A program made the translations under genes and the position numbers. The notes under the pieces were generated by a model that made no database searches, was not told where the DNA came from, and was given only the letters and a program-made list of their open reading frames with translations. Shown in pieces: positions 1-64,000 of a DNA stretch of 64,000 nt. Location of the stretch: positions 186,001 through 250,000 of the forward strand of contig NZ_SMNA01000004.1 in assembly GCF_004353825.1 (NCBI RefSeq). The letters are read 5' to 3'. Source of the stretch: Occultella glacieicola. Lineage in GTDB: Bacteria; Actinomycetota; Actinomycetes; Actinomycetales; Beutenbergiaceae. Within the stretch, counting starts at the first letter, position 1. Every line of letters starts with the position of its first letter.

Positions 1-828
1 CTCCGCAGTCTTTCGGGTGACGGCACCCAGCAGCGCCGAGAGTTCGGCGGCCGACTCGACGACGGCGGTGCGCAGCGCCTCCGCATGCAGCGGTGAGTGC
101 CGAACGGACGGGTAGCCGACGCACAGGGCGGCGATGGTGCGTCCGGTGTGGTCGCGGACCGGCGCGGCGACCCCGCACACGCCCGGCTCCTCCTCCTCGA
201 AGTTCGTCGCGTATCCCTGCGCCAGCACCTGCTCGACCAGGTCGTCGAGCTCCGCCGGGGTGCGGTCGAGGGCAGCCCGCCAGGGCGCTCCCTCGAGCAT
301 CGCGGCCCGTCTCGCGGCGCTCTGCCCGGCGAACAGGATCTTCCCGGCGGCCGTGCGGAACGGCAGGGCGGCGCCGTCGTCGGTGAACCGGGCGACCGTC
401 GGGTTGATGTTCAGCAGTTGCTGGCTGACCAGGACGGACAGGTCGACCCGCCGGGCGTCCTTGAGGACGGACAGGTGCACGGTCTCGTCGGTGGCGAGCC
501 ACAGTTCCCGCAGCACCGGTGCGGCCACGGACGCCAGATCGGACTGCTCCACGTAGGCGCGGTTCAGCTGGAAGAACGTGGGTCCGAGCAGGTAGCGCCG
601 CTCCGGCTCCGACTGGCGCACCAGGCCATGGGTGACGAGCGCGCTCAGCAGGGTACGTCCCGTCGAGGGTCGGAGGCCGACGGCGGTGGTCAGGTCCTTG
701 AGGGCGAGTCCGCCCGGTCCGGCGTCGGCCAGGGCATGCAGAAGCGCGACCGAGCGGTCGATGACCTGGATCGGGCTGCGCGGGGTGCCCTGGGCTGCCC
801 CGGGTGGGGCGGTCGCGTCGTCGGTCAT
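1..828 (-). CDS. IclR-family transcriptional regulator (3' end beyond window)
   Basis: The frame is open from ATG 828 to the left edge, giving 276 residues without a stop. IclR proteins are usually 250-280 residues, so only the last few are missing. An N-terminal winged helix-turn-helix (about residues 20-80, with the motif GLRPSTGRTLLSAL) is followed by the IclR effector domain (DETVHLSVL, FRTAAGKILFAG, GVCGVAAPVRDHTGRTIAAL). A strong ribosome site (GAGGAGGTGA) sits just upstream of the start. The gene is divergent from the secreted protein at 1028, and the gap between them holds a palindrome typical of IclR-type operators. I infer that it controls that gene and itself; the ligand is unknown. 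Confidence 0.9.
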   Translation of the reverse strand, partial: MTDDATAPPGAAQGTPRSPIQVIDRSVALLHALADAGPGGLALKDLTTAVGLRPSTGRTLLSALVTHGLVRQSEPERRYLLGPTFFQLNRAYVEQSDLASVAAPVLRELWLATDETVHLSVLKDARRVDLSVLVSQQLLNINPTVARFTDDGAALPFRTAAGKILFAGQSAARRAAMLEGAPWRAALDRTPAELDDLVEQVLAQGYATNFEEEEPGVCGVAAPVRDHTGRTIAALCVGYPSVRHSPLHAEALRTAVVESAAELSALLGAVTRKTAE

Positions 829-903
829 GGGCGTCACCTCCTCGTCGGGGTTCGGTCGGTTCTCGATCGGTTGTGCTCGCGGGTGCTCGCATGTCCTATC
901 ACT

Positions 904-920
904 GTTCGACATTATCGAAC
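904..920. promoter_or_regulatory. Candidate IclR operator
   Basis: Perfect inverted repeat GTTCGA-CATTA-TCGAAC (6-bp arms, 5-bp spacer) between the IclR gene and the divergent secreted-protein gene. GTTCGA..TCGAAC-like palindromes are known for IclR proteins such as PcaR/PcaU, and the position fits autoregulation. Confidence 0.5.
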
Positions 921-962
921 TGCTTGCGACACTATGGCGTAATCCGACGGTAGCGGCTACGT

Positions 963-976
963 TTGAAACGTGTCAA
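963..976. promoter_or_regulatory. LacI-type operator-like palindrome
   Basis: TTGAAACGTGTCAA is a near-palindrome centred on CG and is one base pair away from the LacI/GalR-type pattern TTGAAACGTTTCAA. It overlaps a 13-bp repeat, ACGTTT-G-AAACGT, at 959-971. It lies about 50 bases upstream of the secreted-protein start. No LacI gene is present in the window, so any such regulator would act from elsewhere. Confidence 0.35.
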
Positions 977-1027
977 CGCAACGGGGCTGACTTGGTCCCG
1001 TGCCAGCCGCTCTCGGAAGGGCAGTCG

Positions 1028-2995
1028 ATGTCGACCTCACCCACCGTCCGTCGCCCACGCCGCCGCGCCGTGCTGCTCGGCGGCCTCGCCACCGTCGGCG
1101 CCGCCGCCGGTTCGGTGTTCGCCGGGGCCCCGTTCGCGCTGCCTGCGCACGGTGCCCCGTCCTCCGCCGGTCCGCTGCCCCCTGTGGCTGCGCTTCCCGA
1201 CGGTCAGCCGGACCGGACCTCCTTCGAACCCGCCGAGCAGCGGTTCGCGACCTTCCTGGTCACGCTCGCCGACATCGCCAACGACGTCGACGACACCGAC
1301 ACCGAACTGCGTGGCTTCATCCACGGGGGCTGGTGGCGCAGCCCTGCCGAACCGTTCAACGCCCGCATCAGCGAACTCGTGTACGTGCTCGCCTGGTTCG
1401 TCACGACCGAACGGTCGTGGAACCCGTACGTGGGGGATCCGGCGCTGCTGGCCCGGCTGGACGCGGCGCTCGACCACTACCTGCGGCTGCAGCACGAGGA
1501 CGGCTCCTGGCCGGAGTACGAACCTCAGGAGCGCTCCAGGGCGGCCACCGCGTTCGCGCTCGGCTACCTGAGCAAGACCCTGGCGCACCTGCGCGCCGCG
1601 GACCTGCTGCCGCAACGGCGGGCCGCGCTCAGCACGGCGATGTACGCCGCCATGACCTGGTTCCTCGACCCGGCGAACACCGGCATCTGGCAACCCGAGC
1701 GGGTCGAGTTCGTGAACCAGCCCATGGCCGGGCTGGCCGGTGCGGCGAAGGCCCTGACGCTCGACCCGGACCCGGCGCTGCAGGCCCTGTTGAGAAACCG
1801 TGTCGACTACCTCGCCGCGCACGGGCAGAGCCCAGCCGGGTTCCTCTACGAGCCCCGCGGGATGGACATCGCCTACAACCTGAACGTGACCCTCACCGAG
1901 GTGATCGAGATCCACGAGGCCCTCGGCCACCCGGTGCTGCTGCCGTTGGTGCGTCGCCTCGCGGACTGGCTCGGATACGCGAACGTGCCCGAGCCCGACG
2001 GCTCCGGGCTCATCTCGTTCGCGTCCGGCGCCGCCCGCACCCCGATGTACTTCCTGGACGACGCCACCACCGACTTCCAGCAGCGCGACCTGGGCTCGGT
2101 GCTCTCGGGCCGGGTGCCTGCGCTGCGGCCGTTCTACACCACCGCGGGAGACCGGGACCGGATCCGGGCCGAGTGGGCCGCCGACCCCGACCCGGTGCCC
2201 GCGCTGACGCCGGGGGCCGTGAACCCACGGATCCCCGCGAACATCGGATATGGCGAGGACTACCCGAGCCGGCGCGCCAAGGACCTCGCGCTCGCGCAGA
2301 TGCCACCCGTGCGCCGGCGCCGGTTCACCGAACTGCGCACCGACCCCCAGGACCAGTACTACCTGTTCGTGCGCCGGCCCAGCCACTACGTGCAGGCCTT
2401 CTTCGGAACCCGCCCGAACGGGGTGGTCCGGGCCGGGTTCGGGCTGCTCTGGCACCCCGAGGGCGGCGTGTTCGTGCACGGCGGGCAGAACTCGAACACC
2501 GAGTGCTGGGCGAGCGTGTTCGCGGCTGGCGGCACCGACGGTGCGTCGAACCTCGCGCCGACGTTCTACGACGGCCCGGTCACGCACGGCCACATCGTCA
2601 CCGACGTCTCCGACGTCGGTGACCTCGGCATCGGCTGGACCACCACCGGCGGCAACGTGACCGGCGCCGCCCTGCTCACCGACGACGGTCTGGTCCGCGA
2701 GATCACCACGACGATGGACGCCCGCGAGCAGATCCCGCTCGTCCTGATGCCGACCGACGACCTGCGCTGGTCCGACGGCACGAGAGCCGAGTACGGGACC
2801 GCCACCACCGCCGTCGCCACCTCGGCGACGCTGACCCGCGGCCAGGTGAGCCTCGTGATCGACTGGGGCTCCGCCGTCGAGGTGACCCTCACCCCGACGG
2901 AGCGGACCTACTTCGCCGACGGCCGCCGTCGGGCCCACATGCTGCGGGTCCCACACGGGCGGGCCGGACGGATCGCCTACACGTTCACCGGCTGA
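1028..2995 (+). CDS. Tat-exported alpha/alpha-toroid protein, possible polysaccharide lyase or hydrolase
   Basis: 655 residues. The start is ATG 1028, behind GGAAGGG; the open frame continues upstream but lacks a ribosome site there. The N terminus carries consecutive arginines, a hydrophobic stretch and an Ala-rich cleavage region ([12 protein letters not shown]...), as in Tat-exported proteins. Residues about 60-330 are helical and rich in Trp/Tyr/His (for example [20 protein letters not shown] and HEDGSWPEY), resembling the toroid of polysaccharide lyases and unsaturated-glycan hydrolases. The C-terminal half is predicted beta-rich. I recognise no specific family. The divergent IclR gene and the LacI-like operator suggest sugar-controlled expression, and nearby GH78 and the giant exported protein support a role in plant or microbial polysaccharide breakdown. 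The 3' end overlaps the convergent SDR gene by 11 bases. Confidence 0.8.
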
Positions 2996-3938
2996 GGCCC
3001 GCCGGGAACGGGGATCCGGTGAGCCGTTGCGAGACGTCCCAGATCCGGGCGGCGTCGCCGGCGCCGCGCAAGGGAGGGTAGAGGCGTTGCGCGGCGGGCG
3101 GGCCGCCGAGGTGACCCGGGCCGCTCGGTCCGTACAGGACACCGGACCGGGCAGCGGGGTCGGTCGCGGCCATCAGGGCCGGCAGCGTCGCGGACTCGAC
3201 GGTGCCGAGGAGGATGCCGCGGGCCGAGAGCGCCCGGATTGCCCTGACCTGTGGCGAGTCCTGGGTGCGGCCGAGCTCGGGGCGGGCGGCGAGCAGGCTC
3301 GTGGGGGCGACGCCCGGGTGGGCGAGGTTGCTGGTGATACCCCAGCCGTTCGCCGTGCTGCGGCGGTCGAGCTCCAGGCCGAACAGCCCCAGTGCGATCT
3401 TGGACTGGCTGTAGGCGCGTTGCCCCCGATACCCGCGCTCCCAGGCGAGATCGTCCCAGTTGATCCGGCCGGAGCGGGCGGCGATGCTGATCTGCGAGGT
3501 GACCCGGGCGCGGCCGGCCCGCAGCAGCGGCAGCAGCGCGCCGACCAGGGCGACGTGGCCGAGGTGGTTCGTGCCGAACTGGAGCTCGAAGCCGTCGGCC
3601 GTGGTCTGCCGGTCCGGCGGCGTCATCACGCCCGCGTTGTTGATCAGGAGGTGGATCGGGCGGCCCTCACCGCGAAGGGCCTCGCCGAGCGCGGCCACGG
3701 ACGTGAGCGAGGAGAGGTCCAGCCTGCGCAGCGAGACCCGTGCGCCCGGGTGTGCGTCCCGGATCCGCTCCACCGCCGCCTCGCCCTTGCGCGCGTTGCG
3801 CACCGGGAGGACGACCTCGGCGCCGGCCGCGGCCAGGCGAGCGGCGATGCCGAGGCCGATCCCGTCGCTGGCGCCGGTGACCAGGGCGAGTCGTCCGGCC
3901 AGGTCCGGCACGGGATGGTCGAGCAGATGACGTGGCAT
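2985..3938 (-). CDS. Short-chain dehydrogenase/reductase
   Basis: 317 residues, an NAD(P)-dependent Rossmann enzyme of the classical/retinol-dehydrogenase-like SDR type. The cofactor motif TGASDGIG is at residues 21-28, INNAG at 99-103, and the catalytic Tyr176 and Lys180 occur in YSQSK. The start is ATG 3938, which has GAAGGA upstream; the longer open frame has no such site. It is divergent from an MmyB-type regulator, a very common pairing in actinobacteria, in which the regulator is thought to control the reductase. The substrate cannot be told from sequence. Confidence 0.93.
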
Positions 3939-4135
3939 GGCGGTCCTTCGGATCGGTGGGGCGGGCGTGCCCGCGTTGCGACCTGATCGTGGGCCGATCG
4001 CCGCTCGATATCCAGGACCTCCCGGTCCGAGGCTCCCCGGGCCGCCCGAATACCGCAAGGGGGGATCGATGGGCCGTGGCGCAGCGCCCGAGCTCCGGGT
4101 AGAAACAAGGACGGGAGCCGAGCAGAGGGAGCATC

Positions 4136-4969
4136 GTGATCGATCGCAGCGGATTGGCGGACTTCCTCCGGAGCCGACGGGAGGCGCTGCAGCCGGAGGA
4201 CGTCGGTCTCCCGCGCGGCCCGCGCCGCCGCACCGGCGGGCTACGTCGCGAGGAGGTGGCGGCGCTGTGTCACATGTCCGTCGACTACTACTCCCGGCTC
4301 GAGCGGAAGCGGGGTCCGCACCCGTCCGAGCGCATGCTCGCCTCGATCGCCCAGGGACTGCACCTCTCGCTCGACGAGCGCGACCACCTGTTCCGCCTCG
4401 CCGGGCACAACCCGCCGGCCCGGGGGGCGTTCGGCGACCACATCAGCCCCGGTCTGCTGCGCGTGCTCGACCGGCTGATCGATACCCCGGCGGAGATCAC
4501 GACCGAACTCGGCGAGACCCTGCGGCAGACCCCGCTCGGCGTGGCCCTCGTCGGTGACCTGACGCGTTTCACCGGCCCGGCCCGCAGCCAGGGGTACCGC
4601 TGGTTCACCGACCCCCAGGCGCGGCTGATCCATGCCCCGCAGGAGCACGGGTTCCTCAGCCGGATGTACGCCGCCGGTCTGCGCGAGGTGGTCGGGGTCC
4701 GCGGCCCCCGGTCCCGGGCCGCGCAGCTGGCCGACCTGCTGCTGGACCAGAGTGAGGAGTTCCGACGCATCTGGGACGATCATGAGATCGGCATCCGTCC
4801 GCACGAGGTGAAGCACTTCGTTCACCCGGACGTCGGTCCTCTGGAACTGAGCTGCCAGCGGCTGCTCGACCCGGACCAGTCGCACTGGCTGCTCGTCTAC
4901 ACGGCCGTCCCCGGCAGCGAGAGTCACGAGCGACTCCGGATGCTCTCCGTGGTCGGAGCCTCGCGCTGA
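4136..4969 (+). CDS. XRE-family regulator with MmyB-like ligand-binding domain
   Basis: 277 residues. It starts at GTG 4136 with AGAGGGA about 7 bases upstream. The N terminus has a helix-turn-helix ([20 protein letters not shown], then [20 protein letters not shown]). The rest matches the MmyB-like PAS-type domain, with motifs such as [16 protein letters not shown], and ends in [19 protein letters not shown]. The length is usual for the family. It lies divergent from the SDR gene and probably represses or activates it in response to a small hydrophobic ligand; members of this family have been linked to fatty-acid-like ligands. Target and ligand are inferred only from neighbourhood. Confidence 0.92.
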
Positions 4970-5029
4970 GCCGGGCGTCGTGCCCCCGCGCAGCCCGCAT
5001 AATGGGAGTCCACCCACGTGAGGAGTGCG

Positions 5030-6406
5030 ATGTTCGGCGGAATCTTCGGACGTCAGAAGCCGAGCCCAGCCCCGGAGGTCACCGCCGAGGTCGCCGAGGC
5101 GCTCGTTCGGGCCGACGAGACCGTGCGCCGCGGCACCGACGAGCTCGGCTACGCGACCGCGGAGTTCGGCGAGGTCGACACCCGTGAGCTCGCGGCCGCG
5201 CTCACCCAGGCACGCACGCAGCTACGGGAGGCGTTCCGCCTCAACGGTCTGCTCCTGGACGACGAGCCGGAGACCCCCCAGCAACGTCAACAGCTCGAGG
5301 CCGGGGTGCTCGCTACCACCGCCGAGGTGGACCGGCTGGTGCGCGGCCCCGCCTCGGAGTTCGCCACCCGGCGAGCCGCGCTGCGTGACGCACCGACCGC
5401 GATCGCGCGGCTGCGCGCCGAGACGGGGGACGTCGCGGGCCGGGTGGCGGAGGCACGCTCCGCGCTCGCGACCCTGACCACCCGGTACAGCGAGGAGGCG
5501 ATCGTTGCCGTCGCGGACAACCCGGATCAGGCGGAGGCACTGCTGCAGTTCACCGAGCGCAGCCTCGGACTCGCCGAGCGCCGGCACACCGCCGGTCGCG
5601 GCGAGGAGGCGACCAAGGCGATCCGGGTCGCGTCGGACAGCATCCGTCGCGCCGACGAACTCCTCGATGCGGTCACCGACTACGAGGTGGAGGCGGTCCA
5701 CGCCGAGTCCACCCTGACCGCCGTCCTGGCGGACTCCCGGTCCGACATCGTCGAGGCCCGACACCTGCTCGCGGCCGCCCCGGACCACGAGATCGAGGGT
5801 GCCACGGCCGCCCTCGACGAGGCCGTGGCCGCCGCGGCGACCGGCGAGGCGGCGCGCGACCCGTTCACCACGCTGAGTCGGCTCCGCGCCGCGAACGAGG
5901 CCCTGGACCGGCTCGTTCGGGAACGCCGGAGCCGGCCCGAACGAGAGCGGCTCCGTGCCCATCTGGAGGCGGCGCTTGCCGATGCCGACCGGCAGGTCGC
6001 ACTCGCACGCACGCTGATCGCCGACCACCCCGGATCCACAGGCCCGGACTCCAGGACCCGGCTCGCCCAGGCGGAACGACTGCTGGGCGGCGTCACGCTC
6101 GTCGAGGACCCGCAGGCCGCACTGAGCCAGGGCAGGCAGGCGGCCGACCTCGCAGCGGAGGCGGCCGCGCTCGCACGACGGGACCTCGAGGCCGCGCGCA
6201 TGCGCGAGCAGGAACAACGGTCGCAGTGGGGCGGCGATGGTGGCTGGGGCGAGGACCGCGGTTCCGGCTGGGGCGGTGGGTACGGCGGCGGCCGGGGCCG
6301 CCGTGGCGGGTTCGGGGCCGAAGGGGTGCTCGGCGGCGTCCTCGGCGGGATGGTGCTCGGCGGGATCCTCGATGGTCTGGACGACTTCGACTTCGACTTC
6401 GACTAG
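5030..6406 (+). CDS. Coiled-coil protein with Gly-rich and acidic tail (TPM-protein C-half-like)
   Basis: 458 residues. I prefer ATG 5030 (MFGGIFGRQ) because GTGAGGAG lies at ideal distance; a GTG at 5018 would use up that site. Residues about 20-390 are long charged helices with heptad character and repeated Ala/Glu/Arg/Leu. They are followed by a Gly/Trp/Arg-rich stretch (GWGGGYGGGRGRRGG), a short apolar GVLGGVLGGMVLGGIL segment, and a final acidic DDFDFDFD. This layout resembles the coiled-coil and Gly-rich half of actinobacterial TPM-domain proteins, but no TPM domain or signal peptide is present. The apolar segment could associate with the membrane. Function is unknown and the gene appears to stand alone. 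Confidence 0.75.
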   Translation: MFGGIFGRQKPSPAPEVTAEVAEALVRADETVRRGTDELGYATAEFGEVDTRELAAALTQARTQLREAFRLNGLLLDDEPETPQQRQQLEAGVLATTAEVDRLVRGPASEFATRRAALRDAPTAIARLRAETGDVAGRVAEARSALATLTTRYSEEAIVAVADNPDQAEALLQFTERSLGLAERRHTAGRGEEATKAIRVASDSIRRADELLDAVTDYEVEAVHAESTLTAVLADSRSDIVEARHLLAAAPDHEIEGATAALDEAVAAAATGEAARDPFTTLSRLRAANEALDRLVRERRSRPERERLRAHLEAALADADRQVALARTLIADHPGSTGPDSRTRLAQAERLLGGVTLVEDPQAALSQGRQAADLAAEAAALARRDLEAARMREQEQRSQWGGDGGWGEDRGSGWGGGYGGGRGRRGGFGAEGVLGGVLGGMVLGGILDGLDDFDFDFD

Positions 6407-6426
6407 GTGCGCGCAGGCTCGTTGAC

Positions 6427-6489
6427 CCCATCCCGGTCGCGGCGGTTCCCGTCCGAGTCGCGGCGATGCCCATCCCGGTCGCGGCGATG
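6427..6489. repeat. Three 21-bp tandem repeats
   Basis: Units start at 6427, 6448 and 6469 with core CCCATCCCGGTCGCGGCG plus 3 bases. The middle unit differs at three core positions (CCCGTCCGAGTCGCGGCG), and a degenerate fourth begins at 6490. The 21-base period keeps frames open on both strands, which explains short repetitive reading frames here; no ribosome site supports translation. Confidence 0.7.
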
Positions 6490-6513
6490 CCGATCGCTGA
6501 GGCTGTTCTCTTG

Positions 6514-6595
6514 GCCGACGTCCATCCTCAAACGTTTCACCTGCGAGTTGGGACGTTTGAAGATGGACGTCGGCTGCGGGCCGGCGGCGCAGCCG
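6514..6595. repeat. Long inverted repeat with overlapping second hairpin
   Basis: Arms 6514-6535 and 6553-6574 pair over 22 bp with one mismatch (G.U in RNA), and four more loop-side pairs are possible. A second hairpin (CGGCTGCG 6571-6578 with CGCAGCCG 6588-6595) shares its first four bases with the right arm, so the two stems compete. AAACGTTT, a LacI-type operator core, lies at 6530-6537. It could terminate transcription after the gene ending at 6406, or regulate the exporter at 6652. Confidence 0.65.
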
Positions 6596-6614
6596 TTCGC
6601 CGGTGGCGGAACGG

Positions 6615-6651
6615 TTGACCTGAACGACGGTTGAGGTCGCATGCTCTGGGG
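6615..6651 (+). promoter_or_regulatory. Leaderless promoter of the ABC exporter
   Basis: TTGACC (6615-6620) and CATGCT (6640-6645) are separated by 19 bases. The hexamer is six bases before ATG 6652, so transcription should begin at the start codon. ACGGTTGA occurs twice (6611 and 6627). Confidence 0.5.
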
Positions 6652-8547
6652 ATGAGCATGAACTTCAGCCACTGGCGCGCGCTCGAGTCAGCGATGCGCA
6701 CCGACCAGCCCAAGCGGACCTTCACGCGGGAGACGCTCGGCCGGATCGGTGGCTTCGCACGACCGCACAAGCGCAAGCTGGTCGGCTTCATCGCGCTGTC
6801 CGTGGTCGGCGCGGTGCTGACGGTGATGACGCCGGTGCTGGCCGGGCGCGTGGTGGACGCCATCATCGCCGACGGCCCGGCGGCCACGGTGGTGCTGCTG
6901 GCCGTCGCCATCGCCGCGGTCGCGCTCGTGAGCGCCGGGGTGGGGCTGGTCTCGCGGTGGCTGTCCGCGACCATCGGGGAGGGGCTGATCCTGGACCTGC
7001 GCCGAGCCGTGTACTCGCATGTGCAGCGGATGCCGATCGCGTTCTTCACCCGGACCCGCACCGGCGCGCTGGTGAGCCGGCTGAACAACGATGTGATCGG
7101 CGCCCAGCGGGCCTTCACGTTCACCCTCTCCGGGGTGGTGACGAACGCGATCGCCCTGATCCTCACGCTCGTCGTGATGCTGCGGCTGTCCTGGCAGATC
7201 ACCTTGCTCGCGCTGGTGCTGCTGCCGATCTTCCTGATCCCGGCCCGGCGGATGGGCGGGCGGCTGGCGCAGTTGGAGAAGGAGCGCGCGAACCTGAACT
7301 CCTCGATGACCACGCAGATGACGGAGCGGTTCTCCGCTCCCGGAGCCACCCTGGTGAAACTCTTCGGCCGCCCCGAGGCGGAGGAGGCCGAGTTCGGTGC
7401 CCGGGCCGGGCGGGTCGCCACGATCGGGGTCCGCACCGCGATGGGACAGGGCGTCTTCATGCTCGCGCTGACCCTCGTCTCCGCGCTGGCGCTCGCCCTG
7501 GTCTACGGGCTCGGTGGCTGGATGGCCGTCGCCGGATCGCTCGAGGCCGGCACGGTCGTCACCCTGGCCCTGCTCCTCGGCCAGCTCTACGGCCCGCTGA
7601 CCGCGCTCGCGAGCGCACGCGTGGACGCGATGACGGCGGTGGTCAGTTTCGAGCGGGTCTTCGAGGTGCTCGACCTGCCGCCCCTGATCGAGGAACCCGA
7701 GATCCCGGCGGCCCTCCCGGCCGGCCCGCTGACGGTCGAGTTCGACGAGGTCCGGTTCGGCTACCCGAGCCCGGACAAGGTGTCCCTGGCCTCGCTCGAG
7801 GAGGTCGCCACCCTGGACCGCCGCGGGGGTGTCGAGGTGCTCCACGGGATCTCGTTCCGGGCCGAGCCCGGGCAGGTGGTGGCGCTGGTGGGCTCCTCCG
7901 GCAGCGGGAAGTCGACGATCGCCTCGCTCCTGCCGCGCCTGTACGACGTGGACGCCGGAGCCGTGCGGATCGGCGGCATGGACGTGCGCGACCTGGCCTT
8001 CGCGGACCTGCGCGGGGCGCTCGGGATGGTCACCCAGGACGGGCACCTGTTCCACGCCTCGGTGGCGGAGAACCTCCGCTACGCCGCGGCCACTGCCACC
8101 GACGCCGACCTGTGGCAGGCGCTCGAGCGGGCCCGGCTCGCCGAGCTGGTCTCCGCGCTGCCGGACGGGCTGGAGACGGTGATCGGCGAGCGCGGCTATC
8201 GCTTCTCCGGCGGCGAGCGGCAGCGGCTGACGATCGCCCGGCTGCTGCTCGCGCGGCCGCGGGTGGTGATCCTGGACGAGGCGACGTCGAGTCTGGACGC
8301 GACCTCCGAGGCCGACGTCAGCGCCGCGCTCGGTGCGGCACTGGAGGGCCGCACCGCACTCGTGATCGCGCACCGGCTGTCCACCGTGGTCGGGGCCGAC
8401 CAGATCCTCGTGGTCGAGTCCGGCCGGATCGTCGAGCACGGCGACCACGCCACCCTGCTGGCCGACGGCGGCCGCTACGCACAGCTGTACCGCACCCAGT
8501 TCGCGGGTGGCCGGCACGGCGAGGAAGCGCCGTCGGTGGGGCACTGA
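6652..8547 (+). CDS. ABC exporter, fused membrane and ATPase domains
   Basis: 631 residues. An N-terminal six-helix exporter domain (about residues 40-340) is followed by an ATPase domain. The latter has Walker A GSSGSGKST, a Q-loop in MVTQDGHLF, signature FSGGERQ, Walker B VVILDEATS and H-loop AHRLSTV, all intact. It should act as a homodimer (or with an unlinked partner) in the plasma membrane, exporting a drug, lipid or peptide. The start is ATG 6652: the only nearby upstream signal is a -10-like CATGCT six bases away, consistent with leaderless translation. The frame could also begin at ATG 6658. It is preceded by the large hairpin region and followed by an unrelated rhamnosidase gene. 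Confidence 0.93.
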   Translation: MSMNFSHWRALESAMRTDQPKRTFTRETLGRIGGFARPHKRKLVGFIALSVVGAVLTVMTPVLAGRVVDAIIADGPAATVVLLAVAIAAVALVSAGVGLVSRWLSATIGEGLILDLRRAVYSHVQRMPIAFFTRTRTGALVSRLNNDVIGAQRAFTFTLSGVVTNAIALILTLVVMLRLSWQITLLALVLLPIFLIPARRMGGRLAQLEKERANLNSSMTTQMTERFSAPGATLVKLFGRPEAEEAEFGARAGRVATIGVRTAMGQGVFMLALTLVSALALALVYGLGGWMAVAGSLEAGTVVTLALLLGQLYGPLTALASARVDAMTAVVSFERVFEVLDLPPLIEEPEIPAALPAGPLTVEFDEVRFGYPSPDKVSLASLEEVATLDRRGGVEVLHGISFRAEPGQVVALVGSSGSGKSTIASLLPRLYDVDAGAVRIGGMDVRDLAFADLRGALGMVTQDGHLFHASVAENLRYAAATATDADLWQALERARLAELVSALPDGLETVIGERGYRFSGGERQRLTIARLLLARPRVVILDEATSSLDATSEADVSAALGAALEGRTALVIAHRLSTVVGADQILVVESGRIVEHGDHATLLADGGRYAQLYRTQFAGGRHGEEAPSVGH

Positions 8548-8665
8548 CGCCCCGCCGCGCCCGAATTGTCACTGCGGTTCCCAGCCGCGCACGTGTACGG
8601 TCGGTGGTGCCACGAGGGGGCCCTTGCAGCTTCGCCGTCCGATCACCACGGAGGTATCGAAACAC

Positions 8666-11215
8666 GTGTCCGACCCCGAGCCGACCGCCCCCCAGGACCT
8701 CCGCCTGGACCGCACCGAGCACGCCGGCTGCCTCGGCAGTCCGACGCCGCGGCTGAGCTGGCGGCACGCCGCCGGCGCCGCACCACAGGACGGCTACGAG
8801 GTCGAGATCGCCCGCTCCGGCGCCGCCCCCGCGACCGCCGCGGTGACGGGCGCCGTCGGCCGTGAGCAGGTCTCAGTCGCGTGGCCGCACGAGCCGCTCG
8901 CCGCCGGCGAGCACGGCACGGTGCGCGTACGCACGAACCACGGCGACGCCGGATGGTCGCCGTGGAGCGAGCCGGTCGCCTTCCATGTGGCACCGTTGGC
9001 GCCGCAGGACTGGGTGGCCGGCTTCGTCTCGCCGCGGCACCTCGGCGGGCTCGCGGACCCGGCCCCGATCGTGGTGGGCTCGGTGAGGGTGGGGCCGGGC
9101 CTGGTCGGAGCCAGGCTGCTGCTCTCGGCACTCGGCGTGGTCCGGGCCAGGATCAACGGGACCCGGGTCGGCTCGGACGAACTCACGCCCGGCTGGACCA
9201 GCTACCACAAGCGCCTGCGGTTCGAGGGGTACGACGTCACCGACCTGCTCCGCGAGGGCACCAACGACGTCGACGCACTCCTGGGCAACGGCTGGTACCG
9301 CGGCGCGCTCACCTGGGACCTGCGCCGTGACCTCTACGGTGACCGGCTGGCGCTGCTCGCCCAGTTCGAGCTGCGCTACGCGGACGGCCGGGTCGAGACC
9401 GTCGGCACCGACGGCAGCTGGCGGGCGCACGCATCGCACGTGCTCGCCGACGACCTGTACGGCGGCCAGCACACCGACCTGCGCCTGCTCGGGGAGCTCG
9501 GTGCGCCGGGCCCCGTCGACCTCCTCGACGTGGACCCGCGGATCCTGGTCGCGCCCGAAGGGCCGCCGCCGCGGATCACCCAGGTGCTGCCCGCCGCCCG
9601 GATCCTCCGTAGCCCGAGCGGCAAGGTCCTGGTCGACTTCGGGCAGAACCTGGTCGGCTGGGTGAATCTGACCGTCCGGGGCCACGCCGCCGGCGACCGG
9701 ATCACGGTCCGCCACGCGGAGGTCCTCGAGCACGGGGAGCTGGGCACCCGCCCGCTCCGGAGGGCCGAGGCGACGGACACCTATGACCTGGCCGGCCCGG
9801 ACGAGACCGAACTCGCGCCACAGCTGACGTTCCACGGCTTCCGGTACGCCGAGGTGACCGGCGTGGACGACCTGCGCGTCGAGGACGTCAGCGCCGCCGT
9901 CGTGGGCTCGGACCTGACCCGCACCGGATGGTTCACCTGTTCCGAGCCGCTCCTGGAACAGCTCCACGAGAACGTCGTGTGGGGCACCCGCGGCAACTTC
10001 CTGGACGTTCCCACCGACTGCCCCCAGCGCGACGAGCGGCTCGGCTGGACCGGCGACATCCAGGTGTTCGCCCGCACCGCGGCGTTCCTGTTCGATGTGG
10101 ACGGTTTCCTGTCCTCGTGGCTGCGCGACCTCGCCGCGGACCAGCGGCCGGACGGCGGGGTGCCCGTCGTGATCCCGGACGTGCTCCGTGACGACAACGT
10201 GATCGCGACCGCCTGGGGTGACGCCGCGACGATGGTGCCGTGGGTGCTGTACCGGCGGTACGGGGACCTGGACCTGCTCGAGCGGCAACTGCCGTCGATG
10301 CGCGCCTGGGTCGACCGGCTCTGGTCGGAGGTGGACGACTCCGCCCTCTGGCGCACCGGCTTCCAGTACGGGGACTGGCTCGACCCCACCGCGCCGCCGG
10401 ACGATGCCGCGGCGGCCCAGGCCGACCCGCATGTGATCCAGCAGGCCTACCTGGTGCGCTCCACGGAGACGGTCGCGTGGGCGGCCCGCGCGCTCGGGCT
10501 CCCGGACCTGGCCACGGAGTACGAGGACCTCGCGGACACGGCCCGGGCCGCGTTCCAGAACGCGTACGTGACGCCGCTGGGCCGGGTGCGCTCCGACTGC
10601 CAGACCGTGTACGCGCTCGCCCTGTGCTGGGCCCTGCTCGGCAGCGGCGACCAGGTCGAGGGGGCCGGGGAGCGGCTCGCCGAGCTCGTCCGCGAGGCGA
10701 ACGCGACCGTGGCGACCGGGTTCGTCGGGACGCCGCTGATCCTGGACGCCCTGGTCATCGCCGGGCAGACCGACCTCGCCTACGCGATGCTGTTGCAGAC
10801 CGAGAACCCGTCCTGGCTGTACCCGGTCACGATGGGCGCGACCACGGTGTGGGAGCGGTGGGACTCGATGCTGCCGGACGGCTCGATCAACCCGGGGGAG
10901 ATGACCTCCTTCAACCACTACGCCCTCGGCGCCGTCGCGAACTTCCTGCACCGGCGGGTGGCCGGCCTGGCCCCGGTCCTGCCCGGGTACCGGGAGGTCG
11001 AGGTGGATCCGCTCACCGACGGCCCACTGACGCACGCGGCCGTGCGCCACCTGAGCCCGTACGGCGAGATCGCCGTCTCGTGGGAGAAGCAGCCCGACGG
11101 CGTGGTGCGGCTCGACGTGAACGTCCCGCCCGGGGTGCTGGCCCGGGTGTTCCCGCCCGGGGTGAAGCGGGGCGCGGTCAAGGTGGGCGCGGGGGAGCAT
11201 ACGTTCAGCGGGTGA
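8666..11215 (+). CDS. GH78 alpha-L-rhamnosidase, cytoplasmic
   Basis: 849 residues, the usual size for bacterial GH78. The start is GTG 8666, ten bases after GGAGGT; the frame extends upstream without a site. The order is an N-terminal beta domain, accessory beta-sandwich regions (residues about 120-410), a six-hairpin catalytic domain with DCPQRDERLGWTGD and YGDWLDPT, then GATTVWERWDS and a C-terminal beta domain. The acidic DERLGW and WERW segments carry the expected catalytic carboxylates. There is no signal peptide, so it would hydrolyse terminal rhamnose from small imported rhamnosides. No transporter lies beside it. The 118-base upstream gap has no convincing promoter spacing. Confidence 0.93.
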   Translation: MSDPEPTAPQDLRLDRTEHAGCLGSPTPRLSWRHAAGAAPQDGYEVEIARSGAAPATAAVTGAVGREQVSVAWPHEPLAAGEHGTVRVRTNHGDAGWSPWSEPVAFHVAPLAPQDWVAGFVSPRHLGGLADPAPIVVGSVRVGPGLVGARLLLSALGVVRARINGTRVGSDELTPGWTSYHKRLRFEGYDVTDLLREGTNDVDALLGNGWYRGALTWDLRRDLYGDRLALLAQFELRYADGRVETVGTDGSWRAHASHVLADDLYGGQHTDLRLLGELGAPGPVDLLDVDPRILVAPEGPPPRITQVLPAARILRSPSGKVLVDFGQNLVGWVNLTVRGHAAGDRITVRHAEVLEHGELGTRPLRRAEATDTYDLAGPDETELAPQLTFHGFRYAEVTGVDDLRVEDVSAAVVGSDLTRTGWFTCSEPLLEQLHENVVWGTRGNFLDVPTDCPQRDERLGWTGDIQVFARTAAFLFDVDGFLSSWLRDLAADQRPDGGVPVVIPDVLRDDNVIATAWGDAATMVPWVLYRRYGDLDLLERQLPSMRAWVDRLWSEVDDSALWRTGFQYGDWLDPTAPPDDAAAAQADPHVIQQAYLVRSTETVAWAARALGLPDLATEYEDLADTARAAFQNAYVTPLGRVRSDCQTVYALALCWALLGSGDQVEGAGERLAELVREANATVATGFVGTPLILDALVIAGQTDLAYAMLLQTENPSWLYPVTMGATTVWERWDSMLPDGSINPGEMTSFNHYALGAVANFLHRRVAGLAPVLPGYREVEVDPLTDGPLTHAAVRHLSPYGEIAVSWEKQPDGVVRLDVNVPPGVLARVFPPGVKRGAVKVGAGEHTFSG

Positions 11216-11262
11216 ACAGGCCCGGGTCTGTGGCTCGGGCGGGTGACAGCAGGGAGGAAGCC

Positions 11263-11640
11263 GTGGCCACGCTGCGGGAGATCGTCATCGACTGCCGGGA
11301 CGCACCGGCGCTGGCCCGGTTCTGGGCCGCGGCCCTCGACGGCTACGAGGTGCGCGCGTACGACGACGCCGAGGTGGCCCGGCTCGCGAGTCTCGGGCTC
11401 ACACCCGAGACCGACCCGACCGTGGCGGTCGACGGGCCGGGCCCCACGCTGTTCCTCCAACAGGTGCCGGAGCCCAAGACGGTCAAGAACCGGGTGCACG
11501 TGGACCTGTCCGCGAACGACCGGATGGCCGAGGCGGCCCGGCTCGTCGACCTGGGCGCGTCCATCGTGGCGCAGCAGGACTCCTGGACGGTCCTGGGGGA
11601 CCCGGAGGGCAACGAGTTCTGCGTGGCCGACGCCGACTGA
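11263..11640 (+). CDS. Small glyoxalase/VOC-fold protein
   Basis: 125 residues starting at GTG 11263, with AGGGAGGA five bases before it. The sequence follows the Glyoxalase_6-type VOC pattern: LREIVIDCRDAPALARFWAA at the N terminus, a central beta stretch (PTLFLQQVPEPK), NRVHVDLSANDR, and a terminal WTVLGDPEGNEFCV. Such proteins bind a metal or small hydrophobic ligand, and many are of unknown substrate or act as resistance or lyase enzymes. The gene follows the rhamnosidase by 47 bases and may be cotranscribed. A REP-like hairpin lies downstream. Confidence 0.88.
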   Translation: MATLREIVIDCRDAPALARFWAAALDGYEVRAYDDAEVARLASLGLTPETDPTVAVDGPGPTLFLQQVPEPKTVKNRVHVDLSANDRMAEAARLVDLGASIVAQQDSWTVLGDPEGNEFCVADAD

Positions 11641-11670
11641 CGGCGGGCGGCCGCCGGCCACCGCATCATC

Positions 11671-11760
11671 GGCCGAACGCGCACGAACCTGCTCGGGCGC
11701 CGGCGGGCGCCGTCGGGCGCCGTCGGTCGCGTCGGGACCGAGGGTCACCGCGCGTTCGGA
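11671..11760. repeat. REP-like hairpin, copy A
   Basis: CCGAACGCGC (11673-11682) pairs perfectly with GCGCGTTCGG (11750-11759) between two convergent genes. The interior holds three 10-base tandem units (GCGCCGGCGG, then GCGCCGTCGG twice) at 11697-11726. The outer bases GGCCGAACGCGCAC recur at 41424 in an equivalent place. It probably acts as a bidirectional terminator. Confidence 0.6.
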
Positions 11761-11766
11761 CCAGGG

Positions 11767-12117
11767 TCAGCGGTGGATGCGCGCGCGCCAGTCGGCGGGG
11801 ACGCGGCCGGCCGGTCCGGGTGTCGGCTGGTCCACCGGGTGTGAGCTCGGTGGGGCCAGTTCCGGACCCGTGACCGTGGTTTCGGTGCGGAAGTTCCAGT
11901 ACCAGTCCTCGCCCGGCTCGAACGAGCGCATCAGCTCGTGCCCGGTCTCGCGGAAGTGGGCGGTGGAGTGCCGGCTGGGTGAACTGTCGCAACAACCGAC
12001 GTGCCCGCACGCGGCGCACCGGCGCAGGTGCACCCACCAGCCGCCCGCGACCTCGCACTCCTGGCAGCCGGTCCCGCTCGGGGGCACGGTGGCATCGATC
12101 TGGGGGCCGTCACTCAT
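11767..12117 (-). CDS. UBP-type zinc-finger protein
   Basis: 116 residues starting at ATG 12117 behind GAGAGAGG. A zinc-finger module resembling the UBP finger of ubiquitin hydrolases occupies residues about 15-75: CQEC, CAACGHVGCCD, then SRHSTAHFRETGHELMRSFE with the spaced His residues, then DWYWNFRTE. Stand-alone UBP fingers are common in actinobacteria and their partner is unknown, since no ubiquitin exists there. It is 29 bases downstream of the gene at 12147-12620 and likely in one transcript with it. The C-terminal 35 residues are Pro-rich and probably disordered. Confidence 0.87.
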   Translation of the reverse strand: MSDGPQIDATVPPSGTGCQECEVAGGWWVHLRRCAACGHVGCCDSSPSRHSTAHFRETGHELMRSFEPGEDWYWNFRTETTVTGPELAPPSSHPVDQPTPGPAGRVPADWRARIHR

Positions 12118-12146
12118 CGCGGTGCCTCTCTCGGTCGGTCGGGTCC

Positions 12147-12620
12147 TCAGGCGGTCGTGACCCGGTCGCGGAGCACGTCGATCCAGCCGGAGTGCACCTC
12201 GGTGCGGGCGAGGTAGTCGTGCAGCGGCTGGCCGTCGGCCCGCACGGCGACGCCGAGGAGCAGGAGCGCCTGCCCGCCACGGGTCACCTCCATGAGGGTG
12301 CGCAGGTCCGCCGGCCAGGTCAGCACCGGGCCCCGTTTGGCGTGCGTGAGCGCCAGCGCGGTGGCCTCCGGTTCCGAGGGGACCGGCTCGATGTGGAACC
12401 GGGGCTTGACCGTGCGGGCGAACACCGGTGGGTGCTCGGCCTCGAACCGGCCCGCATCGGGCAGACCGAGGGCGTCGGCGAGGTCGGCGATCACGCCCGG
12501 GTCGTCGGTGGGCGTCAGGACCAGATAGGGCAGCCGACCCGTGATCGTCGACACGGACCCGGTGGCGAGGTCGATCGAGGTGTGCGCGACTCTCCGCAGG
12601 ACGTGCTTCGTGGCGCCCAT
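12147..12620 (-). CDS. Conserved-looking protein of unknown function
   Basis: 157 residues from ATG 12620, which has GGAAGGGG about a dozen bases upstream; a longer frame from TTG 12671 is possible but lacks a ribosome site. I do not recognise the family. The sequence alternates beta-like stretches (LPYLVLTPTDD) with helical ones (VIADLADALGLPD), has PRFHIEPVPSEPE in the middle, and ends in a soluble alpha/beta segment (ALLLLGVAVRADGQPLHDYL). There is no signal peptide or membrane segment. It is the first gene of a probable two-gene unit with the UBP-finger protein. Codon use is ordinary for the window. Confidence 0.7.
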   Translation of the reverse strand: MGATKHVLRRVAHTSIDLATGSVSTITGRLPYLVLTPTDDPGVIADLADALGLPDAGRFEAEHPPVFARTVKPRFHIEPVPSEPEATALALTHAKRGPVLTWPADLRTLMEVTRGGQALLLLGVAVRADGQPLHDYLARTEVHSGWIDVLRDRVTTA

Positions 12621-12755
12621 GCGCGACCGGGCCCCTTCCGAACCGACGGTGGCAGCGATGACTACGCCCAAACGTACCCGGCGCGCGCAGTTTTGTGACC
12701 CCCGTTCCGGGCACGGATCTGCGTGCCGCCTGCCACCGGCCCGGCCCGCGTGGCC

Positions 12756-15700
12756 TCACCGGGCGCCGACGACCGGCTCGAAACGTGCGGCATCGCTGCG
12801 GAAGTGTCCCGACGCCGTCGTCTCCAGCCGGACCGCGGCGGTCTCCGGTGCGAGGTCGAAGAAGCCGAGTTGTCGCCACGCCCCGGCGTCCGCCTTCTGG
12901 TCGACGACCACCACCACGTCGCCGTCGGAGGTCACCACCGTGTACGGCGCTGCGGTCGTCGTGGTCGCGTTGCCGGGGAACCACACGCTCACCCGGTACC
13001 GGCCCGCCGGGGTGCCGGCGGCCCAGGAGCACGCGGCCCCCGTGAGTCCACCCGCGTACCGGCTGGGGCTGCCGTCGTGACCGGGCAGGCTGCTCGGGCT
13101 CCAGGTGCCGGACTCGGCGTAGCCGGGGTCCTCGTTGTCGACGAGGATGATCCCGGCCTGGTCCACCGCCGTGATCGCGACGGCCGTGGCCGCGGAGGCA
13201 TCGCCGAGGTCGAGCACGATCTCGTGCTGGGAGCCGGCCACGGCGTCGGTGGGCGCGGTCAGGGTGAACTCCACGTCCACCGAACTCTCCGCGGCCAGGT
13301 CGACGGGGACAGCCGCCGGAACGATCGTCCAGCCGGGCGGCGTCCGGAGCGTCGCGTCGCCCCGGACCGGGGCCTGCGCCTGGCTGCGGATCGTGGCGGT
13401 GAGCGTCGTGGCGGCACCGGGCGCCGCCACCGGCGCCGCGGTCAGGGCCTCGATGGCCGGGCGCAGGGCGGCCGCGTCGACCGGCAGGAAACGGGTCGCG
13501 TCGATCCGGTGGAACCCGGGGTTGCGCACCTCGACCTGGACGAAGCCGTCGGAACCGGCCTCGAACTCGAACCGGCCGAGGGTGAACCAGCCGTTCGCGC
13601 CGGCCTGCTGGTCGACCTCGAACTCGTCCACGCCGCCCAGGTGATGCACCGTGTAGATCGCCGCCCGGGTGGTCTCGGGGTTCGTCGGGTACCAGATCGC
13701 GACGTCGTAGTGGCCGCCGGTCCGCAGGTCCGGGCGCCAGGTGGCCGTGCCACCGAGTTTGCCCTCCTCGCTGAACCGGGTCGCCGTGCCGTTCCAGCCC
13801 GCGAGGGTGCTGGGCAGCCAGAACCCGGACTCCGCATAGCGGGGCCACAGGTCGGAGTTGTCGACGATGACCTCCGAGCCGGCGATCTGGATGGTCAGGG
13901 CACGCTCGGCGCCGGTCTCGAGGGTCGCGACGAGGCGGTGCCCGGTGCCGGGGCGCGCCGAGGCGGGCGAGGTGAGGGTGAAGGCGTACTCGCGCTCCTC
14001 GCGGCCGGGCACGTCGTAGGTGACCGTGGTGGCCGTGGCCGTCCAACCAGCGGGCACGCTCACGGTGAGCGTGCCGGAGAGTGCGAGCGGGCCGACGTTG
14101 AGGACGGCCAGGGTCACCTCGGTGGATCCACCGGGCAGCGCGAGGCGGGACGGCGCTGCCGTGAGCGCCGAGATCCGCAGTGGCGCCAGAACGGTCACGT
14201 CGGCACCGTCGAGGTCCGCGGTGCCACCGGACCAGCCGGCGGTCGCGGCCAGGGTGACGGTCCCCGCGGGCTGCGCGGCCGGGACCGTGACGTCGAAGCT
14301 CCAGTCGGCGGAACCGCCGGCCGGCACCAGGCTCGGTGCGTCGACGGGCTCCGCGGTCCAGCCGTCAGGTAGGCCCAGCTGGACCTGCGCCGACGTCAGG
14401 TCGGAGTCGGTGCCGTTGCGGACCCGGACGCGGGCCCGAGTGGTGTCACCCGGCGTGGTGTCCGGGCCGATCTCGATCTCGCCGGAGGCGTCCATGCCAG
14501 GAGGGCAGATCCCGGTGACGGACGGCGGAAGCCGTAGCGTGTGCTCGGTCGTGGCGGTGTCGGCGTTCGTGAGCCGGTAGCCGAACGTGGCCGTGGGGTC
14601 GTCGACACCGATGGTCCATTCGTAGGGGAACACCTTCGCCGGTGCGTCCTGCCAGTCCTGCTCGCCGACCCGGTAGCTCAGGGTGGTGGGCGTCTCGGTG
14701 TCGATCTGGACGTACGCGTCGTAGCCGTCCCGGGCCGGCCGCGGCAGCAGCAGCGCACGGACCAGGCCGAAGTTCGACGCCGGATCGGTGTCCTCCTCGT
14801 GGAAGCTCGCGTCCGAGCGGTCCGTCGCCGTGGGCACCCAGTGCCACGGGACGTCGATGGTCACCTCCCGGATCACGACGGCGCGCAGCCCCTTCGCCGG
14901 GACCTGCACGCGCAGCCTCCCGCCGCGGATGGTGGTGCTCTCCCGGGTGCCGTCCGCGTTGATCAGCTCGGCCCGGTACCGGGCCCGCGTCTGCAGGCCG
15001 GTGAGTTCCGGGGAGAACGTCACGGTGGCCATGGTGGGGGTGTCCGCCTCGCTCGTCAGGCTCAGATAGAGGCTGTCGTTCCCGACGGCGGTGATCCAGT
15101 TGAGCTGATGGTCCGAGACGTCCACGATGCCGGGCGGGAAGTACGGCCAGACACCGTCCTCGCCGTAGAACGTGCCGGGTGCGTGCCCGTACGTGGAGTA
15201 CTTGAAGAACACGTAGTTCGACTCGAACTGACGGGGGAAGCTGATCTGCCCTGCGGATCGGGTGAGGTGCTCGGTGATCAGGTAGTCGAGGGCGAGGCCG
15301 AGCTGGGCCGGGATGTGGTGGAAGTAGATGCAGGTGGTGCCGGGCGGGCCGGTGAGCGGGAAGTCCGGCTTCATGTTGGCGGCCACGAACTGGCGGTTGT
15401 AATAGCCCGGATAGTTCGTGAACCGGCCGACGACCAGGTTGTGCGCGACCTCCCGGATCAGGGTGTCGCCGGTGTGCTGTGCGAGGCGGAGCAGGAACGG
15501 CGCCCACACCGGGATCATCGAGAATCCGCCGCCGGGGTTCTCGATGCCACGGCCGATCTTGAAGGTGCTCAGTTGCTCGAAGGTCACCCCGCTGGTCGAG
15601 ACGGTCCAGGCCGGCACCGACTCGGTGGGGATGTCGTCGAGGGGGTAGTCCGGCAGGACCGGGCTGTCCGACCACCGGTCGAGTTGGGCATCGATGAACG

Positions 15701-17420
15701 GTTGGTTCGGGACTCGGACGTTCCCGCGCGGAACGGGGCGGACCTGCGTCTGGGTGATGTAACGGCGGGCCTCGGCGAGCGAGGCGTCGAGGAAGTCGGT
15801 CTCCCCGGTGAGCTCGAACAGGACGAGCAGTTCGGTCCAGGCCTTCGAATAGTTGTAGCCGAAGCCGTTCTCGCCCTGGTTCGTTGTGTAGGCGGTGACG
15901 ATGTTGTCCCGGAGGTAGCGCCGCCCCTCGGCCCTCGCCTCGGCCAGGTAGGCGGGGTTGCCCGTGAGTTCGTAGGCCTGCAGCGGCGTGCTCATCGGGG
16001 TCCGGGCGTCCTTGGCGGGGCGCTGGGCGATCATGCGCATGGCGAGCCGGTGCAGGCCCGCGCTCTGGCCGCGGGTCTGCCGGTAGAGCGGAACCAGGGT
16101 GGAGGCGTCGCCCGGGATCTGCCCGACGCGGTACTTCTCGAGGCTGCCGTAGACCGGCTTGCCCTTGATCGGCGAGTGGCCGATGTCGGCCCGGGACAGC
16201 TGGTACTCGATCAGGGGCAGGGCGCGACGCGCGTAGAGGTCCCCCCGGCCGGTCAGGTAGAACGCGGACAGCAGCACCCCGGCGATCGGCGTCCGGACCG
16301 ACTGGTCGTTCTCGATGTCGACGAACCCCTTCGCGCGGTTCCACCACCCGCTGAACGAGGGGACGAAGTCCTCGCTGTCGTCGTCGGCCGGCTCGATCAT
16401 GGTCAGGTCGATCAGGTTGAACACGGTCTGGGTCAGCGAGGTGTCGAAGATGTTCGCGCGGTAGTCGGTGTAGCCGTACTCGTCGTGGACCACCTCGGCG
16501 TACGCCTCGTGCAACGGCCCGGACCGGGCGCAGACCCCGAACGCGTAGCCGAAGGACTCGCCCGCCTCGAGGGCGGACCGTCGCCCGGCCTGGGGTGCGT
16601 ACGCGACCGGCTGGACGTCGCGGGTGTCGTTGCGCAGGCTCATCCCGAACGGTTGCCCGTCCGGCCCGAGCTCGCGTTCGTGTTCGAACTCCAGGACGTC
16701 GCGCGGGGTGTACAGGCCGAGGGTGACGGGGGCGTCGTCGATGCGGTGCTCGGCCAACGTCATCGGTGCCATGAGCTCCCAGGCGCCGAGGGACTGGGCG
16801 TCCTCGATCACCCGGGCGTGCTGGCGGGTCCCGCACAACACCTCGTCGACGTCCTCGGCTGCCAGCGTGTCGAACGACTGGTAGCCGACCACGTAGTGCT
16901 GGGCCTGCGCCGCGGTCACGGTCCACTGCAGTTCGGGATCGCTGCCCTCGAGGTTCCAGCGGACCACGAGGTCGTACACACCGGGCACGCTGCTGCGCAA
17001 CTCCACGGTGCGCCGGCCGACCTGTTCCATCGAGTCGAACGCGACCCAGTTCGAGTGCATCGACGCGTAGTAGTCGTTCGGGCTCCCCTCCTCGCCGGTG
17101 AACACCACCCACTGCTCGTCGAAACGCCGCTCGGGTGAGGTCACCGGCAGCCAGCCGGACGGGGTGCGCACCTCGAGGTCGCGCACGTAGGTGCCGCCGC
17201 CGGTCCAGGCGGCCCGGTGCATGGTCAGCCGGTGCCGAGGACCGGTGACCTGGAGCAGTTCGGTCAGTTCGAGATCCGGCATCTCGATCCGGCGCAGAGC
17301 ATCCGGTAGCGGCAGGTTCGTCACCGAGTCGGCCGCGGCCGCGGTCGGGTTCATCGCGCCGAGCACGGGCGGCAGGACCGCGGCACCGACGAGGAGGCGG
17401 ATCGCCGACCGCCTGGACAT
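12756..17420 (-). CDS. Giant secreted protein with NEW3-like and golvesin-like modules
   Basis: 1,554 residues from ATG 17420 (MSRRSAIRLLVGAAVLPPVL), a twin-Arg/Sec-type signal; a longer start at 17471 would bury the signal. Residues about 35-870 form a large unit reminiscent of DUF5695-type or toroid sugar-active proteins (EEGSPNDYYASMHSNWVAFD, GYNYSKAWTELLVLFELTGE). Next comes a carbohydrate-binding-like region. Three NEW3-type beta-sandwich repeats follow, each with a PxGWT motif (LPDGWTAE, VPAGWTAT, TPPGWTIV), and are interleaved with two golvesin/xanthan-lyase-like binding modules. Those begin VIVDNSDLWPRYAESG and ILVDNEDPGYAESG. It is probably an extracellular polysaccharide-binding or degrading enzyme; the catalytic centre is not identified. 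Confidence 0.85.
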   Translation of the reverse strand: MSRRSAIRLLVGAAVLPPVLGAMNPTAAAADSVTNLPLPDALRRIEMPDLELTELLQVTGPRHRLTMHRAAWTGGGTYVRDLEVRTPSGWLPVTSPERRFDEQWVVFTGEEGSPNDYYASMHSNWVAFDSMEQVGRRTVELRSSVPGVYDLVVRWNLEGSDPELQWTVTAAQAQHYVVGYQSFDTLAAEDVDEVLCGTRQHARVIEDAQSLGAWELMAPMTLAEHRIDDAPVTLGLYTPRDVLEFEHERELGPDGQPFGMSLRNDTRDVQPVAYAPQAGRRSALEAGESFGYAFGVCARSGPLHEAYAEVVHDEYGYTDYRANIFDTSLTQTVFNLIDLTMIEPADDDSEDFVPSFSGWWNRAKGFVDIENDQSVRTPIAGVLLSAFYLTGRGDLYARRALPLIEYQLSRADIGHSPIKGKPVYGSLEKYRVGQIPGDASTLVPLYRQTRGQSAGLHRLAMRMIAQRPAKDARTPMSTPLQAYELTGNPAYLAEARAEGRRYLRDNIVTAYTTNQGENGFGYNYSKAWTELLVLFELTGETDFLDASLAEARRYITQTQVRPVPRGNVRVPNQPFIDAQLDRWSDSPVLPDYPLDDIPTESVPAWTVSTSGVTFEQLSTFKIGRGIENPGGGFSMIPVWAPFLLRLAQHTGDTLIREVAHNLVVGRFTNYPGYYNRQFVAANMKPDFPLTGPPGTTCIYFHHIPAQLGLALDYLITEHLTRSAGQISFPRQFESNYVFFKYSTYGHAPGTFYGEDGVWPYFPPGIVDVSDHQLNWITAVGNDSLYLSLTSEADTPTMATVTFSPELTGLQTRARYRAELINADGTRESTTIRGGRLRVQVPAKGLRAVVIREVTIDVPWHWVPTATDRSDASFHEEDTDPASNFGLVRALLLPRPARDGYDAYVQIDTETPTTLSYRVGEQDWQDAPAKVFPYEWTIGVDDPTATFGYRLTNADTATTEHTLRLPPSVTGICPPGMDASGEIEIGPDTTPGDTTRARVRVRNGTDSDLTSAQVQLGLPDGWTAEPVDAPSLVPAGGSADWSFDVTVPAAQPAGTVTLAATAGWSGGTADLDGADVTVLAPLRISALTAAPSRLALPGGSTEVTLAVLNVGPLALSGTLTVSVPAGWTATATTVTYDVPGREEREYAFTLTSPASARPGTGHRLVATLETGAERALTIQIAGSEVIVDNSDLWPRYAESGFWLPSTLAGWNGTATRFSEEGKLGGTATWRPDLRTGGHYDVAIWYPTNPETTRAAIYTVHHLGGVDEFEVDQQAGANGWFTLGRFEFEAGSDGFVQVEVRNPGFHRIDATRFLPVDAAALRPAIEALTAAPVAAPGAATTLTATIRSQAQAPVRGDATLRTPPGWTIVPAAVPVDLAAESSVDVEFTLTAPTDAVAGSQHEIVLDLGDASAATAVAITAVDQAGIILVDNEDPGYAESGTWSPSSLPGHDGSPSRYAGGLTGAACSWAAGTPAGRYRVSVWFPGNATTTTAAPYTVVTSDGDVVVVVDQKADAGAWRQLGFFDLAPETAAVRLETTASGHFRSDAARFEPVVGAR

Positions 17421-17428
17421 GCCGGCAA

Positions 17429-17484
17429 CACTATCTGGAGTGGTGATCGCACTTATGGCTTCATCGCGCATGTCGTAGATAGTG
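17429..17484. promoter_or_regulatory. Spaced inverted repeat upstream of the giant secreted protein
   Basis: CACTATCT (17429-17436) and AGATAGTG (17477-17484) are perfect inverted repeats 40 bases apart, just before the preferred start of the minus-strand gene. They could be paired half-sites for a dimeric regulator, or contain -10 elements for leaderless starts at 17471 or 17420. Confidence 0.3.
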
Positions 17485-17524
17485 CATGCACACCGGCGGG
17501 AGCGTCAAGACACTCGCTTGCGGG

Positions 17525-17548
17525 GACGTGGCCTGGCCGGGCCACGTC
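17525..17548 (-). terminator. Hairpin after the alpha/beta hydrolase gene
   Basis: GACGTGGCC and GGCCACGTC form a perfect 9-bp stem with a 6-base loop, 28 bases downstream of the minus-strand hydrolase stop. It has no clear T-tract, as is usual in this GC-rich DNA. Confidence 0.55.
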
Positions 17549-17575
17549 GGCGAGTCGTCCGCAGTCGCCGACGCG

Positions 17576-18466
17576 TCAGGGGTGCGCGCGTGCCGCGAGT
17601 GTCCCCACGAAGCGCGCGATGTCCGCGGGCCGCTCCTCGGCCATGAAGTGACCCGCCCGGAGCGGCTCGTAGGTCAGGTCGGCCGCCCAGGCGCCCCACA
17701 GTTCGGCGGCGTCGAAACCGAGCCGGGCGCCCCAGTCCTGGGAGATCACGCCGACCGGCATCCCGAGCCTCGTCCCGGCGGCGCGGTCCGCACGGTCCAT
17801 CTCGAGATCGATGCCCGCAGTGGCGCGGTAGTCAGCGACGATCGAGTCGACGGCGGCCACCGAACTGTCGATGTAGTACTGCCGGACGCGGGGGGTGAAC
17901 GTCGCTCCGTCGGTGTCCCAGGCGTCCAGGAAGGAGCCGAAGAACTCGGGTGCGACTGCCGAGATCATCTTCTCCGGGAGCCCCGCAGGCTGAGCCATGA
18001 GGTACAGGTGCCAGGCCACCTTGGCGTCGACACCGTGCAACACGCCCCAGGTGTCCAGGGTCGGGAGCACGTCGAGGATCCCGAGGTAGCGCACCGTGTC
18101 CGGGTGGTCGAGGCCGGCCCGGACACCGACGAGGGCGCCGCGGTCGTGGCCCACCAGGCCGAAGCGGTCGTGGCCGAGCGCGGCAGCCACCTGCACCACA
18201 TCCGCGGCCATCGCCCGCTTGGAGTAGGTGTGCGGGTCCGTCCCGGACGGCTTGGCACTGCGCCCGTAGCCCCGCAGGTCCGGCACGATGACGGTGTGCT
18301 CGGCGGCGAGCTCGCGTGCGACGTCGCGCCACATGTAGTGGGTCTGCGGGAAGCCGTGGAGCAGGACGACGGCGGGGCCGGTGCCTGCGTGGGCGACGTT
18401 CAGTTCGAGGCCGTCCTCGCCGGGCAGCGTCTGGTAGTCGAATCCATCGATGGTCAGATCGGTCAT
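17576..18466 (-). CDS. Alpha/beta hydrolase (epoxide-hydrolase/haloacetate-dehalogenase type)
   Basis: 296 residues starting at ATG 18466 with GAAGGA upstream. Motifs of the epoxide hydrolase-like family are in order: the oxyanion HGFPQTHYMWR, DLRGYGRS, and the nucleophile elbow GHDRGA with Asp as nucleophile. The C-terminal His lies in RAGHFMAEERP. An Asp nucleophile indicates an epoxide hydrolase or fluoroacetate-type dehalogenase rather than a serine esterase. Its start overlaps the TetR stop by four bases (ATGA), so the two are translationally coupled and controlled from the TetR promoter. The natural substrate is not evident. Confidence 0.93.
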   Translation of the reverse strand: MTDLTIDGFDYQTLPGEDGLELNVAHAGTGPAVVLLHGFPQTHYMWRDVARELAAEHTVIVPDLRGYGRSAKPSGTDPHTYSKRAMAADVVQVAAALGHDRFGLVGHDRGALVGVRAGLDHPDTVRYLGILDVLPTLDTWGVLHGVDAKVAWHLYLMAQPAGLPEKMISAVAPEFFGSFLDAWDTDGATFTPRVRQYYIDSSVAAVDSIVADYRATAGIDLEMDRADRAAGTRLGMPVGVISQDWGARLGFDAAELWGAWAADLTYEPLRAGHFMAEERPADIARFVGTLAARAHP

Positions 18467-19167
18467 GGTGCGTCCTTCGGGTCCGTGGGCGGTTCGGCTG
18501 TGGGGTGACCGGAGAAGATTCCGGCGGGTAGGTCGTGCGCGGGTGCCGTGGCACGCAGAGCCGGGATCAGGACCGTGTCGATGAGCGCATCGAGGTAGCC
18601 GTCGTCGATCCGGAGGCCGTTGAGTCGGCGGAGCAGGATCACCGAGCCGGTGATCTCCTCGAACGGGAAGGGGTCCACGCCCTCGGGGAGTTCGCCGCGC
18701 GCCACGGCCGCCCGGATCACGGAGGCGGGGAGCCGGGAGCCGGTCGGACCGACGGCCCGTTCGATCTCCTCGCACAGCTCCGGATCCTCGAGGCCGGCCT
18801 GGAGGAGGAGCATCGCCGTCTGGCCGTCTGCGGACCGCATCGTGGTCACGAGGCGCCGACAGAGTGCGCCCAGATCGCCGCGCAGGCTCCCGGTGTCGAT
18901 CCGGTCCCCGTCGTCACGGCGGGCGGGCCCGGCCTTGAGGGCGGCGATCACCATGTCCCGCTTCGTCTTCCAGCGGCGGTACAGCGTGGCCTTCGACGCA
19001 TGCGCACGGCGGGCCACCTCCTCGAACGTGACGGCCTCGTAGCCGCGCTCGGCGAGCAGCGAGGTGACCGCGCCGAGGATCTCGACCTCGCGCTGATCGT
19101 CCCGAGGGCGCCCACCGGGGCGGCCTGTTGACGGTGTGCTCGAGCTCAGATCATTAGGATACGACAC
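18463..19167 (-). CDS. TetR-family regulator
   Basis: 234 residues. A standard N-terminal helix-turn-helix (residues about 25-75: ILGAVTSLLAERGYEAVTFE, then EVARRAHASKATLYRRWKTK) is followed by a TetR C-terminal ligand domain of usual size. The start is GTG 19167: TACGAT lies seven bases upstream and no ribosome site is possible, so the message should be leaderless. A 21-bp palindrome covers this promoter and the first codons, so the protein very probably represses its own operon, which also encodes the coupled hydrolase. Induction by the hydrolase substrate or product is a reasonable inference. Confidence 0.93.
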   Translation of the reverse strand: MSYPNDLSSSTPSTGRPGGRPRDDQREVEILGAVTSLLAERGYEAVTFEEVARRAHASKATLYRRWKTKRDMVIAALKAGPARRDDGDRIDTGSLRGDLGALCRRLVTTMRSADGQTAMLLLQAGLEDPELCEEIERAVGPTGSRLPASVIRAAVARGELPEGVDPFPFEEITGSVILLRRLNGLRIDDGYLDALIDTVLIPALRATAPAHDLPAGIFSGHPTAEPPTDPKDAP

Positions 19168-19180
19168 GTACCGTATCGTA
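19160..19180 (-). promoter_or_regulatory. TetR operator overlapping a leaderless promoter
   Basis: Reads TACGACAC-GTACC-GTATCGTA on the plus strand: 8-bp half-sites matching at seven positions. On the minus strand it includes -10 TACGAT (19180-19175), seven bases before GTG 19167. Repressor binding here would block transcription directly. Confidence 0.65.
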
Positions 19181-19195
19181 ACATGACCCGCGTCC

Positions 19196-19228
19196 GCTCC
19201 TGCTCCGCCGGCCCGGCGGAGCAGGAGC
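19196..19228 (-). terminator. Terminator hairpin of the sigma-factor operon
   Basis: Perfect 16-bp inverted repeat (arms 19196-19211 and 19213-19228) with a single central base, starting seven bases after the stop at 19235. It separates the sigma operon from the TetR promoter. Confidence 0.7.
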
Positions 19229-19234
19229 CTCGAA

Positions 19235-19855
19235 CTATCGGGCCGGAGCGACCTCCTGGCCGCTGCCCACGGTGCGTAGCCTCGGACGGTCCGGGACCCG
19301 GTCGGCCGGGGTGGCGGCCCGGTCGCGTCGGTGCTCGGTCTCGGCCGGTCCCGGCGCGTCGCCGTCAGGTGCCAGCGAGCGCCGCAGCATCGTCCGAGCT
19401 CGCTGATAGCGGCTCGTGGCCGTGGAGGACGGGATATCGAGCACCCGGGCAGCCTCCGCGACCGTGAATCCGTCCCAGTGCACGGTGCGGATCAACTCCG
19501 CGAGGTCCGGCTCCAGGCGGTCGACGGCGTCGCGGACGTCGAGGCCGGCGTCCGCGGCTCGTGCGTCGGTGCCGTCGTGGTGGCGGCGCAACTGATGGCC
19601 GAGGTTGGAGCGTCGCCGCCCGCTACGGCGTGCGTTGAGCACCGTGTTGCGGGCGATCCCGAAGAGCCACAATCTGGCGTCGTGTCCGTTGTCCGGGAGG
19701 TCGTCGGCGCGGCGCCACGCCGCCACCAGGACCTCGCTCAGAACGTCCTCCGCCTCGTCCGGACCGAGCCGGTACTCGCAGTAGCGCAACAGGTCCCGCG
19801 CCGAGGTGGTCAGGACGTCCTGGAGAATGGCCTCGGCACGCACACGATCGCTCAC
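19235..19855 (-). CDS. ECF-type RNA polymerase sigma factor
   Basis: 206 residues. Region 2 occupies about residues 15-80 (LLRYCEYRLGPDEAEDVLSE, ARLWLFGIARNTVLN). Region 4 occupies 105-160 (LEPDLAELIRTVHWDGFTVA, EAARVLDIPSSTATSRYQRA). The C-terminal tail of about 40 residues is charged. GTG 19855 shares the bases GTGA with the stop of the upstream membrane-protein gene, so translation is coupled. It lacks long ECF extension domains. In most ECF operons the sigma gene comes first; here the putative anti-sigma is first. It should direct polymerase to a small stress or envelope regulon. Confidence 0.92.
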   Translation of the reverse strand: MSDRVRAEAILQDVLTTSARDLLRYCEYRLGPDEAEDVLSEVLVAAWRRADDLPDNGHDARLWLFGIARNTVLNARRSGRRRSNLGHQLRRHHDGTDARAADAGLDVRDAVDRLEPDLAELIRTVHWDGFTVAEAARVLDIPSSTATSRYQRARTMLRRSLAPDGDAPGPAETEHRRDRAATPADRVPDRPRLRTVGSGQEVAPAR

Positions 19856-20502
19856 CAGTCCGCACCCGGGCACCAGGCCTGGCCGGAGTAGCTGACTCCG
19901 GCGGCGTCGGTGTCGAAGCCCTGGCTCCGCAGTTCCGCGGTGACGAGGTCGCTGATGGCTCGTCCCAACGCCAGCCCGTACTCCATGTCGGCCGACATCG
20001 GCTGCGCATCGGGATCATCGGCGGACACCTCGGTGCCGTCCTCACCGCCGCTCGCGTCCTCCTGGCGTATCTGGGCGATCATCGCGTCGACGTCAGCCAG
20101 GGCGAGGACGTCGTTGTCGCGGAAGAACTCGCGTGTCGCTTCGACGGCCTCCGGGTCGCCGCTACTGCCGACGTCGCCGATGCGTTCCTCACAGACCGCG
20201 CCGCTCGGCAGGGTGTAGGTGAAGATCACATCGGCTTCCTGGGCCCAGGGCAGCCAGTCGGCGTCGGTGACCGTGGCCGCCGCGGCTCCCGCGCCGGCCA
20301 GGCCGAGCACGACGGCGGCGCTCACCGCGGTCAGGTGCCTGCGGGTCCGGCCGGGCCGAGGTGGGATGGCTGCCGTGCGTGCCTCGGCCACGAGGGTTGC
20401 CAGGTCCGTCTCGGTGGCGGCGCCAGCCAGGGGGGCCGGCGGGCTCGAGGCGTTCAGCAAGGCGTCGAGGTGGTCATCGTCGGTCTGGCGTGGCGAGGTC
20501 AT
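19852..20502 (-). CDS. Single-pass membrane protein, putative anti-sigma factor
   Basis: 216 residues starting at ATG 20502. A cytoplasmic N-terminal part of about 55 residues (DDHLDALLNASSPPAP) precedes one transmembrane helix around residues 56-77 (HLTAVSAAVVLGLAGAGAAA). An acidic extracytoplasmic domain follows, with two or three cysteines (GAVCEERIGD, QAWCPGADW). Size, topology and the GTGA overlap with the ECF sigma gene suggest an anti-sigma role. However, the zinc-binding HxxxCxxC motif of classical anti-sigma factors is absent, so this is inferred from context. The paired Cys residues might form a disulfide outside the cell. Confidence 0.78.
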   Translation of the reverse strand: MTSPRQTDDDHLDALLNASSPPAPLAGAATETDLATLVAEARTAAIPPRPGRTRRHLTAVSAAVVLGLAGAGAAAATVTDADWLPWAQEADVIFTYTLPSGAVCEERIGDVGSSGDPEAVEATREFFRDNDVLALADVDAMIAQIRQEDASGGEDGTEVSADDPDAQPMSADMEYGLALGRAISDLVTAELRSQGFDTDAAGVSYSGQAWCPGADW

Positions 20503-20553
20503 GTCGGCTCCGATCGTGGGGTGCTCCTACCCCCTACATGTCCGGACCGCGCC

Positions 20554-20579
20554 CCGATGCCGACGCGGCATGGCATCGG
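20554..20579 (-). terminator. Hairpin after the glutamate dehydrogenase gene
   Basis: CCGATGCC and GGCATCGG pair perfectly around a 10-base loop, 25 bases downstream of the stop at 20604. A short GTCGG tandem lies between the stop and the hairpin. Confidence 0.55.
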
Positions 20580-20603
20580 TCGTGCCGGTCGGGTCGGGTC
20601 GGG

Positions 20604-23600
20604 TCAGCGCACCAGGGCGCGTAGGTTGCGCAACGCCACGGACACCGGCGCCACTCCGGCACCGACGAGCGCGGCGATCGTGCCGATCGACTCCTCGGCC
20701 CGGGTGAGGGTGACCCCGCCGGTCTCGGCCCACGCCGCGATGCGTTGATCGGGGGCCGAGCCGGCGTCGGTGGCCGCCTGTACGGTGCGGGTCAGGGCGG
20801 CCAGGGTGCCGTACAGGTCGTCACGCATGGCGGACCGGGCCAGGGCGTCCCAGCGGTTGTCGAGCGGCAGAGCGGCGACCTGGATGAGCAGGTCGTCGAT
20901 CCGGAGCCGGGCCGAGAGGGCGTAGTACAGGCCGGCCAGGTGACGCGGGTCCTCTCCGCAGGTGCTGGCGAGTTCCATCACGTCGAGCAGGGAGAGGGCC
21001 GGGAGCAGGCCGGCGGCCCGCCGCGCGAGCGGGGCGGGGACCCCGGCGTCGGTCAGCGCGTCGGCACGCTCGGCGAACCGGGCGGACTCCTGGTCGCGGA
21101 GCAGGTCCGGCAGGTCCTCGATCAGGTCGCGGACCCCGCCTGCGAACTCCTCGACGGCCTCGCCCACCTGCGCCTCCTCCGGTCGGTGGTGCACGAACCA
21201 ACGGGACGCGCGGTCGAGCAGTCGGCGGAAGTCCAGGTACAGCTGGGTCTGAACCGCGGTGTCGACCAGGTTGTCGAGGGCCTCGACCTGGGCGACGTAG
21301 TCCTCCAGCGCGAAGATCTCCCGGCTGGCCACGAACGCCCGGGTGATCTGCTCGCTGGAGGCACCGGTCTCGTCCGCGGCCCGGAACGCGAACGTGATCC
21401 CGCCGCGGTTGACCATCGAGTTCACGACCGAGTTCACGATGATCTCCCGGCGCAGCGGGTGCTCGGCGAGGCGCTCGGGATAGGCCTGGCGCAGCGGCGC
21501 CGGGAAGTACTCCGCCAAGGTGCGGGAGAACCAGGGCCCGTCGGCGAGGCCGGAGTCGGCCAGGTCTGCTTTCAGGGCGAGTTTCGCGTACGCCACCAGC
21601 ACCGCGAACTCGGGCCGGGTCAGGCCCGACCCGGCGACGTCCCGTTCGGCGATCTCGGCGTCCGTTGGCAGGAACTCAAGCGCGCGGTCGAGTTCGCCGC
21701 GGCCTTCGAGCCACTGGATCAGCCGCTGGTGCACCGCCAGCATCTCGTGGGCGTGCGCTCGGGAGTTGCCCAGGAGGACGTTCTGTACGTAGTTGTCCCG
21801 GAGCACCTGCGCGGCCACCTCGTCTGTCATCGAGGCGAGCAGTTCGTTGCGTTGGTCCATGGTCAGCTCGCCGTCGCGGGTGAGCGCGGTGAGCGCGATC
21901 TTGATGTTCACCTCCCGGTCCGAGGTGCCGACCCCGGCGGAGTTGTCGATGGCGTCGGTGTTGATCCGCACCCCGTGCGCGGCCGCCTCGATCCGGCCGA
22001 GCTGGCTGACGCCGAGGTTGCCACCCTCGACCAACACCTGGCAGCGCAGTTCGCGGCCGTCCACGCGGATGGCGTCGTTGGCACGGTCGCCGATCTCGGA
22101 GTGGGCCTCGACCGACGCCTTCACATAGGTGCCGATCCCGCCGTTGTAGACGAGGTCGACCGGGGCGAGCAGGATCGCGTGGATCAGTTCGGCGGGGGTC
22201 AGACTCGTCACGTCGTCAGCCAGGCCGAGGGCTGCTCGCGCCTCGGCGCTGACCGGCACGGACTTCGCCGAGCGGGAGAACACGCCGCCGCCGGTGCTGA
22301 TCAGATCCGGGGCGTAGTCCGCCCAGCTCGACCGCGGTAGGTCGAAGAGGCGCCGCCGCTCCGCGAAGGAGGCTGCGGCGTCGGGCGTGGGATCGATGAA
22401 GACGTCGCGGTGGTCGAAGGCGGCGACGAGGCGGATGTGCTCCGACAGGAGCATGCCGTTGCCGAACACGTCCCCGCTCATGTCCCCGATGCCGACCACG
22501 GTGAAGTCCTGGCTCTGCGTGTCCAGCCCCACCTCGCGGAAGTGGCGCTTCGTCGACTCCCAGGCACCGCGGGCGGTGATGCCCATCTCCTTGTGGTCGT
22601 ACCCGGCGGACCCGCCGGAGGCGAACGCGTCGTCCAGCCAGAACCCGTACTCCGCGGAGATCGAGTTCGCCAGGTCGCTGAACGCGGCGGTGCCCTTGTC
22701 CGCGGCCACGACCAGATAGGGGTCGTCACCGTCGTGGCGGACCACCCGTTCGGGCGGGACCACGGTGGTCCCGACCCGGTTGTCGGTGACGTCGAGCAGA
22801 CCGCGGATGAACTCCGAGTAGGCGGAGCGGCCCTCCGCGAGCCAGGCCGCCCTGTCGGCCGTGGGGTCGGGCAGCTGCTTCGCGAAGAAGCCGCCCTTGG
22901 ACCCGGTCGGGACGATCACCGCGTTCTTGACCATCTGCGCCTTGACCAGGCCGAGTACCTCGGTGCGGAAGTCCTCGCGCCGGTCGCTCCAGCGCAGCCC
23001 GCCACGGGCCACGGCTCCGAAGCGCAGGTGCACGCCCTCCACCTGCGGTGAGTACACCCAGATCTCGAACCGTGGCTTCGGGGACGGCAGGCCGGGGACC
23101 AGGTGGCAGTCCAACTTGAGGCTCACCCGCGCGGCGGGCTGGCCGTCGTCGTCGACTGCACCGGACCTGAAGTAGTTCGTGCGCAAGGTGGCGGCGATCA
23201 CGCCCACGAAGGCGCGCACGATGCGGTCCTGGTCGAGGCTGGCCACCTGCTCGAGGTCCGCGTCGATCTCCGCGGTGATCCGGGCCTGGGCGGCGTCCCG
23301 ATCGGCGGCCCCGGCTGTGCTGTCGGGGTCGAAGCGCGCCTCGAACAGGGCCACCACCCGCGCGGCCAGGACCGGGTTCGCGACGAGCGCCGCCTCGAGG
23401 TACTCGACGCTGAACGTCGACCCGATCTGGCGCAGGTAGCGGGCGACCGTGCGCAGGATGACCACCTGCCGCCAGGTCAGCCCGGCCCGCAGCACGAGCG
23501 CGTTCAGACCGTCGCTCTCCGCGTGGCCGGTGCGCACCGCCAGGAAGGCGTCCTCGAAGGAGGCGGCCGTGTCGGCGCCCGCAGCCCAGAGGTCGGCACT

Positions 23601-25454
23601 CGGCGCCCGCAGCCCGAAGTCGTAGATCCGCACGTCGGATCCGTCCGCGTCGTCACGGACCGTGTAGGGGCGTTCGTCGGCGACCACCACGCCCAGGTCA
23701 CTGAAGGTCGGGAGCATGTCGGTCAGGCTGAGCGGTTCCCTGCGGTAGACCTTCAGGCGCCGTTCGGTGGGGTCGCCGCGGTCAGGGTCGTATAGGTGCA
23801 CGCGGGTGTCGCCGGTCGTGAGCCCCTGGAGCTGGGCCAGGTCGTGGGTCGCGGTGTCGGCGTCGAAGTCCTCCTTGTACGCCTCCGGGAACCCGTGGAC
23901 GAAACGCCCACCTGCGCCCACGTCGTCGGCGGGGGAGACGTGCAGCGCGTCGAGGAGATCCTCCTCCCAGGTGCGGGTCGCCTTCAGGAGCTGCTCCTGG
24001 ACCGCGGCAGTGTCCACCTCGGGGATGTCGGCGTCGCGCGGGACCCGGACCACGAAGTGCAGCTGTGCCAGCGGTGACTCGCTGACCCGGGTGGTGAAGT
24101 CCACGTGCTCGGCGCCGTACGCCTCGGTCAGGATCGACTCCATCCGAAGCCGGACCACCGTGTTGTACCGGTCCCTGGGGATGTAGACGAGGGCGGAGAC
24201 GAACCGGCCGAACTCGTCCTTGCGCAGGAAGAGCTTGGCCTTACGGCGTTCCTGGAGGTAGAGGACGTCGGAGGCGACGTCCCAGAGCGTGTCCACGTCG
24301 GTCTGGAGCAGTTCATCGCGCGGGTAGGCCTCGAGCACCCCGAGCAGATCCTTGGCCGAGTGCGAGTGCGCGGCGAAGCCGCTGCGCGCGAGGACCGCGC
24401 GGACCTTCTCCGCCGCGATCGGAAGACGCAGGACCGAGTCCGCATACGCCGTCGACGTGAACATCCCGAGGAACCGACGCTCGCCGGTGACGTTCCCGTC
24501 CGCGTCGAACGTCCGGATGCCGATGTAGTCCAAGTAGACGGGACGGTGCACGGTGGCCCGCGAGTTCGCCTTCGTGATGGTCAGCAGCCGCGGCTCGCGG
24601 GCGTTCTCCCGGGCCTCCGGTCGCAGCCGCGAGTACTGATGGTCGGCATCCGGCTCGCCGCGCAGGATCCCGAGCCCGCTACCGGCCACGGGACGGAGCA
24701 CGTCCTCACCGTCGACCGTGTCGAGGTCGTACTCGCGGTACCCGAGGAAGGTGAAGTGGTCGTCGACGAGCCAGCGCAGGAATCGCTCGGCGGGCTCGAC
24801 CTCGGCAGGGTCGACGGTGGGCGGCACGCCCGCCTCCAACTGGCTGGCGATCGCCTCGCACGCGTGCCGCATCGCGGTCCAGTCGGCCACGGCACGACGC
24901 ACGTCCCCGAGCACGGCCTCGAGCCGGTCCGTGAGCTCGGAGCGGGCCGTCTCCGTGGGGATCCGGTCGATCGCGATGTGCATCCACGACTCGACGGTTC
25001 CGGCGGCCGTGGGCGGACGCTCGTCCCGCAGTTCCGTGAGCGCGCCGGTGGCGTCCCGCCTGACCACCAGCTGGGGGTGGACGATCAGGTAGACCACACG
25101 GCCGTGGTCGGAGAGTGCCGCGGTGACGGAGTCCACCAGGAACGGCATGTCGTCGGTGCAGATCTGCACGATCGTGTGCTTGCTCTGCCAACCGTCGTCG
25201 TCGACCGTCGGCGTGAACACCCGCACCAGGGTGGCCTCGGCTTCGCGCTGTTGCGCGAGCGCCCACATCGAGCGGACCATGCCGTGCAGGTCGCGGGGCT
25301 CACGCTCGGCGAGGTCCTCGGTCGCGACGTGCTCGAGGACCCGGTCCACGAGCCTGATCACGTGGTGCTCGCCGGCCTGTTCGGCGAGGTCGGTGACCGC
25401 CGCCAGGATGGCCTCCCGAGTCGATCCGGTCGAGAGGTTCGCTGCCGAGGTCAT
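20604..25454 (-). CDS. gdh: NAD-specific glutamate dehydrogenase, large type
   Basis: 1,616 residues, matching the 180-kDa class (Mycobacterium and Streptomyces homologues are about 1,600-1,650). It interconverts glutamate with 2-oxoglutarate and ammonium using NAD. The N-terminal half has the ACT-like regulatory region (IVQICTDDMPFLVDSVTAAL, then RVVYLIVHPQ). The catalytic half holds RGGLRWSDRREDFRTEVLGL, KNAVIVPTGSKGGFF and VVGIGDMSGDVFGNGML. It continues into nucleotide-binding and helical C-terminal regions typical of the class. In mycobacteria this enzyme is inhibited by GarA/OdhI-type proteins; whether that applies here cannot be read from the window. The ribosome site is weak (GGTGGG close to the ATG). 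It stands alone, ending in a hairpin. Confidence 0.96.
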   Translation of the reverse strand: MTSAANLSTGSTREAILAAVTDLAEQAGEHHVIRLVDRVLEHVATEDLAEREPRDLHGMVRSMWALAQQREAEATLVRVFTPTVDDDGWQSKHTIVQICTDDMPFLVDSVTAALSDHGRVVYLIVHPQLVVRRDATGALTELRDERPPTAAGTVESWMHIAIDRIPTETARSELTDRLEAVLGDVRRAVADWTAMRHACEAIASQLEAGVPPTVDPAEVEPAERFLRWLVDDHFTFLGYREYDLDTVDGEDVLRPVAGSGLGILRGEPDADHQYSRLRPEARENAREPRLLTITKANSRATVHRPVYLDYIGIRTFDADGNVTGERRFLGMFTSTAYADSVLRLPIAAEKVRAVLARSGFAAHSHSAKDLLGVLEAYPRDELLQTDVDTLWDVASDVLYLQERRKAKLFLRKDEFGRFVSALVYIPRDRYNTVVRLRMESILTEAYGAEHVDFTTRVSESPLAQLHFVVRVPRDADIPEVDTAAVQEQLLKATRTWEEDLLDALHVSPADDVGAGGRFVHGFPEAYKEDFDADTATHDLAQLQGLTTGDTRVHLYDPDRGDPTERRLKVYRREPLSLTDMLPTFSDLGVVVADERPYTVRDDADGSDVRIYDFGLRAPSADLWAAGADTAASFEDAFLAVRTGHAESDGLNALVLRAGLTWRQVVILRTVARYLRQIGSTFSVEYLEAALVANPVLAARVVALFEARFDPDSTAGAADRDAAQARITAEIDADLEQVASLDQDRIVRAFVGVIAATLRTNYFRSGAVDDDGQPAARVSLKLDCHLVPGLPSPKPRFEIWVYSPQVEGVHLRFGAVARGGLRWSDRREDFRTEVLGLVKAQMVKNAVIVPTGSKGGFFAKQLPDPTADRAAWLAEGRSAYSEFIRGLLDVTDNRVGTTVVPPERVVRHDGDDPYLVVAADKGTAAFSDLANSISAEYGFWLDDAFASGGSAGYDHKEMGITARGAWESTKRHFREVGLDTQSQDFTVVGIGDMSGDVFGNGMLLSEHIRLVAAFDHRDVFIDPTPDAAASFAERRRLFDLPRSSWADYAPDLISTGGGVFSRSAKSVPVSAEARAALGLADDVTSLTPAELIHAILLAPVDLVYNGGIGTYVKASVEAHSEIGDRANDAIRVDGRELRCQVLVEGGNLGVSQLGRIEAAAHGVRINTDAIDNSAGVGTSDREVNIKIALTALTRDGELTMDQRNELLASMTDEVAAQVLRDNYVQNVLLGNSRAHAHEMLAVHQRLIQWLEGRGELDRALEFLPTDAEIAERDVAGSGLTRPEFAVLVAYAKLALKADLADSGLADGPWFSRTLAEYFPAPLRQAYPERLAEHPLRREIIVNSVVNSMVNRGGITFAFRAADETGASSEQITRAFVASREIFALEDYVAQVEALDNLVDTAVQTQLYLDFRRLLDRASRWFVHHRPEEAQVGEAVEEFAGGVRDLIEDLPDLLRDQESARFAERADALTDAGVPAPLARRAAGLLPALSLLDVMELASTCGEDPRHLAGLYYALSARLRIDDLLIQVAALPLDNRWDALARSAMRDDLYGTLAALTRTVQAATDAGSAPDQRIAAWAETGGVTLTRAEESIGTIAALVGAGVAPVSVALRNLRALVR

Positions 25455-25656
25455 TGCCCACCCATCGAGTCGCCGTCGAATCGCGCCGCGCCTACACGCC
25501 GGAGTCTAGCCAGAACGTCGGGCCCGGGCAGGTCGGCCGCGATCGGTGCCGGTGCGGTTGCCTCGCCGCGGAAACAGGGTCCGGGCGGAATGGATGGGCC
25601 GGTAGTGTGCACCCCACGTGCCCGTCGTGTGCGGGCGTCCCCCAAAGAGGAGAACG

Positions 25657-26409
25657 ATGTCCGTACTCGATGCGACCATGAGCGGCGAGTGGGTGTTCGA
25701 CCCGTCCCACACACGGGTGGGCTTCTCCGCCAGGCATGCGATGGTGACCAAGGTCCGTGGCGCCTTCAACGAGGTAGACGGCCGGATGCTCGTGGACCCG
25801 GACGGTCCCGCGAAGTCCTCCGTCGAGGTCCGGCTCGCCGTCGCGAGCATTGACACCCGCAACGGCCAGCGGGACGACCACCTGCGCAGCCCCGACTTCT
25901 TCGACGTCGAGACCCACCCCGAGATCGTGTTCCAGAGCACCTCGGTCGATGAGATCGAGGACGACACCTACATGGTGGTCGGTGACCTGACCATCCGGGA
26001 CATCACGAAGCAGGTCGCGATCCCGATCACCCTGATGGGTGTCGAGCGCGACCCGATGGGCAACCTGCGCGCCGGATTCGAGGGCACCCGTCGGGTGGAC
26101 CGCCGCGACTTCGGTCTCGAGTGGAACGTCCCGCTCGACACCGGCGGTGTGCTCGTCTCGGAGAAGATCACGCTCGAGTTCGAGATCTCCGCGGTGAAGT
26201 CGGAGGCCGCGCCCGCCGAGGCCGGCGTCGCCGACGAGGGCGCCGGCCTGGCCACGGCCGGGGACGGGCCGGCCGATGCGGTGAACCCGGAGCTCACCGA
26301 CGCGCAGGTCCCGGTCGACGCCCCGGACGCACCGGACAACCAGCAGGCTCAGCCGGTCGGTGCCCAGCAGCCGTCCCCCTGGGAGCCCCCGCCCGGTCAC
26401 CGGTACTGA
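25657..26409 (+). CDS. YceI-family lipocalin-like protein with acidic Pro/Ala tail
   Basis: 250 residues. ATG 25657 is preceded at ideal spacing by AAAGAGGAGA. Residues about 8-180 are a full YceI domain, a lipocalin-like barrel that binds isoprenoid-type lipids: GEWVFDPSHTRVGFSARHAM, HLRSPDFFDVETHPEIVFQS, and GVERDPMGNLRAGFE. No signal peptide is present, as in many actinobacterial members. The last 60 residues are low-complexity, rich in Ala, Pro, Asp and Gln, and probably disordered. Actinobacterial YceI proteins are often tied to acid or oxidative stress; here the gene is alone. A convergent terminator separates it from the FAD oxidase. Confidence 0.95.
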   Translation: MSVLDATMSGEWVFDPSHTRVGFSARHAMVTKVRGAFNEVDGRMLVDPDGPAKSSVEVRLAVASIDTRNGQRDDHLRSPDFFDVETHPEIVFQSTSVDEIEDDTYMVVGDLTIRDITKQVAIPITLMGVERDPMGNLRAGFEGTRRVDRRDFGLEWNVPLDTGGVLVSEKITLEFEISAVKSEAAPAEAGVADEGAGLATAGDGPADAVNPELTDAQVPVDAPDAPDNQQAQPVGAQQPSPWEPPPGHRY

Positions 26410-26429
26410 GCGTCCGGCCCGGACAGACC

Positions 26430-26471
26430 GACGCCGGCCCACCACCCGACCAGGGACGGTGGGCCGGCGTC
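26430..26471. terminator. Bidirectional terminator
   Basis: GACGCCGGCCCACC (26430-26443) and GGTGGGCCGGCGTC (26458-26471) form a perfect 14-bp stem with a 14-base loop between two convergent stops. Confidence 0.8.
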
Positions 26472-26480
26472 GTCTCCGGG

Positions 26481-27851
26481 TCAGGCCGACCGCAGCCAGG
26501 CCGGGCTCAGCACACCGTCGGGGTCGACCGAGGCGCGTACCCCCGCCAGCCGCTCGTACACGTCGGCCGGCCACAAGGCCCGGTAGGACTCGGCGGAGCC
26601 CACGTTCCCGAACGAGACGGTCTCGTGCTCGGCCAGCCACGGGGTCAGGGCCCCCTTGAACTCCTCGAACGCGGTGGCGGCCGCCCCGAGGGCGGGGGGC
26701 GGACCGGCGGCGACGACCGAGACGGCCGCGATGGCGCCGCGGCCGGCGGTCGCCGAGCCCTCGGGCACGTCCACCGCCGTTGCCGCGCCGAGGTGCCGCA
26801 GCTCGACGACCATGATCGGGCTGCCCGGTGCCGCCGCCGTGGACAGCAGCACGTCCACGAAGTCCTGGTCAAGGCGCCGGAGCAGCGTTCCGCCCGACCA
26901 CGACGACCCTGGCTCCTCCGGGTCCGCGTGGATGCGTGCCACCTGCGCCAGCGGCAGTTCGCCGAGTTCGTCCGTCAGCGCCGGCGCCAGGGCGCGCAGC
27001 GGCGCGGCCAGCCGCTCGCCGTCGGCGGCCGGGCCCGCGTACGCGAACCGCAGCGACAGCACCCGCTTGCCACGCAGGTGCTCGGGGATGAACGGCAGCG
27101 GCGGCATCGTGATCAGGGCGACGGACGTGTTCACCTCGCCCGACGCCGTCGGGAGCCAGTCCACCCAGCCACGCAGGACCTGTTCCCGGTACTCCTCGTC
27201 GAACATCAGGTTCCCGGCGTACAGGGCCGGCACCTCCGCGACCTCGATGGTGATCTCCGTGACGACCCCGAGGCCGTACTTGCCACCGCGCAGGGCCCAG
27301 AACAGGTCCGGGTTCTGCGTCGCGGACGCCGTGAGGAGGGAGCCGTCGCCGGTCACCACCCGCAGGGCGCGCACCCAGTCGGTGCTGAACCCGTGACTGC
27401 GGGCCAGGGGCCCGAGGCCGCCGCCCAAGGTGTACCCGACCACGCCCACGTGGGTGGAGGAGCCGGTCACCGGGGCCAGACCGAGCGGGGCGGTCTTCTC
27501 GATCACGGCGGCCCAGCGGGCGCCGGCTCCGATCGTGACGAGCCGGGCCGCCGGATCGACGCTCACGGCGTTCAGTTCGTGGGTGAGCAGTTGCAGGCCG
27601 GACGTGACCGGCACATGGGAGCCGTGCCCGGTGGCCAGGACGTCGACCGGGAGCCCGTGCGCGGCGGCGAAGGCGACGGCGGCGCTCACGTCCTCCTCGG
27701 AGGCGGCGGACACGGCCAGGTCCGGATCGTGCGTGACGGCGAGGTTCTGACCGCGGACGGCATCCGCGAAGCCCGGCTCGCCGCGCAGGAGCACGGTGCC
27801 GGAGACGGTGGATCGGAGGCTGGTGACGTCTGATTCGCTGAGTGTGGTCAC
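26481..27851 (-). CDS. FAD-linked oxidase, berberine-bridge/PCMH type
   Basis: 456 residues from GTG 27851, which lies seven bases after TACCGT, so it is probably leaderless. An ATG at 27881 would add ten residues but would place the -10-like hexamer inside the gene. The N-terminal FAD-binding domain (about 20-210) has DVLATGHGSHVPV, GAGARWAAVIEKTAPLGLAP, and VGYTLGGGLGPLARSHG, with NPDLFWALRGGKYGLGVVTE downstream. A C-terminal BBE-like segment ends the protein (YRALWPADVYERLAGVRASV, then DPDGVLSP). It likely oxidises a sugar or alcohol using oxygen. The bicovalent Cys of classical BBE enzymes is not apparent. It is divergent from an LLM oxidoreductase. Confidence 0.9.
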   Translation of the reverse strand: MTTLSESDVTSLRSTVSGTVLLRGEPGFADAVRGQNLAVTHDPDLAVSAASEEDVSAAVAFAAAHGLPVDVLATGHGSHVPVTSGLQLLTHELNAVSVDPAARLVTIGAGARWAAVIEKTAPLGLAPVTGSSTHVGVVGYTLGGGLGPLARSHGFSTDWVRALRVVTGDGSLLTASATQNPDLFWALRGGKYGLGVVTEITIEVAEVPALYAGNLMFDEEYREQVLRGWVDWLPTASGEVNTSVALITMPPLPFIPEHLRGKRVLSLRFAYAGPAADGERLAAPLRALAPALTDELGELPLAQVARIHADPEEPGSSWSGGTLLRRLDQDFVDVLLSTAAAPGSPIMVVELRHLGAATAVDVPEGSATAGRGAIAAVSVVAAGPPPALGAAATAFEEFKGALTPWLAEHETVSFGNVGSAESYRALWPADVYERLAGVRASVDPDGVLSPAWLRSA

Positions 27852-27864
27852 GGGCGAAACGGTA
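27852..27864 (-). promoter_or_regulatory. Leaderless promoter -10 of the FAD oxidase
   Basis: TACCGT (27864-27859 on the minus strand) followed after seven bases by GTG 27851. Confidence 0.45.
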
Positions 27865-28033
27865 GGCCGGGGGGCCGACATTCGGACAGGCGTTTTCGCC
27901 GAGGGCGATGAGGCAGGCACGGCGTCGGCCACCGGCGGCCGCGTGCACGGGGCCGGAATAGCCTCGCCGACCGCCGCGTTGCCGTCTGATGGCGCGGTCC
28001 CCACCGTCTGCGTCCCACACGTGAAAGGTCACC

Positions 28034-29023
28034 ATGTCGCTCCCGCTGTCCCTGCTCGATCTGGCCACCGTCGGAAAGGGCGAGACAGCCCGGGAGGCTC
28101 TCGAGGGCAGCGTGGCGCTGGCCCGTGCCGCCGAGCGCACCGGCTTCCACCGGGTCTGGTACGCCGAGCACCACAACAGCCCCGGCATCGCGTCCTCGGC
28201 CACCGCCGTGCTGATCGCGCACGTCGCCGCGAACACCCGGTCCATCCGCCTCGGTTCCGGCGGGATCATGCTGCCGAACCACTCTCCGCTGACGATCGCC
28301 GAGCAGTTCGGCACGCTCGCCTCGCTGCACCCGGGCCGGATCGATCTCGGGCTCGGCCGCGCCCCGGGCACGGACCAGGTCACCATGCGGGCGCTGCGAC
28401 GGGACGCGACCTCCTCGGACACCTTCCCCCGCGACGTGCAGGAACTGCAGGGCTACCTCAGCGGCGAGAGCCTGCTGCCCGGAGTCGAGGCCTACCCCGG
28501 CTCCGGCACGAACGTGCCGCTCTACATCCTCGGCTCGTCCCTGTTCGGCGCCCAGCTGGCCGCCGCCCTCGGCCTGCCGTACGCGTTCGCCTCCCACTTC
28601 GCCCCGGCTGCCCTGGAGCAGGCGGTCGCGGTCTACCGACGTGACTTCACGCCGTCGGACCAGCTCGCCGAGCCGTACGTGATCGCCGGTGTCGGGGTCG
28701 CGACCGGTGAGACCGACGCCGAGGCGCAGGCTCAGCTGCTCGCGACCCAGCGCAGCCGGGTCGCCCTGATCCTCGGCGGCAAGCGTGACTTCACCGACGA
28801 CGAGGCGGACATGGTGCTCGCCTCGCCGCAGGGCCAGCACCTGCTCGAGATGATGCGCTACACCGCCGTCGGCACGGTGGACGCCGTCGGGGAGTACCTG
28901 ACCACGTTCGCCGCGCACGCCGACGCCGACGAGTTGATCGTCGCCCTGCACGCGACCACCGTGGCCGACCGGCTACGGGCCGCGGAACTGGTGGCGCAGG
29001 CCGGTGGGTTGACCGCGGACTGA
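28034..29023 (+). CDS. LLM-class flavin-dependent oxidoreductase (MsnO8-like)
   Basis: 329 residues from ATG 28034 with AAAGGT upstream. It is a luciferase-like TIM-barrel monooxygenase using reduced FMN or F420. Diagnostic motifs are [55 protein letters not shown], and [17 protein letters not shown], the last two typical of the MsnO8 subgroup. Length is normal. Substrates in this subgroup are generally unknown. The 3' end overlaps the convergent WYL-regulator gene by 51 bases, unusually long for this window but both frames look genuine to the stop. Confidence 0.94.
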
Positions 29024-30022
29024 AGCTCCGCCGTCGGGCCCGGCCGGTTCGGGGTAGTGCGCGAGCGCCCGCCGCGCGGCGGCCCGGATCTGGGCGGCCA
29101 TCGACGCGGGCTCCAGGACCGTCACCTCGGGTGCGAAGAGCACCGCCACGGCCGCCATCACCTCGCTCTGGCGCACCGTGACCCGCCAGGTCTGCGCGCC
29201 GCCGGGCACGGACGGTGGCTCGACCTCGATCCGGCTGCCGGACGCGACCTGCATGTCGACCAGCCGGCGCAGCAGGGCGGCCCGGTCCGGCTGCACCAGC
29301 AACGTCACCGGCACCGGGCGGAGCTGGTCGGAGAACCGGGTTCGCAGTTCCTCCCAGATCACCGCGAGCGGCCGGTCGTCGACCGGGGTGCTCGGCGCGC
29401 TCAGCACCACCGCCCGGCCGATCCTGGACACCCGGTAGCTGCGGACCCTCCCGCGATGCTCGGCGACCAGGTACCAGCGACTCGAGTGGTCGACGATCCC
29501 GATCGGGTCGACGGTGCGGACCCCGGGAGTCGTCTCCGTGGCCGATGTGTAGGTCATCCGCACCCGACGGCGTCCGAGCACCGCCTCCCGCAGCTGCGGC
29601 AGCAGCGGCACGGCCTCGGCCGCGGAGAACCAGGTCCGGCGGTCCGCGAGCACGACGCCCCCGAGGGTCTCGGCATGTTCGACGGCCCCGCTCGGCGCGG
29701 TCGCGGCGACCTTGGCCAGCGCCGACGACAGCGCCGAGCCGAGCCCGAGCTGGTCGGCCGCCTCCCGGCCGGTCCAGGCGAACAGGGCCTGCGCCTCCGG
29801 AGGAGTCAAGCCCGAGGCGCTGGTGGTGAAGCCGTCCATCAGGACGCACCCGCCGCCACGGCCCCGCTCGGTGAACACCGGCACGCCGGCCGCGGACAGC
29901 GCGTCCATGTCCCGCAGGATCGTCCGCTCGCTCACCTCCAGCCGCTCCGCCAACCAGGACGCCTTCGCTCGCCGGTGGCGCTGCAACAGCATCAGCAGGT
30001 GCAGCAACCGGTCCGCGCGCAT
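28973..30022 (-). CDS. WYL-domain transcriptional regulator (YafY/DeoR type)
   Basis: 349 residues from ATG 30022 ([20 protein letters not shown]). The N-terminal winged helix ([20 protein letters not shown], then [20 protein letters not shown]) precedes the WYL domain. The latter is intact around residues 170-230 ([37 protein letters not shown]) and is followed by the C-terminal WCX extension. Such regulators respond to small or nucleotide ligands. The start lies next to a 31-bp palindrome shared with the divergent DinB-like gene, which is the expected target together with itself. No ribosome site is obvious before the ATG. Confidence 0.92.
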
Positions 30023-30038
30023 GGTGTCGAGACTCTCA

Positions 30039-30069
30039 CGCAAACCTGACAGAAGATGTCCGGTTTGCG
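30039..30069. promoter_or_regulatory. WYL-regulator operator candidate
   Basis: CGCAAACCTGACA (30039-30051) and TGTCCGGTTTGCG (30057-30069) are inverted over 13 bp with one mismatch and a 5-bp spacer. They sit between the divergent WYL and DinB-like genes, so one bound regulator could control both. Confidence 0.65.
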
Positions 30070-30125
30070 CGATGGACTTGTTCCGACGGGCCGCTCCGGC
30101 CCATGACCGAGCAAGGAGAACCGCC

Positions 30126-30725
30126 ATGACCAGCACCGCAACCGCACCTCGGACCGACCCCCGACCACTGCTCGCCCGGGCGCTGGACCAGACCGGCGCA
30201 CTGATCGCGGGCACCGAGGTGGACCAGTCCTCGCTGCCGACCCCCTGCGACGAGTTCGACGTGGCCGCCCTGGTGGGGCACCTGCAAGGGGTAGTGCGCC
30301 GGATCGGCGTGGTGCTGGAGGGGCGCCCGTTCCACGAGGCGCCGAGCCACGTCGACAGCACTGACTGGGTCGGCGACTGGGAGTCCGGCCGGGCCGCCAC
30401 CGATGCGGTGCTCGCCGACGACGAGTCGCTGACGCGCACCGTCACCGTCCCCTGGGGCCAGGTCCCCGGCGCCGCCGCGGTCGGCTCCTACCTCGGCGAG
30501 CTGACCGTGCACGCCTGGGACCTGGCCGCCGCCACGGGGCGCACCGACGGGCTCGACGGCGGACTCGCCGAGATCGCCCTGGCCGCGTACGAGCGGATGC
30601 TCCCGGCCGAGCCGCGCGGCGGCGACGTCCCGTTCGGGGACCCGGTCCCGGTGCCCGCGGACGCCGATCCGTACGCGCGCCTCGTCGCCTGGACCGGACG
30701 CGATCCGTTCTGGACGGCCGGCTGA
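30126..30725 (+). CDS. DinB/MDMPI-like TIGR03086-family protein
   Basis: 199 residues from ATG 30126 with AAGGAG upstream. It is a four-helix-bundle protein of the mycothiol-dependent maleylpyruvate isomerase N-domain group: LLARALDQTGALIAGTEVDQ, SSLPTPCDEFDVAALVGHLQ with the first metal His, then GELTVHAWDLAAATGR with the second. Members bind a divalent metal, and several are thought to be mycothiol S-transferases that detoxify electrophiles. Divergence from the WYL regulator with a shared palindrome suggests inducible expression. Confidence 0.9.
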   Translation: MTSTATAPRTDPRPLLARALDQTGALIAGTEVDQSSLPTPCDEFDVAALVGHLQGVVRRIGVVLEGRPFHEAPSHVDSTDWVGDWESGRAATDAVLADDESLTRTVTVPWGQVPGAAAVGSYLGELTVHAWDLAAATGRTDGLDGGLAEIALAAYERMLPAEPRGGDVPFGDPVPVPADADPYARLVAWTGRDPFWTAG

Positions 30726-30747
30726 GTCGGGCCGAGCGCGCACCTGC

Positions 30748-30759
30748 CATGCTGGGGGC
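30748..30759 (+). promoter_or_regulatory. Leaderless promoter -10 of the membrane protease-like gene
   Basis: CATGCT (30748-30753) lies six bases before ATG 30760. The intervening GGGGGC could alternatively serve as a very close ribosome site. Confidence 0.45.
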
Positions 30760-31590
30760 ATGTCGCCGGCCGCCGAGACCGCCCTGACCGCCCCGGAGCG
30801 ACCGGCCCTGTCCGTGGCGCTCGTCCCCGCGATCGGGGTCAGCCTGTCCGCGTTCCTGCTCTTCGGCCTGCAGGTGCCCGGCTGGGGGCACGCGCTCCTG
30901 GTCGCCAGCCTGGCCGGGGCGTTCGCGGTCGGCCGGGAACTGGGCAAGGACCTGACCCTGATCGGCCTCGGCATCGCGATCGTCTCCGTGACCTCGGTCG
31001 AGGCCGACGTCAGCTGGGACCGGTTCTTCACGATCGGGATCGTGCTCGCGCTCGCGGTCACGGTCCCGTTCCTGGTCGACCGGTTCGTCTACAAGCGGCG
31101 GGCGATCCGGTTCCCGTGGCGCACCGGCCAGCCGTGGACGCGGTTGGAGAAGTCCTACATCGTCATCGTCCCGGTGCTCGGGTGGCTGATCCTGCCGTTC
31201 TACTTCATCGACTCCGGCGCCTACCTGAACTGGCCGCACATCACCGACGCCAGCGAGCTCGGCCGGTTCTTCGTGGGCGTGAACGCCGTCGGCACCTGGG
31301 ACGAGCTGTTCTTCATCTGCACCTGCTTCGCGCTGTTGCGCCGGCACTTCCCGATGTGGCAGGCGAACCTGCTCCAAGCCACGATCTTCGTGTCGTTCCT
31401 GTGGGAACTCGGCTACCGCGAGTGGGGGCCGCTGCTCACCGCACCGTTCGCGCTGCTGCAGGGCTTCATCTTCTCCAGGACCGGGTCGCTGACGTACGTG
31501 CTGATCGTGCACCTGCTGTTCGACCTCATGGTCTTCCTCGCGATCGTGCACGCGCACAATCCGGGTGTGATCCCGATCTTCCTCATCTGA
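30760..31590 (+). CDS. Multi-pass membrane protein, CPBP/CAAX-protease-like
   Basis: 276 residues with about seven or eight transmembrane helices. Around residues 180-200 it has GTWDELFFICTCFALLRRHF, which resembles the EExxxR region of CPBP intramembrane proteases but with D-E for E-E and no conserved Arg. Later HLLFDLMVF resembles the HxxxN/D motif. Other acidic/His positions (ISELGRFF, WELGYREWG) may complete the site. It is either a divergent protease or an inactive homologue. The start ATG 30760 follows CATGCT by six bases. No partner gene is evident. Confidence 0.8.
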   Translation: MSPAAETALTAPERPALSVALVPAIGVSLSAFLLFGLQVPGWGHALLVASLAGAFAVGRELGKDLTLIGLGIAIVSVTSVEADVSWDRFFTIGIVLALAVTVPFLVDRFVYKRRAIRFPWRTGQPWTRLEKSYIVIVPVLGWLILPFYFIDSGAYLNWPHITDASELGRFFVGVNAVGTWDELFFICTCFALLRRHFPMWQANLLQATIFVSFLWELGYREWGPLLTAPFALLQGFIFSRTGSLTYVLIVHLLFDLMVFLAIVHAHNPGVIPIFLI

Positions 31591-31657
31591 GGGAATAACG
31601 CCGGCGCCGTCCGCCTTGAGGCTCCCAGTACATGCAAACGCATCGAGCGGAGTGATG

Positions 31658-32695
31658 ATGGCAGAGATCGAGCTCGGGTTGGACACGTTCGGCGACGTCA
31701 CGGTCGGCGGCGACGGCCGGCTGCTGAGCCATGCCGAGGTGATCCGCAACGTGGTCGCCGAGGGGGTCCTCGCCGACGAGGTGGGTGTCGACTTCATCGG
31801 CATCGGGGAGCACCACCGCGACGACTTCGCGGTCTCCGCCCCGGACGTGGTGCTCGCCGCGATCGCGTCGCGTACCTCGCGGATCCGGCTCGGGTCCGCC
31901 GTGACCGTGCTGAGTTCGGACGACCCGGTCCGCGTGTTCGAACGGTTCTCCACCCTGGACGCGATCTCCGACGGGCGCGCCGAGGTGATCCTCGGCCGGG
32001 GCTCGTTCATCGAGTCCTTCCCGCTGTTCGGGTACGACCTCAAGGACTACGACACCCTCTTCGAGGAGAAGTTCGACCTGTTCACGCACCTGCTCGAGGA
32101 GGGACCGGTCACCTGGAGCGGGACGGTGCGGGCGGCGCTGTCGGAACAGACCGTGTACCCGCCGACGGCGTCCGGCGCCCTGCGTACCTGGCTCGGGGTC
32201 GGCGGGTCGCCACAGTCCGTGGTGCGGGCCGCGCAGTACGGCGTCCCCCTGATGCTCGCGATCATCGGGGGCGCGCCGGAGCGGTTCGCGCCCTACACGG
32301 ACCTGTACCACCGCGCGCTCGAGCAGTTCGGCCGCGAGGCACTGCCGATCGGCGCCCACTCGCCCGGCCACGTCGCCGCGACCGATGCCCAGGCCAAGGA
32401 GGAGTTCTTCGGCCACTACGCGGCCGGCATGGCCCGGGTCGGCGCCGAACGTGGCTGGGCGCCGATGACCCGGGACCGGTTCGAGGAGGAGGTGGGCGCT
32501 GACGGCGCGCTCTTCGTCGGCTCCCCGGAGACCGTCGCGGCCAAGATCGTCCGGACCGTCAACGCTCTCGGCCTGTCCCGGTTCGACCTCAAGTACAGCG
32601 CCGGCACCCTCCCGCACGAGCTCGCCGTGCGCCACATCCAGCTCTACGGCCGTGAGGTCATCCCCGCGGTGCGGACGGCGCTCGCGGAGGCGTAG
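31658..32695 (+). CDS. LLM-class flavin-dependent oxidoreductase
   Basis: 345 residues. ATG 31658 is five bases after GGAG, better than the adjacent ATG 31655. A luciferase-like TIM barrel is shown by ADEVGVDFIGIGEHHRDDFA, SRTSRIRLGSAVTVLSSDDP, VRVFERFSTLDAISDGRAEV, and ILGRGSFIESFPLFGYDL. Those features place it in the group with an N-terminal GLDTFGD motif. It is distinct from the LLM gene at 28034 (different subfamily). Flavin is probably supplied by a separate reductase. The gene appears monocistronic, with AAACGCAT in the short upstream gap but no clear promoter. Confidence 0.94.
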   Translation: MAEIELGLDTFGDVTVGGDGRLLSHAEVIRNVVAEGVLADEVGVDFIGIGEHHRDDFAVSAPDVVLAAIASRTSRIRLGSAVTVLSSDDPVRVFERFSTLDAISDGRAEVILGRGSFIESFPLFGYDLKDYDTLFEEKFDLFTHLLEEGPVTWSGTVRAALSEQTVYPPTASGALRTWLGVGGSPQSVVRAAQYGVPLMLAIIGGAPERFAPYTDLYHRALEQFGREALPIGAHSPGHVAATDAQAKEEFFGHYAAGMARVGAERGWAPMTRDRFEEEVGADGALFVGSPETVAAKIVRTVNALGLSRFDLKYSAGTLPHELAVRHIQLYGREVIPAVRTALAEA

Positions 32696-32769
32696 CGCCG
32701 GGCTGTGATGCAGCAACCCTCCGGCCGCGAAGCAGGACCCACGCGGTGCGGGCGTGGCCGCGGTCGGGG

Positions 32770-33627
32770 TCACTCGTGGGCGAGGGTGGCACGCAGTTCG
32801 GCGAGCCACTCGGCACCGAGGCGGCGCCCGTCCGGGAGCCGGTCGACGCGGTCCCACCGCCACGCCGTGATCATCGCGAGCACGAGGATCCGGCACTGCC
32901 GCAAGAGGACCGGATCGGCGCCCGGGTAGTGCGCGGCGACCGGCTCGGGTGCGTGGGCGAGATCGAACTCGACAGGCCCGCGACAACACGTCTCGAGGTC
33001 GATGAAGCGGGGCCCGTCGGCGGTCGCGAGGACGTTCCCGGCGTGGGGCTCGCCGTGCAGCAACTGCTCGTGGGGCAGCGGCTCGCCGCGTCGCGCCCGC
33101 TCTTCGATGCGGTCGCCGATCGCGCCGACGGTCAGCGCAAGCGTCTCGCGCAGCAGGTCCCGTTCCGGTTCGGGCAGGTCGGGGCTCCGGGTGCGGTCGG
33201 AGACGAGTAATCGCGCCTGCTCGACCCGGTCCGTGAAGTGCGGGGTCGGCAGGTCGACCGTGCGCATCCCGGCGTGCAGGCGGACCAGGGCGTCGGCATA
33301 GGCGGCCGGCGACAGATCCCCCACCTGCTCGTAGTGGGTCCAGAGGGTGAGCGCGAAGCCGTCCCGCCGATGAACGCGCGGCTCCACGCGCGGGTCGAGG
33401 GCGCCCACGGGGCAACCGGCACCCGCGAGCAGCCCGGCGAGTGCGACTTCGAACTCCGCGGCGCCGGGCTCATCGGGGGCCACGCGCACCAGCACGTCGG
33501 CCGGCAGCAGGCGAACGCTCACCTTGTTGGAGTTGTGCAGCACGACCGCGTCGTCCGCCCGTAGCCCGCACGCGGTGGCGACCGACCGTGCCGTCGAGAC
33601 TGCTCGGGTCATCTCGGCCGTCGGCAT
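32770..33627 (-). CDS. Aminoglycoside-phosphotransferase-fold kinase
   Basis: 285 residues from ATG 33627, which has GGGAGCG upstream. An APH/choline-kinase fold is shown by the N-lobe VLHNSNKVSVRLLPADVLVR and the catalytic loop LLHGEPHAGNVL, in which Glu replaces the usual Asp of HGD. Asn and the metal-binding Asp (FIDLETCCRGPVEFDLA) are kept. The HGE variant occurs in a recognised APH subgroup and may still be active. The phosphate acceptor (antibiotic, sugar or amino alcohol) cannot be told from sequence. It is divergent from another kinase-like gene at 33775. Confidence 0.88.
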   Translation of the reverse strand: MPTAEMTRAVSTARSVATACGLRADDAVVLHNSNKVSVRLLPADVLVRVAPDEPGAAEFEVALAGLLAGAGCPVGALDPRVEPRVHRRDGFALTLWTHYEQVGDLSPAAYADALVRLHAGMRTVDLPTPHFTDRVEQARLLVSDRTRSPDLPEPERDLLRETLALTVGAIGDRIEERARRGEPLPHEQLLHGEPHAGNVLATADGPRFIDLETCCRGPVEFDLAHAPEPVAAHYPGADPVLLRQCRILVLAMITAWRWDRVDRLPDGRRLGAEWLAELRATLAHE

Positions 33628-33762
33628 CGGTCGCTCCCATCGTCGGAGCCCCGCGGCGCGGCCGTCGAGGCGGGTCCCGCCGCACGGTAGCGGGACACCG
33701 GAGGCGCCCGCACGCCCATTTCCGCGACCGCAAAGGCCTGGCCCGGCTGCCGTCGCTGCGGC

Positions 33763-33774
33763 TACCGTGCGCCG
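33763..33774 (+). promoter_or_regulatory. Leaderless promoter -10 of the short kinase-like gene
   Basis: TACCGT (33763-33768) lies six bases before ATG 33775. Confidence 0.45.
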
Positions 33775-34446
33775 ATGAACACGACGGCGGAACTCGCGGC
33801 CACCCTGGCCGGACACGATCACCGGCAGGCCCACGCGCACCTGGTGCGGGCCGGGTGGAGCGTATGCGGGGTGGGCGACTGGGCCGTGACCCTTCGATCG
33901 CCGGACGGCACGCTGGCGGCCCGGGTGTCGCCGTTCGACCCGGCCTACCCGGTGTTCGTGGACCTGTGCCGCCGACTCGAGGGCACGGCCCAGCTGCCCC
34001 GGGTCGAGGCGGACCTGCCCCTGCCCGGCGGCGGGCAGCTCACGATCATGGAGTTCCTGCTGCCCGCACCGGCCGACGTGGCCGAACGCGTACGCGCGTC
34101 CTGGGCGGCCGGGGACGATCCCGAACTGGCCGCGGTCCGGCGAGCGGCCGAGGACCTGGACGCCACCGCCCGGCGCGAGGTGCCGTGGTGGGACGGCATC
34201 GACCTCAACCCCGGCAACGTCATGCGGGCGCTCGACGGGCGCATCGTCCTGGTCGACGTCTTCTGCCTGGACGGGGCTGCGCTCTACGCCGCGCTCCTGG
34301 CCGATCCCGCGGGCTTCGCCGTGCGAGTTCCCGCCGACCGGGGACGGTATCTGACCGAGATCGCGTACATCGCCCGCAACAGCATTCCGGCGGAGATCAC
34401 CGCCCTGCGCGCGGCAGCGCTGGAGGCGCACCCGCCACCCCCGTGA
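33775..34446 (+). CDS. Short kinase-like (phosphotransferase C-lobe) protein
   Basis: 223 residues, shorter than standard APH enzymes. The C-lobe signature is recognisable: WWDGIDLNPGNVMRALDGRI, then VLVDVFCLDG, keeping the catalytic Asp, the Asn and the metal-binding Asp but lacking the preceding His of HGD. The N-lobe is compressed (GWSVCGVGDWAVTLRSPDGT), and MEFLLPAPADV may be the hinge. A truncated kinase or a toxin/antitoxin-like stand-alone C-lobe is possible. Start choice rests on the TACCGT-N6-ATG arrangement. It is divergent from the APH gene at 33627, perhaps from a shared ancestor. Confidence 0.72.
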   Translation: MNTTAELAATLAGHDHRQAHAHLVRAGWSVCGVGDWAVTLRSPDGTLAARVSPFDPAYPVFVDLCRRLEGTAQLPRVEADLPLPGGGQLTIMEFLLPAPADVAERVRASWAAGDDPELAAVRRAAEDLDATARREVPWWDGIDLNPGNVMRALDGRIVLVDVFCLDGAALYAALLADPAGFAVRVPADRGRYLTEIAYIARNSIPAEITALRAAALEAHPPPP

Positions 34447-34501
34447 CGACACAGTTGGTCGAGGCGAGCGCAGTCGAGGGCAGGGCCGCGCGTACCGTGG
34501 C

Positions 34502-35023
34502 CTACTCGGCGGCTCGCGCCGTTCGGGCGTACTCCGAACCCGAGCGGGTGCGTTCGAGGATCTCCTCGTCCACCATGGCCCGCCGGAGCGCAGCGGTGTC
34601 CGGGCCGAACCGGGCAAGACGCTCGTTCAGCTCCCGCTCGGGCACCACCTCGTCCGCGGCGAGGGCCTGCCGGGCGAGGAGTTCGAGCAGGGCACGTCGC
34701 TCGCCCGCGCCGGAGGGGTAGCGGTCGATCTCCCCGCGTGCGTTGAGGTAGCGCTCGATGCCGGGGCGTGGTTCGGTCGCCGCGGCGGCCAGGGCGCGGC
34801 CGAACACCTCCGGGTGCACGTCGAGCCGCCCGTCGACCTCCCGGACCAGGCCCGCGCGCACCAGCATGGCGCTCGCCTGCCGCTGCTTCGAGGTGCTCGG
34901 ACCGGCGTTGATCGGCTCCGAGGCGCCGGCCAGGACGAGCTGGGCGAAGAGGTGCCGGGCGCGGGGGTTCGCCAGCGCCGCCATGATCGGCCGCCAGTCG
35001 GCACGAGCTGGGTCCCGGGTCAC
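34502..35023 (-). CDS. DUF2087-domain protein
   Basis: 173 residues. The C-terminal 75 residues fit the DUF2087 pattern: LNARGEIDRYPSGAGERRAL, then VVPERELNERLARFGPDTAA, and LRRAMVDEEILERTRSGSEY. This is a winged-helix-like module often seen in putative regulators. The N-terminal 90 residues look like an ArsR/HTH-type helical region (MAALANPRARHLFAQLVLAG). It may therefore be a small DNA-binding protein. GTG 35023 follows TAGCAT by six bases, so the message would be leaderless. It ends convergent with the short kinase-like gene. Confidence 0.85.
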   Translation of the reverse strand: MTRDPARADWRPIMAALANPRARHLFAQLVLAGASEPINAGPSTSKQRQASAMLVRAGLVREVDGRLDVHPEVFGRALAAAATEPRPGIERYLNARGEIDRYPSGAGERRALLELLARQALAADEVVPERELNERLARFGPDTAALRRAMVDEEILERTRSGSEYARTARAAE

Positions 35024-35035
35024 CCGACGATGCTA
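35024..35035 (-). promoter_or_regulatory. Leaderless promoter -10 of the DUF2087 gene
   Basis: TAGCAT (35035-35030, minus strand) followed after six bases by GTG 35023. Confidence 0.45.
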
Positions 35036-35054
35036 CGGGTGAGCATCCGCTCCC

Positions 35055-35600
35055 TCAATGCTGCGGCCGGTCCCAGGGTTGCCGAGCCGGCTGTGTCTGA
35101 CCGGCCGGAGGTTGCTCGCCCCACTGCGCCGGACCCGCCTGACCGGTCTGAACGGTCTGACCCCCGGGCACTCCCGCGCCCCCCTGCGGCGCGAGACCGG
35201 CGTACAGGACGGTGCCCGGCTGCTGCGGGTTGTCGACCAGCAGCACGAGGTCCCCGGTCCGCGGGATCTCGAGCTTGGACACCAGCGACTGCAGCGACAC
35301 CTGGTGCCCGTCGACCTCCAGGACGAGCAGGACCACCGGGTCGTTGTTGATCATCTGACCGGTGTCCTGCAGGCCGAGGACCCTGGCGGTCCTGGTCGGA
35401 TGGCCGGCCGCGCGCAGCTGCGCGGCGAGCTGGCCCTGGTTCATCGCGCCGGTGGCCTGTTGCATCGCCTCGGTGAACTCCCGGCCCATGAAGGCCTGCG
35501 TGAGCTTGCCGGTCAGCCCCCGGCCCTCGGCGATGTCGTTCGCCATCTGCATGCTCTCGGCCTGACGCTCGGCCATCGTCCTGCGCTTGAACAGTCCCAT
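35055..35600 (-). CDS. Hypothetical protein with beta-rich core and Gln/Pro-rich tail
   Basis: 181 residues from ATG 35600 with GAGGAG upstream. A basic helical N terminus (GLFKRRTMAERQAESMQMAN) is followed by a helical stretch (FTEAMQQATGAMNQ). Then comes a compact beta-like core, residues about 65-135: GHPTRTARVLGLQDTGQMIN, NDPVVLLVLEVDGHQVSLQS. That core resembles actinobacterial proteins in which a variable OB-like segment follows the phrase NDPxVxLxLxV. The last 45 residues are Gln/Pro/Gly-rich. There is no signal peptide or membrane helix. Function is unknown, and it does not share an evident operon. Confidence 0.75.
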   Translation of the reverse strand: MGLFKRRTMAERQAESMQMANDIAEGRGLTGKLTQAFMGREFTEAMQQATGAMNQGQLAAQLRAAGHPTRTARVLGLQDTGQMINNDPVVLLVLEVDGHQVSLQSLVSKLEIPRTGDLVLLVDNPQQPGTVLYAGLAPQGGAGVPGGQTVQTGQAGPAQWGEQPPAGQTQPARQPWDRPQH

Positions 35601-35728
35601 CGTGGTGCTCCTCGCTCCGTGGGCGGCCGATCCGCCCTGCCGACTCCCTGCGACAGCACCGACGTTAGGACGCCGGCACCGGCAACCGGTCCCAGGTTCG
35701 TAGGACTCTCACCCTCCGTTCCGGTCCG

Positions 35729-35760
35729 GTTCATCCGCGGCACCCAGAGTTCATCCGCGG
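35729..35760 (+). promoter_or_regulatory. PHO-box-like direct repeats
   Basis: GTTCATCCGCGG occurs at 35729-35740 and 35749-35760. Each copy fits the Streptomyces PhoP direct-repeat unit G(G/T)TCAYYYR(G/C)G, but the period is 20 rather than 11 bases, so the match is tentative. Confidence 0.35.
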
Positions 35761-35990
35761 ACCCATGGCGGAACTGGGATCGGTTGTCGGTGGCCCGGGG
35801 CACGATCCGAGGGTCAGCGCGACTCGATCGCCACTGCACCGCAACCCAGCAAGGGGCACACCGTGGGCGCACGCCCGGCACCGATCGACGATCCACCCGC
35901 GCACCGGCCGCCCGGTCGCCGTCGGCACCGGCCGGTCGTCCGGGGCCGGCCGTTCCGCCGCCGCCGCCACCACCCGGGGCCGGCGTCTCC

Positions 35991-36003
35991 TAGACTCGGG
36001 CGC
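35991..36003 (+). promoter_or_regulatory. Leaderless promoter -10 of the CHAT operon
   Basis: TAGACT (35991-35996) followed after seven bases by GTG 36004. Confidence 0.5.
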
Positions 36004-37416
36004 GTGAGCACCGAGGGGGAGCGCGCCGCGTCGACGATGCCCCGCGCCCTGGTGCTGGACCGCGCCTGGCGGGCCGCCGCCACCGACCACGCGCCCGCCC
36101 TCGACCCGCTGAGCAACTCCACCGGCGGGCCGCTGTCCCGCACGGTCAAGCTGATCCTGGACCCACTCGTGATCCGGCCCGGGCAACGCCCCGAGCTCGC
36201 GGCCACCACCCTCGCGACCGGCGTCGCGGACGAACTCCTCGGGATCGTCGCCGCCGCCGCGACGGTCCTGAGCCACACGGCCGCCTGGTTCACGGTGATC
36301 AAGCGGGCCCGCCGCGCGGCCGGGATCACCGAGGGCCACCCGCAGGACCTCTACTTCCAGCGGGCGTTCGAACTCGCCACCGTGCACGGCGAACCGACGG
36401 AGCCCGACGGCGCCCGGCTCGCCGCCGAGGTCCTCGCGGAGGTTCATCACGGGGGTCCGAGCGTCGCCCGGCTGCGCGAGCACCTCGCCGACCCGGCCGT
36501 GCGAGCCGCGCACGCCGACCGGCTGGCCCGGCACTGGTCGGCGCGGTCCGGCTCCGGCGACCCACAGGCAGACACCTGGACAACCGCGGGCGGCGCCGCG
36601 AGCTCCAGGGGCGAGGGCGACCCGCCGCAGACCACGCACCGGGAGGTGGCCGCCCCGGTCCTGGACGATGATGCCGCGGCCGCCGCGCACTGGCAGGACC
36701 TCGTCGAGCGCGACGCCGGCGCCGGGCTCGGCCGGCGCTGGTGGTTCACCGACGGGGCCGCCCGCGTCGACGGCGCCTCCACCCACGCCCGCCCGCCCGC
36801 CCCCGACCTCGGCGAGCATGCCTCCACCTCCGACCTGGCGCTCCCGCTGGACCGCAGCATCTACGAGCGGGTCTTCACCCTCGTGCGCGCCGCCGCCGGC
36901 CGCGACGAACTCGGTGACATCGCCGACGTCGTGACCGACGAGGTGGACCGGGCCACGTCGCCGTGCGGGTACACCGACCCGAACCTGCGCGCCGGTCTTC
37001 TCGTCGGGGTGGAACTGGCCCACCGGCTCCGCCCGATCGGCACCGGCTCAGCGGCCGGCCCCGGCGGGGCCGGCGGCTCGGAGCTGGAGCGGCGCATCAA
37101 CCGGCGCTGGCAGCGCGAGGCCTACGTGTGGCAGGCGCGCCGGCTCCCGATCGGCGGCGACCCGGGCGCCGACGGGGCCCTCGGCGACGTCGCCCGGGAG
37201 GTCGCCGCCCCTGCGCCCCGGTATATCCGTCGGCTGTGGTCGAGGCTGCACGGCCGCGACGCCCGGTCCCGTCCTCTGGCCGGTCACGAGGAGGCCCTGG
37301 ACGTCCTCGAAGGTGTCGCCCTGTCCGTGATCCGGGACCACCGCGACCGGGTCCGCGGCGCGCTGTCCCGCCTCGGTGGCCCCCCGCACCACGGACCGGA
37401 GGCGGCACTCCCGTGA
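36004..37416 (+). CDS. Unrecognised first gene of the TPR-CHAT operon
   Basis: 470 residues. GTG 36004 is supported by TAGACT seven bases upstream, and ATG 36037 is an alternative. I do not recognise the family. A mainly helical protein is suggested. Residues 78-99 form the most apolar stretch (LLGIVAAAATVLSHTAAWF), bounded by Glu77 and Lys100, and could be a buried or membrane-inserting helix. Residues 175-290 are low-complexity and acidic. The C-terminal part is helical and Arg-rich (LERRINRRWQREAYVWQARR; YIRRLWSRLHGRD). It overlaps the next gene by GTGA. Because the operon ends with a CHAT protease, this could be the protease target, an effector or a regulator. It does not resemble a bacterial gasdermin to me. 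Confidence 0.75.
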   Translation: MSTEGERAASTMPRALVLDRAWRAAATDHAPALDPLSNSTGGPLSRTVKLILDPLVIRPGQRPELAATTLATGVADELLGIVAAAATVLSHTAAWFTVIKRARRAAGITEGHPQDLYFQRAFELATVHGEPTEPDGARLAAEVLAEVHHGGPSVARLREHLADPAVRAAHADRLARHWSARSGSGDPQADTWTTAGGAASSRGEGDPPQTTHREVAAPVLDDDAAAAAHWQDLVERDAGAGLGRRWWFTDGAARVDGASTHARPPAPDLGEHASTSDLALPLDRSIYERVFTLVRAAAGRDELGDIADVVTDEVDRATSPCGYTDPNLRAGLLVGVELAHRLRPIGTGSAAGPGGAGGSELERRINRRWQREAYVWQARRLPIGGDPGADGALGDVAREVAAPAPRYIRRLWSRLHGRDARSRPLAGHEEALDVLEGVALSVIRDHRDRVRGALSRLGGPPHHGPEAALP

Positions 37417-38510
37417 CCGACGTCAGCATCGCCGTCGACCCGCTCGGCGCCGTCACCATCGACCCGGCCGGCCGGACGCCGCCCCCGCCGTGGCGGGCGG
37501 GCGTGGTGGACGCCGTCGGCGGCTCCCTCACCTGGCCGGTCGGAAGCCCCCGGACCTCAGCCCCGCACGCCGTCCTCGACGATCCCGACGCCGCGCAACA
37601 GTGGCTCTGGCAGGTCTACGGGACCCAGGTGGCGCTCGCCGTGGCGACCCTCGCGGCGGACCCGGCGGCGGGGAACCTTGCCGCGGCCGCCGAGGCCGGT
37701 CCGCTGACCGGGGTCGCCCACCGCCTCGGGCACGTCTGCTGGGCGCAGGCCTGGTGGCCCGCCTCGGTGCTCGACGGCGTCCCGCCCCTGGACGCCGACC
37801 TGCTCCTGCTCGAGCGGGTCGGGTTGGAGCACGAGGCCGACGGCCTCGTCGACGACGCCCTCGGCCCGGCCGCGGCATCCGGCGTCGCGCGCGCCCTGGC
37901 CACGCTGGACGCGCTCAACGGTGACCTCGAACCGCAGTCGCCGGAGTCCGTGACCGTTGCGCAGGCGCGGGCCGCGGCCCTGGACTGGGCCGAGGCTTTG
38001 GAGGTGGAACTGACCCCCGAGCCCGTTGCCCGCGCGGAGGCGTTCGCGCTCGCGGCCGGCGCCGTCGCCGTGCCCGGGGTGGAACTGGCCCGTGGCCGCC
38101 ACGGCGCCACCTGGGCCGGTCTGCCGGCCGGCCTCGTGGACGCCGCCGAGACGGCGGTCTCCTGGAGCCTGCGCCGCACCGGCACCGGCGGTGAGCTGAT
38201 CGTCGAGGTCACCGGCCTGCCCGGCCGCCCACCCGGGCTCACGCTCACCGCCGCCGTTCTGGACGGGATGCGCTCCGCCGTCGTGCTCGACCTTCGTCCC
38301 GACGAGAACGGCTGGCGCGCGCAGGCGCCGGTACCGGCCGGAACCGGGACGGACCTGACCGTCCTGGTGAGCCTGCCGGGCTACGGGAGGGCGGGGCCCG
38401 GACCGGAGGCGGACGACCGGGACCGGGTCCGCGACGCGGCGCGGGCGCTGCTCGAGGCGCCGGTGCTCCTCGCCGAGGGCGCGGCCAGGGCCGTCGATGA
38501 GGATTTCTGA
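37413..38510 (+). CDS. Unrecognised second gene of the TPR-CHAT operon
   Basis: 365 residues starting at GTG 37413, which shares GTGA with the previous stop, so translation is coupled. The N-terminal 250 residues look helical (AAQQWLWQVYGTQVALAVAT; LDADLLLLERVGLEHEADGL). Residues about 255-335 look like a small beta-sandwich with alternating strands (AAETAVSWSLRRTG, GELIVEVTGLPGRPPGLTLT, SAVVLDLRPDENGWRA, TDLTVLVSLPGYG). There is no signal peptide or transmembrane helix. The stop lies 14 bases inside the CHAT gene. Such an all-beta module might be a recognition or adaptor domain; that is inference. Confidence 0.75.
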   Translation: MTDVSIAVDPLGAVTIDPAGRTPPPPWRAGVVDAVGGSLTWPVGSPRTSAPHAVLDDPDAAQQWLWQVYGTQVALAVATLAADPAAGNLAAAAEAGPLTGVAHRLGHVCWAQAWWPASVLDGVPPLDADLLLLERVGLEHEADGLVDDALGPAAASGVARALATLDALNGDLEPQSPESVTVAQARAAALDWAEALEVELTPEPVARAEAFALAAGAVAVPGVELARGRHGATWAGLPAGLVDAAETAVSWSLRRTGTGGELIVEVTGLPGRPPGLTLTAAVLDGMRSAVVLDLRPDENGWRAQAPVPAGTGTDLTVLVSLPGYGRAGPGPEADDRDRVRDAARALLEAPVLLAEGAARAVDEDF

Positions 38511-41352
38511 CACCATCCGCCGGCAGATCCACACCGGCATCGAGTACCAGATGGCGGGTCGGTGGAAGGAGGCCGAGCGGACCCTGAGGTCCGTGGAGCG
38601 CCCGATCCGGGCGCTGCCCGCCGGGTCCGAACGCACGCACCTGGAACTGGCGCTGGGCGAGGCCCGAGCCACCCTGCACATGTACCGGCAGGAGTGGGCG
38701 GCCGCCGAGGCGCGGCTGCGCGAGATGCTGCGAGCGATCCCGGCCGAGCCCGAGGAGTCCCTGAAGCAGTGGCAGGGGAGTGCGCTGACGAACCTGTCCT
38801 CGGTGTGCGCGCAGAGCGGCCGGGACCTCGAGGCCGCCGAGCTCTCCGAGCGCGCGGTCGCAGTGTTCGAGTCGATGACCGCGCCGCGTCCGGAGGACGT
38901 GGAGATGCTCGCGACCACCCGGAACAACCTCGCCGCCCAGGCGGCCCGGGAGTCCCGGTTCGAGGACGCGAAGCGGCACGCCGGTCGCGCCCTGGTCGCC
39001 GCCACCGGACAGGGCTCCATGCTGCCCGAGGGGCAGGCGCTGCGGCTGCTCGGGACGATCGCGTCGATGGAGGGTGACCTGGTCGCCGCGGCCGACCTGC
39101 TGGGCCGCGCCCAGGACGTGCTGACCCGGTTCGGTGCCCACCTGGAGAGCGCCCAGGTGGGCCTGGTGCTGGCCCGGCTCGCCGCCCAGGGCGGCGACGG
39201 ACCGCAGTTCGCCGCGCACATGGAGACCGTCCGGGAGGCGTTCCGGAGCCGCGGCGAACTTCGGGCGATCGCCGAGATCGACCACATGCAGGCCGAGTTC
39301 CTGCTCGCCTGGGTGCCTCCCGACCACGACCGGGCCGCCCTGGACCTGGACTGGACCGGCGTCGATGCGAGCACCGACCCGTACACCCTGTCCCAGGACC
39401 ACCAGAACGACCTGCTGCTCGGCGGCGCCCTCGACTACGCCGTCCCGGCCGCGCTGGCGCTGGACGCGATGCGCACCCAGTTCCCGTCCGGCTATCAGCG
39501 TGAGCGGTTCGTCGCGCAGGTCGCCGACCCGGCCAGGGACGCGGCGTTCCGGGCCGCGCTGCAGTCCTCCAACGGCATGCTCGTCTTCGCGCTGATCGAG
39601 TGGCAGGCGGCCAGTGGCACGCCCACCGTGGTGCTCCCGGCGGCCGTCGCGGCCCGTCCCATCAACGGCGCTGCGGCCGCCGCGGCGAGCGCCGACGAGG
39701 CCGTCGAACTCATGCTCCCGAGCGGCCCGGCGGTGGCCGTGGAACCGGTGCCGCGGATGGTGCTGGCCCCCGGGCAGGGGGAGGTCCTCGCCGAGGAGTA
39801 CGCAGGAGCGCGCACGCGGTACGGGCAGGAACTGCGCTCACCCGAGCTCGTCCAGCGCTGGGCCGAGCCGGGCGAGGCGCCCACGGTCGTGCTGACCTAC
39901 GTCGACACCGGGCACGGCACGTTCTGCAACTGGCGCGTCGACGGCGAGCCCGGGGGTGTCGGCCGGGTCGGGCACGAGGAGCTGGAGCGCGTGCTGGGCC
40001 GACTCGCGCAGGGGCTGCCGTCGGTGGCAGCAGGGGCGGACAAGGTCGCCTCCTACACCGACCTGCTCACCTCCGGGCCGCTCGTGGACTACGACGCCGA
40101 GTGGGAACTCGCGGTCGGCTTGGCCCAGACGTTCCTGGCGACGCAGCTCGTGGACCAGCTCGCCGCCTACCACGAGGCCGGTGTGCGTCCCCATGTGCGG
40201 ATACAGCCCTCCCCACGCACCGCGTCCGTGCCGTGGGAGCTGCTCGCAGTGGACGGCTCCGACGTGCGGCTGGTGGAGATCGCCGACGTCACCGTGGTAG
40301 CGCCGGGCCAGGTGCCCGGCGCCGGTACCGACGCTGCCGACGGCGGGGCTCGCTCCGTGTGGTCCGGCGGCGGCCGGTTCCGGGGCCGGGGTGGCGCCGG
40401 GGCGACGGCGTCCGGCGCAGCAGTGCCCGGTGTGGCCGATGCCCGTCCGGCGCGTGGGGGACTGCTCGGGCGGCTGCGCCGGTCCGGTGCTGGTGGTGCC
40501 GCACCGGTCTCCGACGGTGTGGGTGGAGACGTACTCGCCGCAAGCGGTGCGGGCGTTGCCGCCGCCGGTGCTCCGGGAGTTGCGGCGGCCTCCTCGGCGG
40601 CGGACACGGTCATGGCCCTCGACCCGCGGATCCCCGGCTGGCCCGCCGCGTCCGCGCTCGGCTCCGTGCTCGGCCGGGTCACCCCTGGCGATGCACGGTA
40701 CGCGGGGCTGCTCGAGCGGCTCGACTCCTACGCCCGCGCCGGCCGCGTCGACGTGCCCGGCGGCGACCTGACCGGCTTGTTCCGCCGCACCGACGCCGAC
40801 CGGGACTGGCTCGCCGCGGCGTTGCAGGCCGGTCCCAAGCGGCTCGTCTACGTCGGTCACGTCACCGCCGCCGCCGCCGATCGCGGCCAGGCCGACGACA
40901 GCCAGCTCCACCTGTCCTGCACCGCCGAGGTCCCGGGCCTTGCCGAGCCGATGCGCGAGCACCGTCCGCTCTCGGCGCGGGACCTGCTCGCCGACCCGCA
41001 GCGCTGGCCGATGCCCGAGCGGGTCGCCCTGATCGGGTGCGAGTCCGGCACGGACGCCCGGTTCCGCGACCCCTACGGCTTGGTCGGCGCCGTGGTGCGC
41101 GCCGGCGCCACCCTGGTCACCGGCACCCGCTGGCCGCTGCTCACCGAGCACGCGCTGTCCTCGCTGGCAGACGTGGCCGGGAACCCGATCACCGACGCCG
41201 TGCTCGCCGTCGACGCCGCCCACGAGGCCCCCGACGCCGTCGCTGCGTTCAGCGCCTGGCAGCGCGAGCGACTCGCCGCCTGGCGCTCGACCCACGCCGT
41301 CGCGGACTCCCCGCTCCTGTGGGCCGGCCTGGTGACCTTCACCACCGCCTGA
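38497..41352 (+). CDS. TPR-CHAT caspase-like protease
   Basis: 951 residues. Residues about 5-300 are helical repeats of TPR type (LTNLSSVCAQSGRDLEAAEL, TRNNLAAQAARESRFEDAKR, RLLGTIASMEGDLVAAADLL). After a linker, the caspase-fold CHAT domain runs from about 520 to the end. His788 (RLVYVGHVTAA) and Cys848 (VALIGCESG) are spaced as in active CHAT peptidases, and QPSPRTASVPWELLAVDG and ATLVTGTRWPL fit the family. A Gly/Ala-rich insertion of about 100 residues (603-708) interrupts the domain and could be a processing loop. TPR-CHAT proteins are proteases in several bacterial immunity systems. It overlaps the upstream gene by 14 bases. Confidence 0.9.
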   Translation: MRISDTIRRQIHTGIEYQMAGRWKEAERTLRSVERPIRALPAGSERTHLELALGEARATLHMYRQEWAAAEARLREMLRAIPAEPEESLKQWQGSALTNLSSVCAQSGRDLEAAELSERAVAVFESMTAPRPEDVEMLATTRNNLAAQAARESRFEDAKRHAGRALVAATGQGSMLPEGQALRLLGTIASMEGDLVAAADLLGRAQDVLTRFGAHLESAQVGLVLARLAAQGGDGPQFAAHMETVREAFRSRGELRAIAEIDHMQAEFLLAWVPPDHDRAALDLDWTGVDASTDPYTLSQDHQNDLLLGGALDYAVPAALALDAMRTQFPSGYQRERFVAQVADPARDAAFRAALQSSNGMLVFALIEWQAASGTPTVVLPAAVAARPINGAAAAAASADEAVELMLPSGPAVAVEPVPRMVLAPGQGEVLAEEYAGARTRYGQELRSPELVQRWAEPGEAPTVVLTYVDTGHGTFCNWRVDGEPGGVGRVGHEELERVLGRLAQGLPSVAAGADKVASYTDLLTSGPLVDYDAEWELAVGLAQTFLATQLVDQLAAYHEAGVRPHVRIQPSPRTASVPWELLAVDGSDVRLVEIADVTVVAPGQVPGAGTDAADGGARSVWSGGGRFRGRGGAGATASGAAVPGVADARPARGGLLGRLRRSGAGGAAPVSDGVGGDVLAASGAGVAAAGAPGVAAASSAADTVMALDPRIPGWPAASALGSVLGRVTPGDARYAGLLERLDSYARAGRVDVPGGDLTGLFRRTDADRDWLAAALQAGPKRLVYVGHVTAAAADRGQADDSQLHLSCTAEVPGLAEPMREHRPLSARDLLADPQRWPMPERVALIGCESGTDARFRDPYGLVGAVVRAGATLVTGTRWPLLTEHALSSLADVAGNPITDAVLAVDAAHEAPDAVAAFSAWQRERLAAWRSTHAVADSPLLWAGLVTFTTA

Positions 41353-41424
41353 CCCCCCGGCACCCTCCACCCGCCCACCCCTCCCCCTCCCCACCCCCGC
41401 CCCCGCCTCGCCCCGCCTCCGCCG

Positions 41425-41485
41425 GCCGAACGCGCACAAGCCCCCGGTCCGCGCGACGCCGACCAAGGGCTTCCGCGCGCTCGGC
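41425..41485. repeat. REP-like hairpin, copy B
   Basis: GCCGAACGCGC (41425-41435) and GCGCGCTCGGC (41475-41485) pair at ten of eleven positions. Inside, AAGCCC pairs with GGGCTT and GGTC with GACC, giving a long stem between convergent genes. It shares its outer 14 bases (GGCCGAACGCGCAC) with copy A at 11671 and probably terminates in both directions. Confidence 0.6.
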
Positions 41486-41519
41486 GACGGGACGGGTGGG
41501 GGGCGACGGGTCCGGTGGG

Positions 41520-41993
41520 TCAGGGGTGGGCGGCGGCGACGACCACGGGGTCGGCGCAACCGGCCGCGAAACCCGCGATCCGCCTGTCGATGTCGCGCTG
41601 CAGCACCCACACGCCGACCCGCTCCGCGAGCGGAGCGAGCCACGCCGGCCGACACGAGAAGTTGTACCGCCAGATCGCCCGAGTACCTGCGCCGTCGACC
41701 GCCTCGAACCGCCAGCCACCGCCCAGGCGAGCGAAGAACCACGGCCCGGTGACCATCTTCATGCCGACGTTGCGCGGCGGGTTGTAGGAGACGTACTCAC
41801 TGACCATCCGCAGCCCGCTGCGGTGCCGGGTCATCGTGCGCACGCCCTTCGCGGGCGCGGTGGCGCCGTCGAGGAAGTGCTGACGGCGGATGAACGGGTC
41901 CCAGCGCAGCCGCACCTGCCCGGTGGTCTGGGAGACCGCGAACGCCGTCGCCGGATCGAGGCCCACCACAACGCTCGACTCGACCACCGGCAT
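41520..41993 (-). CDS. SRPBCC/START-fold protein
   Basis: 157 residues from ATG 41993. A polyketide-cyclase-type helix-grip fold is indicated by the N-terminal strand VVESSVVVGLDPATAFAVSQ, RLRWDPFIRRQHFLDG, GLRMVSEYVSYNPPRNVGMK, and WRFEAVDGAGTRAIWRYNFS. The C-terminal amphipathic helix (VLQRDIDRRIAGFAAG) would close the ligand cavity. Members bind lipids or aromatic ligands or act as cyclases, and the ligand here is unknown. It is divergent from an amidohydrolase. The gene may be leaderless, but its -10 (GACGAT, seven bases upstream) is imperfect. Confidence 0.87.
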   Translation of the reverse strand: MPVVESSVVVGLDPATAFAVSQTTGQVRLRWDPFIRRQHFLDGATAPAKGVRTMTRHRSGLRMVSEYVSYNPPRNVGMKMVTGPWFFARLGGGWRFEAVDGAGTRAIWRYNFSCRPAWLAPLAERVGVWVLQRDIDRRIAGFAAGCADPVVVAAAHP

Positions 41994-42021
41994 GGCAGCG
42001 ATCGTCTCACGTCGACCCGGT

Positions 42022-42033
42022 TACGCTGCAGCG
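42022..42033 (+). promoter_or_regulatory. Leaderless promoter -10 of the amidohydrolase
   Basis: TACGCT (42022-42027) lies six bases before GTG 42034. Confidence 0.5.
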
Positions 42034-43548
42034 GTGTCGACACCGAGTGGCCTCCTCCTGCGCAACGTGCGCCGCCCCGGCGGCGCAGGTCCGATCGACG
42101 TGCAGATCCGCGATGGCCGGATCGCGTCGATGTCCGACGGCGGCGGGCGGCCCGGCATCAACGGCACCAACACCCCGGCCGGGTCGGTGGAGCAGGTCGA
42201 CGCCGACGGCGCCTTCCTGGTACCCGGACTCTGGGACTCGCACGTGCACATGCAGCAGTGGGCGCTGCTGCGCGAACGGTTGGACGTCAGCGCCGCGACG
42301 TCCGCCGCGCAGGTCGTGCGGATGGTCGCCGACCGCCTCGCCGAACGCCCCAGCCCGCCCGGCGGACCGGCCCACGCGGCCCTCGACGGGTTCGGGTTCC
42401 GGGACGGGCTGTGGCCCGATGCGCCCACGCTTGCCGCCCTGGATGCGGTGGCCGGTGAGGTCCCGGTGATCCTGGTCAGCGGCGACGTCCACAGTGCGTG
42501 GGTCAACGGCGCGGGCGCCCGGCTGCTCGGCGTGCACGTCGGGGCCGACGGCATGATCCGGGAGGGGCCCTGGTTCCAGGCCTCCCGGGACTACGAGGAG
42601 GCCCCCGAGCACCGCCGCGAGGCGCTCGTGGCACGCGCCGCCTGGGCCGCCGCCGCACGCGGGGTGACCGGGGTCGTGGACCTGGAGATGGCGGACAACG
42701 TGGCCGCCTGGCAGGACCGGATCGCGGCCGGCGTCGACCAGGTGCGGGTCCGCGCCGGGTGCTACCCGGACCGGCTCGAGCAGACGATCGCCGCCGGGCT
42801 GCGGACCGGCGCCGAGATCGAGGGCACCGACGGGTTGCTGACCGTCGGCCCGCTCAAGATCATCTCCGACGGTGCGCTGAACACGCGGACCGCCCACTGC
42901 CGGCACGCGTACCCCGACGGCGGTCATGGCGTGCAGGAGTGGAGCGGGGCGCAGCTCGTCGAACTGGTCACCAGGGCGCACACGGCCGGTCTGGCGACCA
43001 CGATCCACGCGATCGGGGACCGGGCCAACACCATCGCGCTCGACGCGTTCGCCGCGGCCGGGGTCGGCGGGCGGATCGAACACGCCCAACTGGTCGAGGC
43101 GTCCGATGTGCCCCGGTTCGCCGCGCTCGGGGTCACCGCCAGCGTGCAGCCCGAGCACCTCATCGACGACCGGGACGTCGCCGACGTCTACTGGCCCGGC
43201 CGGACCGCGGACGCGTTCCCGCTGGCGTCGCTGGCGAGGGCGGGCGCCCGGATCCGGTTCGGCTCGGACGCGCCGGTGTCCCCGCTGGACCCCTGGCTGG
43301 GCATCGCCGCAGCGGTTGCCCGCACGCGCGACGGCCGGGAACCGTGGGGCCCGGAGCAGCGGATCGGCCCGGCCCTCGCCCTCGCCTGCGCCGCGGACGG
43401 TCGCACCGGCGTCCGGGTGTCGGACGTCGCCGACCTGGTGCTCGTCGGCGCCGACCCCCTGACCGCGGACGCCACCTCGACGCTGCGGCGCATGCCCGTC
43501 CTGGCCACCATGCTCGGCGGCCGGTTCACCCACCGCGACGGGATCTAG
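42034..43548 (+). CDS. Amidohydrolase, YtcJ-like
   Basis: 504 residues from GTG 42034. Metal-dependent amidohydrolase of the Amidohydro_3 type: N-terminal beta domain, then the first metal motif LWDSHVHMQQ. GPLKIISDGALNTRTAHC follows, with TTIHAIGDRANTIALDAF and GRIEHAQLVEASDVPRFAAL supplying later His ligands. FGSDAPVSPLDPWLGIAAAV supplies the catalytic Asp. The fold and length match YtcJ-like hydrolases, which cleave N-acyl or formamide-type bonds; the substrate is unknown. The message should be leaderless. Its stop overlaps the convergent DUF4862-like gene by four bases. Confidence 0.92.
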   Translation: MSTPSGLLLRNVRRPGGAGPIDVQIRDGRIASMSDGGGRPGINGTNTPAGSVEQVDADGAFLVPGLWDSHVHMQQWALLRERLDVSAATSAAQVVRMVADRLAERPSPPGGPAHAALDGFGFRDGLWPDAPTLAALDAVAGEVPVILVSGDVHSAWVNGAGARLLGVHVGADGMIREGPWFQASRDYEEAPEHRREALVARAAWAAAARGVTGVVDLEMADNVAAWQDRIAAGVDQVRVRAGCYPDRLEQTIAAGLRTGAEIEGTDGLLTVGPLKIISDGALNTRTAHCRHAYPDGGHGVQEWSGAQLVELVTRAHTAGLATTIHAIGDRANTIALDAFAAAGVGGRIEHAQLVEASDVPRFAALGVTASVQPEHLIDDRDVADVYWPGRTADAFPLASLARAGARIRFGSDAPVSPLDPWLGIAAAVARTRDGREPWGPEQRIGPALALACAADGRTGVRVSDVADLVLVGADPLTADATSTLRRMPVLATMLGGRFTHRDGI

Positions 43549-44528
43549 GAGCCGGCCGGCCCGCGTTCGGCGGCGAGCACCATCGCCACGGCGTCCCGGG
43601 CCACCTGGAGACGCTGCGCCACGGGCCGGCTCGGCGGTCCGGCCGTGACCTTCACCCCCCGGTAGCACGGGGCTCCCGCGCCGGCCGCCTCGAACGTGCG
43701 ACGCAACTCCTCCGGACCGAGCAGGCTCTCGGCCCAGATGCCCTGGCCGCCCGCACCCCGGGGCGCGATGTGCCCGTCCTGCCACGGCACCCCCCACGGC
43801 CCGGAGTCGGGGCTGGCGCCCGAGAACATGATCCCGGCCAGCCGGCCCCGTTCGGCGGCCAGCCGGACGTGCTCCTCGGGGGTCTGCGCGGAGCGCCCCT
43901 CGATGGCACTCCGCCCCCAGTTCACGGTGAGCCCGAGCCGTTCGTCCCCGAGGGCCTCGATCACGGTCAGTTCGGCGTGCGCCTCGAGGAAGCCCTTCTG
44001 CGGGGTGCGGCCCGGGCGCGGGGCGTCGCAGTGCTCCACGGCGAGCGTCGTTCCGGTCGACTCGGCCTCGAGCAGCTCGGTCAGCGAGCGCTCGAACTCG
44101 CCAACGGATGCGGACCCGGTCGGGGCGCTGTTGATCTCGATGGCGCGGACGCGCTGCCGGCCGGCCAGGTCCGCGGCGCGCTTCGCGACCGTCAGGGCGC
44201 GGCGGACGTCCTCGACCGCGGCCGCACGGCCGTCCGTGTCGGTGGAGGCGAGCCCGTACCGAGGGTCGGCGGCGAGCCGGGCCATCACGGTCGGGATGCA
44301 GGTGATCACCAGGTCCCAGCCCTCGGGCACGAGCGTCGGTAGGCCGTCGGCTCCGGCCACCCAGCCGGGGCTCGCGCCGACGGCGTCCTCGAGCGGGATC
44401 TCGAGCGTGTCCACGTCCGGGAGCTCGGCGAGCGCGCGGTACGCGTCCGGCAGCTCATCCGGCGTTCGCCCGGCGAACAGGGCGTACGCGCCGAGCACCA
44501 GGCCGCCACCGGCCGTCATCGTCGACAC
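43545..44528 (-). CDS. DUF4862-like TIM-barrel protein of the sialoside cluster
   Basis: 327 residues. I choose GTG 44528, six bases after GAGGAA; ATG 44519 has poorer spacing. The sequence suggests an isomerase/epimerase-like barrel: LVLGAYALFAGRTPDELPDA, DTLEIPLEDAVGASPGWVAG, AVEHCDAPRPGRTPQKGFLE, GLTVNWGRSAIEGRSA, and IMFSGASPDSGPWGVPWQDG. These fit the DUF4862 family as I recall it, often near sialic-acid genes; the exact reaction is not established. His, Asp, Glu and Asn residues in these motifs could bind a metal and sugar. It is the last gene of the leftward unit that begins with the sialidase. Confidence 0.8.
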   Translation of the reverse strand: MSTMTAGGGLVLGAYALFAGRTPDELPDAYRALAELPDVDTLEIPLEDAVGASPGWVAGADGLPTLVPEGWDLVITCIPTVMARLAADPRYGLASTDTDGRAAAVEDVRRALTVAKRAADLAGRQRVRAIEINSAPTGSASVGEFERSLTELLEAESTGTTLAVEHCDAPRPGRTPQKGFLEAHAELTVIEALGDERLGLTVNWGRSAIEGRSAQTPEEHVRLAAERGRLAGIMFSGASPDSGPWGVPWQDGHIAPRGAGGQGIWAESLLGPEELRRTFEAAGAGAPCYRGVKVTAGPPSRPVAQRLQVARDAVAMVLAAERGPAGS

Positions 44529-44667
44529 CCCCGGTTCCTCGGGCGGGCGGGAGGCGGCGTGATCGGTTCGCGGTGTCGGTGCACGTCGCCACGGTACCGC
44601 CGCACGGGACCCCGGCGACGGTTCGTCCACCGCTGTCCGCAGCCGCCGGCGGGCCGGGTGGCCAGGA

Positions 44668-45405
44668 TCAGTCCGTCGCGGCCCCGGCTCCGGACGGGCC
44701 CGCGGCGGCGAGGCGGACGCTGATGCCGTCGAAGTGCTCGACCAGCGACCTCGCGACCCACTCCGGGTCACCGGACGCGAGCGCGTCACAGATCTCCCGG
44801 TGCCAGCTCGCGGCGTCGGCAGGGGTGTACCGGGGGCCGGGGAGGCGGTCGTCGACCTGCTGGAAGGTGTTCCAGAAGACCCGGAGCAGGTCCAGGATCA
44901 GGCCGTTGTGCAGGGGGGTGTACATGGCTGCATGGAAGCGCCAGTCCTCGTCCGGGAAGTAGCGGCCCTGCGCGGCGGCCGCCTCCATCTCGGCGACGAC
45001 CGCCTCCAGCGGCTCGCGGGAGCCGTGGGACCAGTACTCGGTCACCTCGCGGGCGAGCCCGACCTCGAGTGCGCGGCGCAGTTGCAGGAGTTCGCGCACG
45101 TCCTGCAGGTCGCCGCTCGCGGACAAGGTCAGGCGGAAGCCGAGGCCCTCCTCCAGGGAGTTCAGACCGGCCGAGCCCACGAACGTCCCGTAGCCGTGCC
45201 GCACGTCGATGATGCCCACGGCCTGCAGGGCCTTGATCGCCTCGCGCAGCGAGTTCCGGGAGACGCCCAACTCGGCCATGAGTTCCGGCTCGGTGGGCAG
45301 TGGGTCGCCGGCCTTCAGCCTGCGTTCGACGATCAGATCTCGGATCCGGGTGCGGGTCACGGCCTGGCTGGCCAGCGCCCGTCCTGCTCCGCCCTGCGTC
45401 GCCAT
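44668..45405 (-). CDS. GntR-family regulator, FadR subfamily
   Basis: 245 residues from ATG 45405, with GGAGGGAG about eleven bases before it. The N-terminal GntR winged helix (IVERRLKAGDPLPTEPELMA, ELGVSRNSLREAIKALQAVG) is followed by an all-helical FCD domain. The FCD His/Asp metal or ligand residues are visible (DEDWRFHAAMYTPLHN, AASWHREICDALASGDP). It lies between the lyase gene (22 bases upstream) and the DUF4862-like gene and should control the whole sialoside cluster, probably binding in the 60-base gap at 47500-47559. NanR-type regulators of this subfamily respond to sialic acid. Confidence 0.92.
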   Translation of the reverse strand: MATQGGAGRALASQAVTRTRIRDLIVERRLKAGDPLPTEPELMAELGVSRNSLREAIKALQAVGIIDVRHGYGTFVGSAGLNSLEEGLGFRLTLSASGDLQDVRELLQLRRALEVGLAREVTEYWSHGSREPLEAVVAEMEAAAAQGRYFPDEDWRFHAAMYTPLHNGLILDLLRVFWNTFQQVDDRLPGPRYTPADAASWHREICDALASGDPEWVARSLVEHFDGISVRLAAAGPSGAGAATD

Positions 45406-45427
45406 GTGCCGGTGACTCCCTCCGCCC

Positions 45428-46390
45428 TCATCCGGTCGATCCGACACCTACCTTCTCACCGATCCGTGGTCCGAACTCCGCGACGATGCCGCGGACCGCC
45501 TCGATCTCGCCCTCGTCGAGGGGGATTCCGGGTCGCGCGAGGTTCGCGCCCGTGATCACGCCGAGCGTCACCAGGGCGGCCTTGAACGCCCCGAGCGCGG
45601 CCGAGGTACCGGACCGGCCGGCCGTGCTTGCGGCGGCGGTGATCCGGAACAACTCGAACAGCCGGTCCTGCTCGGCGCGCGCGTCCTCGGTGCGGCCGGC
45701 GCGGGCCAGGTCGAACAGGCGCCGGTATCCGGCCGGGTCCACATTCCCGAGACCGGGCACCACACCGTCGCAGCCCAGCCCGATCGCGTAGTCCACGGTG
45801 AGCTCGGATCCGGTGAAGACGGACAGGTCCACTCCGCGCCTGGATCGTCGCGAGAGCAGGGCGCGCAGCGAGACGTCGGAGCCGCTCGAGTCCTTCACCG
45901 CCACGATCGCCCCGTCCGCGGCGAGGTCGATCACAGTCTCCGGTCGGAGCTTCGTCCCCACGCGGGACGGGATGTCGTAGGCCACCACCGGCACGTCGAC
46001 GCGCGCCGCGACGTCGGTGAAGTGGCGGTGGATCTCGGTCGGGTGGGTGCCCGCATAGAACGGCGCGGTCACCACCACCGCCGAGGCCCCGGCGGCGGCG
46101 GCGCGGCGCGCCTGGTCGACCACCCGCGCGGTGCCGGTGTCGATCGCGCCGACGAGCACCGGAAGTCGGCCCGCGGCGCGGGCCACCGCGACCGCCACCA
46201 CCCGTTCGCGCTGGGCGTCGGAGAGCGCACTCACCTCGCCGGTGGTTCCGAGCACGAACAAGCCGTGCACGCCGCCGTCGACCAGATGGTCGACGAGCCG
46301 GTCCAGCGAGGACTCGTCGACCTCTCCGTCCGGGGCGAGGGGGGTACACAGCGGGGGGATGACGCCGGCGAGACGACCGTGGCTCGTCAC
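45428..46390 (-). CDS. DapA/NanA-family lyase, probable N-acetylneuraminate lyase
   Basis: 320 residues from GTG 46390 with GGAAGGAA upstream and a GTGA overlap with the sialidase stop. The class I aldolase TIM barrel has VLGTTGEVSALSDAQRERVV, the proton-shuttle Tyr in VVAYDIPSRVG, and the Schiff-base Lys in AIVAVKDSSGSD. The family includes dihydrodipicolinate synthase, N-acetylneuraminate lyase and several sugar-acid aldolases. The position between a sialidase and the NanR-like regulator favours cleavage of N-acetylneuraminate to pyruvate and N-acetylmannosamine. No nanK or nanE is in the window, so onward metabolism must be encoded elsewhere. Confidence 0.9.
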   Translation of the reverse strand: MTSHGRLAGVIPPLCTPLAPDGEVDESSLDRLVDHLVDGGVHGLFVLGTTGEVSALSDAQRERVVAVAVARAAGRLPVLVGAIDTGTARVVDQARRAAAAGASAVVVTAPFYAGTHPTEIHRHFTDVAARVDVPVVAYDIPSRVGTKLRPETVIDLAADGAIVAVKDSSGSDVSLRALLSRRSRRGVDLSVFTGSELTVDYAIGLGCDGVVPGLGNVDPAGYRRLFDLARAGRTEDARAEQDRLFELFRITAAASTAGRSGTSAALGAFKAALVTLGVITGANLARPGIPLDEGEIEAVRGIVAEFGPRIGEKVGVGSTG

Positions 46391-47499
46391 TGGATTCCTT
46401 CCGTTCGGGTGGGGTGGATGAAGCGAATGGATTCGTACGCGGATCCCGAGCCAGCCTCGACGAGGGCGGCGGGCGTGCCGTCCGCGAGCAGGGCAAGGTC
46501 GCTGTAGGCGCCGGGACCGGCGTGTAGCACGGGCCCTCGGCGCCAGGCCGCCCCGGAGTCGTCGCTGCGCCAGAGGGTGACGTCGCGGCGTTCGTCGGGA
46601 TGTCCGGGTGTGCTCAACCAGAGCGTGCCGGAGCCGTTCGCGAGGACGCTGCCCTGGACGGCGGGTACCGGAAGGTCCGGGTGTGGGCGGAACGGGGCCC
46701 GCAGGCTCTCCCCGCCGTCGTCGGACCACGCGCCCAGGCGACCACCCGCGGACGCCTGGTTGCGCGCATTGACGTACACGACGCCGTCGGGCAGTTCCGC
46801 CGCGGTCGCCTCGTTCGGGTTCAAGGCGGCACCCGCCGGGCGCGCGGTGGAATCGACGGCACCGACCCGCCAGGTGTGACCGCCGTCGTCGCTGAGCATC
46901 AGGTGGCCGCCGTAGGAGTGGTCACCGGGCGCGGCGGCCAGGATCGAGTGCGTGCAGGCGGCGATCAGGCGGCCGCGTTCCGGGCCGTGGGCGAGCGTGA
47001 GACCGTGACCGGGACCGGTCGCGAACCAGCCCCAGTCCGAGCGGCGGACCTGGTCGGTGACCTCGACCGGAGGTCCGAACGGCTGACCCGGACCGGGCGC
47101 GTGCTGCACCCAGACCCGGCGCCGGTCGCCCTCGGGAACTCCGGGTCGCATCAGTTCCGACTCGTGCACCGACGCGCCGTTGGTCATGGTGAGCAGGACG
47201 ATCTCGCCGGTCGCCGTCACGAACGGCATCGGGTTGCCCGTGGTGTGGTCCGGCCGCCGGGTGACGACCGTGAGCGGCCCCCACGTCGCACCGGAGTCGG
47301 GGGAGTGCCGCACGACGAGGTCGATCCGGCCGGTGTCGCCGGCGGAGTCTCGCCGACCCTCACAGAACGCCAGCACGTGCGTGCCGGACGTGACCAGCGC
47401 CGGGATCCGGAACGCGGCATAACCGTGCGTCCCCGCGGCGAAGAGCACCTGCTCGTTCGGGGTCGTCGGCGGCTCACGGTCGACACCTCTTGAGGACAT
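46387..47499 (-). CDS. GH33 exo-alpha-sialidase without export signal
   Basis: 370 residues from ATG 47499, which lies seven bases after CATAGT. The six-bladed propeller of GH33 is shown by the arginine motif FRIPALV, the acid/base region FCEGRRDSAGDTGRIDLVVR, and four Asp-boxes (SPDSGATWG, SDDGGHTWR, SDDGGESLR, SDDSGAAWR). The final arginine/Tyr region includes PGAYSDLALL. No signal peptide, anchor or transmembrane helix is present and the start is well fixed, so the enzyme should be cytoplasmic and act on imported sialosides. It is cotranslated with the lyase through a GTGA overlap. Confidence 0.92.
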   Translation of the reverse strand: MSSRGVDREPPTTPNEQVLFAAGTHGYAAFRIPALVTSGTHVLAFCEGRRDSAGDTGRIDLVVRHSPDSGATWGPLTVVTRRPDHTTGNPMPFVTATGEIVLLTMTNGASVHESELMRPGVPEGDRRRVWVQHAPGPGQPFGPPVEVTDQVRRSDWGWFATGPGHGLTLAHGPERGRLIAACTHSILAAAPGDHSYGGHLMLSDDGGHTWRVGAVDSTARPAGAALNPNEATAAELPDGVVYVNARNQASAGGRLGAWSDDGGESLRAPFRPHPDLPVPAVQGSVLANGSGTLWLSTPGHPDERRDVTLWRSDDSGAAWRRGPVLHAGPGAYSDLALLADGTPAALVEAGSGSAYESIRFIHPTRTEGIQ

Positions 47500-47512
47500 G
47501 GGACGTACTATG
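47500..47512 (-). promoter_or_regulatory. Leaderless promoter -10 in the sialoside divergent region
   Basis: CATAGT (47512-47507, minus strand) followed after seven bases by ATG 47499. The same bases read TACTAT on the other strand (47506-47511), a possible -10 for the importer genes, so the two promoters overlap and could be jointly controlled by the GntR protein. Confidence 0.45.
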
Positions 47513-47559
47513 TCATGCTGACGCCGTCTTGTACCAGTCCAGGTCCGAAGGAGAACCGG

Positions 47560-49212
47560 ATGTCACGTTCATGGAAGAGCTTCGAGACAGACCGACGTAC
47601 CGTGCTCAGGGGCGGGGTGGCCGCAGCGGTCGCCGCGCTCGGCGGCAGCGCACTCGCCAGCTGTTCCAGCCCGGGCTCATCGGGCGGCGGGAGCGGCGGC
47701 GGTGCCGGTGCCACCGTGGACCTTCCCACGTTCCAGCAGTACGACGGGGTGCCCCCGGACTTCCCGGCGGCGGCGGAAGGGATGAACGAGGGTTTCCGTG
47801 CCTACCCGGCCAACCCGGGACGGGTGATCGAGGAGGCCCCCGGGGACGGTGAGGTCATCACGTTCATGACCAATATCCCTGGTGCCATCCCGCCGACCCG
47901 GGACGCCAACTCCTTCTGGCAGGCGCTCGAGGAGCGGATCGGATCGCCGCTGGAGATCTCGATGTCCTCCAACGACGAGTACAAGAGCAAGTTCGCCACC
48001 CGCATCGCCGGTGGGGACATCCCGGACATCCTCAACATCCCCAAGGATGTCGCGCAGCTCCCGGATCTGCTCGAGGCCACGTGTCTGGACCTCACGGAGT
48101 ACCTGGCCGGCGACGCCGTGCTGGACTATCCGTTCCTGGCGAACCTGCCGGAACAGTCGTGGCCGGACACCCGGTTCAACGGCAAGATCTTCGCGGTTCC
48201 GGTCCCCCGCGGGATGTCGCGGACGTCCGCCCCGATCTACCGTCAGGACCTCACCGAGGCGGCGGGCATCGCCGACGCGGACCCGGGCAGCTTCGACGAC
48301 TTCATTGCCCTGTGCACCGAGATGACCGCCCCCGGCGCCAACCGGTGGGCGTGGGCGTCGATGCCGTCCCAGTACATCCAGCAGATGTGGGGCACGCCCT
48401 ACCTCTGGGGTGAGGAGGGCGGCGCCTTCACGCACATGTACGAGACCGAGGAGATGCTCGGTGCGATCGAGGACATGATCGCGGTCTGGGCGGCCGGCGT
48501 CGTCAACCCCGACGCCTACACCGCGAGCGGCGGCGCGAAGAAGCAGTGGATCGCGGCCGGCACGGCGGTCTTCGTCCACGACAGCTTCGTCGCGTGGAAC
48601 CAGTTCTACACCGACAACCCGACCGTCACCGAACTGCGCATCAACATGCTGGACGTGCCCGGCCGGGACGGCGGCCAGGGTTCCCCGTGGATGGGCGCAG
48701 CGAACAACAACATCACCGCGTTCAACGCCGAGACGACCCACGACCCCGAGGTCCTGCTCGCGATCGCGAACTGGATGGCCGCCCCGTTCGGCACCGAGGA
48801 GTACCTGTTCCGCAAGTTCGGTGTGGCCGGTGAGCACTACGAGCTGGCCGGCAGCGACCCGGTTCCCACCGCGCTCGGCACCTCCGAGGTGGGGATCGGC
48901 CTGCAGTACATCAGCGACGCCGCGATGGCGCTGTACCTGCCCGGCCGCCCGGACATCCCCGAGACGCAGCACGCGGTGCAGGCGAAGATGGTCGACCGTC
49001 TCGTCACGGACGCGTCCTACGGCCTGTACTCGGAGACCAAGTCCCGGATGAACGCCCAGCTCGAGGGCGCCGTCAACGATGCACTGAACCAGGTGGTGCA
49101 GGGCAACGCCGGGATCGAGACCTTCACCGCCGCCGTCGACACCTGGCGCACGAGCGGTGGGGACGCCATCCGCAGTGAGTTGGAGGAGGCGTATGCCGCA
49201 GAGCACGGCTGA
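47560..49212 (+). CDS. Sugar ABC importer solute-binding lipoprotein
   Basis: 550 residues from ATG 47560 with GAAGGAG upstream. The leader has a Tat motif (DRRTVLRGG) and a lipobox LASC at about residue 35, so it is exported folded and lipid-anchored. A Gly/Ser linker is followed by a type-1 solute-binding fold of the large LplA/YtcQ-like class, 50-100 residues longer than ordinary monosaccharide receptors. Large receptors of this class generally bind oligosaccharides. Motifs include FATRIAGGDIPDILNIPKDV, PRGMSRTSAPIYRQD, and WMGAANNNITAF. It is the first gene of the importer operon and divergent from the cytoplasmic sialidase, implying that the ligand is a sialylated glycan. Confidence 0.93.
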   Translation: MSRSWKSFETDRRTVLRGGVAAAVAALGGSALASCSSPGSSGGGSGGGAGATVDLPTFQQYDGVPPDFPAAAEGMNEGFRAYPANPGRVIEEAPGDGEVITFMTNIPGAIPPTRDANSFWQALEERIGSPLEISMSSNDEYKSKFATRIAGGDIPDILNIPKDVAQLPDLLEATCLDLTEYLAGDAVLDYPFLANLPEQSWPDTRFNGKIFAVPVPRGMSRTSAPIYRQDLTEAAGIADADPGSFDDFIALCTEMTAPGANRWAWASMPSQYIQQMWGTPYLWGEEGGAFTHMYETEEMLGAIEDMIAVWAAGVVNPDAYTASGGAKKQWIAAGTAVFVHDSFVAWNQFYTDNPTVTELRINMLDVPGRDGGQGSPWMGAANNNITAFNAETTHDPEVLLAIANWMAAPFGTEEYLFRKFGVAGEHYELAGSDPVPTALGTSEVGIGLQYISDAAMALYLPGRPDIPETQHAVQAKMVDRLVTDASYGLYSETKSRMNAQLEGAVNDALNQVVQGNAGIETFTAAVDTWRTSGGDAIRSELEEAYAAEHG

Positions 49213-50188
49213 GCGGACGGCGCCGCCCGCGGTCGCGGCCCGCCCGGGGCCGCGGGCTGGTACGCCGCCACGGCGCCACCTCTCCTGGTGGCGGAGGCTG
49301 AGCCGGGACCGGATGCTGGTGCTCTTCGCGGTTCCGGGGATGCTGGCCGCGCTGCTGTTCCAGTACGTTCCTCTGCTCGGGAACGTGATCGCCTTCAAGG
49401 CCTACCAGCCGTTCCTCGGCATCGCCGAGAGCCCCTGGGTGGGGTGGGAGAACTTCCGCGCCATCCTCAGTGGCGACCCGGCGTTCCTGGCCGCCCTGCG
49501 CAACACCCTGATCCTGACCGGGCTGCAGGCATTGCTGGTGTTCCCCGCGCCGATCGTGCTGGCGCTGCTGCTGAACAGCCTGTTCTCGGACAAGATCAAA
49601 CGGATCGTGCAGAACGTCCTGTACCTGCCGCACTTCCTGTCCTGGGTGATCGTCGTCGCGGTGTTCCAGCAGATGCTCGGCGGCAGCGGGCTGTTGAACA
49701 ACTTCCTGCGCTCCCATGACATGGCCGCGCTGGAGATCATCGGCAACCCGGACGTGTTCCACCTGCTGCTGACCGCGCAGATCATCTGGAAGGACACCGG
49801 CTGGGCCACGATCATCTTCCTGGCGGCCCTGTCCACTGTCGATCCGCAGCTCTACGAGGCGGCCGCCGTGGACGGTGCGGGCCGGCTCCGGCAGATGTGG
49901 CACATCACCCTGCCGGCGCTCAAGGGCGTGATCATCCTGCTGTTCATCCTGCGGCTGGGCGACTCCCTGTCCGTGGGCTTCGAGCAGATCATCCTGCAGC
50001 AGGCCGCCGTCGGGCGCGGGGTCAGCGAGGTGCTGGACACGTACGTCTACAACAACGGGATCGTCGGTGGCCAGTGGGGCCTGTCCGCCGCGGTCGGCCT
50101 GGTCAAGGGCGTGGTCGGCGTGATCCTCGTCCTCGGAGCGAACAAGCTCGCCCACATCTTCGGAGAGCAGGGGGTCTACAAGTCATGA
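49193..50188 (+). CDS. Sugar ABC importer permease 1 (LplB-type)
   Basis: 331 residues. ATG 49193 lies inside the end of the receptor gene (20-base overlap), with GGAGGAGG before it. Six transmembrane helices are predicted, with the EAA coupling motif EAAAVDGAGRLRQMWHITLP typical of CUT1 permeases and an N-terminal NLP-like GMLAALLFQYVPLLGNVIAF. It pairs with the next gene to form the channel. No ATPase gene is in the cluster, so a shared MsiK-type ATPase is expected, as is common for actinobacterial CUT1 importers. Confidence 0.94.
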   Translation: MPQSTAERTAPPAVAARPGPRAGTPPRRHLSWWRRLSRDRMLVLFAVPGMLAALLFQYVPLLGNVIAFKAYQPFLGIAESPWVGWENFRAILSGDPAFLAALRNTLILTGLQALLVFPAPIVLALLLNSLFSDKIKRIVQNVLYLPHFLSWVIVVAVFQQMLGGSGLLNNFLRSHDMAALEIIGNPDVFHLLLTAQIIWKDTGWATIIFLAALSTVDPQLYEAAAVDGAGRLRQMWHITLPALKGVIILLFILRLGDSLSVGFEQIILQQAAVGRGVSEVLDTYVYNNGIVGGQWGLSAAVGLVKGVVGVILVLGANKLAHIFGEQGVYKS

Positions 50189-51132
50189 CCACGTCCCGGA
50201 CCGTCAGCCCTGCACCTGCGGGCCGAACACCGCGTCGCCGGCGTGGCCGGCGGCTCGTCCTCGGCACCCCGCTGCCGCCCTGGCCGGTGCAGGCGGCCAA
50301 GGCCCTGGTGCTCGGCATCTTCTGCGCCCTGGTGATCGCGCCGTTCGTGGCGATCGTCTCCACCTCGATCGCGCCTCGCGACCAGATCTCCCGGGCCGGG
50401 GGACTGGTGCTGTGGCCGGACGCGGTCAACGTGGACGCCTACCGGTCGATCCTCTCCGGCGGTGTCGTCACCCAGGCGGCGCTGATCAGCGTGGGTGTCA
50501 CACTCGTCGGCACGGCGATCAGCCTGTTCACGTCCTGCCTGCTCGCGTACGGGCTGTCCCGGCCGGGCTCGTTCGGCAGCCGGGGCATGCTGCTCGTCGT
50601 CCTGTTCTCGATGCTGTTCTCGGCCGGCATCATCCCGACCTACCTGCTGGTCCGCGGCCTCGGCCTGATCGACACCCTCTGGGCGCTGATCCTGCCCACC
50701 ATGATCAGCGGGTTCAACGTGGTGGTGCTGCGCTCGTTCTTCATGAACATCCCGGCCGAGCTGCTCGAGAGCGCCAGGATCGACGGCGCCGGCGAGTGGC
50801 GGATCTTCTCCGGGATCGTGATCCCGTTGTCGAAGGCGGTGCTCGCCGTGATCGGCCTGTTCTACGCGGTCAGCTACTGGAACGCGTATTTCAACGCCCT
50901 CATCTACCTCAACGACTCGGGCCTGTGGCCGCTGCAGCTCGTGCTGCGCACCTACGTGATCAACGAGACGGCGCTGTCGAACACCGACCTCAGCGTCGCC
51001 GAGAACCTGCCCGCCCAGCCGTCCCTGCAGATGGCGATCCTGGTGGTGTCGCTGGTGCCGATCCTGATCCTGTACCCGTTCCTCCAGCGGCACTTCGCCA
51101 AGGGAATGATGATCGGCGCCGTGAAGGGCTGA
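50185..51132 (+). CDS. Sugar ABC importer permease 2 (YtcP-type)
   Basis: 315 residues from ATG 50185, overlapping the previous stop by ATGA. It is a six-helix permease of the LplC/YtcP class with the EAA-like motif ESARIDGAGEWRIFSGIVIP and a cytoplasmic N terminus rich in Arg. The C-terminal helix ends ILYPFLQRHFAKGMMIGAVK, characteristic of this class. It forms the heterodimeric channel with the upstream permease. About 75 bases later the second sialidase gene begins, so all four genes are probably on one transcript. Confidence 0.94.
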   Translation: MTTSRTVSPAPAGRTPRRRRGRRLVLGTPLPPWPVQAAKALVLGIFCALVIAPFVAIVSTSIAPRDQISRAGGLVLWPDAVNVDAYRSILSGGVVTQAALISVGVTLVGTAISLFTSCLLAYGLSRPGSFGSRGMLLVVLFSMLFSAGIIPTYLLVRGLGLIDTLWALILPTMISGFNVVVLRSFFMNIPAELLESARIDGAGEWRIFSGIVIPLSKAVLAVIGLFYAVSYWNAYFNALIYLNDSGLWPLQLVLRTYVINETALSNTDLSVAENLPAQPSLQMAILVVSLVPILILYPFLQRHFAKGMMIGAVKG

Positions 51133-51206
51133 TCCCGAACCATCTCTCGATGAACCCGACCCGACTCCGCCGATCCTCGAACCCCCCTGCCTCAGGAGCC
51201 CCTCAC

Positions 51207-52310
51207 GTGCCTGCGCCCATCACCGTCTTCGAACGCGATACCCACGGCTACCAGTGCTTCCGGATCCCGGCCCTCGTGCGGACCCCGGCCGGCACCCTCC
51301 TCGCGTTCGCCGAGGGCCGGATGCCGGCGATCCACACGGACGCCTGGTGCCACGACGCCGCCCCGATCGACCTGGTCCTGCGCCGCTCCACCGACGGCGG
51401 CCAGACCTGGGGGCCGCTGCAGGTCCTGCTGCGCGGCGCCGGCCGGGACGACTCCGGGCTCACCGGCCCGGACGGGCAGGCGACCCGCGGCAACCCGGCG
51501 CCGGTGGTCGTCGCCCGCGGCCCGCACGCGGGCCGGGTGGCACTGCTCAGCTGTCACAATCCCGCGGGAGTGCGGGCGCGGACCCCGTTCGCCCAGGTCA
51601 GTGACGACGACGGGATGACGTTCACACCGGCTCGGAACATCTCCCACGTACTGCCCGACGGCGTGGGCTGGTTCGCGACCGGGCCGCAGCACGGGTGGCA
51701 ACTCGTCGAGGGCCCGCATGCGGGTCGCCTGGTCGTCGGCATCAACTACGACGTCGACGGCGCCCGCTACGGCGGGCTGCTGTGCAGCGACGACGCCGGC
51801 GGGACGTGGTTCCGCGGGGCCTGCAGCACGGGTGCCGACCCCGAGGACATCCCGCAGGAACTCGGCCTCGTGGAGACGTCGGGAGGCCGGCTGCACGCGT
51901 TCGCGCGGCAGAACTCCCACGCACCGCTCACCCGCCAGCATGCGGTCTCCTTCGATGGTGGCGAGAGTTTCGACGGCCCGTTCGCGGGGGTGCCCGACCT
52001 GATCACCACCCCGAGGATCCAGGGCTCGGTCGTCCGGGTCGCCCCCGTCGGCGAGCCGGCGCCGTCGGGCACCCCGATCCTGTTCAGTTCCCCCGTTGAC
52101 CCGGACACCCGCCGCACCATGACGATCTGGCGCAGCGACGACGATGCGGCGACCTGGTCGGAGGCCGAGCGGCTCAGCGATGACCGGGCCGGCTATTCGG
52201 ATCTGACCGTGCTGGCGCCGGGCGCCGTCGGGATCCTCTACGAGACGGGCGCCCACCCGGACGGCGACGCCCGTGACACGATCCGGTTCGCCAGGATCGC
52301 GACGCCGTAG
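51207..52310 (+). CDS. Second GH33 exo-alpha-sialidase without export signal
   Basis: 367 residues from GTG 51207, nine bases after AGGAG. GH33 propeller: FRIPALV arginine, FAEGRMPAIHTDAWCHDAAP in the acid/base region, Asp-boxes STDGGQTWG, SDDDGMTFT, SDDAGGTWF, SFDGGESFD and SDDDAATWS. RAGYSDLTVL and ILYETGAH are near the end. Although both belong to one family, its substrate loops differ from the sialidase at 46387 (for example the Cys/His-containing THTDAW-like insertion), so linkage or sialic acid preference may differ. No signal peptide is found even if an upstream ATG is used. Confidence 0.92.
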   Translation: MPAPITVFERDTHGYQCFRIPALVRTPAGTLLAFAEGRMPAIHTDAWCHDAAPIDLVLRRSTDGGQTWGPLQVLLRGAGRDDSGLTGPDGQATRGNPAPVVVARGPHAGRVALLSCHNPAGVRARTPFAQVSDDDGMTFTPARNISHVLPDGVGWFATGPQHGWQLVEGPHAGRLVVGINYDVDGARYGGLLCSDDAGGTWFRGACSTGADPEDIPQELGLVETSGGRLHAFARQNSHAPLTRQHAVSFDGGESFDGPFAGVPDLITTPRIQGSVVRVAPVGEPAPSGTPILFSSPVDPDTRRTMTIWRSDDDAATWSEAERLSDDRAGYSDLTVLAPGAVGILYETGAHPDGDARDTIRFARIATP

Positions 52311-52851
52311 GGCCCGTCGAGGCGGTCACCGGAATCGCTGAGGGACGGTACGTGCTATCCGCCCCGCGCCGTTCGATCGGTGTGATGCTGCTGCAGGAAC
52401 TCGAGCACAGGCGGCCAGACCCGGTCCGGATCGTTCATCGGAGCGGCGTGCCCACGTCCGGCCAGCTTTATGAAGTCGGCGTCGGGGATCGCTTCGGCTA
52501 CGTCGCGGGCGCGCTCGGCGAAGGTGTCGGCATCGAGCGCGAAGGCCATGAGGAGCCGGGTCATGCGGCGCCGGTCGAGGCACCGCGACGGTCGAGCCGC
52601 CGCGACGCCGCCTGCTGATGCCGGGAAGCGGTCGTTGGTGCAACGAGGGTGGCTCGGACCCTGGTTGACAGGCGTGGGGATCGCGAGCAGCATCAGGGAC
52701 AGGCGTCGACCAGCGCCCAGCCCGTGAGGACTCGTCCCAGCCGATCCTCATCCGGGTGAAGGGGATCTCTGCCCTCAGGTCGGTCAAGTCGAGTCGAGCC
52801 TGTTTCGAGTGCCGTGCAGCTGGGGCGAAGGCACGTCGAGGAGGGCTTGTC
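52311..52851. other. 541-base gap with a gene remnant
   Basis: It separates the sialoside operon from the phosphotransferase-like gene. It contains an alpha/beta-hydrolase C-terminal fragment on the minus strand (next entry) and otherwise no supported gene. The ribosome site for 52852 lies at its right end. Confidence 0.6.
52355..52564 (-). pseudogene. Alpha/beta-hydrolase C-terminal remnant
   Basis: About 70 codons encode the end of an alpha/beta hydrolase: ALDADTFAERARDVAEAIPD, then ADFIKLAGRGHAAPMNDPDR, and VWPPVLEFLQQHH, including the terminal catalytic His. The nucleophile half is absent upstream; the surrounding frame degenerates into unrelated Pro/Arg-rich translation. It therefore looks like the decayed 3' end of a deleted gene, marking a junction beside the sialoside island. 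A bona fide small gene starting at the ATG 52564 is less likely because it lacks a ribosome site. Confidence 0.6.
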
Positions 52852-54009
52852 ATGACGAAGAGCGGCAGTTTCAAGCGCGCGGTTCGCGATCACGCACGCA
52901 GGACCGGGCAGCGCTACACCCAGGCGCGGGCAGACCTGGAGGACATCAGTCGGCCGTTCGCCGACACGCGGCCCTTCGACCCGGACGCGCTGACGGTCCG
53001 CCTGGAGTCGAGGTACGGGATCCGCATCACCTCGATGCTGCCGATCGACGATGACCCAAGGACGCGGCCTCGGGGCTCTTGGCCCGGCCATTACCCCTCG
53101 ACGTTGATCGTCGAGCGCGAGCGGGGAGCCCCCTGGATCGCCCGGGTGTTCTCGTCGCCGGCCGACCGGGTCAGCCGCGTACAGGAGGACGCCGAGATCC
53201 TCCGCTTCCTCGCGGATCACGGCTTCCCCGCCGAGCGGTCCGCGGTCGACGACGCCGTCTCGGTGATCGACGGCAGCGGAGTGCTGCTGACCGCGTTCAT
53301 CGCCGGCGGGCGGCCGACCGACGCCCACGGTCGAGTGACCTCGCCCGAGGTGCTCCACGAGTTGGGGAGCCTGCTGGGCCGGCTGCACAACTTGCCACCG
53401 GTTGGCGGCGCAGCTGCCCGTGACGGCGGCTCGGAGGAACACGACGGCGGCTTCCACGTCGGACGGCCTCGGCAGGACCTCGTGGCTGCGATGCGGTTCC
53501 TGGTGAGCGTCGAGGACAGGGTCGCACCGGCGGGGAGGGCGACGTTCGAGCGACTGCGTGATGACGTCGAGTCCGCAGACGACGCCGAGGGTCTGCCCGA
53601 AGCATTCACGCACGGAAACTTCCACGCGTGGGCCGCCGTCGGTGTGCCCGGCGAGCTCAGCATCGTCGGGTGGGCGGGGTCCGGTCGTGGCCCGAGACTG
53701 CCGGCGCTGGCGTGGCTGCTGCGCACGGCCTCGGAAGGTCGACCCGACTTCGTCGATGCCGTGATGCACGGCTACCGCGAGCACGTCTCATTGACCGACG
53801 AGGAGGTCGACCGGCTGCCGGCGGTGCTCAACATCCGACCGCTGTGGTTGGCGTGCCTGGAGTACCGGGAGGCGGTGCGTGCCGGGCAGACGCCCCTGTT
53901 GGACGACGACGGAGGCTACGGCTTCCACCGTCCGGAACGATCCGAGCACCTGGCAGCGCAAGTGGTCGCGGCACTGAGCGACCCGCCGCACCGGTCAATC
54001 CAGCCCTGA
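52852..54009 (+). CDS. Phosphotransferase-fold pseudokinase with short basic N-terminal module
   Basis: 385 residues from ATG 52852, directly after GGAGGG. The first 30 residues form a basic helix (FKRAVRDHARRTGQRYTQAR). The APH-type fold follows, but the three catalytic positions are altered: the HGD loop reads HGNFHAWAAV (Asn256 for Asp, Ala for the later Asn) and the metal-binding Asp of the DFG-like strand is Gly273 (SIVGWAGSGRG). It should therefore be catalytically inactive as a phosphotransferase, yet structural residues are well kept. Its end overlaps the convergent ABC gene by 15 bases. It might be a binding or scaffold protein; ligand unknown. Confidence 0.82.
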   Translation: MTKSGSFKRAVRDHARRTGQRYTQARADLEDISRPFADTRPFDPDALTVRLESRYGIRITSMLPIDDDPRTRPRGSWPGHYPSTLIVERERGAPWIARVFSSPADRVSRVQEDAEILRFLADHGFPAERSAVDDAVSVIDGSGVLLTAFIAGGRPTDAHGRVTSPEVLHELGSLLGRLHNLPPVGGAAARDGGSEEHDGGFHVGRPRQDLVAAMRFLVSVEDRVAPAGRATFERLRDDVESADDAEGLPEAFTHGNFHAWAAVGVPGELSIVGWAGSGRGPRLPALAWLLRTASEGRPDFVDAVMHGYREHVSLTDEEVDRLPAVLNIRPLWLACLEYREAVRAGQTPLLDDDGGYGFHRPERSEHLAAQVVAALSDPPHRSIQP

Positions 54010-55743
54010 CGGACGGCCCGTCCACGCGCGCCAGAGCGCGGCGTACGCACCGTCGGCCGCGGACAGCTCGTCATGGGTGCCGAGCTCGGTCAGGCGGCCG
54101 GCGTCCATCACGGCGATGCGGTCGGCGTCGCGAGCCGTGTGGAGCCGGTGGGCCACGGCGATCACCGTACGGCCCTGGGCGGTGGCAGCGAGCGCGCGTT
54201 CGGTGTGACGGGCCGCGCGGGGATCGAGGAGTGCGGTGGCTTCGTCGAGGACGATGGTGTGCGGGTCCGCGAGAAGCACGCGGGCGAGAGCGACATGCTG
54301 GGCGTGAGCGCCGCTGAGCTCGTGGCCGCCCAGGTCGGCGTCGAGCGCTTCCGGGAGCTCGTCCACCCAGTCGGCGCCGACCGCGTGGAGCGCGGCGATC
54401 AGGTCGTCGTCGCCGGCGTGCGGCGCCGCGATCGTGAGGTTGTCGCGCAGGGAGTCGGCGAAGACATGGTGCTCCTGCGTGAGGAGCACGACATGGTTGC
54501 GAAGTTCGGAGGCTGGGAGGTTCGCGGTCTCGACGCCGCCGACGGTCACCGACCCCTGGCGCGGGCGGTCGATCCCGGCGATGAGGCGCCCGAGCGTGGT
54601 CTTGCCGGCCCCGGACGTGCCCACGATCGCGAGATGCTCACCTGCCTGCACGTCCAGGCTCACGCCCTCGAGCACATCGCCGGTCTCCCCGTAGGCGTAG
54701 TAGACATCGGTGATCACGATGCGCTCGTCGACCGGTGACGGCGCGCTCGGTGCGGGGGTCCGCTCACTCTCGGCGCCGAGACCTTCGACGCGCGCGAACG
54801 AGGCCAGGCTGCTCTGCAGCGTCTCGACCCAGATCATGATCGTGTCGATCGGTCCACTCAGCTGGCGCAGGTAGAGGGTGGCGGCGACCACGGCGCCGAG
54901 GCTGATGGCCTGATCGAGGTAGAGCAGACCGCCGACACAGAACACGGCGCCCACGGCGAGCGCCGTCGAGACGTCGATGGTCGGGAAGAGCACCGTGCGC
55001 AGTCGCAGCGTCCGGAGCTGGGCGGTGGTGGCCGTGGCCACGGTGTCTGCGCAGGCCCTCCGACGACGCTCCTGCAGCCCGAGGAGTTCGACCGTGCGAG
55101 CGCCGGCAGCCGTGGTGGCCAACGCATCGGCGACCTCGGCATGCGATGCGCTCTGGGCCAGGTACGCCGGGCGCGCTCGCCGCAGGTACCAACGCAGCAC
55201 GAGCGGGATCGCGAGCAGCGCGACCAATGCCACCCCGCCCAGCACCGGTGAGAGCAGGAGCAGCGCGGTCAGCACGATCATCGCTTGGATCAGCGCGAAC
55301 AGCACCTCCGGCGCGGCATCACGCAGAACCGTGGCGACAAGTCCGGCGTCGGTGGTGGCCCGCGAGGTCAGGTCCCCGGTTCCGGCCCGCTCCACCGTGC
55401 GCGCGGGCAGCCGCATCAGCCTGTAGGTCAGCTGCTCGCGCAGGCGCGCGGCCGTTCGTTCACCGAAGCGGTATCCCAGATAGCGGGCGAGGTAGCCGAG
55501 AGCGAACTGCCCGACGGCGGCCAGCACCACGAGCAGGCCGAGCCGGTCGATCTCGGCGAGCCCATGGCCGGCCTGGACGCCGTTGACGATCTGTCCGACC
55601 AGCCACGGGGCGAGGAGCCCCGCCGCGGCCGCGGCACAGTTCGTGCCGATGACGGCGGCGAACGTGGCTCGATCCGCGCGGACCAGACTGGCCGCTGCGC
55701 GGCGGACCTCGGCGGGAGTCGCGATCGGGAGCGGCGCACTCAC
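53995..55743 (-). CDS. ABC exporter subunit with degenerate signature (heterodimer partner B)
   Basis: 582 residues from GTG 55743, overlapping the upstream subunit stop by GTGA. Six transmembrane helices (about 30-310) precede an ATPase domain. It has intact Walker A GTSGAGKTT, Q-loop LLTQEHHVF, Walker B TIVLDEATALLD and H-loop AHRLHT, but its signature reads LSGAHAQ (about residue 472) instead of LSGGQ. Its partner has the opposite defects, so in the dimer one composite site should be canonical and the other inactive. It likely exports a drug or peptide from the cytoplasm. Confidence 0.9.
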   Translation of the reverse strand: MSAPLPIATPAEVRRAAASLVRADRATFAAVIGTNCAAAAAGLLAPWLVGQIVNGVQAGHGLAEIDRLGLLVVLAAVGQFALGYLARYLGYRFGERTAARLREQLTYRLMRLPARTVERAGTGDLTSRATTDAGLVATVLRDAAPEVLFALIQAMIVLTALLLLSPVLGGVALVALLAIPLVLRWYLRRARPAYLAQSASHAEVADALATTAAGARTVELLGLQERRRRACADTVATATTAQLRTLRLRTVLFPTIDVSTALAVGAVFCVGGLLYLDQAISLGAVVAATLYLRQLSGPIDTIMIWVETLQSSLASFARVEGLGAESERTPAPSAPSPVDERIVITDVYYAYGETGDVLEGVSLDVQAGEHLAIVGTSGAGKTTLGRLIAGIDRPRQGSVTVGGVETANLPASELRNHVVLLTQEHHVFADSLRDNLTIAAPHAGDDDLIAALHAVGADWVDELPEALDADLGGHELSGAHAQHVALARVLLADPHTIVLDEATALLDPRAARHTERALAATAQGRTVIAVAHRLHTARDADRIAVMDAGRLTELGTHDELSAADGAYAALWRAWTGRPSGLD

Positions 55744-57473
55744 GAGGCTTCGCCTTCGTCGGGCTTGTTGGGCTTGTCCGGATCGGTGGTCTCCCCACGT
55801 AGGACGAGAGCCGCGTAGGCGGGCTCGTCACGGATCAGGCCGGCGTGAGTGCCGCTCGCGACCAGCCGGTCGCCGGCCACGAAATGGACGTGATCGGCCT
55901 CCGCCAGCATCAGGATCGACGTCGAGGTGACCACCGTGGTGCGGCCCCGACGCGCCCGGACCAGTCGCGCGACGACGTTGGCCTCGGTGGCGGCATCGAC
56001 GGCGGAGGTCGGATCGACCGCCAGCAGCACCCTCGGCGTGGCCAGGACCGCCCGGGCGAGCCGCAGTCGTTGCCGTTGACCACCGGAGAGGTTGCTCCCG
56101 TGGGAGTCGATCCTCGACTCCAGACCGTCCGGCAGGGCGTGCACGAGATCGTCCGCCGCAGCGACGTGCAGGGCATGCGGGACCACGTCCTCATCGACGT
56201 CGTGAGCGCCGGCCACCACCTCGCCGACCGTCCCCGCGAAGAGCTCCGCGTCGTTGTCGGCCACCAGGACCTGGCGACGGAGCTCGCCGGGACCCATCTC
56301 GGCCATCGGCTCACCGTGCCAGGTCCCTCCCGGGCGCAGGCCGCCGAGCCGGTCGACCAGCGCCACCGCATCGGCCTGCCGCGACGTGGCGATCACGGTG
56401 AAGGCGCCCGCTGCGACCTCGAGGCCCGTGACCGAGTCGATGAGATCGCCGTGCGCCGGCACCGCCCCGGGCCTGACGCCGTCGCCACGCTGCAGCCTGA
56501 GGAAGTCCGTCACCCGGCGGCCGGCGACAAGCGCGCGACTGAGATCGACGGCGCCCTCGATGAAGGACGATACCGGGACGACCAGGAGGGCGGCATACCC
56601 GAAGACCGCGACCAGTTCGCCGATGGAGATCTCGCCCTCGACGGTCAGCCGCGCCGCCAACCACACCACCACGGCCACGAACAGGGTCGGCACGCCCAGG
56701 GCGGTCGCCTGGATCAGGCTGGTGACCCGCCCGACCCGGTAGCCCTGGTGCTGCAGCTCGTGGGACGCCCGCCGGAACCGGTCGGCATAGACCTCCTTGC
56801 CGCCCAGACCGTTGAGCACGGTCAGTCCGTCGATGATGTCGACGATCCGGCCGGTCAGTGCGCCCTGCTGAGCGCGGTACTGCGCACCGACCGCCTGCAA
56901 CGGGCCGAGCGCTGGCCCGAGGATCAGTGCCAGGACCGGCACACCGCAGATGACCACGACGGCCAGCAGCGTCGAGATCTGGAACAGCAGTACCGCGATC
57001 ACCACATACGCGACGGCGGCTCCCACGCCGGGCCCGGTCACCGTGAGGCTGCGGCCGAGCGTCCATGCGTCGACGGTCCCGATGGCCACCACCTCTCCGG
57101 CGCGGCCTCGCCGCTGCTGGGCGGCGCCGAGCCGGATCGACTGTGCTGCGAGCGTCGTCACCGTCCGGAACGCGGCGTCCATGCGTACCTTCGTCATCGT
57201 CCGGTGTCGCCAGATGCCCAACCAGGCGAGCACCGCACCCGAGCCGACCAGGGCCGCCGACTACGCGAACACCGCACCCCTGTCGGCGTCGGCGAGACTG
57301 TCGACGGCTCGCGCGAGCAGGTACGGCGGGAATACCAGGCCCACCATCCAGACGGTGCCGAGGAACGCCCCCAGAGCCACCCTCCGGCGTTGCCGGAGCA
57401 CGAGCCACGCCAGGTACGACCACGGCCCTCGGAATGTCGGAGCCCGCTGCTCGGCGTCGGCGGGACTCGTCAT
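55740..57473 (-). pseudogene. ABC exporter subunit interrupted by an in-frame TAG (heterodimer partner A)
   Basis: 578 codons from ATG 57473 (ribosome site GGGTGG). Codon 71, at 57263-57261, is TAG; the same frame continues without shift for the remaining 507 codons, so a single base change or readthrough is involved. The stop falls after the first transmembrane segment (LGTVWMVGLVFPPYLLARAV). The ATPase domain has a good signature (NLSGGQRQR) but Walker A is replaced (ATSRQADAVALV, no Lys), the Q-loop reads VADNDAEL, Walker B is AVDPTSAVD without the catalytic Glu, and the H-loop His is Ser. Restart at GTG 57233 would drop helix 1. A sequencing error is not excluded. Confidence 0.8.
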
Positions 57474-57709
57474 GTCACCACCCAAGCACAAGCCCGACGC
57501 CGAGCGGCATCCGCGAACCTCGCCTCTACTTCTCCCGCGTCGCCGCGGTCGCGACCAGGACCCGGATCCAACGGCTCATGGCGATGCCCGGCATTCCAGC
57601 AGATGACGGTGCGGAGCTGGCGGATCACCAACTGCCTGCTCGAACTGATCGACGACTGAGCCCTTGATCGCCCGGGCGACCCGATAACGATCGGATCAAA
57701 GTTCCGGGC

Positions 57710-57735
57710 CAGGGTTCGCGCCGGCGCGAACCCTG
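57710..57735. promoter_or_regulatory. 26-bp perfect palindrome over a promoter
   Basis: CAGGGTTCGCGCC (57710-57722) is followed immediately by its exact complement-reverse (57723-57735), with no spacer. It ends two bases before the -10 TAGGTT of the lipoprotein gene and so covers the -35 position. A dedicated operator is the simplest reading; it would also extrude as a cruciform. Confidence 0.6.
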
Positions 57736-57737
57736 AC

Positions 57738-57750
57738 TAGGTTGCCGGAC
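57738..57750 (+). promoter_or_regulatory. Leaderless promoter -10 of the lipoprotein gene
   Basis: TAGGTT (57738-57743) followed after seven bases by ATG 57751. Confidence 0.5.
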
Positions 57751-58593
57751 ATGGGGAGTACGCACAGGGCGCGGCTGGTGGGAGCCGCGATGGGGACGAT
57801 CGCACTCGTGGCGACCATGCTGAGCGGGTGCAGCTGGTTCGGACTGGAACCCGATGAGCCGGTCGCCTGCGCCCAGGCCGGCCCCCCGTCGACGGCGGCG
57901 GGCGAGACCGCGCCGATCCTCACCATCGCGCGGGGTTCGACGAGCGACCTGGTGCTGGTGGTCTACGCCGACGGCAATGTCGCCACCCACGACGAGGCGA
58001 CCGCGTCCGCGCTCACCGGGGCAGCGGCCGCCATGCTGCCGCGCTACGCCGGTGGGCCGTACCAGGGCGGCGCCGTGGGCTCCTGGGCCGCCGGGTACCT
58101 GAACTCGTGCGCCCTCGACCGGCTCCACACGCTCGCCCAGGACGCCCTGTGGGATGACCCCGAGCCGGGCTTCGTGCAGGTCACCGACATGCCGGACACC
58201 CATTTCCACTACACCGACGGCGGGTCGGTCGCCGACGTCGACGTCTACGCGCACGACTCGGGCTACACCTCCGGGCTGTCCTGGGCCGAGCGTCGGGTCC
58301 GGGACCGGATCGTCGCCCTGACGGACTTCCTCGACGCCAACGTCGTGGTGGCCGGTGGGACCCTGCCGGTGACAGAACTGCAGATCGACGGCGACGGAGC
58401 CGTCGACGCGGACTTCGTCTGGCCCTTGGCCGCGCCTCCGGCGGACCTGCTCACCGGCGCCGGCTGCGCCGTGATCGTCGAGGCGGACGCGGCCACCCTC
58501 TATGCCTACGTGCTCGAGAACGACCTCGACGTGTCCGAGCACAACCTCGCGATCAGGGCGCTGCCGCCGGGGGTCGCCGGCTGTCAGCGGTGA
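57751..58593 (+). CDS. Lipoprotein of unknown function
   Basis: 280 residues. A short basic N terminus, an apolar segment (LVGAAMGTIALVATM) and lipobox LSGC at about residues 27-30 indicate a membrane-anchored lipoprotein. The mature part has an acidic linker, then an alpha/beta body: APILTIARGSTSDLVLVVYA, GFVQVTDMPDTHFHYTDG, GLSWAERRVRDRIVALTDFL, ending in YAYVLENDLDVSEHNLAIRA. I recognise no family. Two or three later Cys residues (NSCALDRL, GAGCAVIVEA, GVAGCQR) may form disulfides. The leaderless start behind the 26-bp palindrome suggests tight control. It is convergent with a membrane protein gene. Confidence 0.82.
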   Translation: MGSTHRARLVGAAMGTIALVATMLSGCSWFGLEPDEPVACAQAGPPSTAAGETAPILTIARGSTSDLVLVVYADGNVATHDEATASALTGAAAAMLPRYAGGPYQGGAVGSWAAGYLNSCALDRLHTLAQDALWDDPEPGFVQVTDMPDTHFHYTDGGSVADVDVYAHDSGYTSGLSWAERRVRDRIVALTDFLDANVVVAGGTLPVTELQIDGDGAVDADFVWPLAAPPADLLTGAGCAVIVEADAATLYAYVLENDLDVSEHNLAIRALPPGVAGCQR

Positions 58594-58601
58594 TCCGTCG
58601 T

Positions 58602-58638
58602 CGAGAGTGCTGGAGTGGCAGCCACCTCGGCACTCTCG
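58602..58638. terminator. Bidirectional terminator
   Basis: CGAGAGTGC (58602-58610) pairs with GCACTCTCG (58630-58638), and inner GTGGC/GCCAC extends the stem. It lies exactly between the two convergent stops. Confidence 0.75.
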
Positions 58639-58639
58639 C

Positions 58640-59305
58640 TCAGCGGCGCCGCCGGCGCTGCCGCCGCGTGAAGACCATGAACGCCCCGGCGCTGGCCAGC
58701 AGATAGCCGACGACCACGGCCACCGAACCCGGTCCCGGCAGGCCAACGCCGGTGCCGAGGTCGACACCCTCGACACCGCCGCCATCCCGCCAGAGCGTGA
58801 TCACCACGTGCGCGGTCCAGACCGCGCCGGCGAGCGCCACCAGCCCGACCAGTCCCGCGACCGGCCACACCTGGTCGGCGAACATCGCCAGCGCCGTCAC
58901 CAGCATGGCCGCAGCGAGCACCAACAGGCCCGTCCGGGTCCACGGCGGGCCGACCGCCAGGTACCGGTCCAGGCCCGACCAGAGCTCCATGGCCGATGCG
59001 AGCGCGAGGGCCGCGGCAGCCACGTAGGCGATGCCGACCAGGACGCGGACCGGCCGGGCGCGCGCCGGTAGTCCGACCGCGAACAGGGATGTCAGCACGA
59101 GCGGGAACAGGAAGCCGTACTGCAGGTAGGCCAGCGGCTCGGGGAACGAGGAGCCGAGCACGTCGGGCAGGCGTGTGAGCAGATCCCCGACGTCCACGAG
59201 CGTGCTGACGTCATCGACCGACTCACGCCCCCAGGGCAGCACGGCGACGCCGAGCCAGAGCAGCGCCAGGCCCGGCCAGATCAGCAGCAACGCCTTCAGG
59301 CGCAT
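58640..59305 (-). CDS. Membrane protein of unknown function
   Basis: 221 residues from ATG 59305 with GAGGGAGGA upstream. Five or six transmembrane helices are evident (ALLLIWPGLALLWLGVAVLP; GFLFPLVLTSLFAVGLPARA; VLVGIAYVAAAALALASAME; GLLVLAAAMLVTALAMFADQ; PVAGLVGLVALAGAVWTAHV; SVAVVVGYLLASAGAFMVFT). A first extracytoplasmic loop (GRESVDDVSTLVDVGDLLTR) is acidic. The C terminus is Arg-rich. No enzyme motif is visible. The order and spacing give no partner except possibly the lipoprotein on the other strand. Confidence 0.82.
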   Translation of the reverse strand: MRLKALLLIWPGLALLWLGVAVLPWGRESVDDVSTLVDVGDLLTRLPDVLGSSFPEPLAYLQYGFLFPLVLTSLFAVGLPARARPVRVLVGIAYVAAAALALASAMELWSGLDRYLAVGPPWTRTGLLVLAAAMLVTALAMFADQVWPVAGLVGLVALAGAVWTAHVVITLWRDGGGVEGVDLGTGVGLPGPGSVAVVVGYLLASAGAFMVFTRRQRRRRR

Positions 59306-59374
59306 GGTCCTCCCTCGATCCGAAGGGGGAATGGAAGCACACAAGTCTGGGAGGAGTCTGCGTACACCCCGGTC

Positions 59375-61297
59375 TCACGCCTCCCGCAGCCAGACCGCCA
59401 TCGTGGATCTGCCCCGGTTGTTCCATGAGTGGTAGGGCACCGCCGTCACCGCGATCTCGGTGCGCGGCGCGCGTTCGGTGAAGTACAGCGCGTCGAGGTC
59501 GGCCCGGCCACGGGTCTCGCCCCAGGCCGGGCCGGCCAGGTCCGGCACCACGCCCGACGGCGTCGCTCGCGGTTGTGGGGTGCTCTCACCGAGGACCACG
59601 GCGTGCGCGGGCACGTCGAGGTCGATGCCCTCGAGGCAGTACACGAACGGCCCGTGGGTGAGGGCAACGCGGCCGGCGTCGGCGGCGACGAGCGTGCTCG
59701 CGTGCACCCGCCGCACGTCCACCTCGAACCTGATCTCGACGGTGTCGCCGTCGGCCCACTCCCGCCGAAGCCTGACGTAACCGTCGGCGCCCACCGGGGC
59801 GACGCCGTCGGGCGGTCCGCCGTTCACTCCCACCGAGACCGACCGCGCCCACGACGGCGCCCGCAGCAACAGGGACCACGTGGCCGGCGCGGCGGCGGCG
59901 ACCCTCAGGACGACCCGGTCCGCACCCGGCCCGGCGGTCTCCTGCCGGAGCCGGATCCGGGCGCCGGCGACGTCGGCGGTCAGGGTGGAGCCGATGTACA
60001 GGTCGACCGCGACCGCGTCCGGGGAGGTCGCGTAGATGTAGGAGCCGAGGGACGCCTCCAGCCGGGCCAGGTTCGGCGGGCAGCAGGCGCAGTCGAACCA
60101 GTCCGCGCGCTCGACGGTGCCGTCCGAGGCCAGCGGGTTCTCGTAGAAGAACCGTTGCCCGTCCGCGCTGACGCCCGCGATCACGCCGTTGTGCAGGGCA
60201 CGATCGAGGACGTCGACGTAGGTTGCCCGTCCGGTCAGACCGGCCATCCGACTGGCCCAGAACACCAGGCCGATCGAGGCGCAGGTCTCGGCGTAGGCGG
60301 TCTCGTTCGGGAGGGCGTGGTCGCGGGTGAAGCCCTCGTTGTGGCGGGAGTCGCCGATCCCGCCGGTGACGTACATCCGACGGGTGGTCAGATGGGTCCA
60401 GAGCCGCTCGCAGGCGGCGCGCAGACCGTCGTCGCCGGTTTCCGCGGCGAGGTCGGCCATGGCGCTGTACAGGTACATCGCGCGCACGGCGTGCCCGACC
60501 ACCTCGGTCTGCTCCCGCACCGGCAGGTGCGACTGGTTGTACTCCTCGAACTCCCGACGGCGCTGCTCGCGCTGGGGGAAGTGCTCGCCGAAGAACCCGG
60601 GCGTGCCGCGCCGACCGTGCTCGAGTTCGAAATAGTGCGGCTGGGTGCCGCGGGCGTCCACGAACGTCAGCGCCAGATCGAGGTAGCGGCGCTCGCCGGT
60701 GACCCGGTACAGGCGGACCAGCGCGAGCTCGACCTCCTCGTGCCCGCAGTACCCGCCGTGGTGTGCTCCGCCCGGGCCGAACTCCCGGCAGAGCAGGTCC
60801 GCCAGGCGGGTGACCACGACCAGCAGCGTGGTCCGGCCGGTCGCCTCGTGGTGCGCGACCCCGGCCTCGATGAGGTGCCCGGCGGAGTACAGCTCGTGGG
60901 CGTCGCGCAGATCCGTGAACCGCTGACCCGGCGCGACCACCGTGAAGTAGACGTTCAGGTAGCCGTCCTCGCCCTGCGCGCCGGCGAGAGCGGCGATGAC
61001 ACCGTCGACCTTCGCCTCCAGCGCCGCGTCCGGGTGGGTGCCGAGCACGTAACTGGCCGCCTCGAGCCACTTGGCGATGTCGCTCTCCCAGAACGGGTGG
61101 GGTGTCGGCTCCTCGGACCCCGGCGTCCAGGTCAGGGCGAGTGCGCCCAGCCGGCCGGTCGCCACGAGCTGGTCGTACTGGGCGGCGAGCGTCCGGGTCC
61201 GCAGCAGTTCCTGGCGGGGTCCCCAGAACGGGTCCTGGACGACGACGTCCCTCACGTTCACAGGGATCCGGCGGGCTCGGGTCGGGGTCGGCTCCAT
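59375..61297 (-). CDS. GH127 beta-L-arabinofuranosidase
   Basis: 640 residues from ATG 61297; only TTGGGG lies close upstream, so the ribosome site is weak. GH127 signature: an N-terminal VVVQDPFWGPRQELLRTRTL, the toroid motifs HELYSAGHLIEAGVAHHEAT and YVTGGIGDSRHNEGFTRDHA, then NETAYAETCASIGLVFWASR. The conserved zinc/cysteine nucleophile region is DWFDCACCPPNLARL. Length is normal. No signal peptide is present, so it releases L-arabinofuranose (or a related residue) from imported oligosaccharides. A terminator hairpin and a small peptide gene lie just upstream, suggesting possible attenuation. The nearest sugar importer is the sialoside one, so its own transporter is elsewhere. Confidence 0.93.
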   Translation of the reverse strand: MEPTPTRARRIPVNVRDVVVQDPFWGPRQELLRTRTLAAQYDQLVATGRLGALALTWTPGSEEPTPHPFWESDIAKWLEAASYVLGTHPDAALEAKVDGVIAALAGAQGEDGYLNVYFTVVAPGQRFTDLRDAHELYSAGHLIEAGVAHHEATGRTTLLVVVTRLADLLCREFGPGGAHHGGYCGHEEVELALVRLYRVTGERRYLDLALTFVDARGTQPHYFELEHGRRGTPGFFGEHFPQREQRRREFEEYNQSHLPVREQTEVVGHAVRAMYLYSAMADLAAETGDDGLRAACERLWTHLTTRRMYVTGGIGDSRHNEGFTRDHALPNETAYAETCASIGLVFWASRMAGLTGRATYVDVLDRALHNGVIAGVSADGQRFFYENPLASDGTVERADWFDCACCPPNLARLEASLGSYIYATSPDAVAVDLYIGSTLTADVAGARIRLRQETAGPGADRVVLRVAAAAPATWSLLLRAPSWARSVSVGVNGGPPDGVAPVGADGYVRLRREWADGDTVEIRFEVDVRRVHASTLVAADAGRVALTHGPFVYCLEGIDLDVPAHAVVLGESTPQPRATPSGVVPDLAGPAWGETRGRADLDALYFTERAPRTEIAVTAVPYHSWNNRGRSTMAVWLREA

Positions 61298-61329
61298 GGC
61301 CCCAAGTCCATCATGGATCGACGGGCGAG

Positions 61330-61379
61330 AGCAGACGCCGGGCGTGGCGGCCCGTCACCACCACGCCCGGCAGTCTGCT
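61330..61379 (-). terminator. Hairpin immediately after the 26-residue peptide gene
   Basis: CCGGGCGTGG (61338-61347) and CCACGCCCGG (61361-61370) pair perfectly and are extended by AGCAGAC/GTCTGCT across a small bulge. The stem begins one base after the minus-strand stop at 61380 and ends 33 bases before the GH127 start. Confidence 0.65.
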
Positions 61380-61460
61380 TCACCCGGCGCCGGAGCGCCG
61401 AACCCGCCCCCGTCGGGAACGGACATCCATGAAGAGGCCGGTGCGGGCGTCCTGATACAT
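61380..61460 (-). CDS. Candidate 26-residue basic peptide (leader or small protein)
   Basis: ATG 61460 is preceded by GGGGG and encodes 26 residues beginning MYQDARTGLFMDV, followed by an Arg/Gly-rich tail (RSRRGRVRRSGAG). The stop is followed within one base by a strong hairpin. The ribosome site and start codon lie in the loop of a second hairpin (61436-61484). This packing into the 293-base gap between the response-regulator stop and the GH127 start suggests either an independent tiny gene or an attenuator leader for GH127. No Cys or repeated amino acid run typical of amino-acid attenuators is present. Codon use is compatible with the host. Confidence 0.4.
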   Translation of the reverse strand: MYQDARTGLFMDVRSRRGRVRRSGAG

Positions 61461-61484
61461 CCCCCGATGAGACTCGCACCGGCC
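61436..61484 (-). promoter_or_regulatory. Hairpin enclosing the peptide start codon
   Basis: GGCCGGTGCG (61436-61445) and CGCACCGGCC (61475-61484) form a perfect 10-bp stem. On the minus-strand RNA the 29-base loop holds GGGGG and ATG 61460, so folding may modulate translation. Confidence 0.5.
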
Positions 61485-61590
61485 ACTTGTAAGGTAGTCC
61501 TTCCTCCGCCCGGGTGCGATGGGGTGATCTGCCCATGCCGGTGGGCGTGCCGTCGACTGTTCGTCTGAGGGCTCGCGGACGTCCGCGGGA

Positions 61591-62199
61591 TCACAGCCAC
61601 CCGCGGTCCTCCGCGATCCGGACCGCCTCGGCCCGGTTCGATGCACCGGTCTTGCCGATCGCGGCCGAGAGGTGGTTGCGCACTGTTCCCTGGGACAGGA
61701 ACAGCCGGCCCGCGATGACGGCCACCGACGATCCGTCGCGGGCGGCCCGGAGCGCGTCGGTCTCCCGCGCCGTCAGGGGTGAGTGCCCTTCGACCAGGCT
61801 GTCCGTGGCCAGCGCCGGATCCACCACGCGCAGCCCGGCAGCCACGCGCCGGACGGCATCGGCGAGCTGGGCGGCCGGGGTGTCCTTGACCACGAAACCG
61901 TTTGCCCCCGCGGCGAGAGCGCGGCTCAGGAAGCCCGGCCGACCGAACGTGGTCACGATCAGCACGCGGACCTGCGGCAGTTCGCGGCGCAGCCGTTCGG
62001 TGGCTGTGATGCCGTCCATCCCCGGCATCTCCACGTCGAGCAGGGCGACGTCCGGGTGGTGCCGCCGGGCGGCCGGGAGCACCTCGTCGCCGGAGCCCAC
62101 CTCGGCGACGACCTCGAGGTCGGACTCGAGGCCGAGCAGGGCGGCCAGCGCCCCGCGCACGAGCGACTGGTCGTCGGCGAGGAGCAGTCTGATCGTCAC
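61591..62199 (-). CDS. NarL/DesR-type response regulator
   Basis: 202 residues from GTG 62199, overlapping the kinase stop by GTGA. The receiver domain has LLLADDQSLVRGALAALLGL, the phosphoacceptor Asp in DVALLDVEMPGMDGITATER, and the switch Lys in GFVVKDTPAAQ. The C-terminal LuxR-type helix-turn-helix is SPLTARETDALRAARDGSSV, then FLSQGTVRNHLSAAIGKTGA. It is the partner of the DesK-type kinase upstream; together with the ABC-2 permease at the right edge they form a typical self-regulated efflux unit. Confidence 0.95.
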   Translation of the reverse strand: MTIRLLLADDQSLVRGALAALLGLESDLEVVAEVGSGDEVLPAARRHHPDVALLDVEMPGMDGITATERLRRELPQVRVLIVTTFGRPGFLSRALAAGANGFVVKDTPAAQLADAVRRVAAGLRVVDPALATDSLVEGHSPLTARETDALRAARDGSSVAVIAGRLFLSQGTVRNHLSAAIGKTGASNRAEAVRIAEDRGWL

Positions 62200-63329
62200 C
62201 GGGCCACCACCCGGAGCCGGAACCCGGACGCCGTCGACTCGGTGCTGACCCGGGCGCCCACCGCCGCCGCCCGTTCGCGCAGACCGCGCAGGCCGTGCCC
62301 GTCGGTGGCGTCCGGCTGCGGCGCGCCCGAACCGTCGTCGCCGATCTCGACGGTGTCCGCGGTGAGGGTGACGGTGCAGGTCCGGGCGTGGCTGTGCCGG
62401 ATCACGTTCGTGACCCCCTCGCGGACCGTCCAGGCGAACAGGTCCCGGAGCCGGGTGGGGACCGCATCGACGGACGCGGGCAGGTCCGCGTGGATGCCGG
62501 CAGCGCGCAGGGCGGCCCGGGCGCGGGCGAGTTCACCGGTCAGGGTCAGGTCCCGGTAGCCGGTCACGGTCCGGCGCACGTCCGCGAGCGCGTCCCGGGA
62601 GAGCCGTTCCACGTCGGCCAGTTCCGCGCCGGCGCGCTCGGGATCGAGGGGCAGGAGGCGCTGCGCGAGTTCCGCCTTCACGGTGATCACGGTGAGTGAG
62701 TGGCCGAGGATGTCATGCAGATCCCGGGCGAAGGAGTTGCGCTGCTCCTCCAGGGCGAGCCGGGCGTTCTCCTCGCGGATCCGCAGCAGTTCGATGTTGC
62801 GGTTGATCGCCATGGTCAGCCCCCAGATGGCGAGCGCGGCGACGCCGGTTCCGAACAACAGGCCACGGTCCACCTCCCAGCCCGGCACCAGGAGCGTGGC
62901 GAGGTACGTCGCGGCCAGGATCGCGCCCACGCCGGCCCAGGCCCACCAGCCCGGTAGGCACATGACGGCGATCACGGCCAGGTACACCGCGGTGGCGGTG
63001 CCGATCTGGCCGAGACTCAGGCAGATGACCACGGCCAGGGCGACCTCGACGGCCAGGGCCGCGGCCGCCGTCGTGCGGTGTTCGAAGGGCCGGAACGGCC
63101 CACCCGGCCGGCGCCGGAACCGCAGGGCCAGGAAGATCGTCAGGTAGACCGCCGCGAACGCGACCGTGGCGACGAGGCCGACCCACCCGGCCACCGTGTC
63201 CCGCCGGCTCCAGGCGACCTCCAGCGGGTTGAGCAGGTAGAACAGCCAGACCGCGGCGAACAGCACGCCCCACCGGCGGGGGCCGGTCCGGGCGTCGCCG
63301 GGGGCACGTTCGACGGTCACGACCGTCAC
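62196..63329 (-). CDS. DesK-type sensor histidine kinase
   Basis: 377 residues from GTG 63329 (GAGGAC eight bases upstream; a GTG at 63320 would be leaderless behind TACGGT). About six transmembrane segments (residues 15-180) form a membrane sensor. The HisKA_3 dimerisation region has DLHDILGHSLTVITVKAELA with the phosphorylated His. A degenerate but complete HATPase domain follows, VREGVTNVIRHSHARTCTVT, IGDDGSGAPQPDATDGHGLR, and GLRERAAAVGARVST. It phosphorylates the coupled response regulator. Sensors of this class respond to membrane or antibiotic stress, and the upstream permease may sense or export the same agent. Confidence 0.95.
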   Translation of the reverse strand: MTVVTVERAPGDARTGPRRWGVLFAAVWLFYLLNPLEVAWSRRDTVAGWVGLVATVAFAAVYLTIFLALRFRRRPGGPFRPFEHRTTAAAALAVEVALAVVICLSLGQIGTATAVYLAVIAVMCLPGWWAWAGVGAILAATYLATLLVPGWEVDRGLLFGTGVAALAIWGLTMAINRNIELLRIREENARLALEEQRNSFARDLHDILGHSLTVITVKAELAQRLLPLDPERAGAELADVERLSRDALADVRRTVTGYRDLTLTGELARARAALRAAGIHADLPASVDAVPTRLRDLFAWTVREGVTNVIRHSHARTCTVTLTADTVEIGDDGSGAPQPDATDGHGLRGLRERAAAVGARVSTESTASGFRLRVVAR

Positions 63330-63350
63330 CGTAGTCCTCGCCGCCGCCGA

Positions 63351-64000
63351 TCAGACCCGGGCGGTGTCCCGGCTCATCCGCCACGCGGCTCCGGCCACGA
63401 AGATCCCGAGCCACGCCACCGCGTTCAGGACGGCGTACCAGGGAAGGTCGCCGGTCAGGACGGACCGGGAGATCTCCGCCACGCCGAACATCGGGGTGAA
63501 GGACGCGATGTGCCACATCAGCGAGCCCTGCGTGATCGGGATGAACACGTTGCCGAGGAACGCGAACAGGGCGAGCCCAGGACCGAGGATCTGCATCGCA
63601 TTCTCGCTCGGCACCAGGTAGCCGACGAACACGCCGAGCGCCGCGAACACGAGCGTGCAGATGAGGGTCAGGACGGCACTCGCGATCCAGGTGCCGACGT
63701 CCATCGAGGGCCTGCCCTGGGCCACGCCCGCGATGTTGACGACTCCGATCGCCAGCGCGCCGAGCGTGAGCGCGAGCAGCGCCTTGGTGAGGATGTACGC
63801 CGTCGGGCTCAGCGGCGTCAGCCGCAACTGTCGGGACCAGCCCTGCGCCCGCTCCACCGCGACCATGGCGCCGGCCGACGCCGCGGTGAGCGCGGCGCCG
63901 TAGAAAGCCATCGAGACCATCACGTACGCGGCGACGTTCCCGCGGCCGACCGTGGTGTTCCACTCCTCCTGGCCGCCGAACGCGAGGAACAGCGCGATCG
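63351..64000 (-). CDS. ABC-2 type permease, 5' end beyond window
   Basis: The frame is open through the right edge, leaving at least 216 residues of the C-terminal part. The in-window piece begins IALFLAFGGQEEWNTT, passes through an internal GTG/ATG pair (MMVSMAFYGAAL) that is not the start, and includes VERAQGWSRQLRLTPLSPTA, a hallmark of NatB/DrrB-like ABC-2 permeases. About five transmembrane segments follow and the last residues are basic. An ATPase gene probably lies just beyond the right edge. The gene is 21 bases upstream of the kinase, so the two are likely cotranscribed. Confidence 0.92.
   Translation of the reverse strand, partial: IALFLAFGGQEEWNTTVGRGNVAAYVMVSMAFYGAALTAASAGAMVAVERAQGWSRQLRLTPLSPTAYILTKALLALTLGALAIGVVNIAGVAQGRPSMDVGTWIASAVLTLICTLVFAALGVFVGYLVPSENAMQILGPGLALFAFLGNVFIPITQGSLMWHIASFTPMFGVAEISRSVLTGDLPWYAVLNAVAWLGIFVAGAAWRMSRDTARV

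Follow-up and report, generated by a model that had tools for sequence, protein, structure and literature searches.

The two adjacent half-transporter genes examined here belong to a widespread actinobacterial heterodimeric ABC exporter of the type I fold, which probably (at about 0.72 by our estimate) works as a one-site machine whose opposite ATP site is most likely a nucleotide-free hinge. The pair lies in a stretch of 64,000 nucleotides from Occultella glacieicola, the whole of which is referred to as the window. In the proposed arrangement, subunit B would supply the Walker A, Walker B, Q-loop and H-loop motifs, and subunit A the LSGGQ signature and the D-loop, to a single composite site where ATP would be bound and hydrolyzed. 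At the opposite site, composed of the ATP-binding face of A and the C-loop of B, the catalytic and phosphate-gripping elements appear to be gone.

Inspection of open reading frames and motifs in the window shows that the minus strand carries two TMD-NBD half-transporter frames side by side, the A stop and the B start overlapping by 4 nt (55740-55743). In B, the Pfam matches to ABC_membrane (PF00664, 112.7 bits) and then ABC_tran (PF00005, 87.7 bits) lie above the curated cut-offs, as do those of the longest A reading frame with a start codon (58.1 and 31.9 bits, respectively), in which truncation leaves an ABC_membrane match that begins only at position 95 of 274. The ABC_tran match covers profile positions 1-137 in B and only 46-136 in A, the Walker A part of A being unseen by the profile. 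With PF00664 followed by PF00005 in one chain, both A and B are type I (type IV fold) ABC half-exporters; being unlike, adjacent half-transporters that combine a consensus composite site with a degenerate one, they fall among the asymmetric heterodimeric exporters and would be expected from their sequences to assemble as an A-B heterodimer. A gene convergent with B (52855-54009, plus strand) encodes a 384-aa protein conserved in the genus only and lacking a Pfam match, which by eye resembles APH-type phosphotransferases with a degenerate catalytic loop. The features of the pair are summarized in Table 1.

Table 1. Coordinates of the exporter genes and their ATP-site motifs (window positions, except the last line)
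Feature	Position	Strand	Description
Subunit A frame	55740..57473	-	TMD-NBD half-transporter, 578 codons; degenerate ATP-binding face, intact C-loop, in-frame stop inside
Subunit B	53995..55743	-	Intact TMD-NBD half-transporter, 582 aa
Longest A ORF with start codon	55740..57233	-	GTG start at 57233, 497 aa; without the first transmembrane helix
In-frame stop in A	57261..57263	-	TAG at codon 71; sense codon in all three congeners
A, Walker A position	56358..56390	-	ATSRQADAVAL instead of the motif; Lys in 0/108 homologues
A, Q-loop position	56238..56270	-	VLVADNDAELF, Asp for Gln; Gln in 0/108, mostly Asp or Glu
A, C-loop	56076..56090	-	LSGGQ, intact, serves the good site; SGGQ in 108/108 homologues
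A, Walker B/D-loop	55995..56027	-	LLAVDPTSAVD; Val for Walker B Asp, Asp at catalytic position, D-loop kept
A, H-loop position	55905..55934	-	VVTSTSILML, Ser for His; His in 0/108
B, Walker A	54595..54621	-	GTSGAGKTT; Lys in 111/111 homologues
B, Q-loop	54460..54492	-	VVLLTQEHHVF; Gln in 111/111 homologues
B, C-loop	54304..54318	-	Degenerate, LSGAH; LSGAQ in congeners
B, Walker B and D-loop	54223..54258	-	TIVLDEATALLD; Asp-Glu in 111/111 homologues
B, H-loop	54142..54165	-	VIAVAHRL; His in 111/111 homologues
L160 pair, second subfamily	G000:C18:48000-54000, 1175-2884 and 2572-4626		

The motif assignments largely agree with those of the first-pass annotation, which had recognized a good Walker A, Walker B and H-loop in B (here GTSGAGKTT, DEAT and AHRL), an intact LSGGQ in A, and the loss of the Walker A Lys, Q-loop Gln and H-loop His from A, where these motif positions are indeed unrecognizable in sequence, and had placed all good elements in one composite site, which the ATP-binding motifs of B form with the C-loop of A. 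Its statement that A has lost the catalytic Glu proved to be a register slip: in a gapless alignment of LLAVDPTSAVD, the Walker B Asp corresponds to Val and the catalytic position holds an Asp, and the homologues, which mostly read VEPTSAVD, include the rarer variants LLLDDPTSAVD (L038) and VLDEPTSAVD (L191, L192) that fix the register. What A has lost instead is the Walker B Asp, an acidic residue persisting at the catalytic position (Asp here, Glu in most homologues). The degenerate LSGAH of B is likewise present in this strain as described but is not typical, the His being private to it and the three congeners carrying LSGAQ.

The same replacements are fixed across a set of 108 A chains (79 closer homologues and 29 from the order) and 111 B chains. 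No A chain has the Walker A Lys, the Q-loop Gln or the H-loop His, and every one has SGGQ; the Walker B Asp is nearly always gone, and the catalytic position is acidic in 107. All 111 B chains keep the Walker A Lys, the Q-loop Gln, the Asp-Glu and the H-loop His, and their C-loop reads DG(A/S)Q or TPAQ in most cases. A adjoins B in nearly all loci, and homologous pairs with intact motifs, which would have implied decay in this strain only, are absent from this set. Within the class, 110 of 198 sampled genomes match the A alignment at E 1e-60 or better, the weakest of these matches including milder exporters, and approximately 77 match it better than 1e-130 (a count taken from the table); the sequences inspected in the latter range are all fully or nearly fully degenerate, two of them keeping the Walker B Asp. 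The complementary degeneration is a property of the family and not of a decaying strain.

In a tree of 81 chains, built with the motif columns excluded, one branch (SH-aLRT 98) sets apart all the Walker A-less A chains and another (SH-aLRT 100) all of their B partners, the A clade and the B clade each dividing into the same two subfamilies. On this tree the loss of the Walker A Lys requires one change, and the residue at the catalytic position nine, so that the Walker A loss has a single origin here. The claim of an A-B heterodimer with one good and one wholly dead site gains support from these fixed losses and from the single change. In the second subfamily (L160; L199-L214), A lacks the Walker A Lys, the Gln and the His, and the C-loop of B is degenerate; it joins the window's subfamily on the A and B sides alike, but differs in that the D-loop Asp of B is gone as well (DEATAEAG versus DEATSALD, 10 of 10 rows of the tree set) and in that A mostly carries His at the Walker B Asp. 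The window's genome holds three fully degenerate pairs, namely that of the window, one on C16 (L034) and one on C18 near 49 kb (L160), together with four asymmetric pairs of a milder kind, in which A retains Walker A.

Constraint, measured as the mean majority share per column group, follows the same division. The columns of A that once formed Walker A score 0.62 versus 0.67 for the rest of the domain, and the parts that are held are the C-loop (0.89) and the Walker B/D-loop stretch (0.87). In B, the C-loop scores 0.57 versus a domain mean of 0.78, and the parts that are held are Walker A (0.93), the Q-loop (0.98) and the H-loop (0.92). The motifs of one composite site are thus maintained and those serving only the other released. 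Some replaced positions of A (Pro366, Pro488 and Ser519) are nevertheless conserved, which indicates that the dead face retains structural constraints; with its persistent acidic residue and its strongly conserved Ser519, Pro520 and Pro366, this face may have some role left.

Single-chain structure predictions, of moderate confidence (mean pLDDT 79.6 for a congener A and 73.3 for B), show in B the expected succession of strand, six-residue P-loop and helix starting at the Lys, whereas in the congener A a turn of only two residues links strand and helix at the place of the P-loop. The solved folds closest to A are MsRv1273c/72c, TmrAB and TM287/288, all asymmetric heterodimeric exporters; a sequence search found no solved member of the present family, its best matches being general exporters. 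A salt bridge between A-Arg365 and B-Asp477 in place of ATP was considered as a candidate and is not supported: both residues occur together in 57 of 109 pairs, in a distribution that follows the clades with many exceptions.

The strongest alternative, although an unlikely one, is that the pair works as TM287/288 and BmrCD do, as a common asymmetric exporter whose second site carries unusual residues and binds ATP, failing in hydrolysis alone. Such a reading is favored by the shared fold, by nearest solved relatives of that very kind and by the acidic residue at the catalytic position of A in 107 of 108 chains, but it has to accommodate A chains that lack the P-loop glycines, the Walker A Lys and the Q-loop Gln, and almost always the Walker B Asp too, as well as Walker A columns that vary as freely as other parts of the domain, and milder pairs of the same genome that retain Walker A. 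MsRv1273c/72c, TM287/288, TmrAB, BmrCD and TAP resemble the present pair in their heterodimeric type I fold with one consensus and one degenerate site; in these mild exporters, however, the degenerate site keeps a Walker A that holds ATP, whereas the present A chains lack Walker A, the Q-loop Gln, the H-loop His and usually also the Walker B Asp. The Walker A retained by TM287/288, BmrCD and TAP has no counterpart among the 108 A chains, none of which has the Lys, and the earlier view that the degeneration exceeds that of TAP, TM287/288 and BmrCD is thereby supported. In MsRv1273c/72c, which comes from the same phylum, ATP is bound at the degenerate site, and the reason for an impaired ATP site in many ABC exporters is still described as unclear (PMC12038006).

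Degenerate sites are altered chiefly in the catalytic Glu, the H-loop and the signature, with the Walker A Lys given as changed in ABCG5/G8 (to Arg) and in Pdr5 (to Cys) (PMC7756269). ABCG5/G8 is similar in that both the Walker A Lys and the signature are changed at its degenerate site (PMC7756269), and differs in that the Lys is replaced by Arg only and the fold is that of ABCG proteins. In yeast Pdr5 (ABCG/PDR), every motif of one site is changed, including the Walker A Lys, the H-loop His and the partner's C-loop (PMC7756269); the likeness extends to the degeneration of all motifs of one site, except that the catalytic position here stays acidic. Pdr5 is a single polypeptide of the ABCG fold with the NBD before the TMD, whereas the present exporter consists of two half-transporters with the TMD (ABC_membrane) before the NBD. 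Among the reviewed asymmetric exporters, only Pdr5, with its different fold, is comparably degenerate, and a Pdr5-like depth of degeneration here occurs in a type I exporter fold. Because a second nucleotide site continues to be discussed for Pdr5, which has lost the Walker A Lys (PMC7756269), nucleotide binding without this residue is not impossible. A literature search covering few subscription journals returned no paper on the present exporter family.

The second site has very likely lost the ability to hydrolyze ATP, and the loss of ATP binding would follow from the missing phosphate-gripping elements; the site would then most likely hold no nucleotide and act as a protein-protein hinge, with the B site opening and closing once per ATP. 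The stricter, clade-wide version, in which the second site is empty in all states, a protein contact replaces ATP, and one ATP is bound and hydrolyzed per cycle, stands at roughly even odds.

The copy in the window itself is probably non-functional. The first-pass annotation had overlooked the in-frame stop that breaks A at a position where 104 of 108 homologues have one and the same aromatic residue. A is intact in the three other searched genomes of Occultella (574-580 residues, 90-93% identical, same arrangement), so that the lesion is absent from relatives, as in a pseudogene; the window A is probably a recent pseudogene or yields a truncated A, and this genome probably no longer uses the A-B pair, or else the stop is an assembly error. 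That the stop reflects a sequencing or assembly error in a normal working pair is improbable: the assembly is a draft of 23 contigs, the lesion is single, and private amino-acid changes in A are not in excess (odds ratio 1.0), but a positive sign of error is absent, and B shows a weak surplus of private changes (odds ratio 2.2, p 0.06), among them the usually conserved C-loop residue, now His. Since the two other fully degenerate pairs in the genome have open frames, loss of the window copy could be tolerable.

A and B very probably work as a pair. B carries every ATP-binding motif, and the congener LSGAQ is one residue off consensus, as would suit a B homodimer accompanied by A as a structural or regulatory relic; the SGGQ of A is nonetheless preserved in 108 of 108 chains amid drift, the C-loop of B drifts, each chain keeps what the other lacks, and the two genes remain adjacent, which together make this arrangement highly improbable. 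Within the genus, the dN/dS ranges of A (0.17-0.24) and B (0.11-0.19) reflect purifying selection on both genes, as expected for working genes in the congeners. The notion that the motifs were lost from a dying gene in this strain alone, a notion to which the stop within A and the private C-loop His of B might lend color, can be dismissed, given dN/dS values well below 1 and A losses common to the three congeners with an intact A and to the whole wider family: intact relatives carry the same motifs.

B of the window is 65% identical to that of a Propionibacteriaceae MAG and about 58% identical to those of Streptomyces, versus at most 49% within its own order, and this affinity to other groups suggests horizontal acquisition. 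A plasmid of Streptomyces clavifer (NZ_CP107794.1; L168, 3683-7773) carries a pair whose B, at approximately 72% identity, is closer to the window B than any from the window's order outside the genus, which is likewise suggestive of horizontal spread.

The exported substrate would be a small molecule or a peptide. No neighbor gene naming a substrate is common to the genus and the other homologous loci. In Streptomyces (L064-L142), another ABC exporter gene lies upstream of the pair in 42 loci and a gene for a secreted protein, by eye an M4-type metallopeptidase, lies downstream in 40, possibly forming a functional neighborhood; in one Streptomyces genome (L223, 9-6396 and 7619-11187), the pair directly follows NRPS-looking frames. 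These neighbors hint at peptide or metabolite export, and they are absent from the window's genus; no cluster matching known peptide exporters such as RamAB was seen in the few Streptomyces loci inspected.

A common proposal holds that unhydrolyzed ATP at the impaired site acts as a glue between the two domains. A family that is conserved and seemingly unable to hold ATP at its second site directly tests this proposal, with the milder pairs of the same genome as possible natural controls: if such an exporter pumps, ATP at the second site is dispensable.
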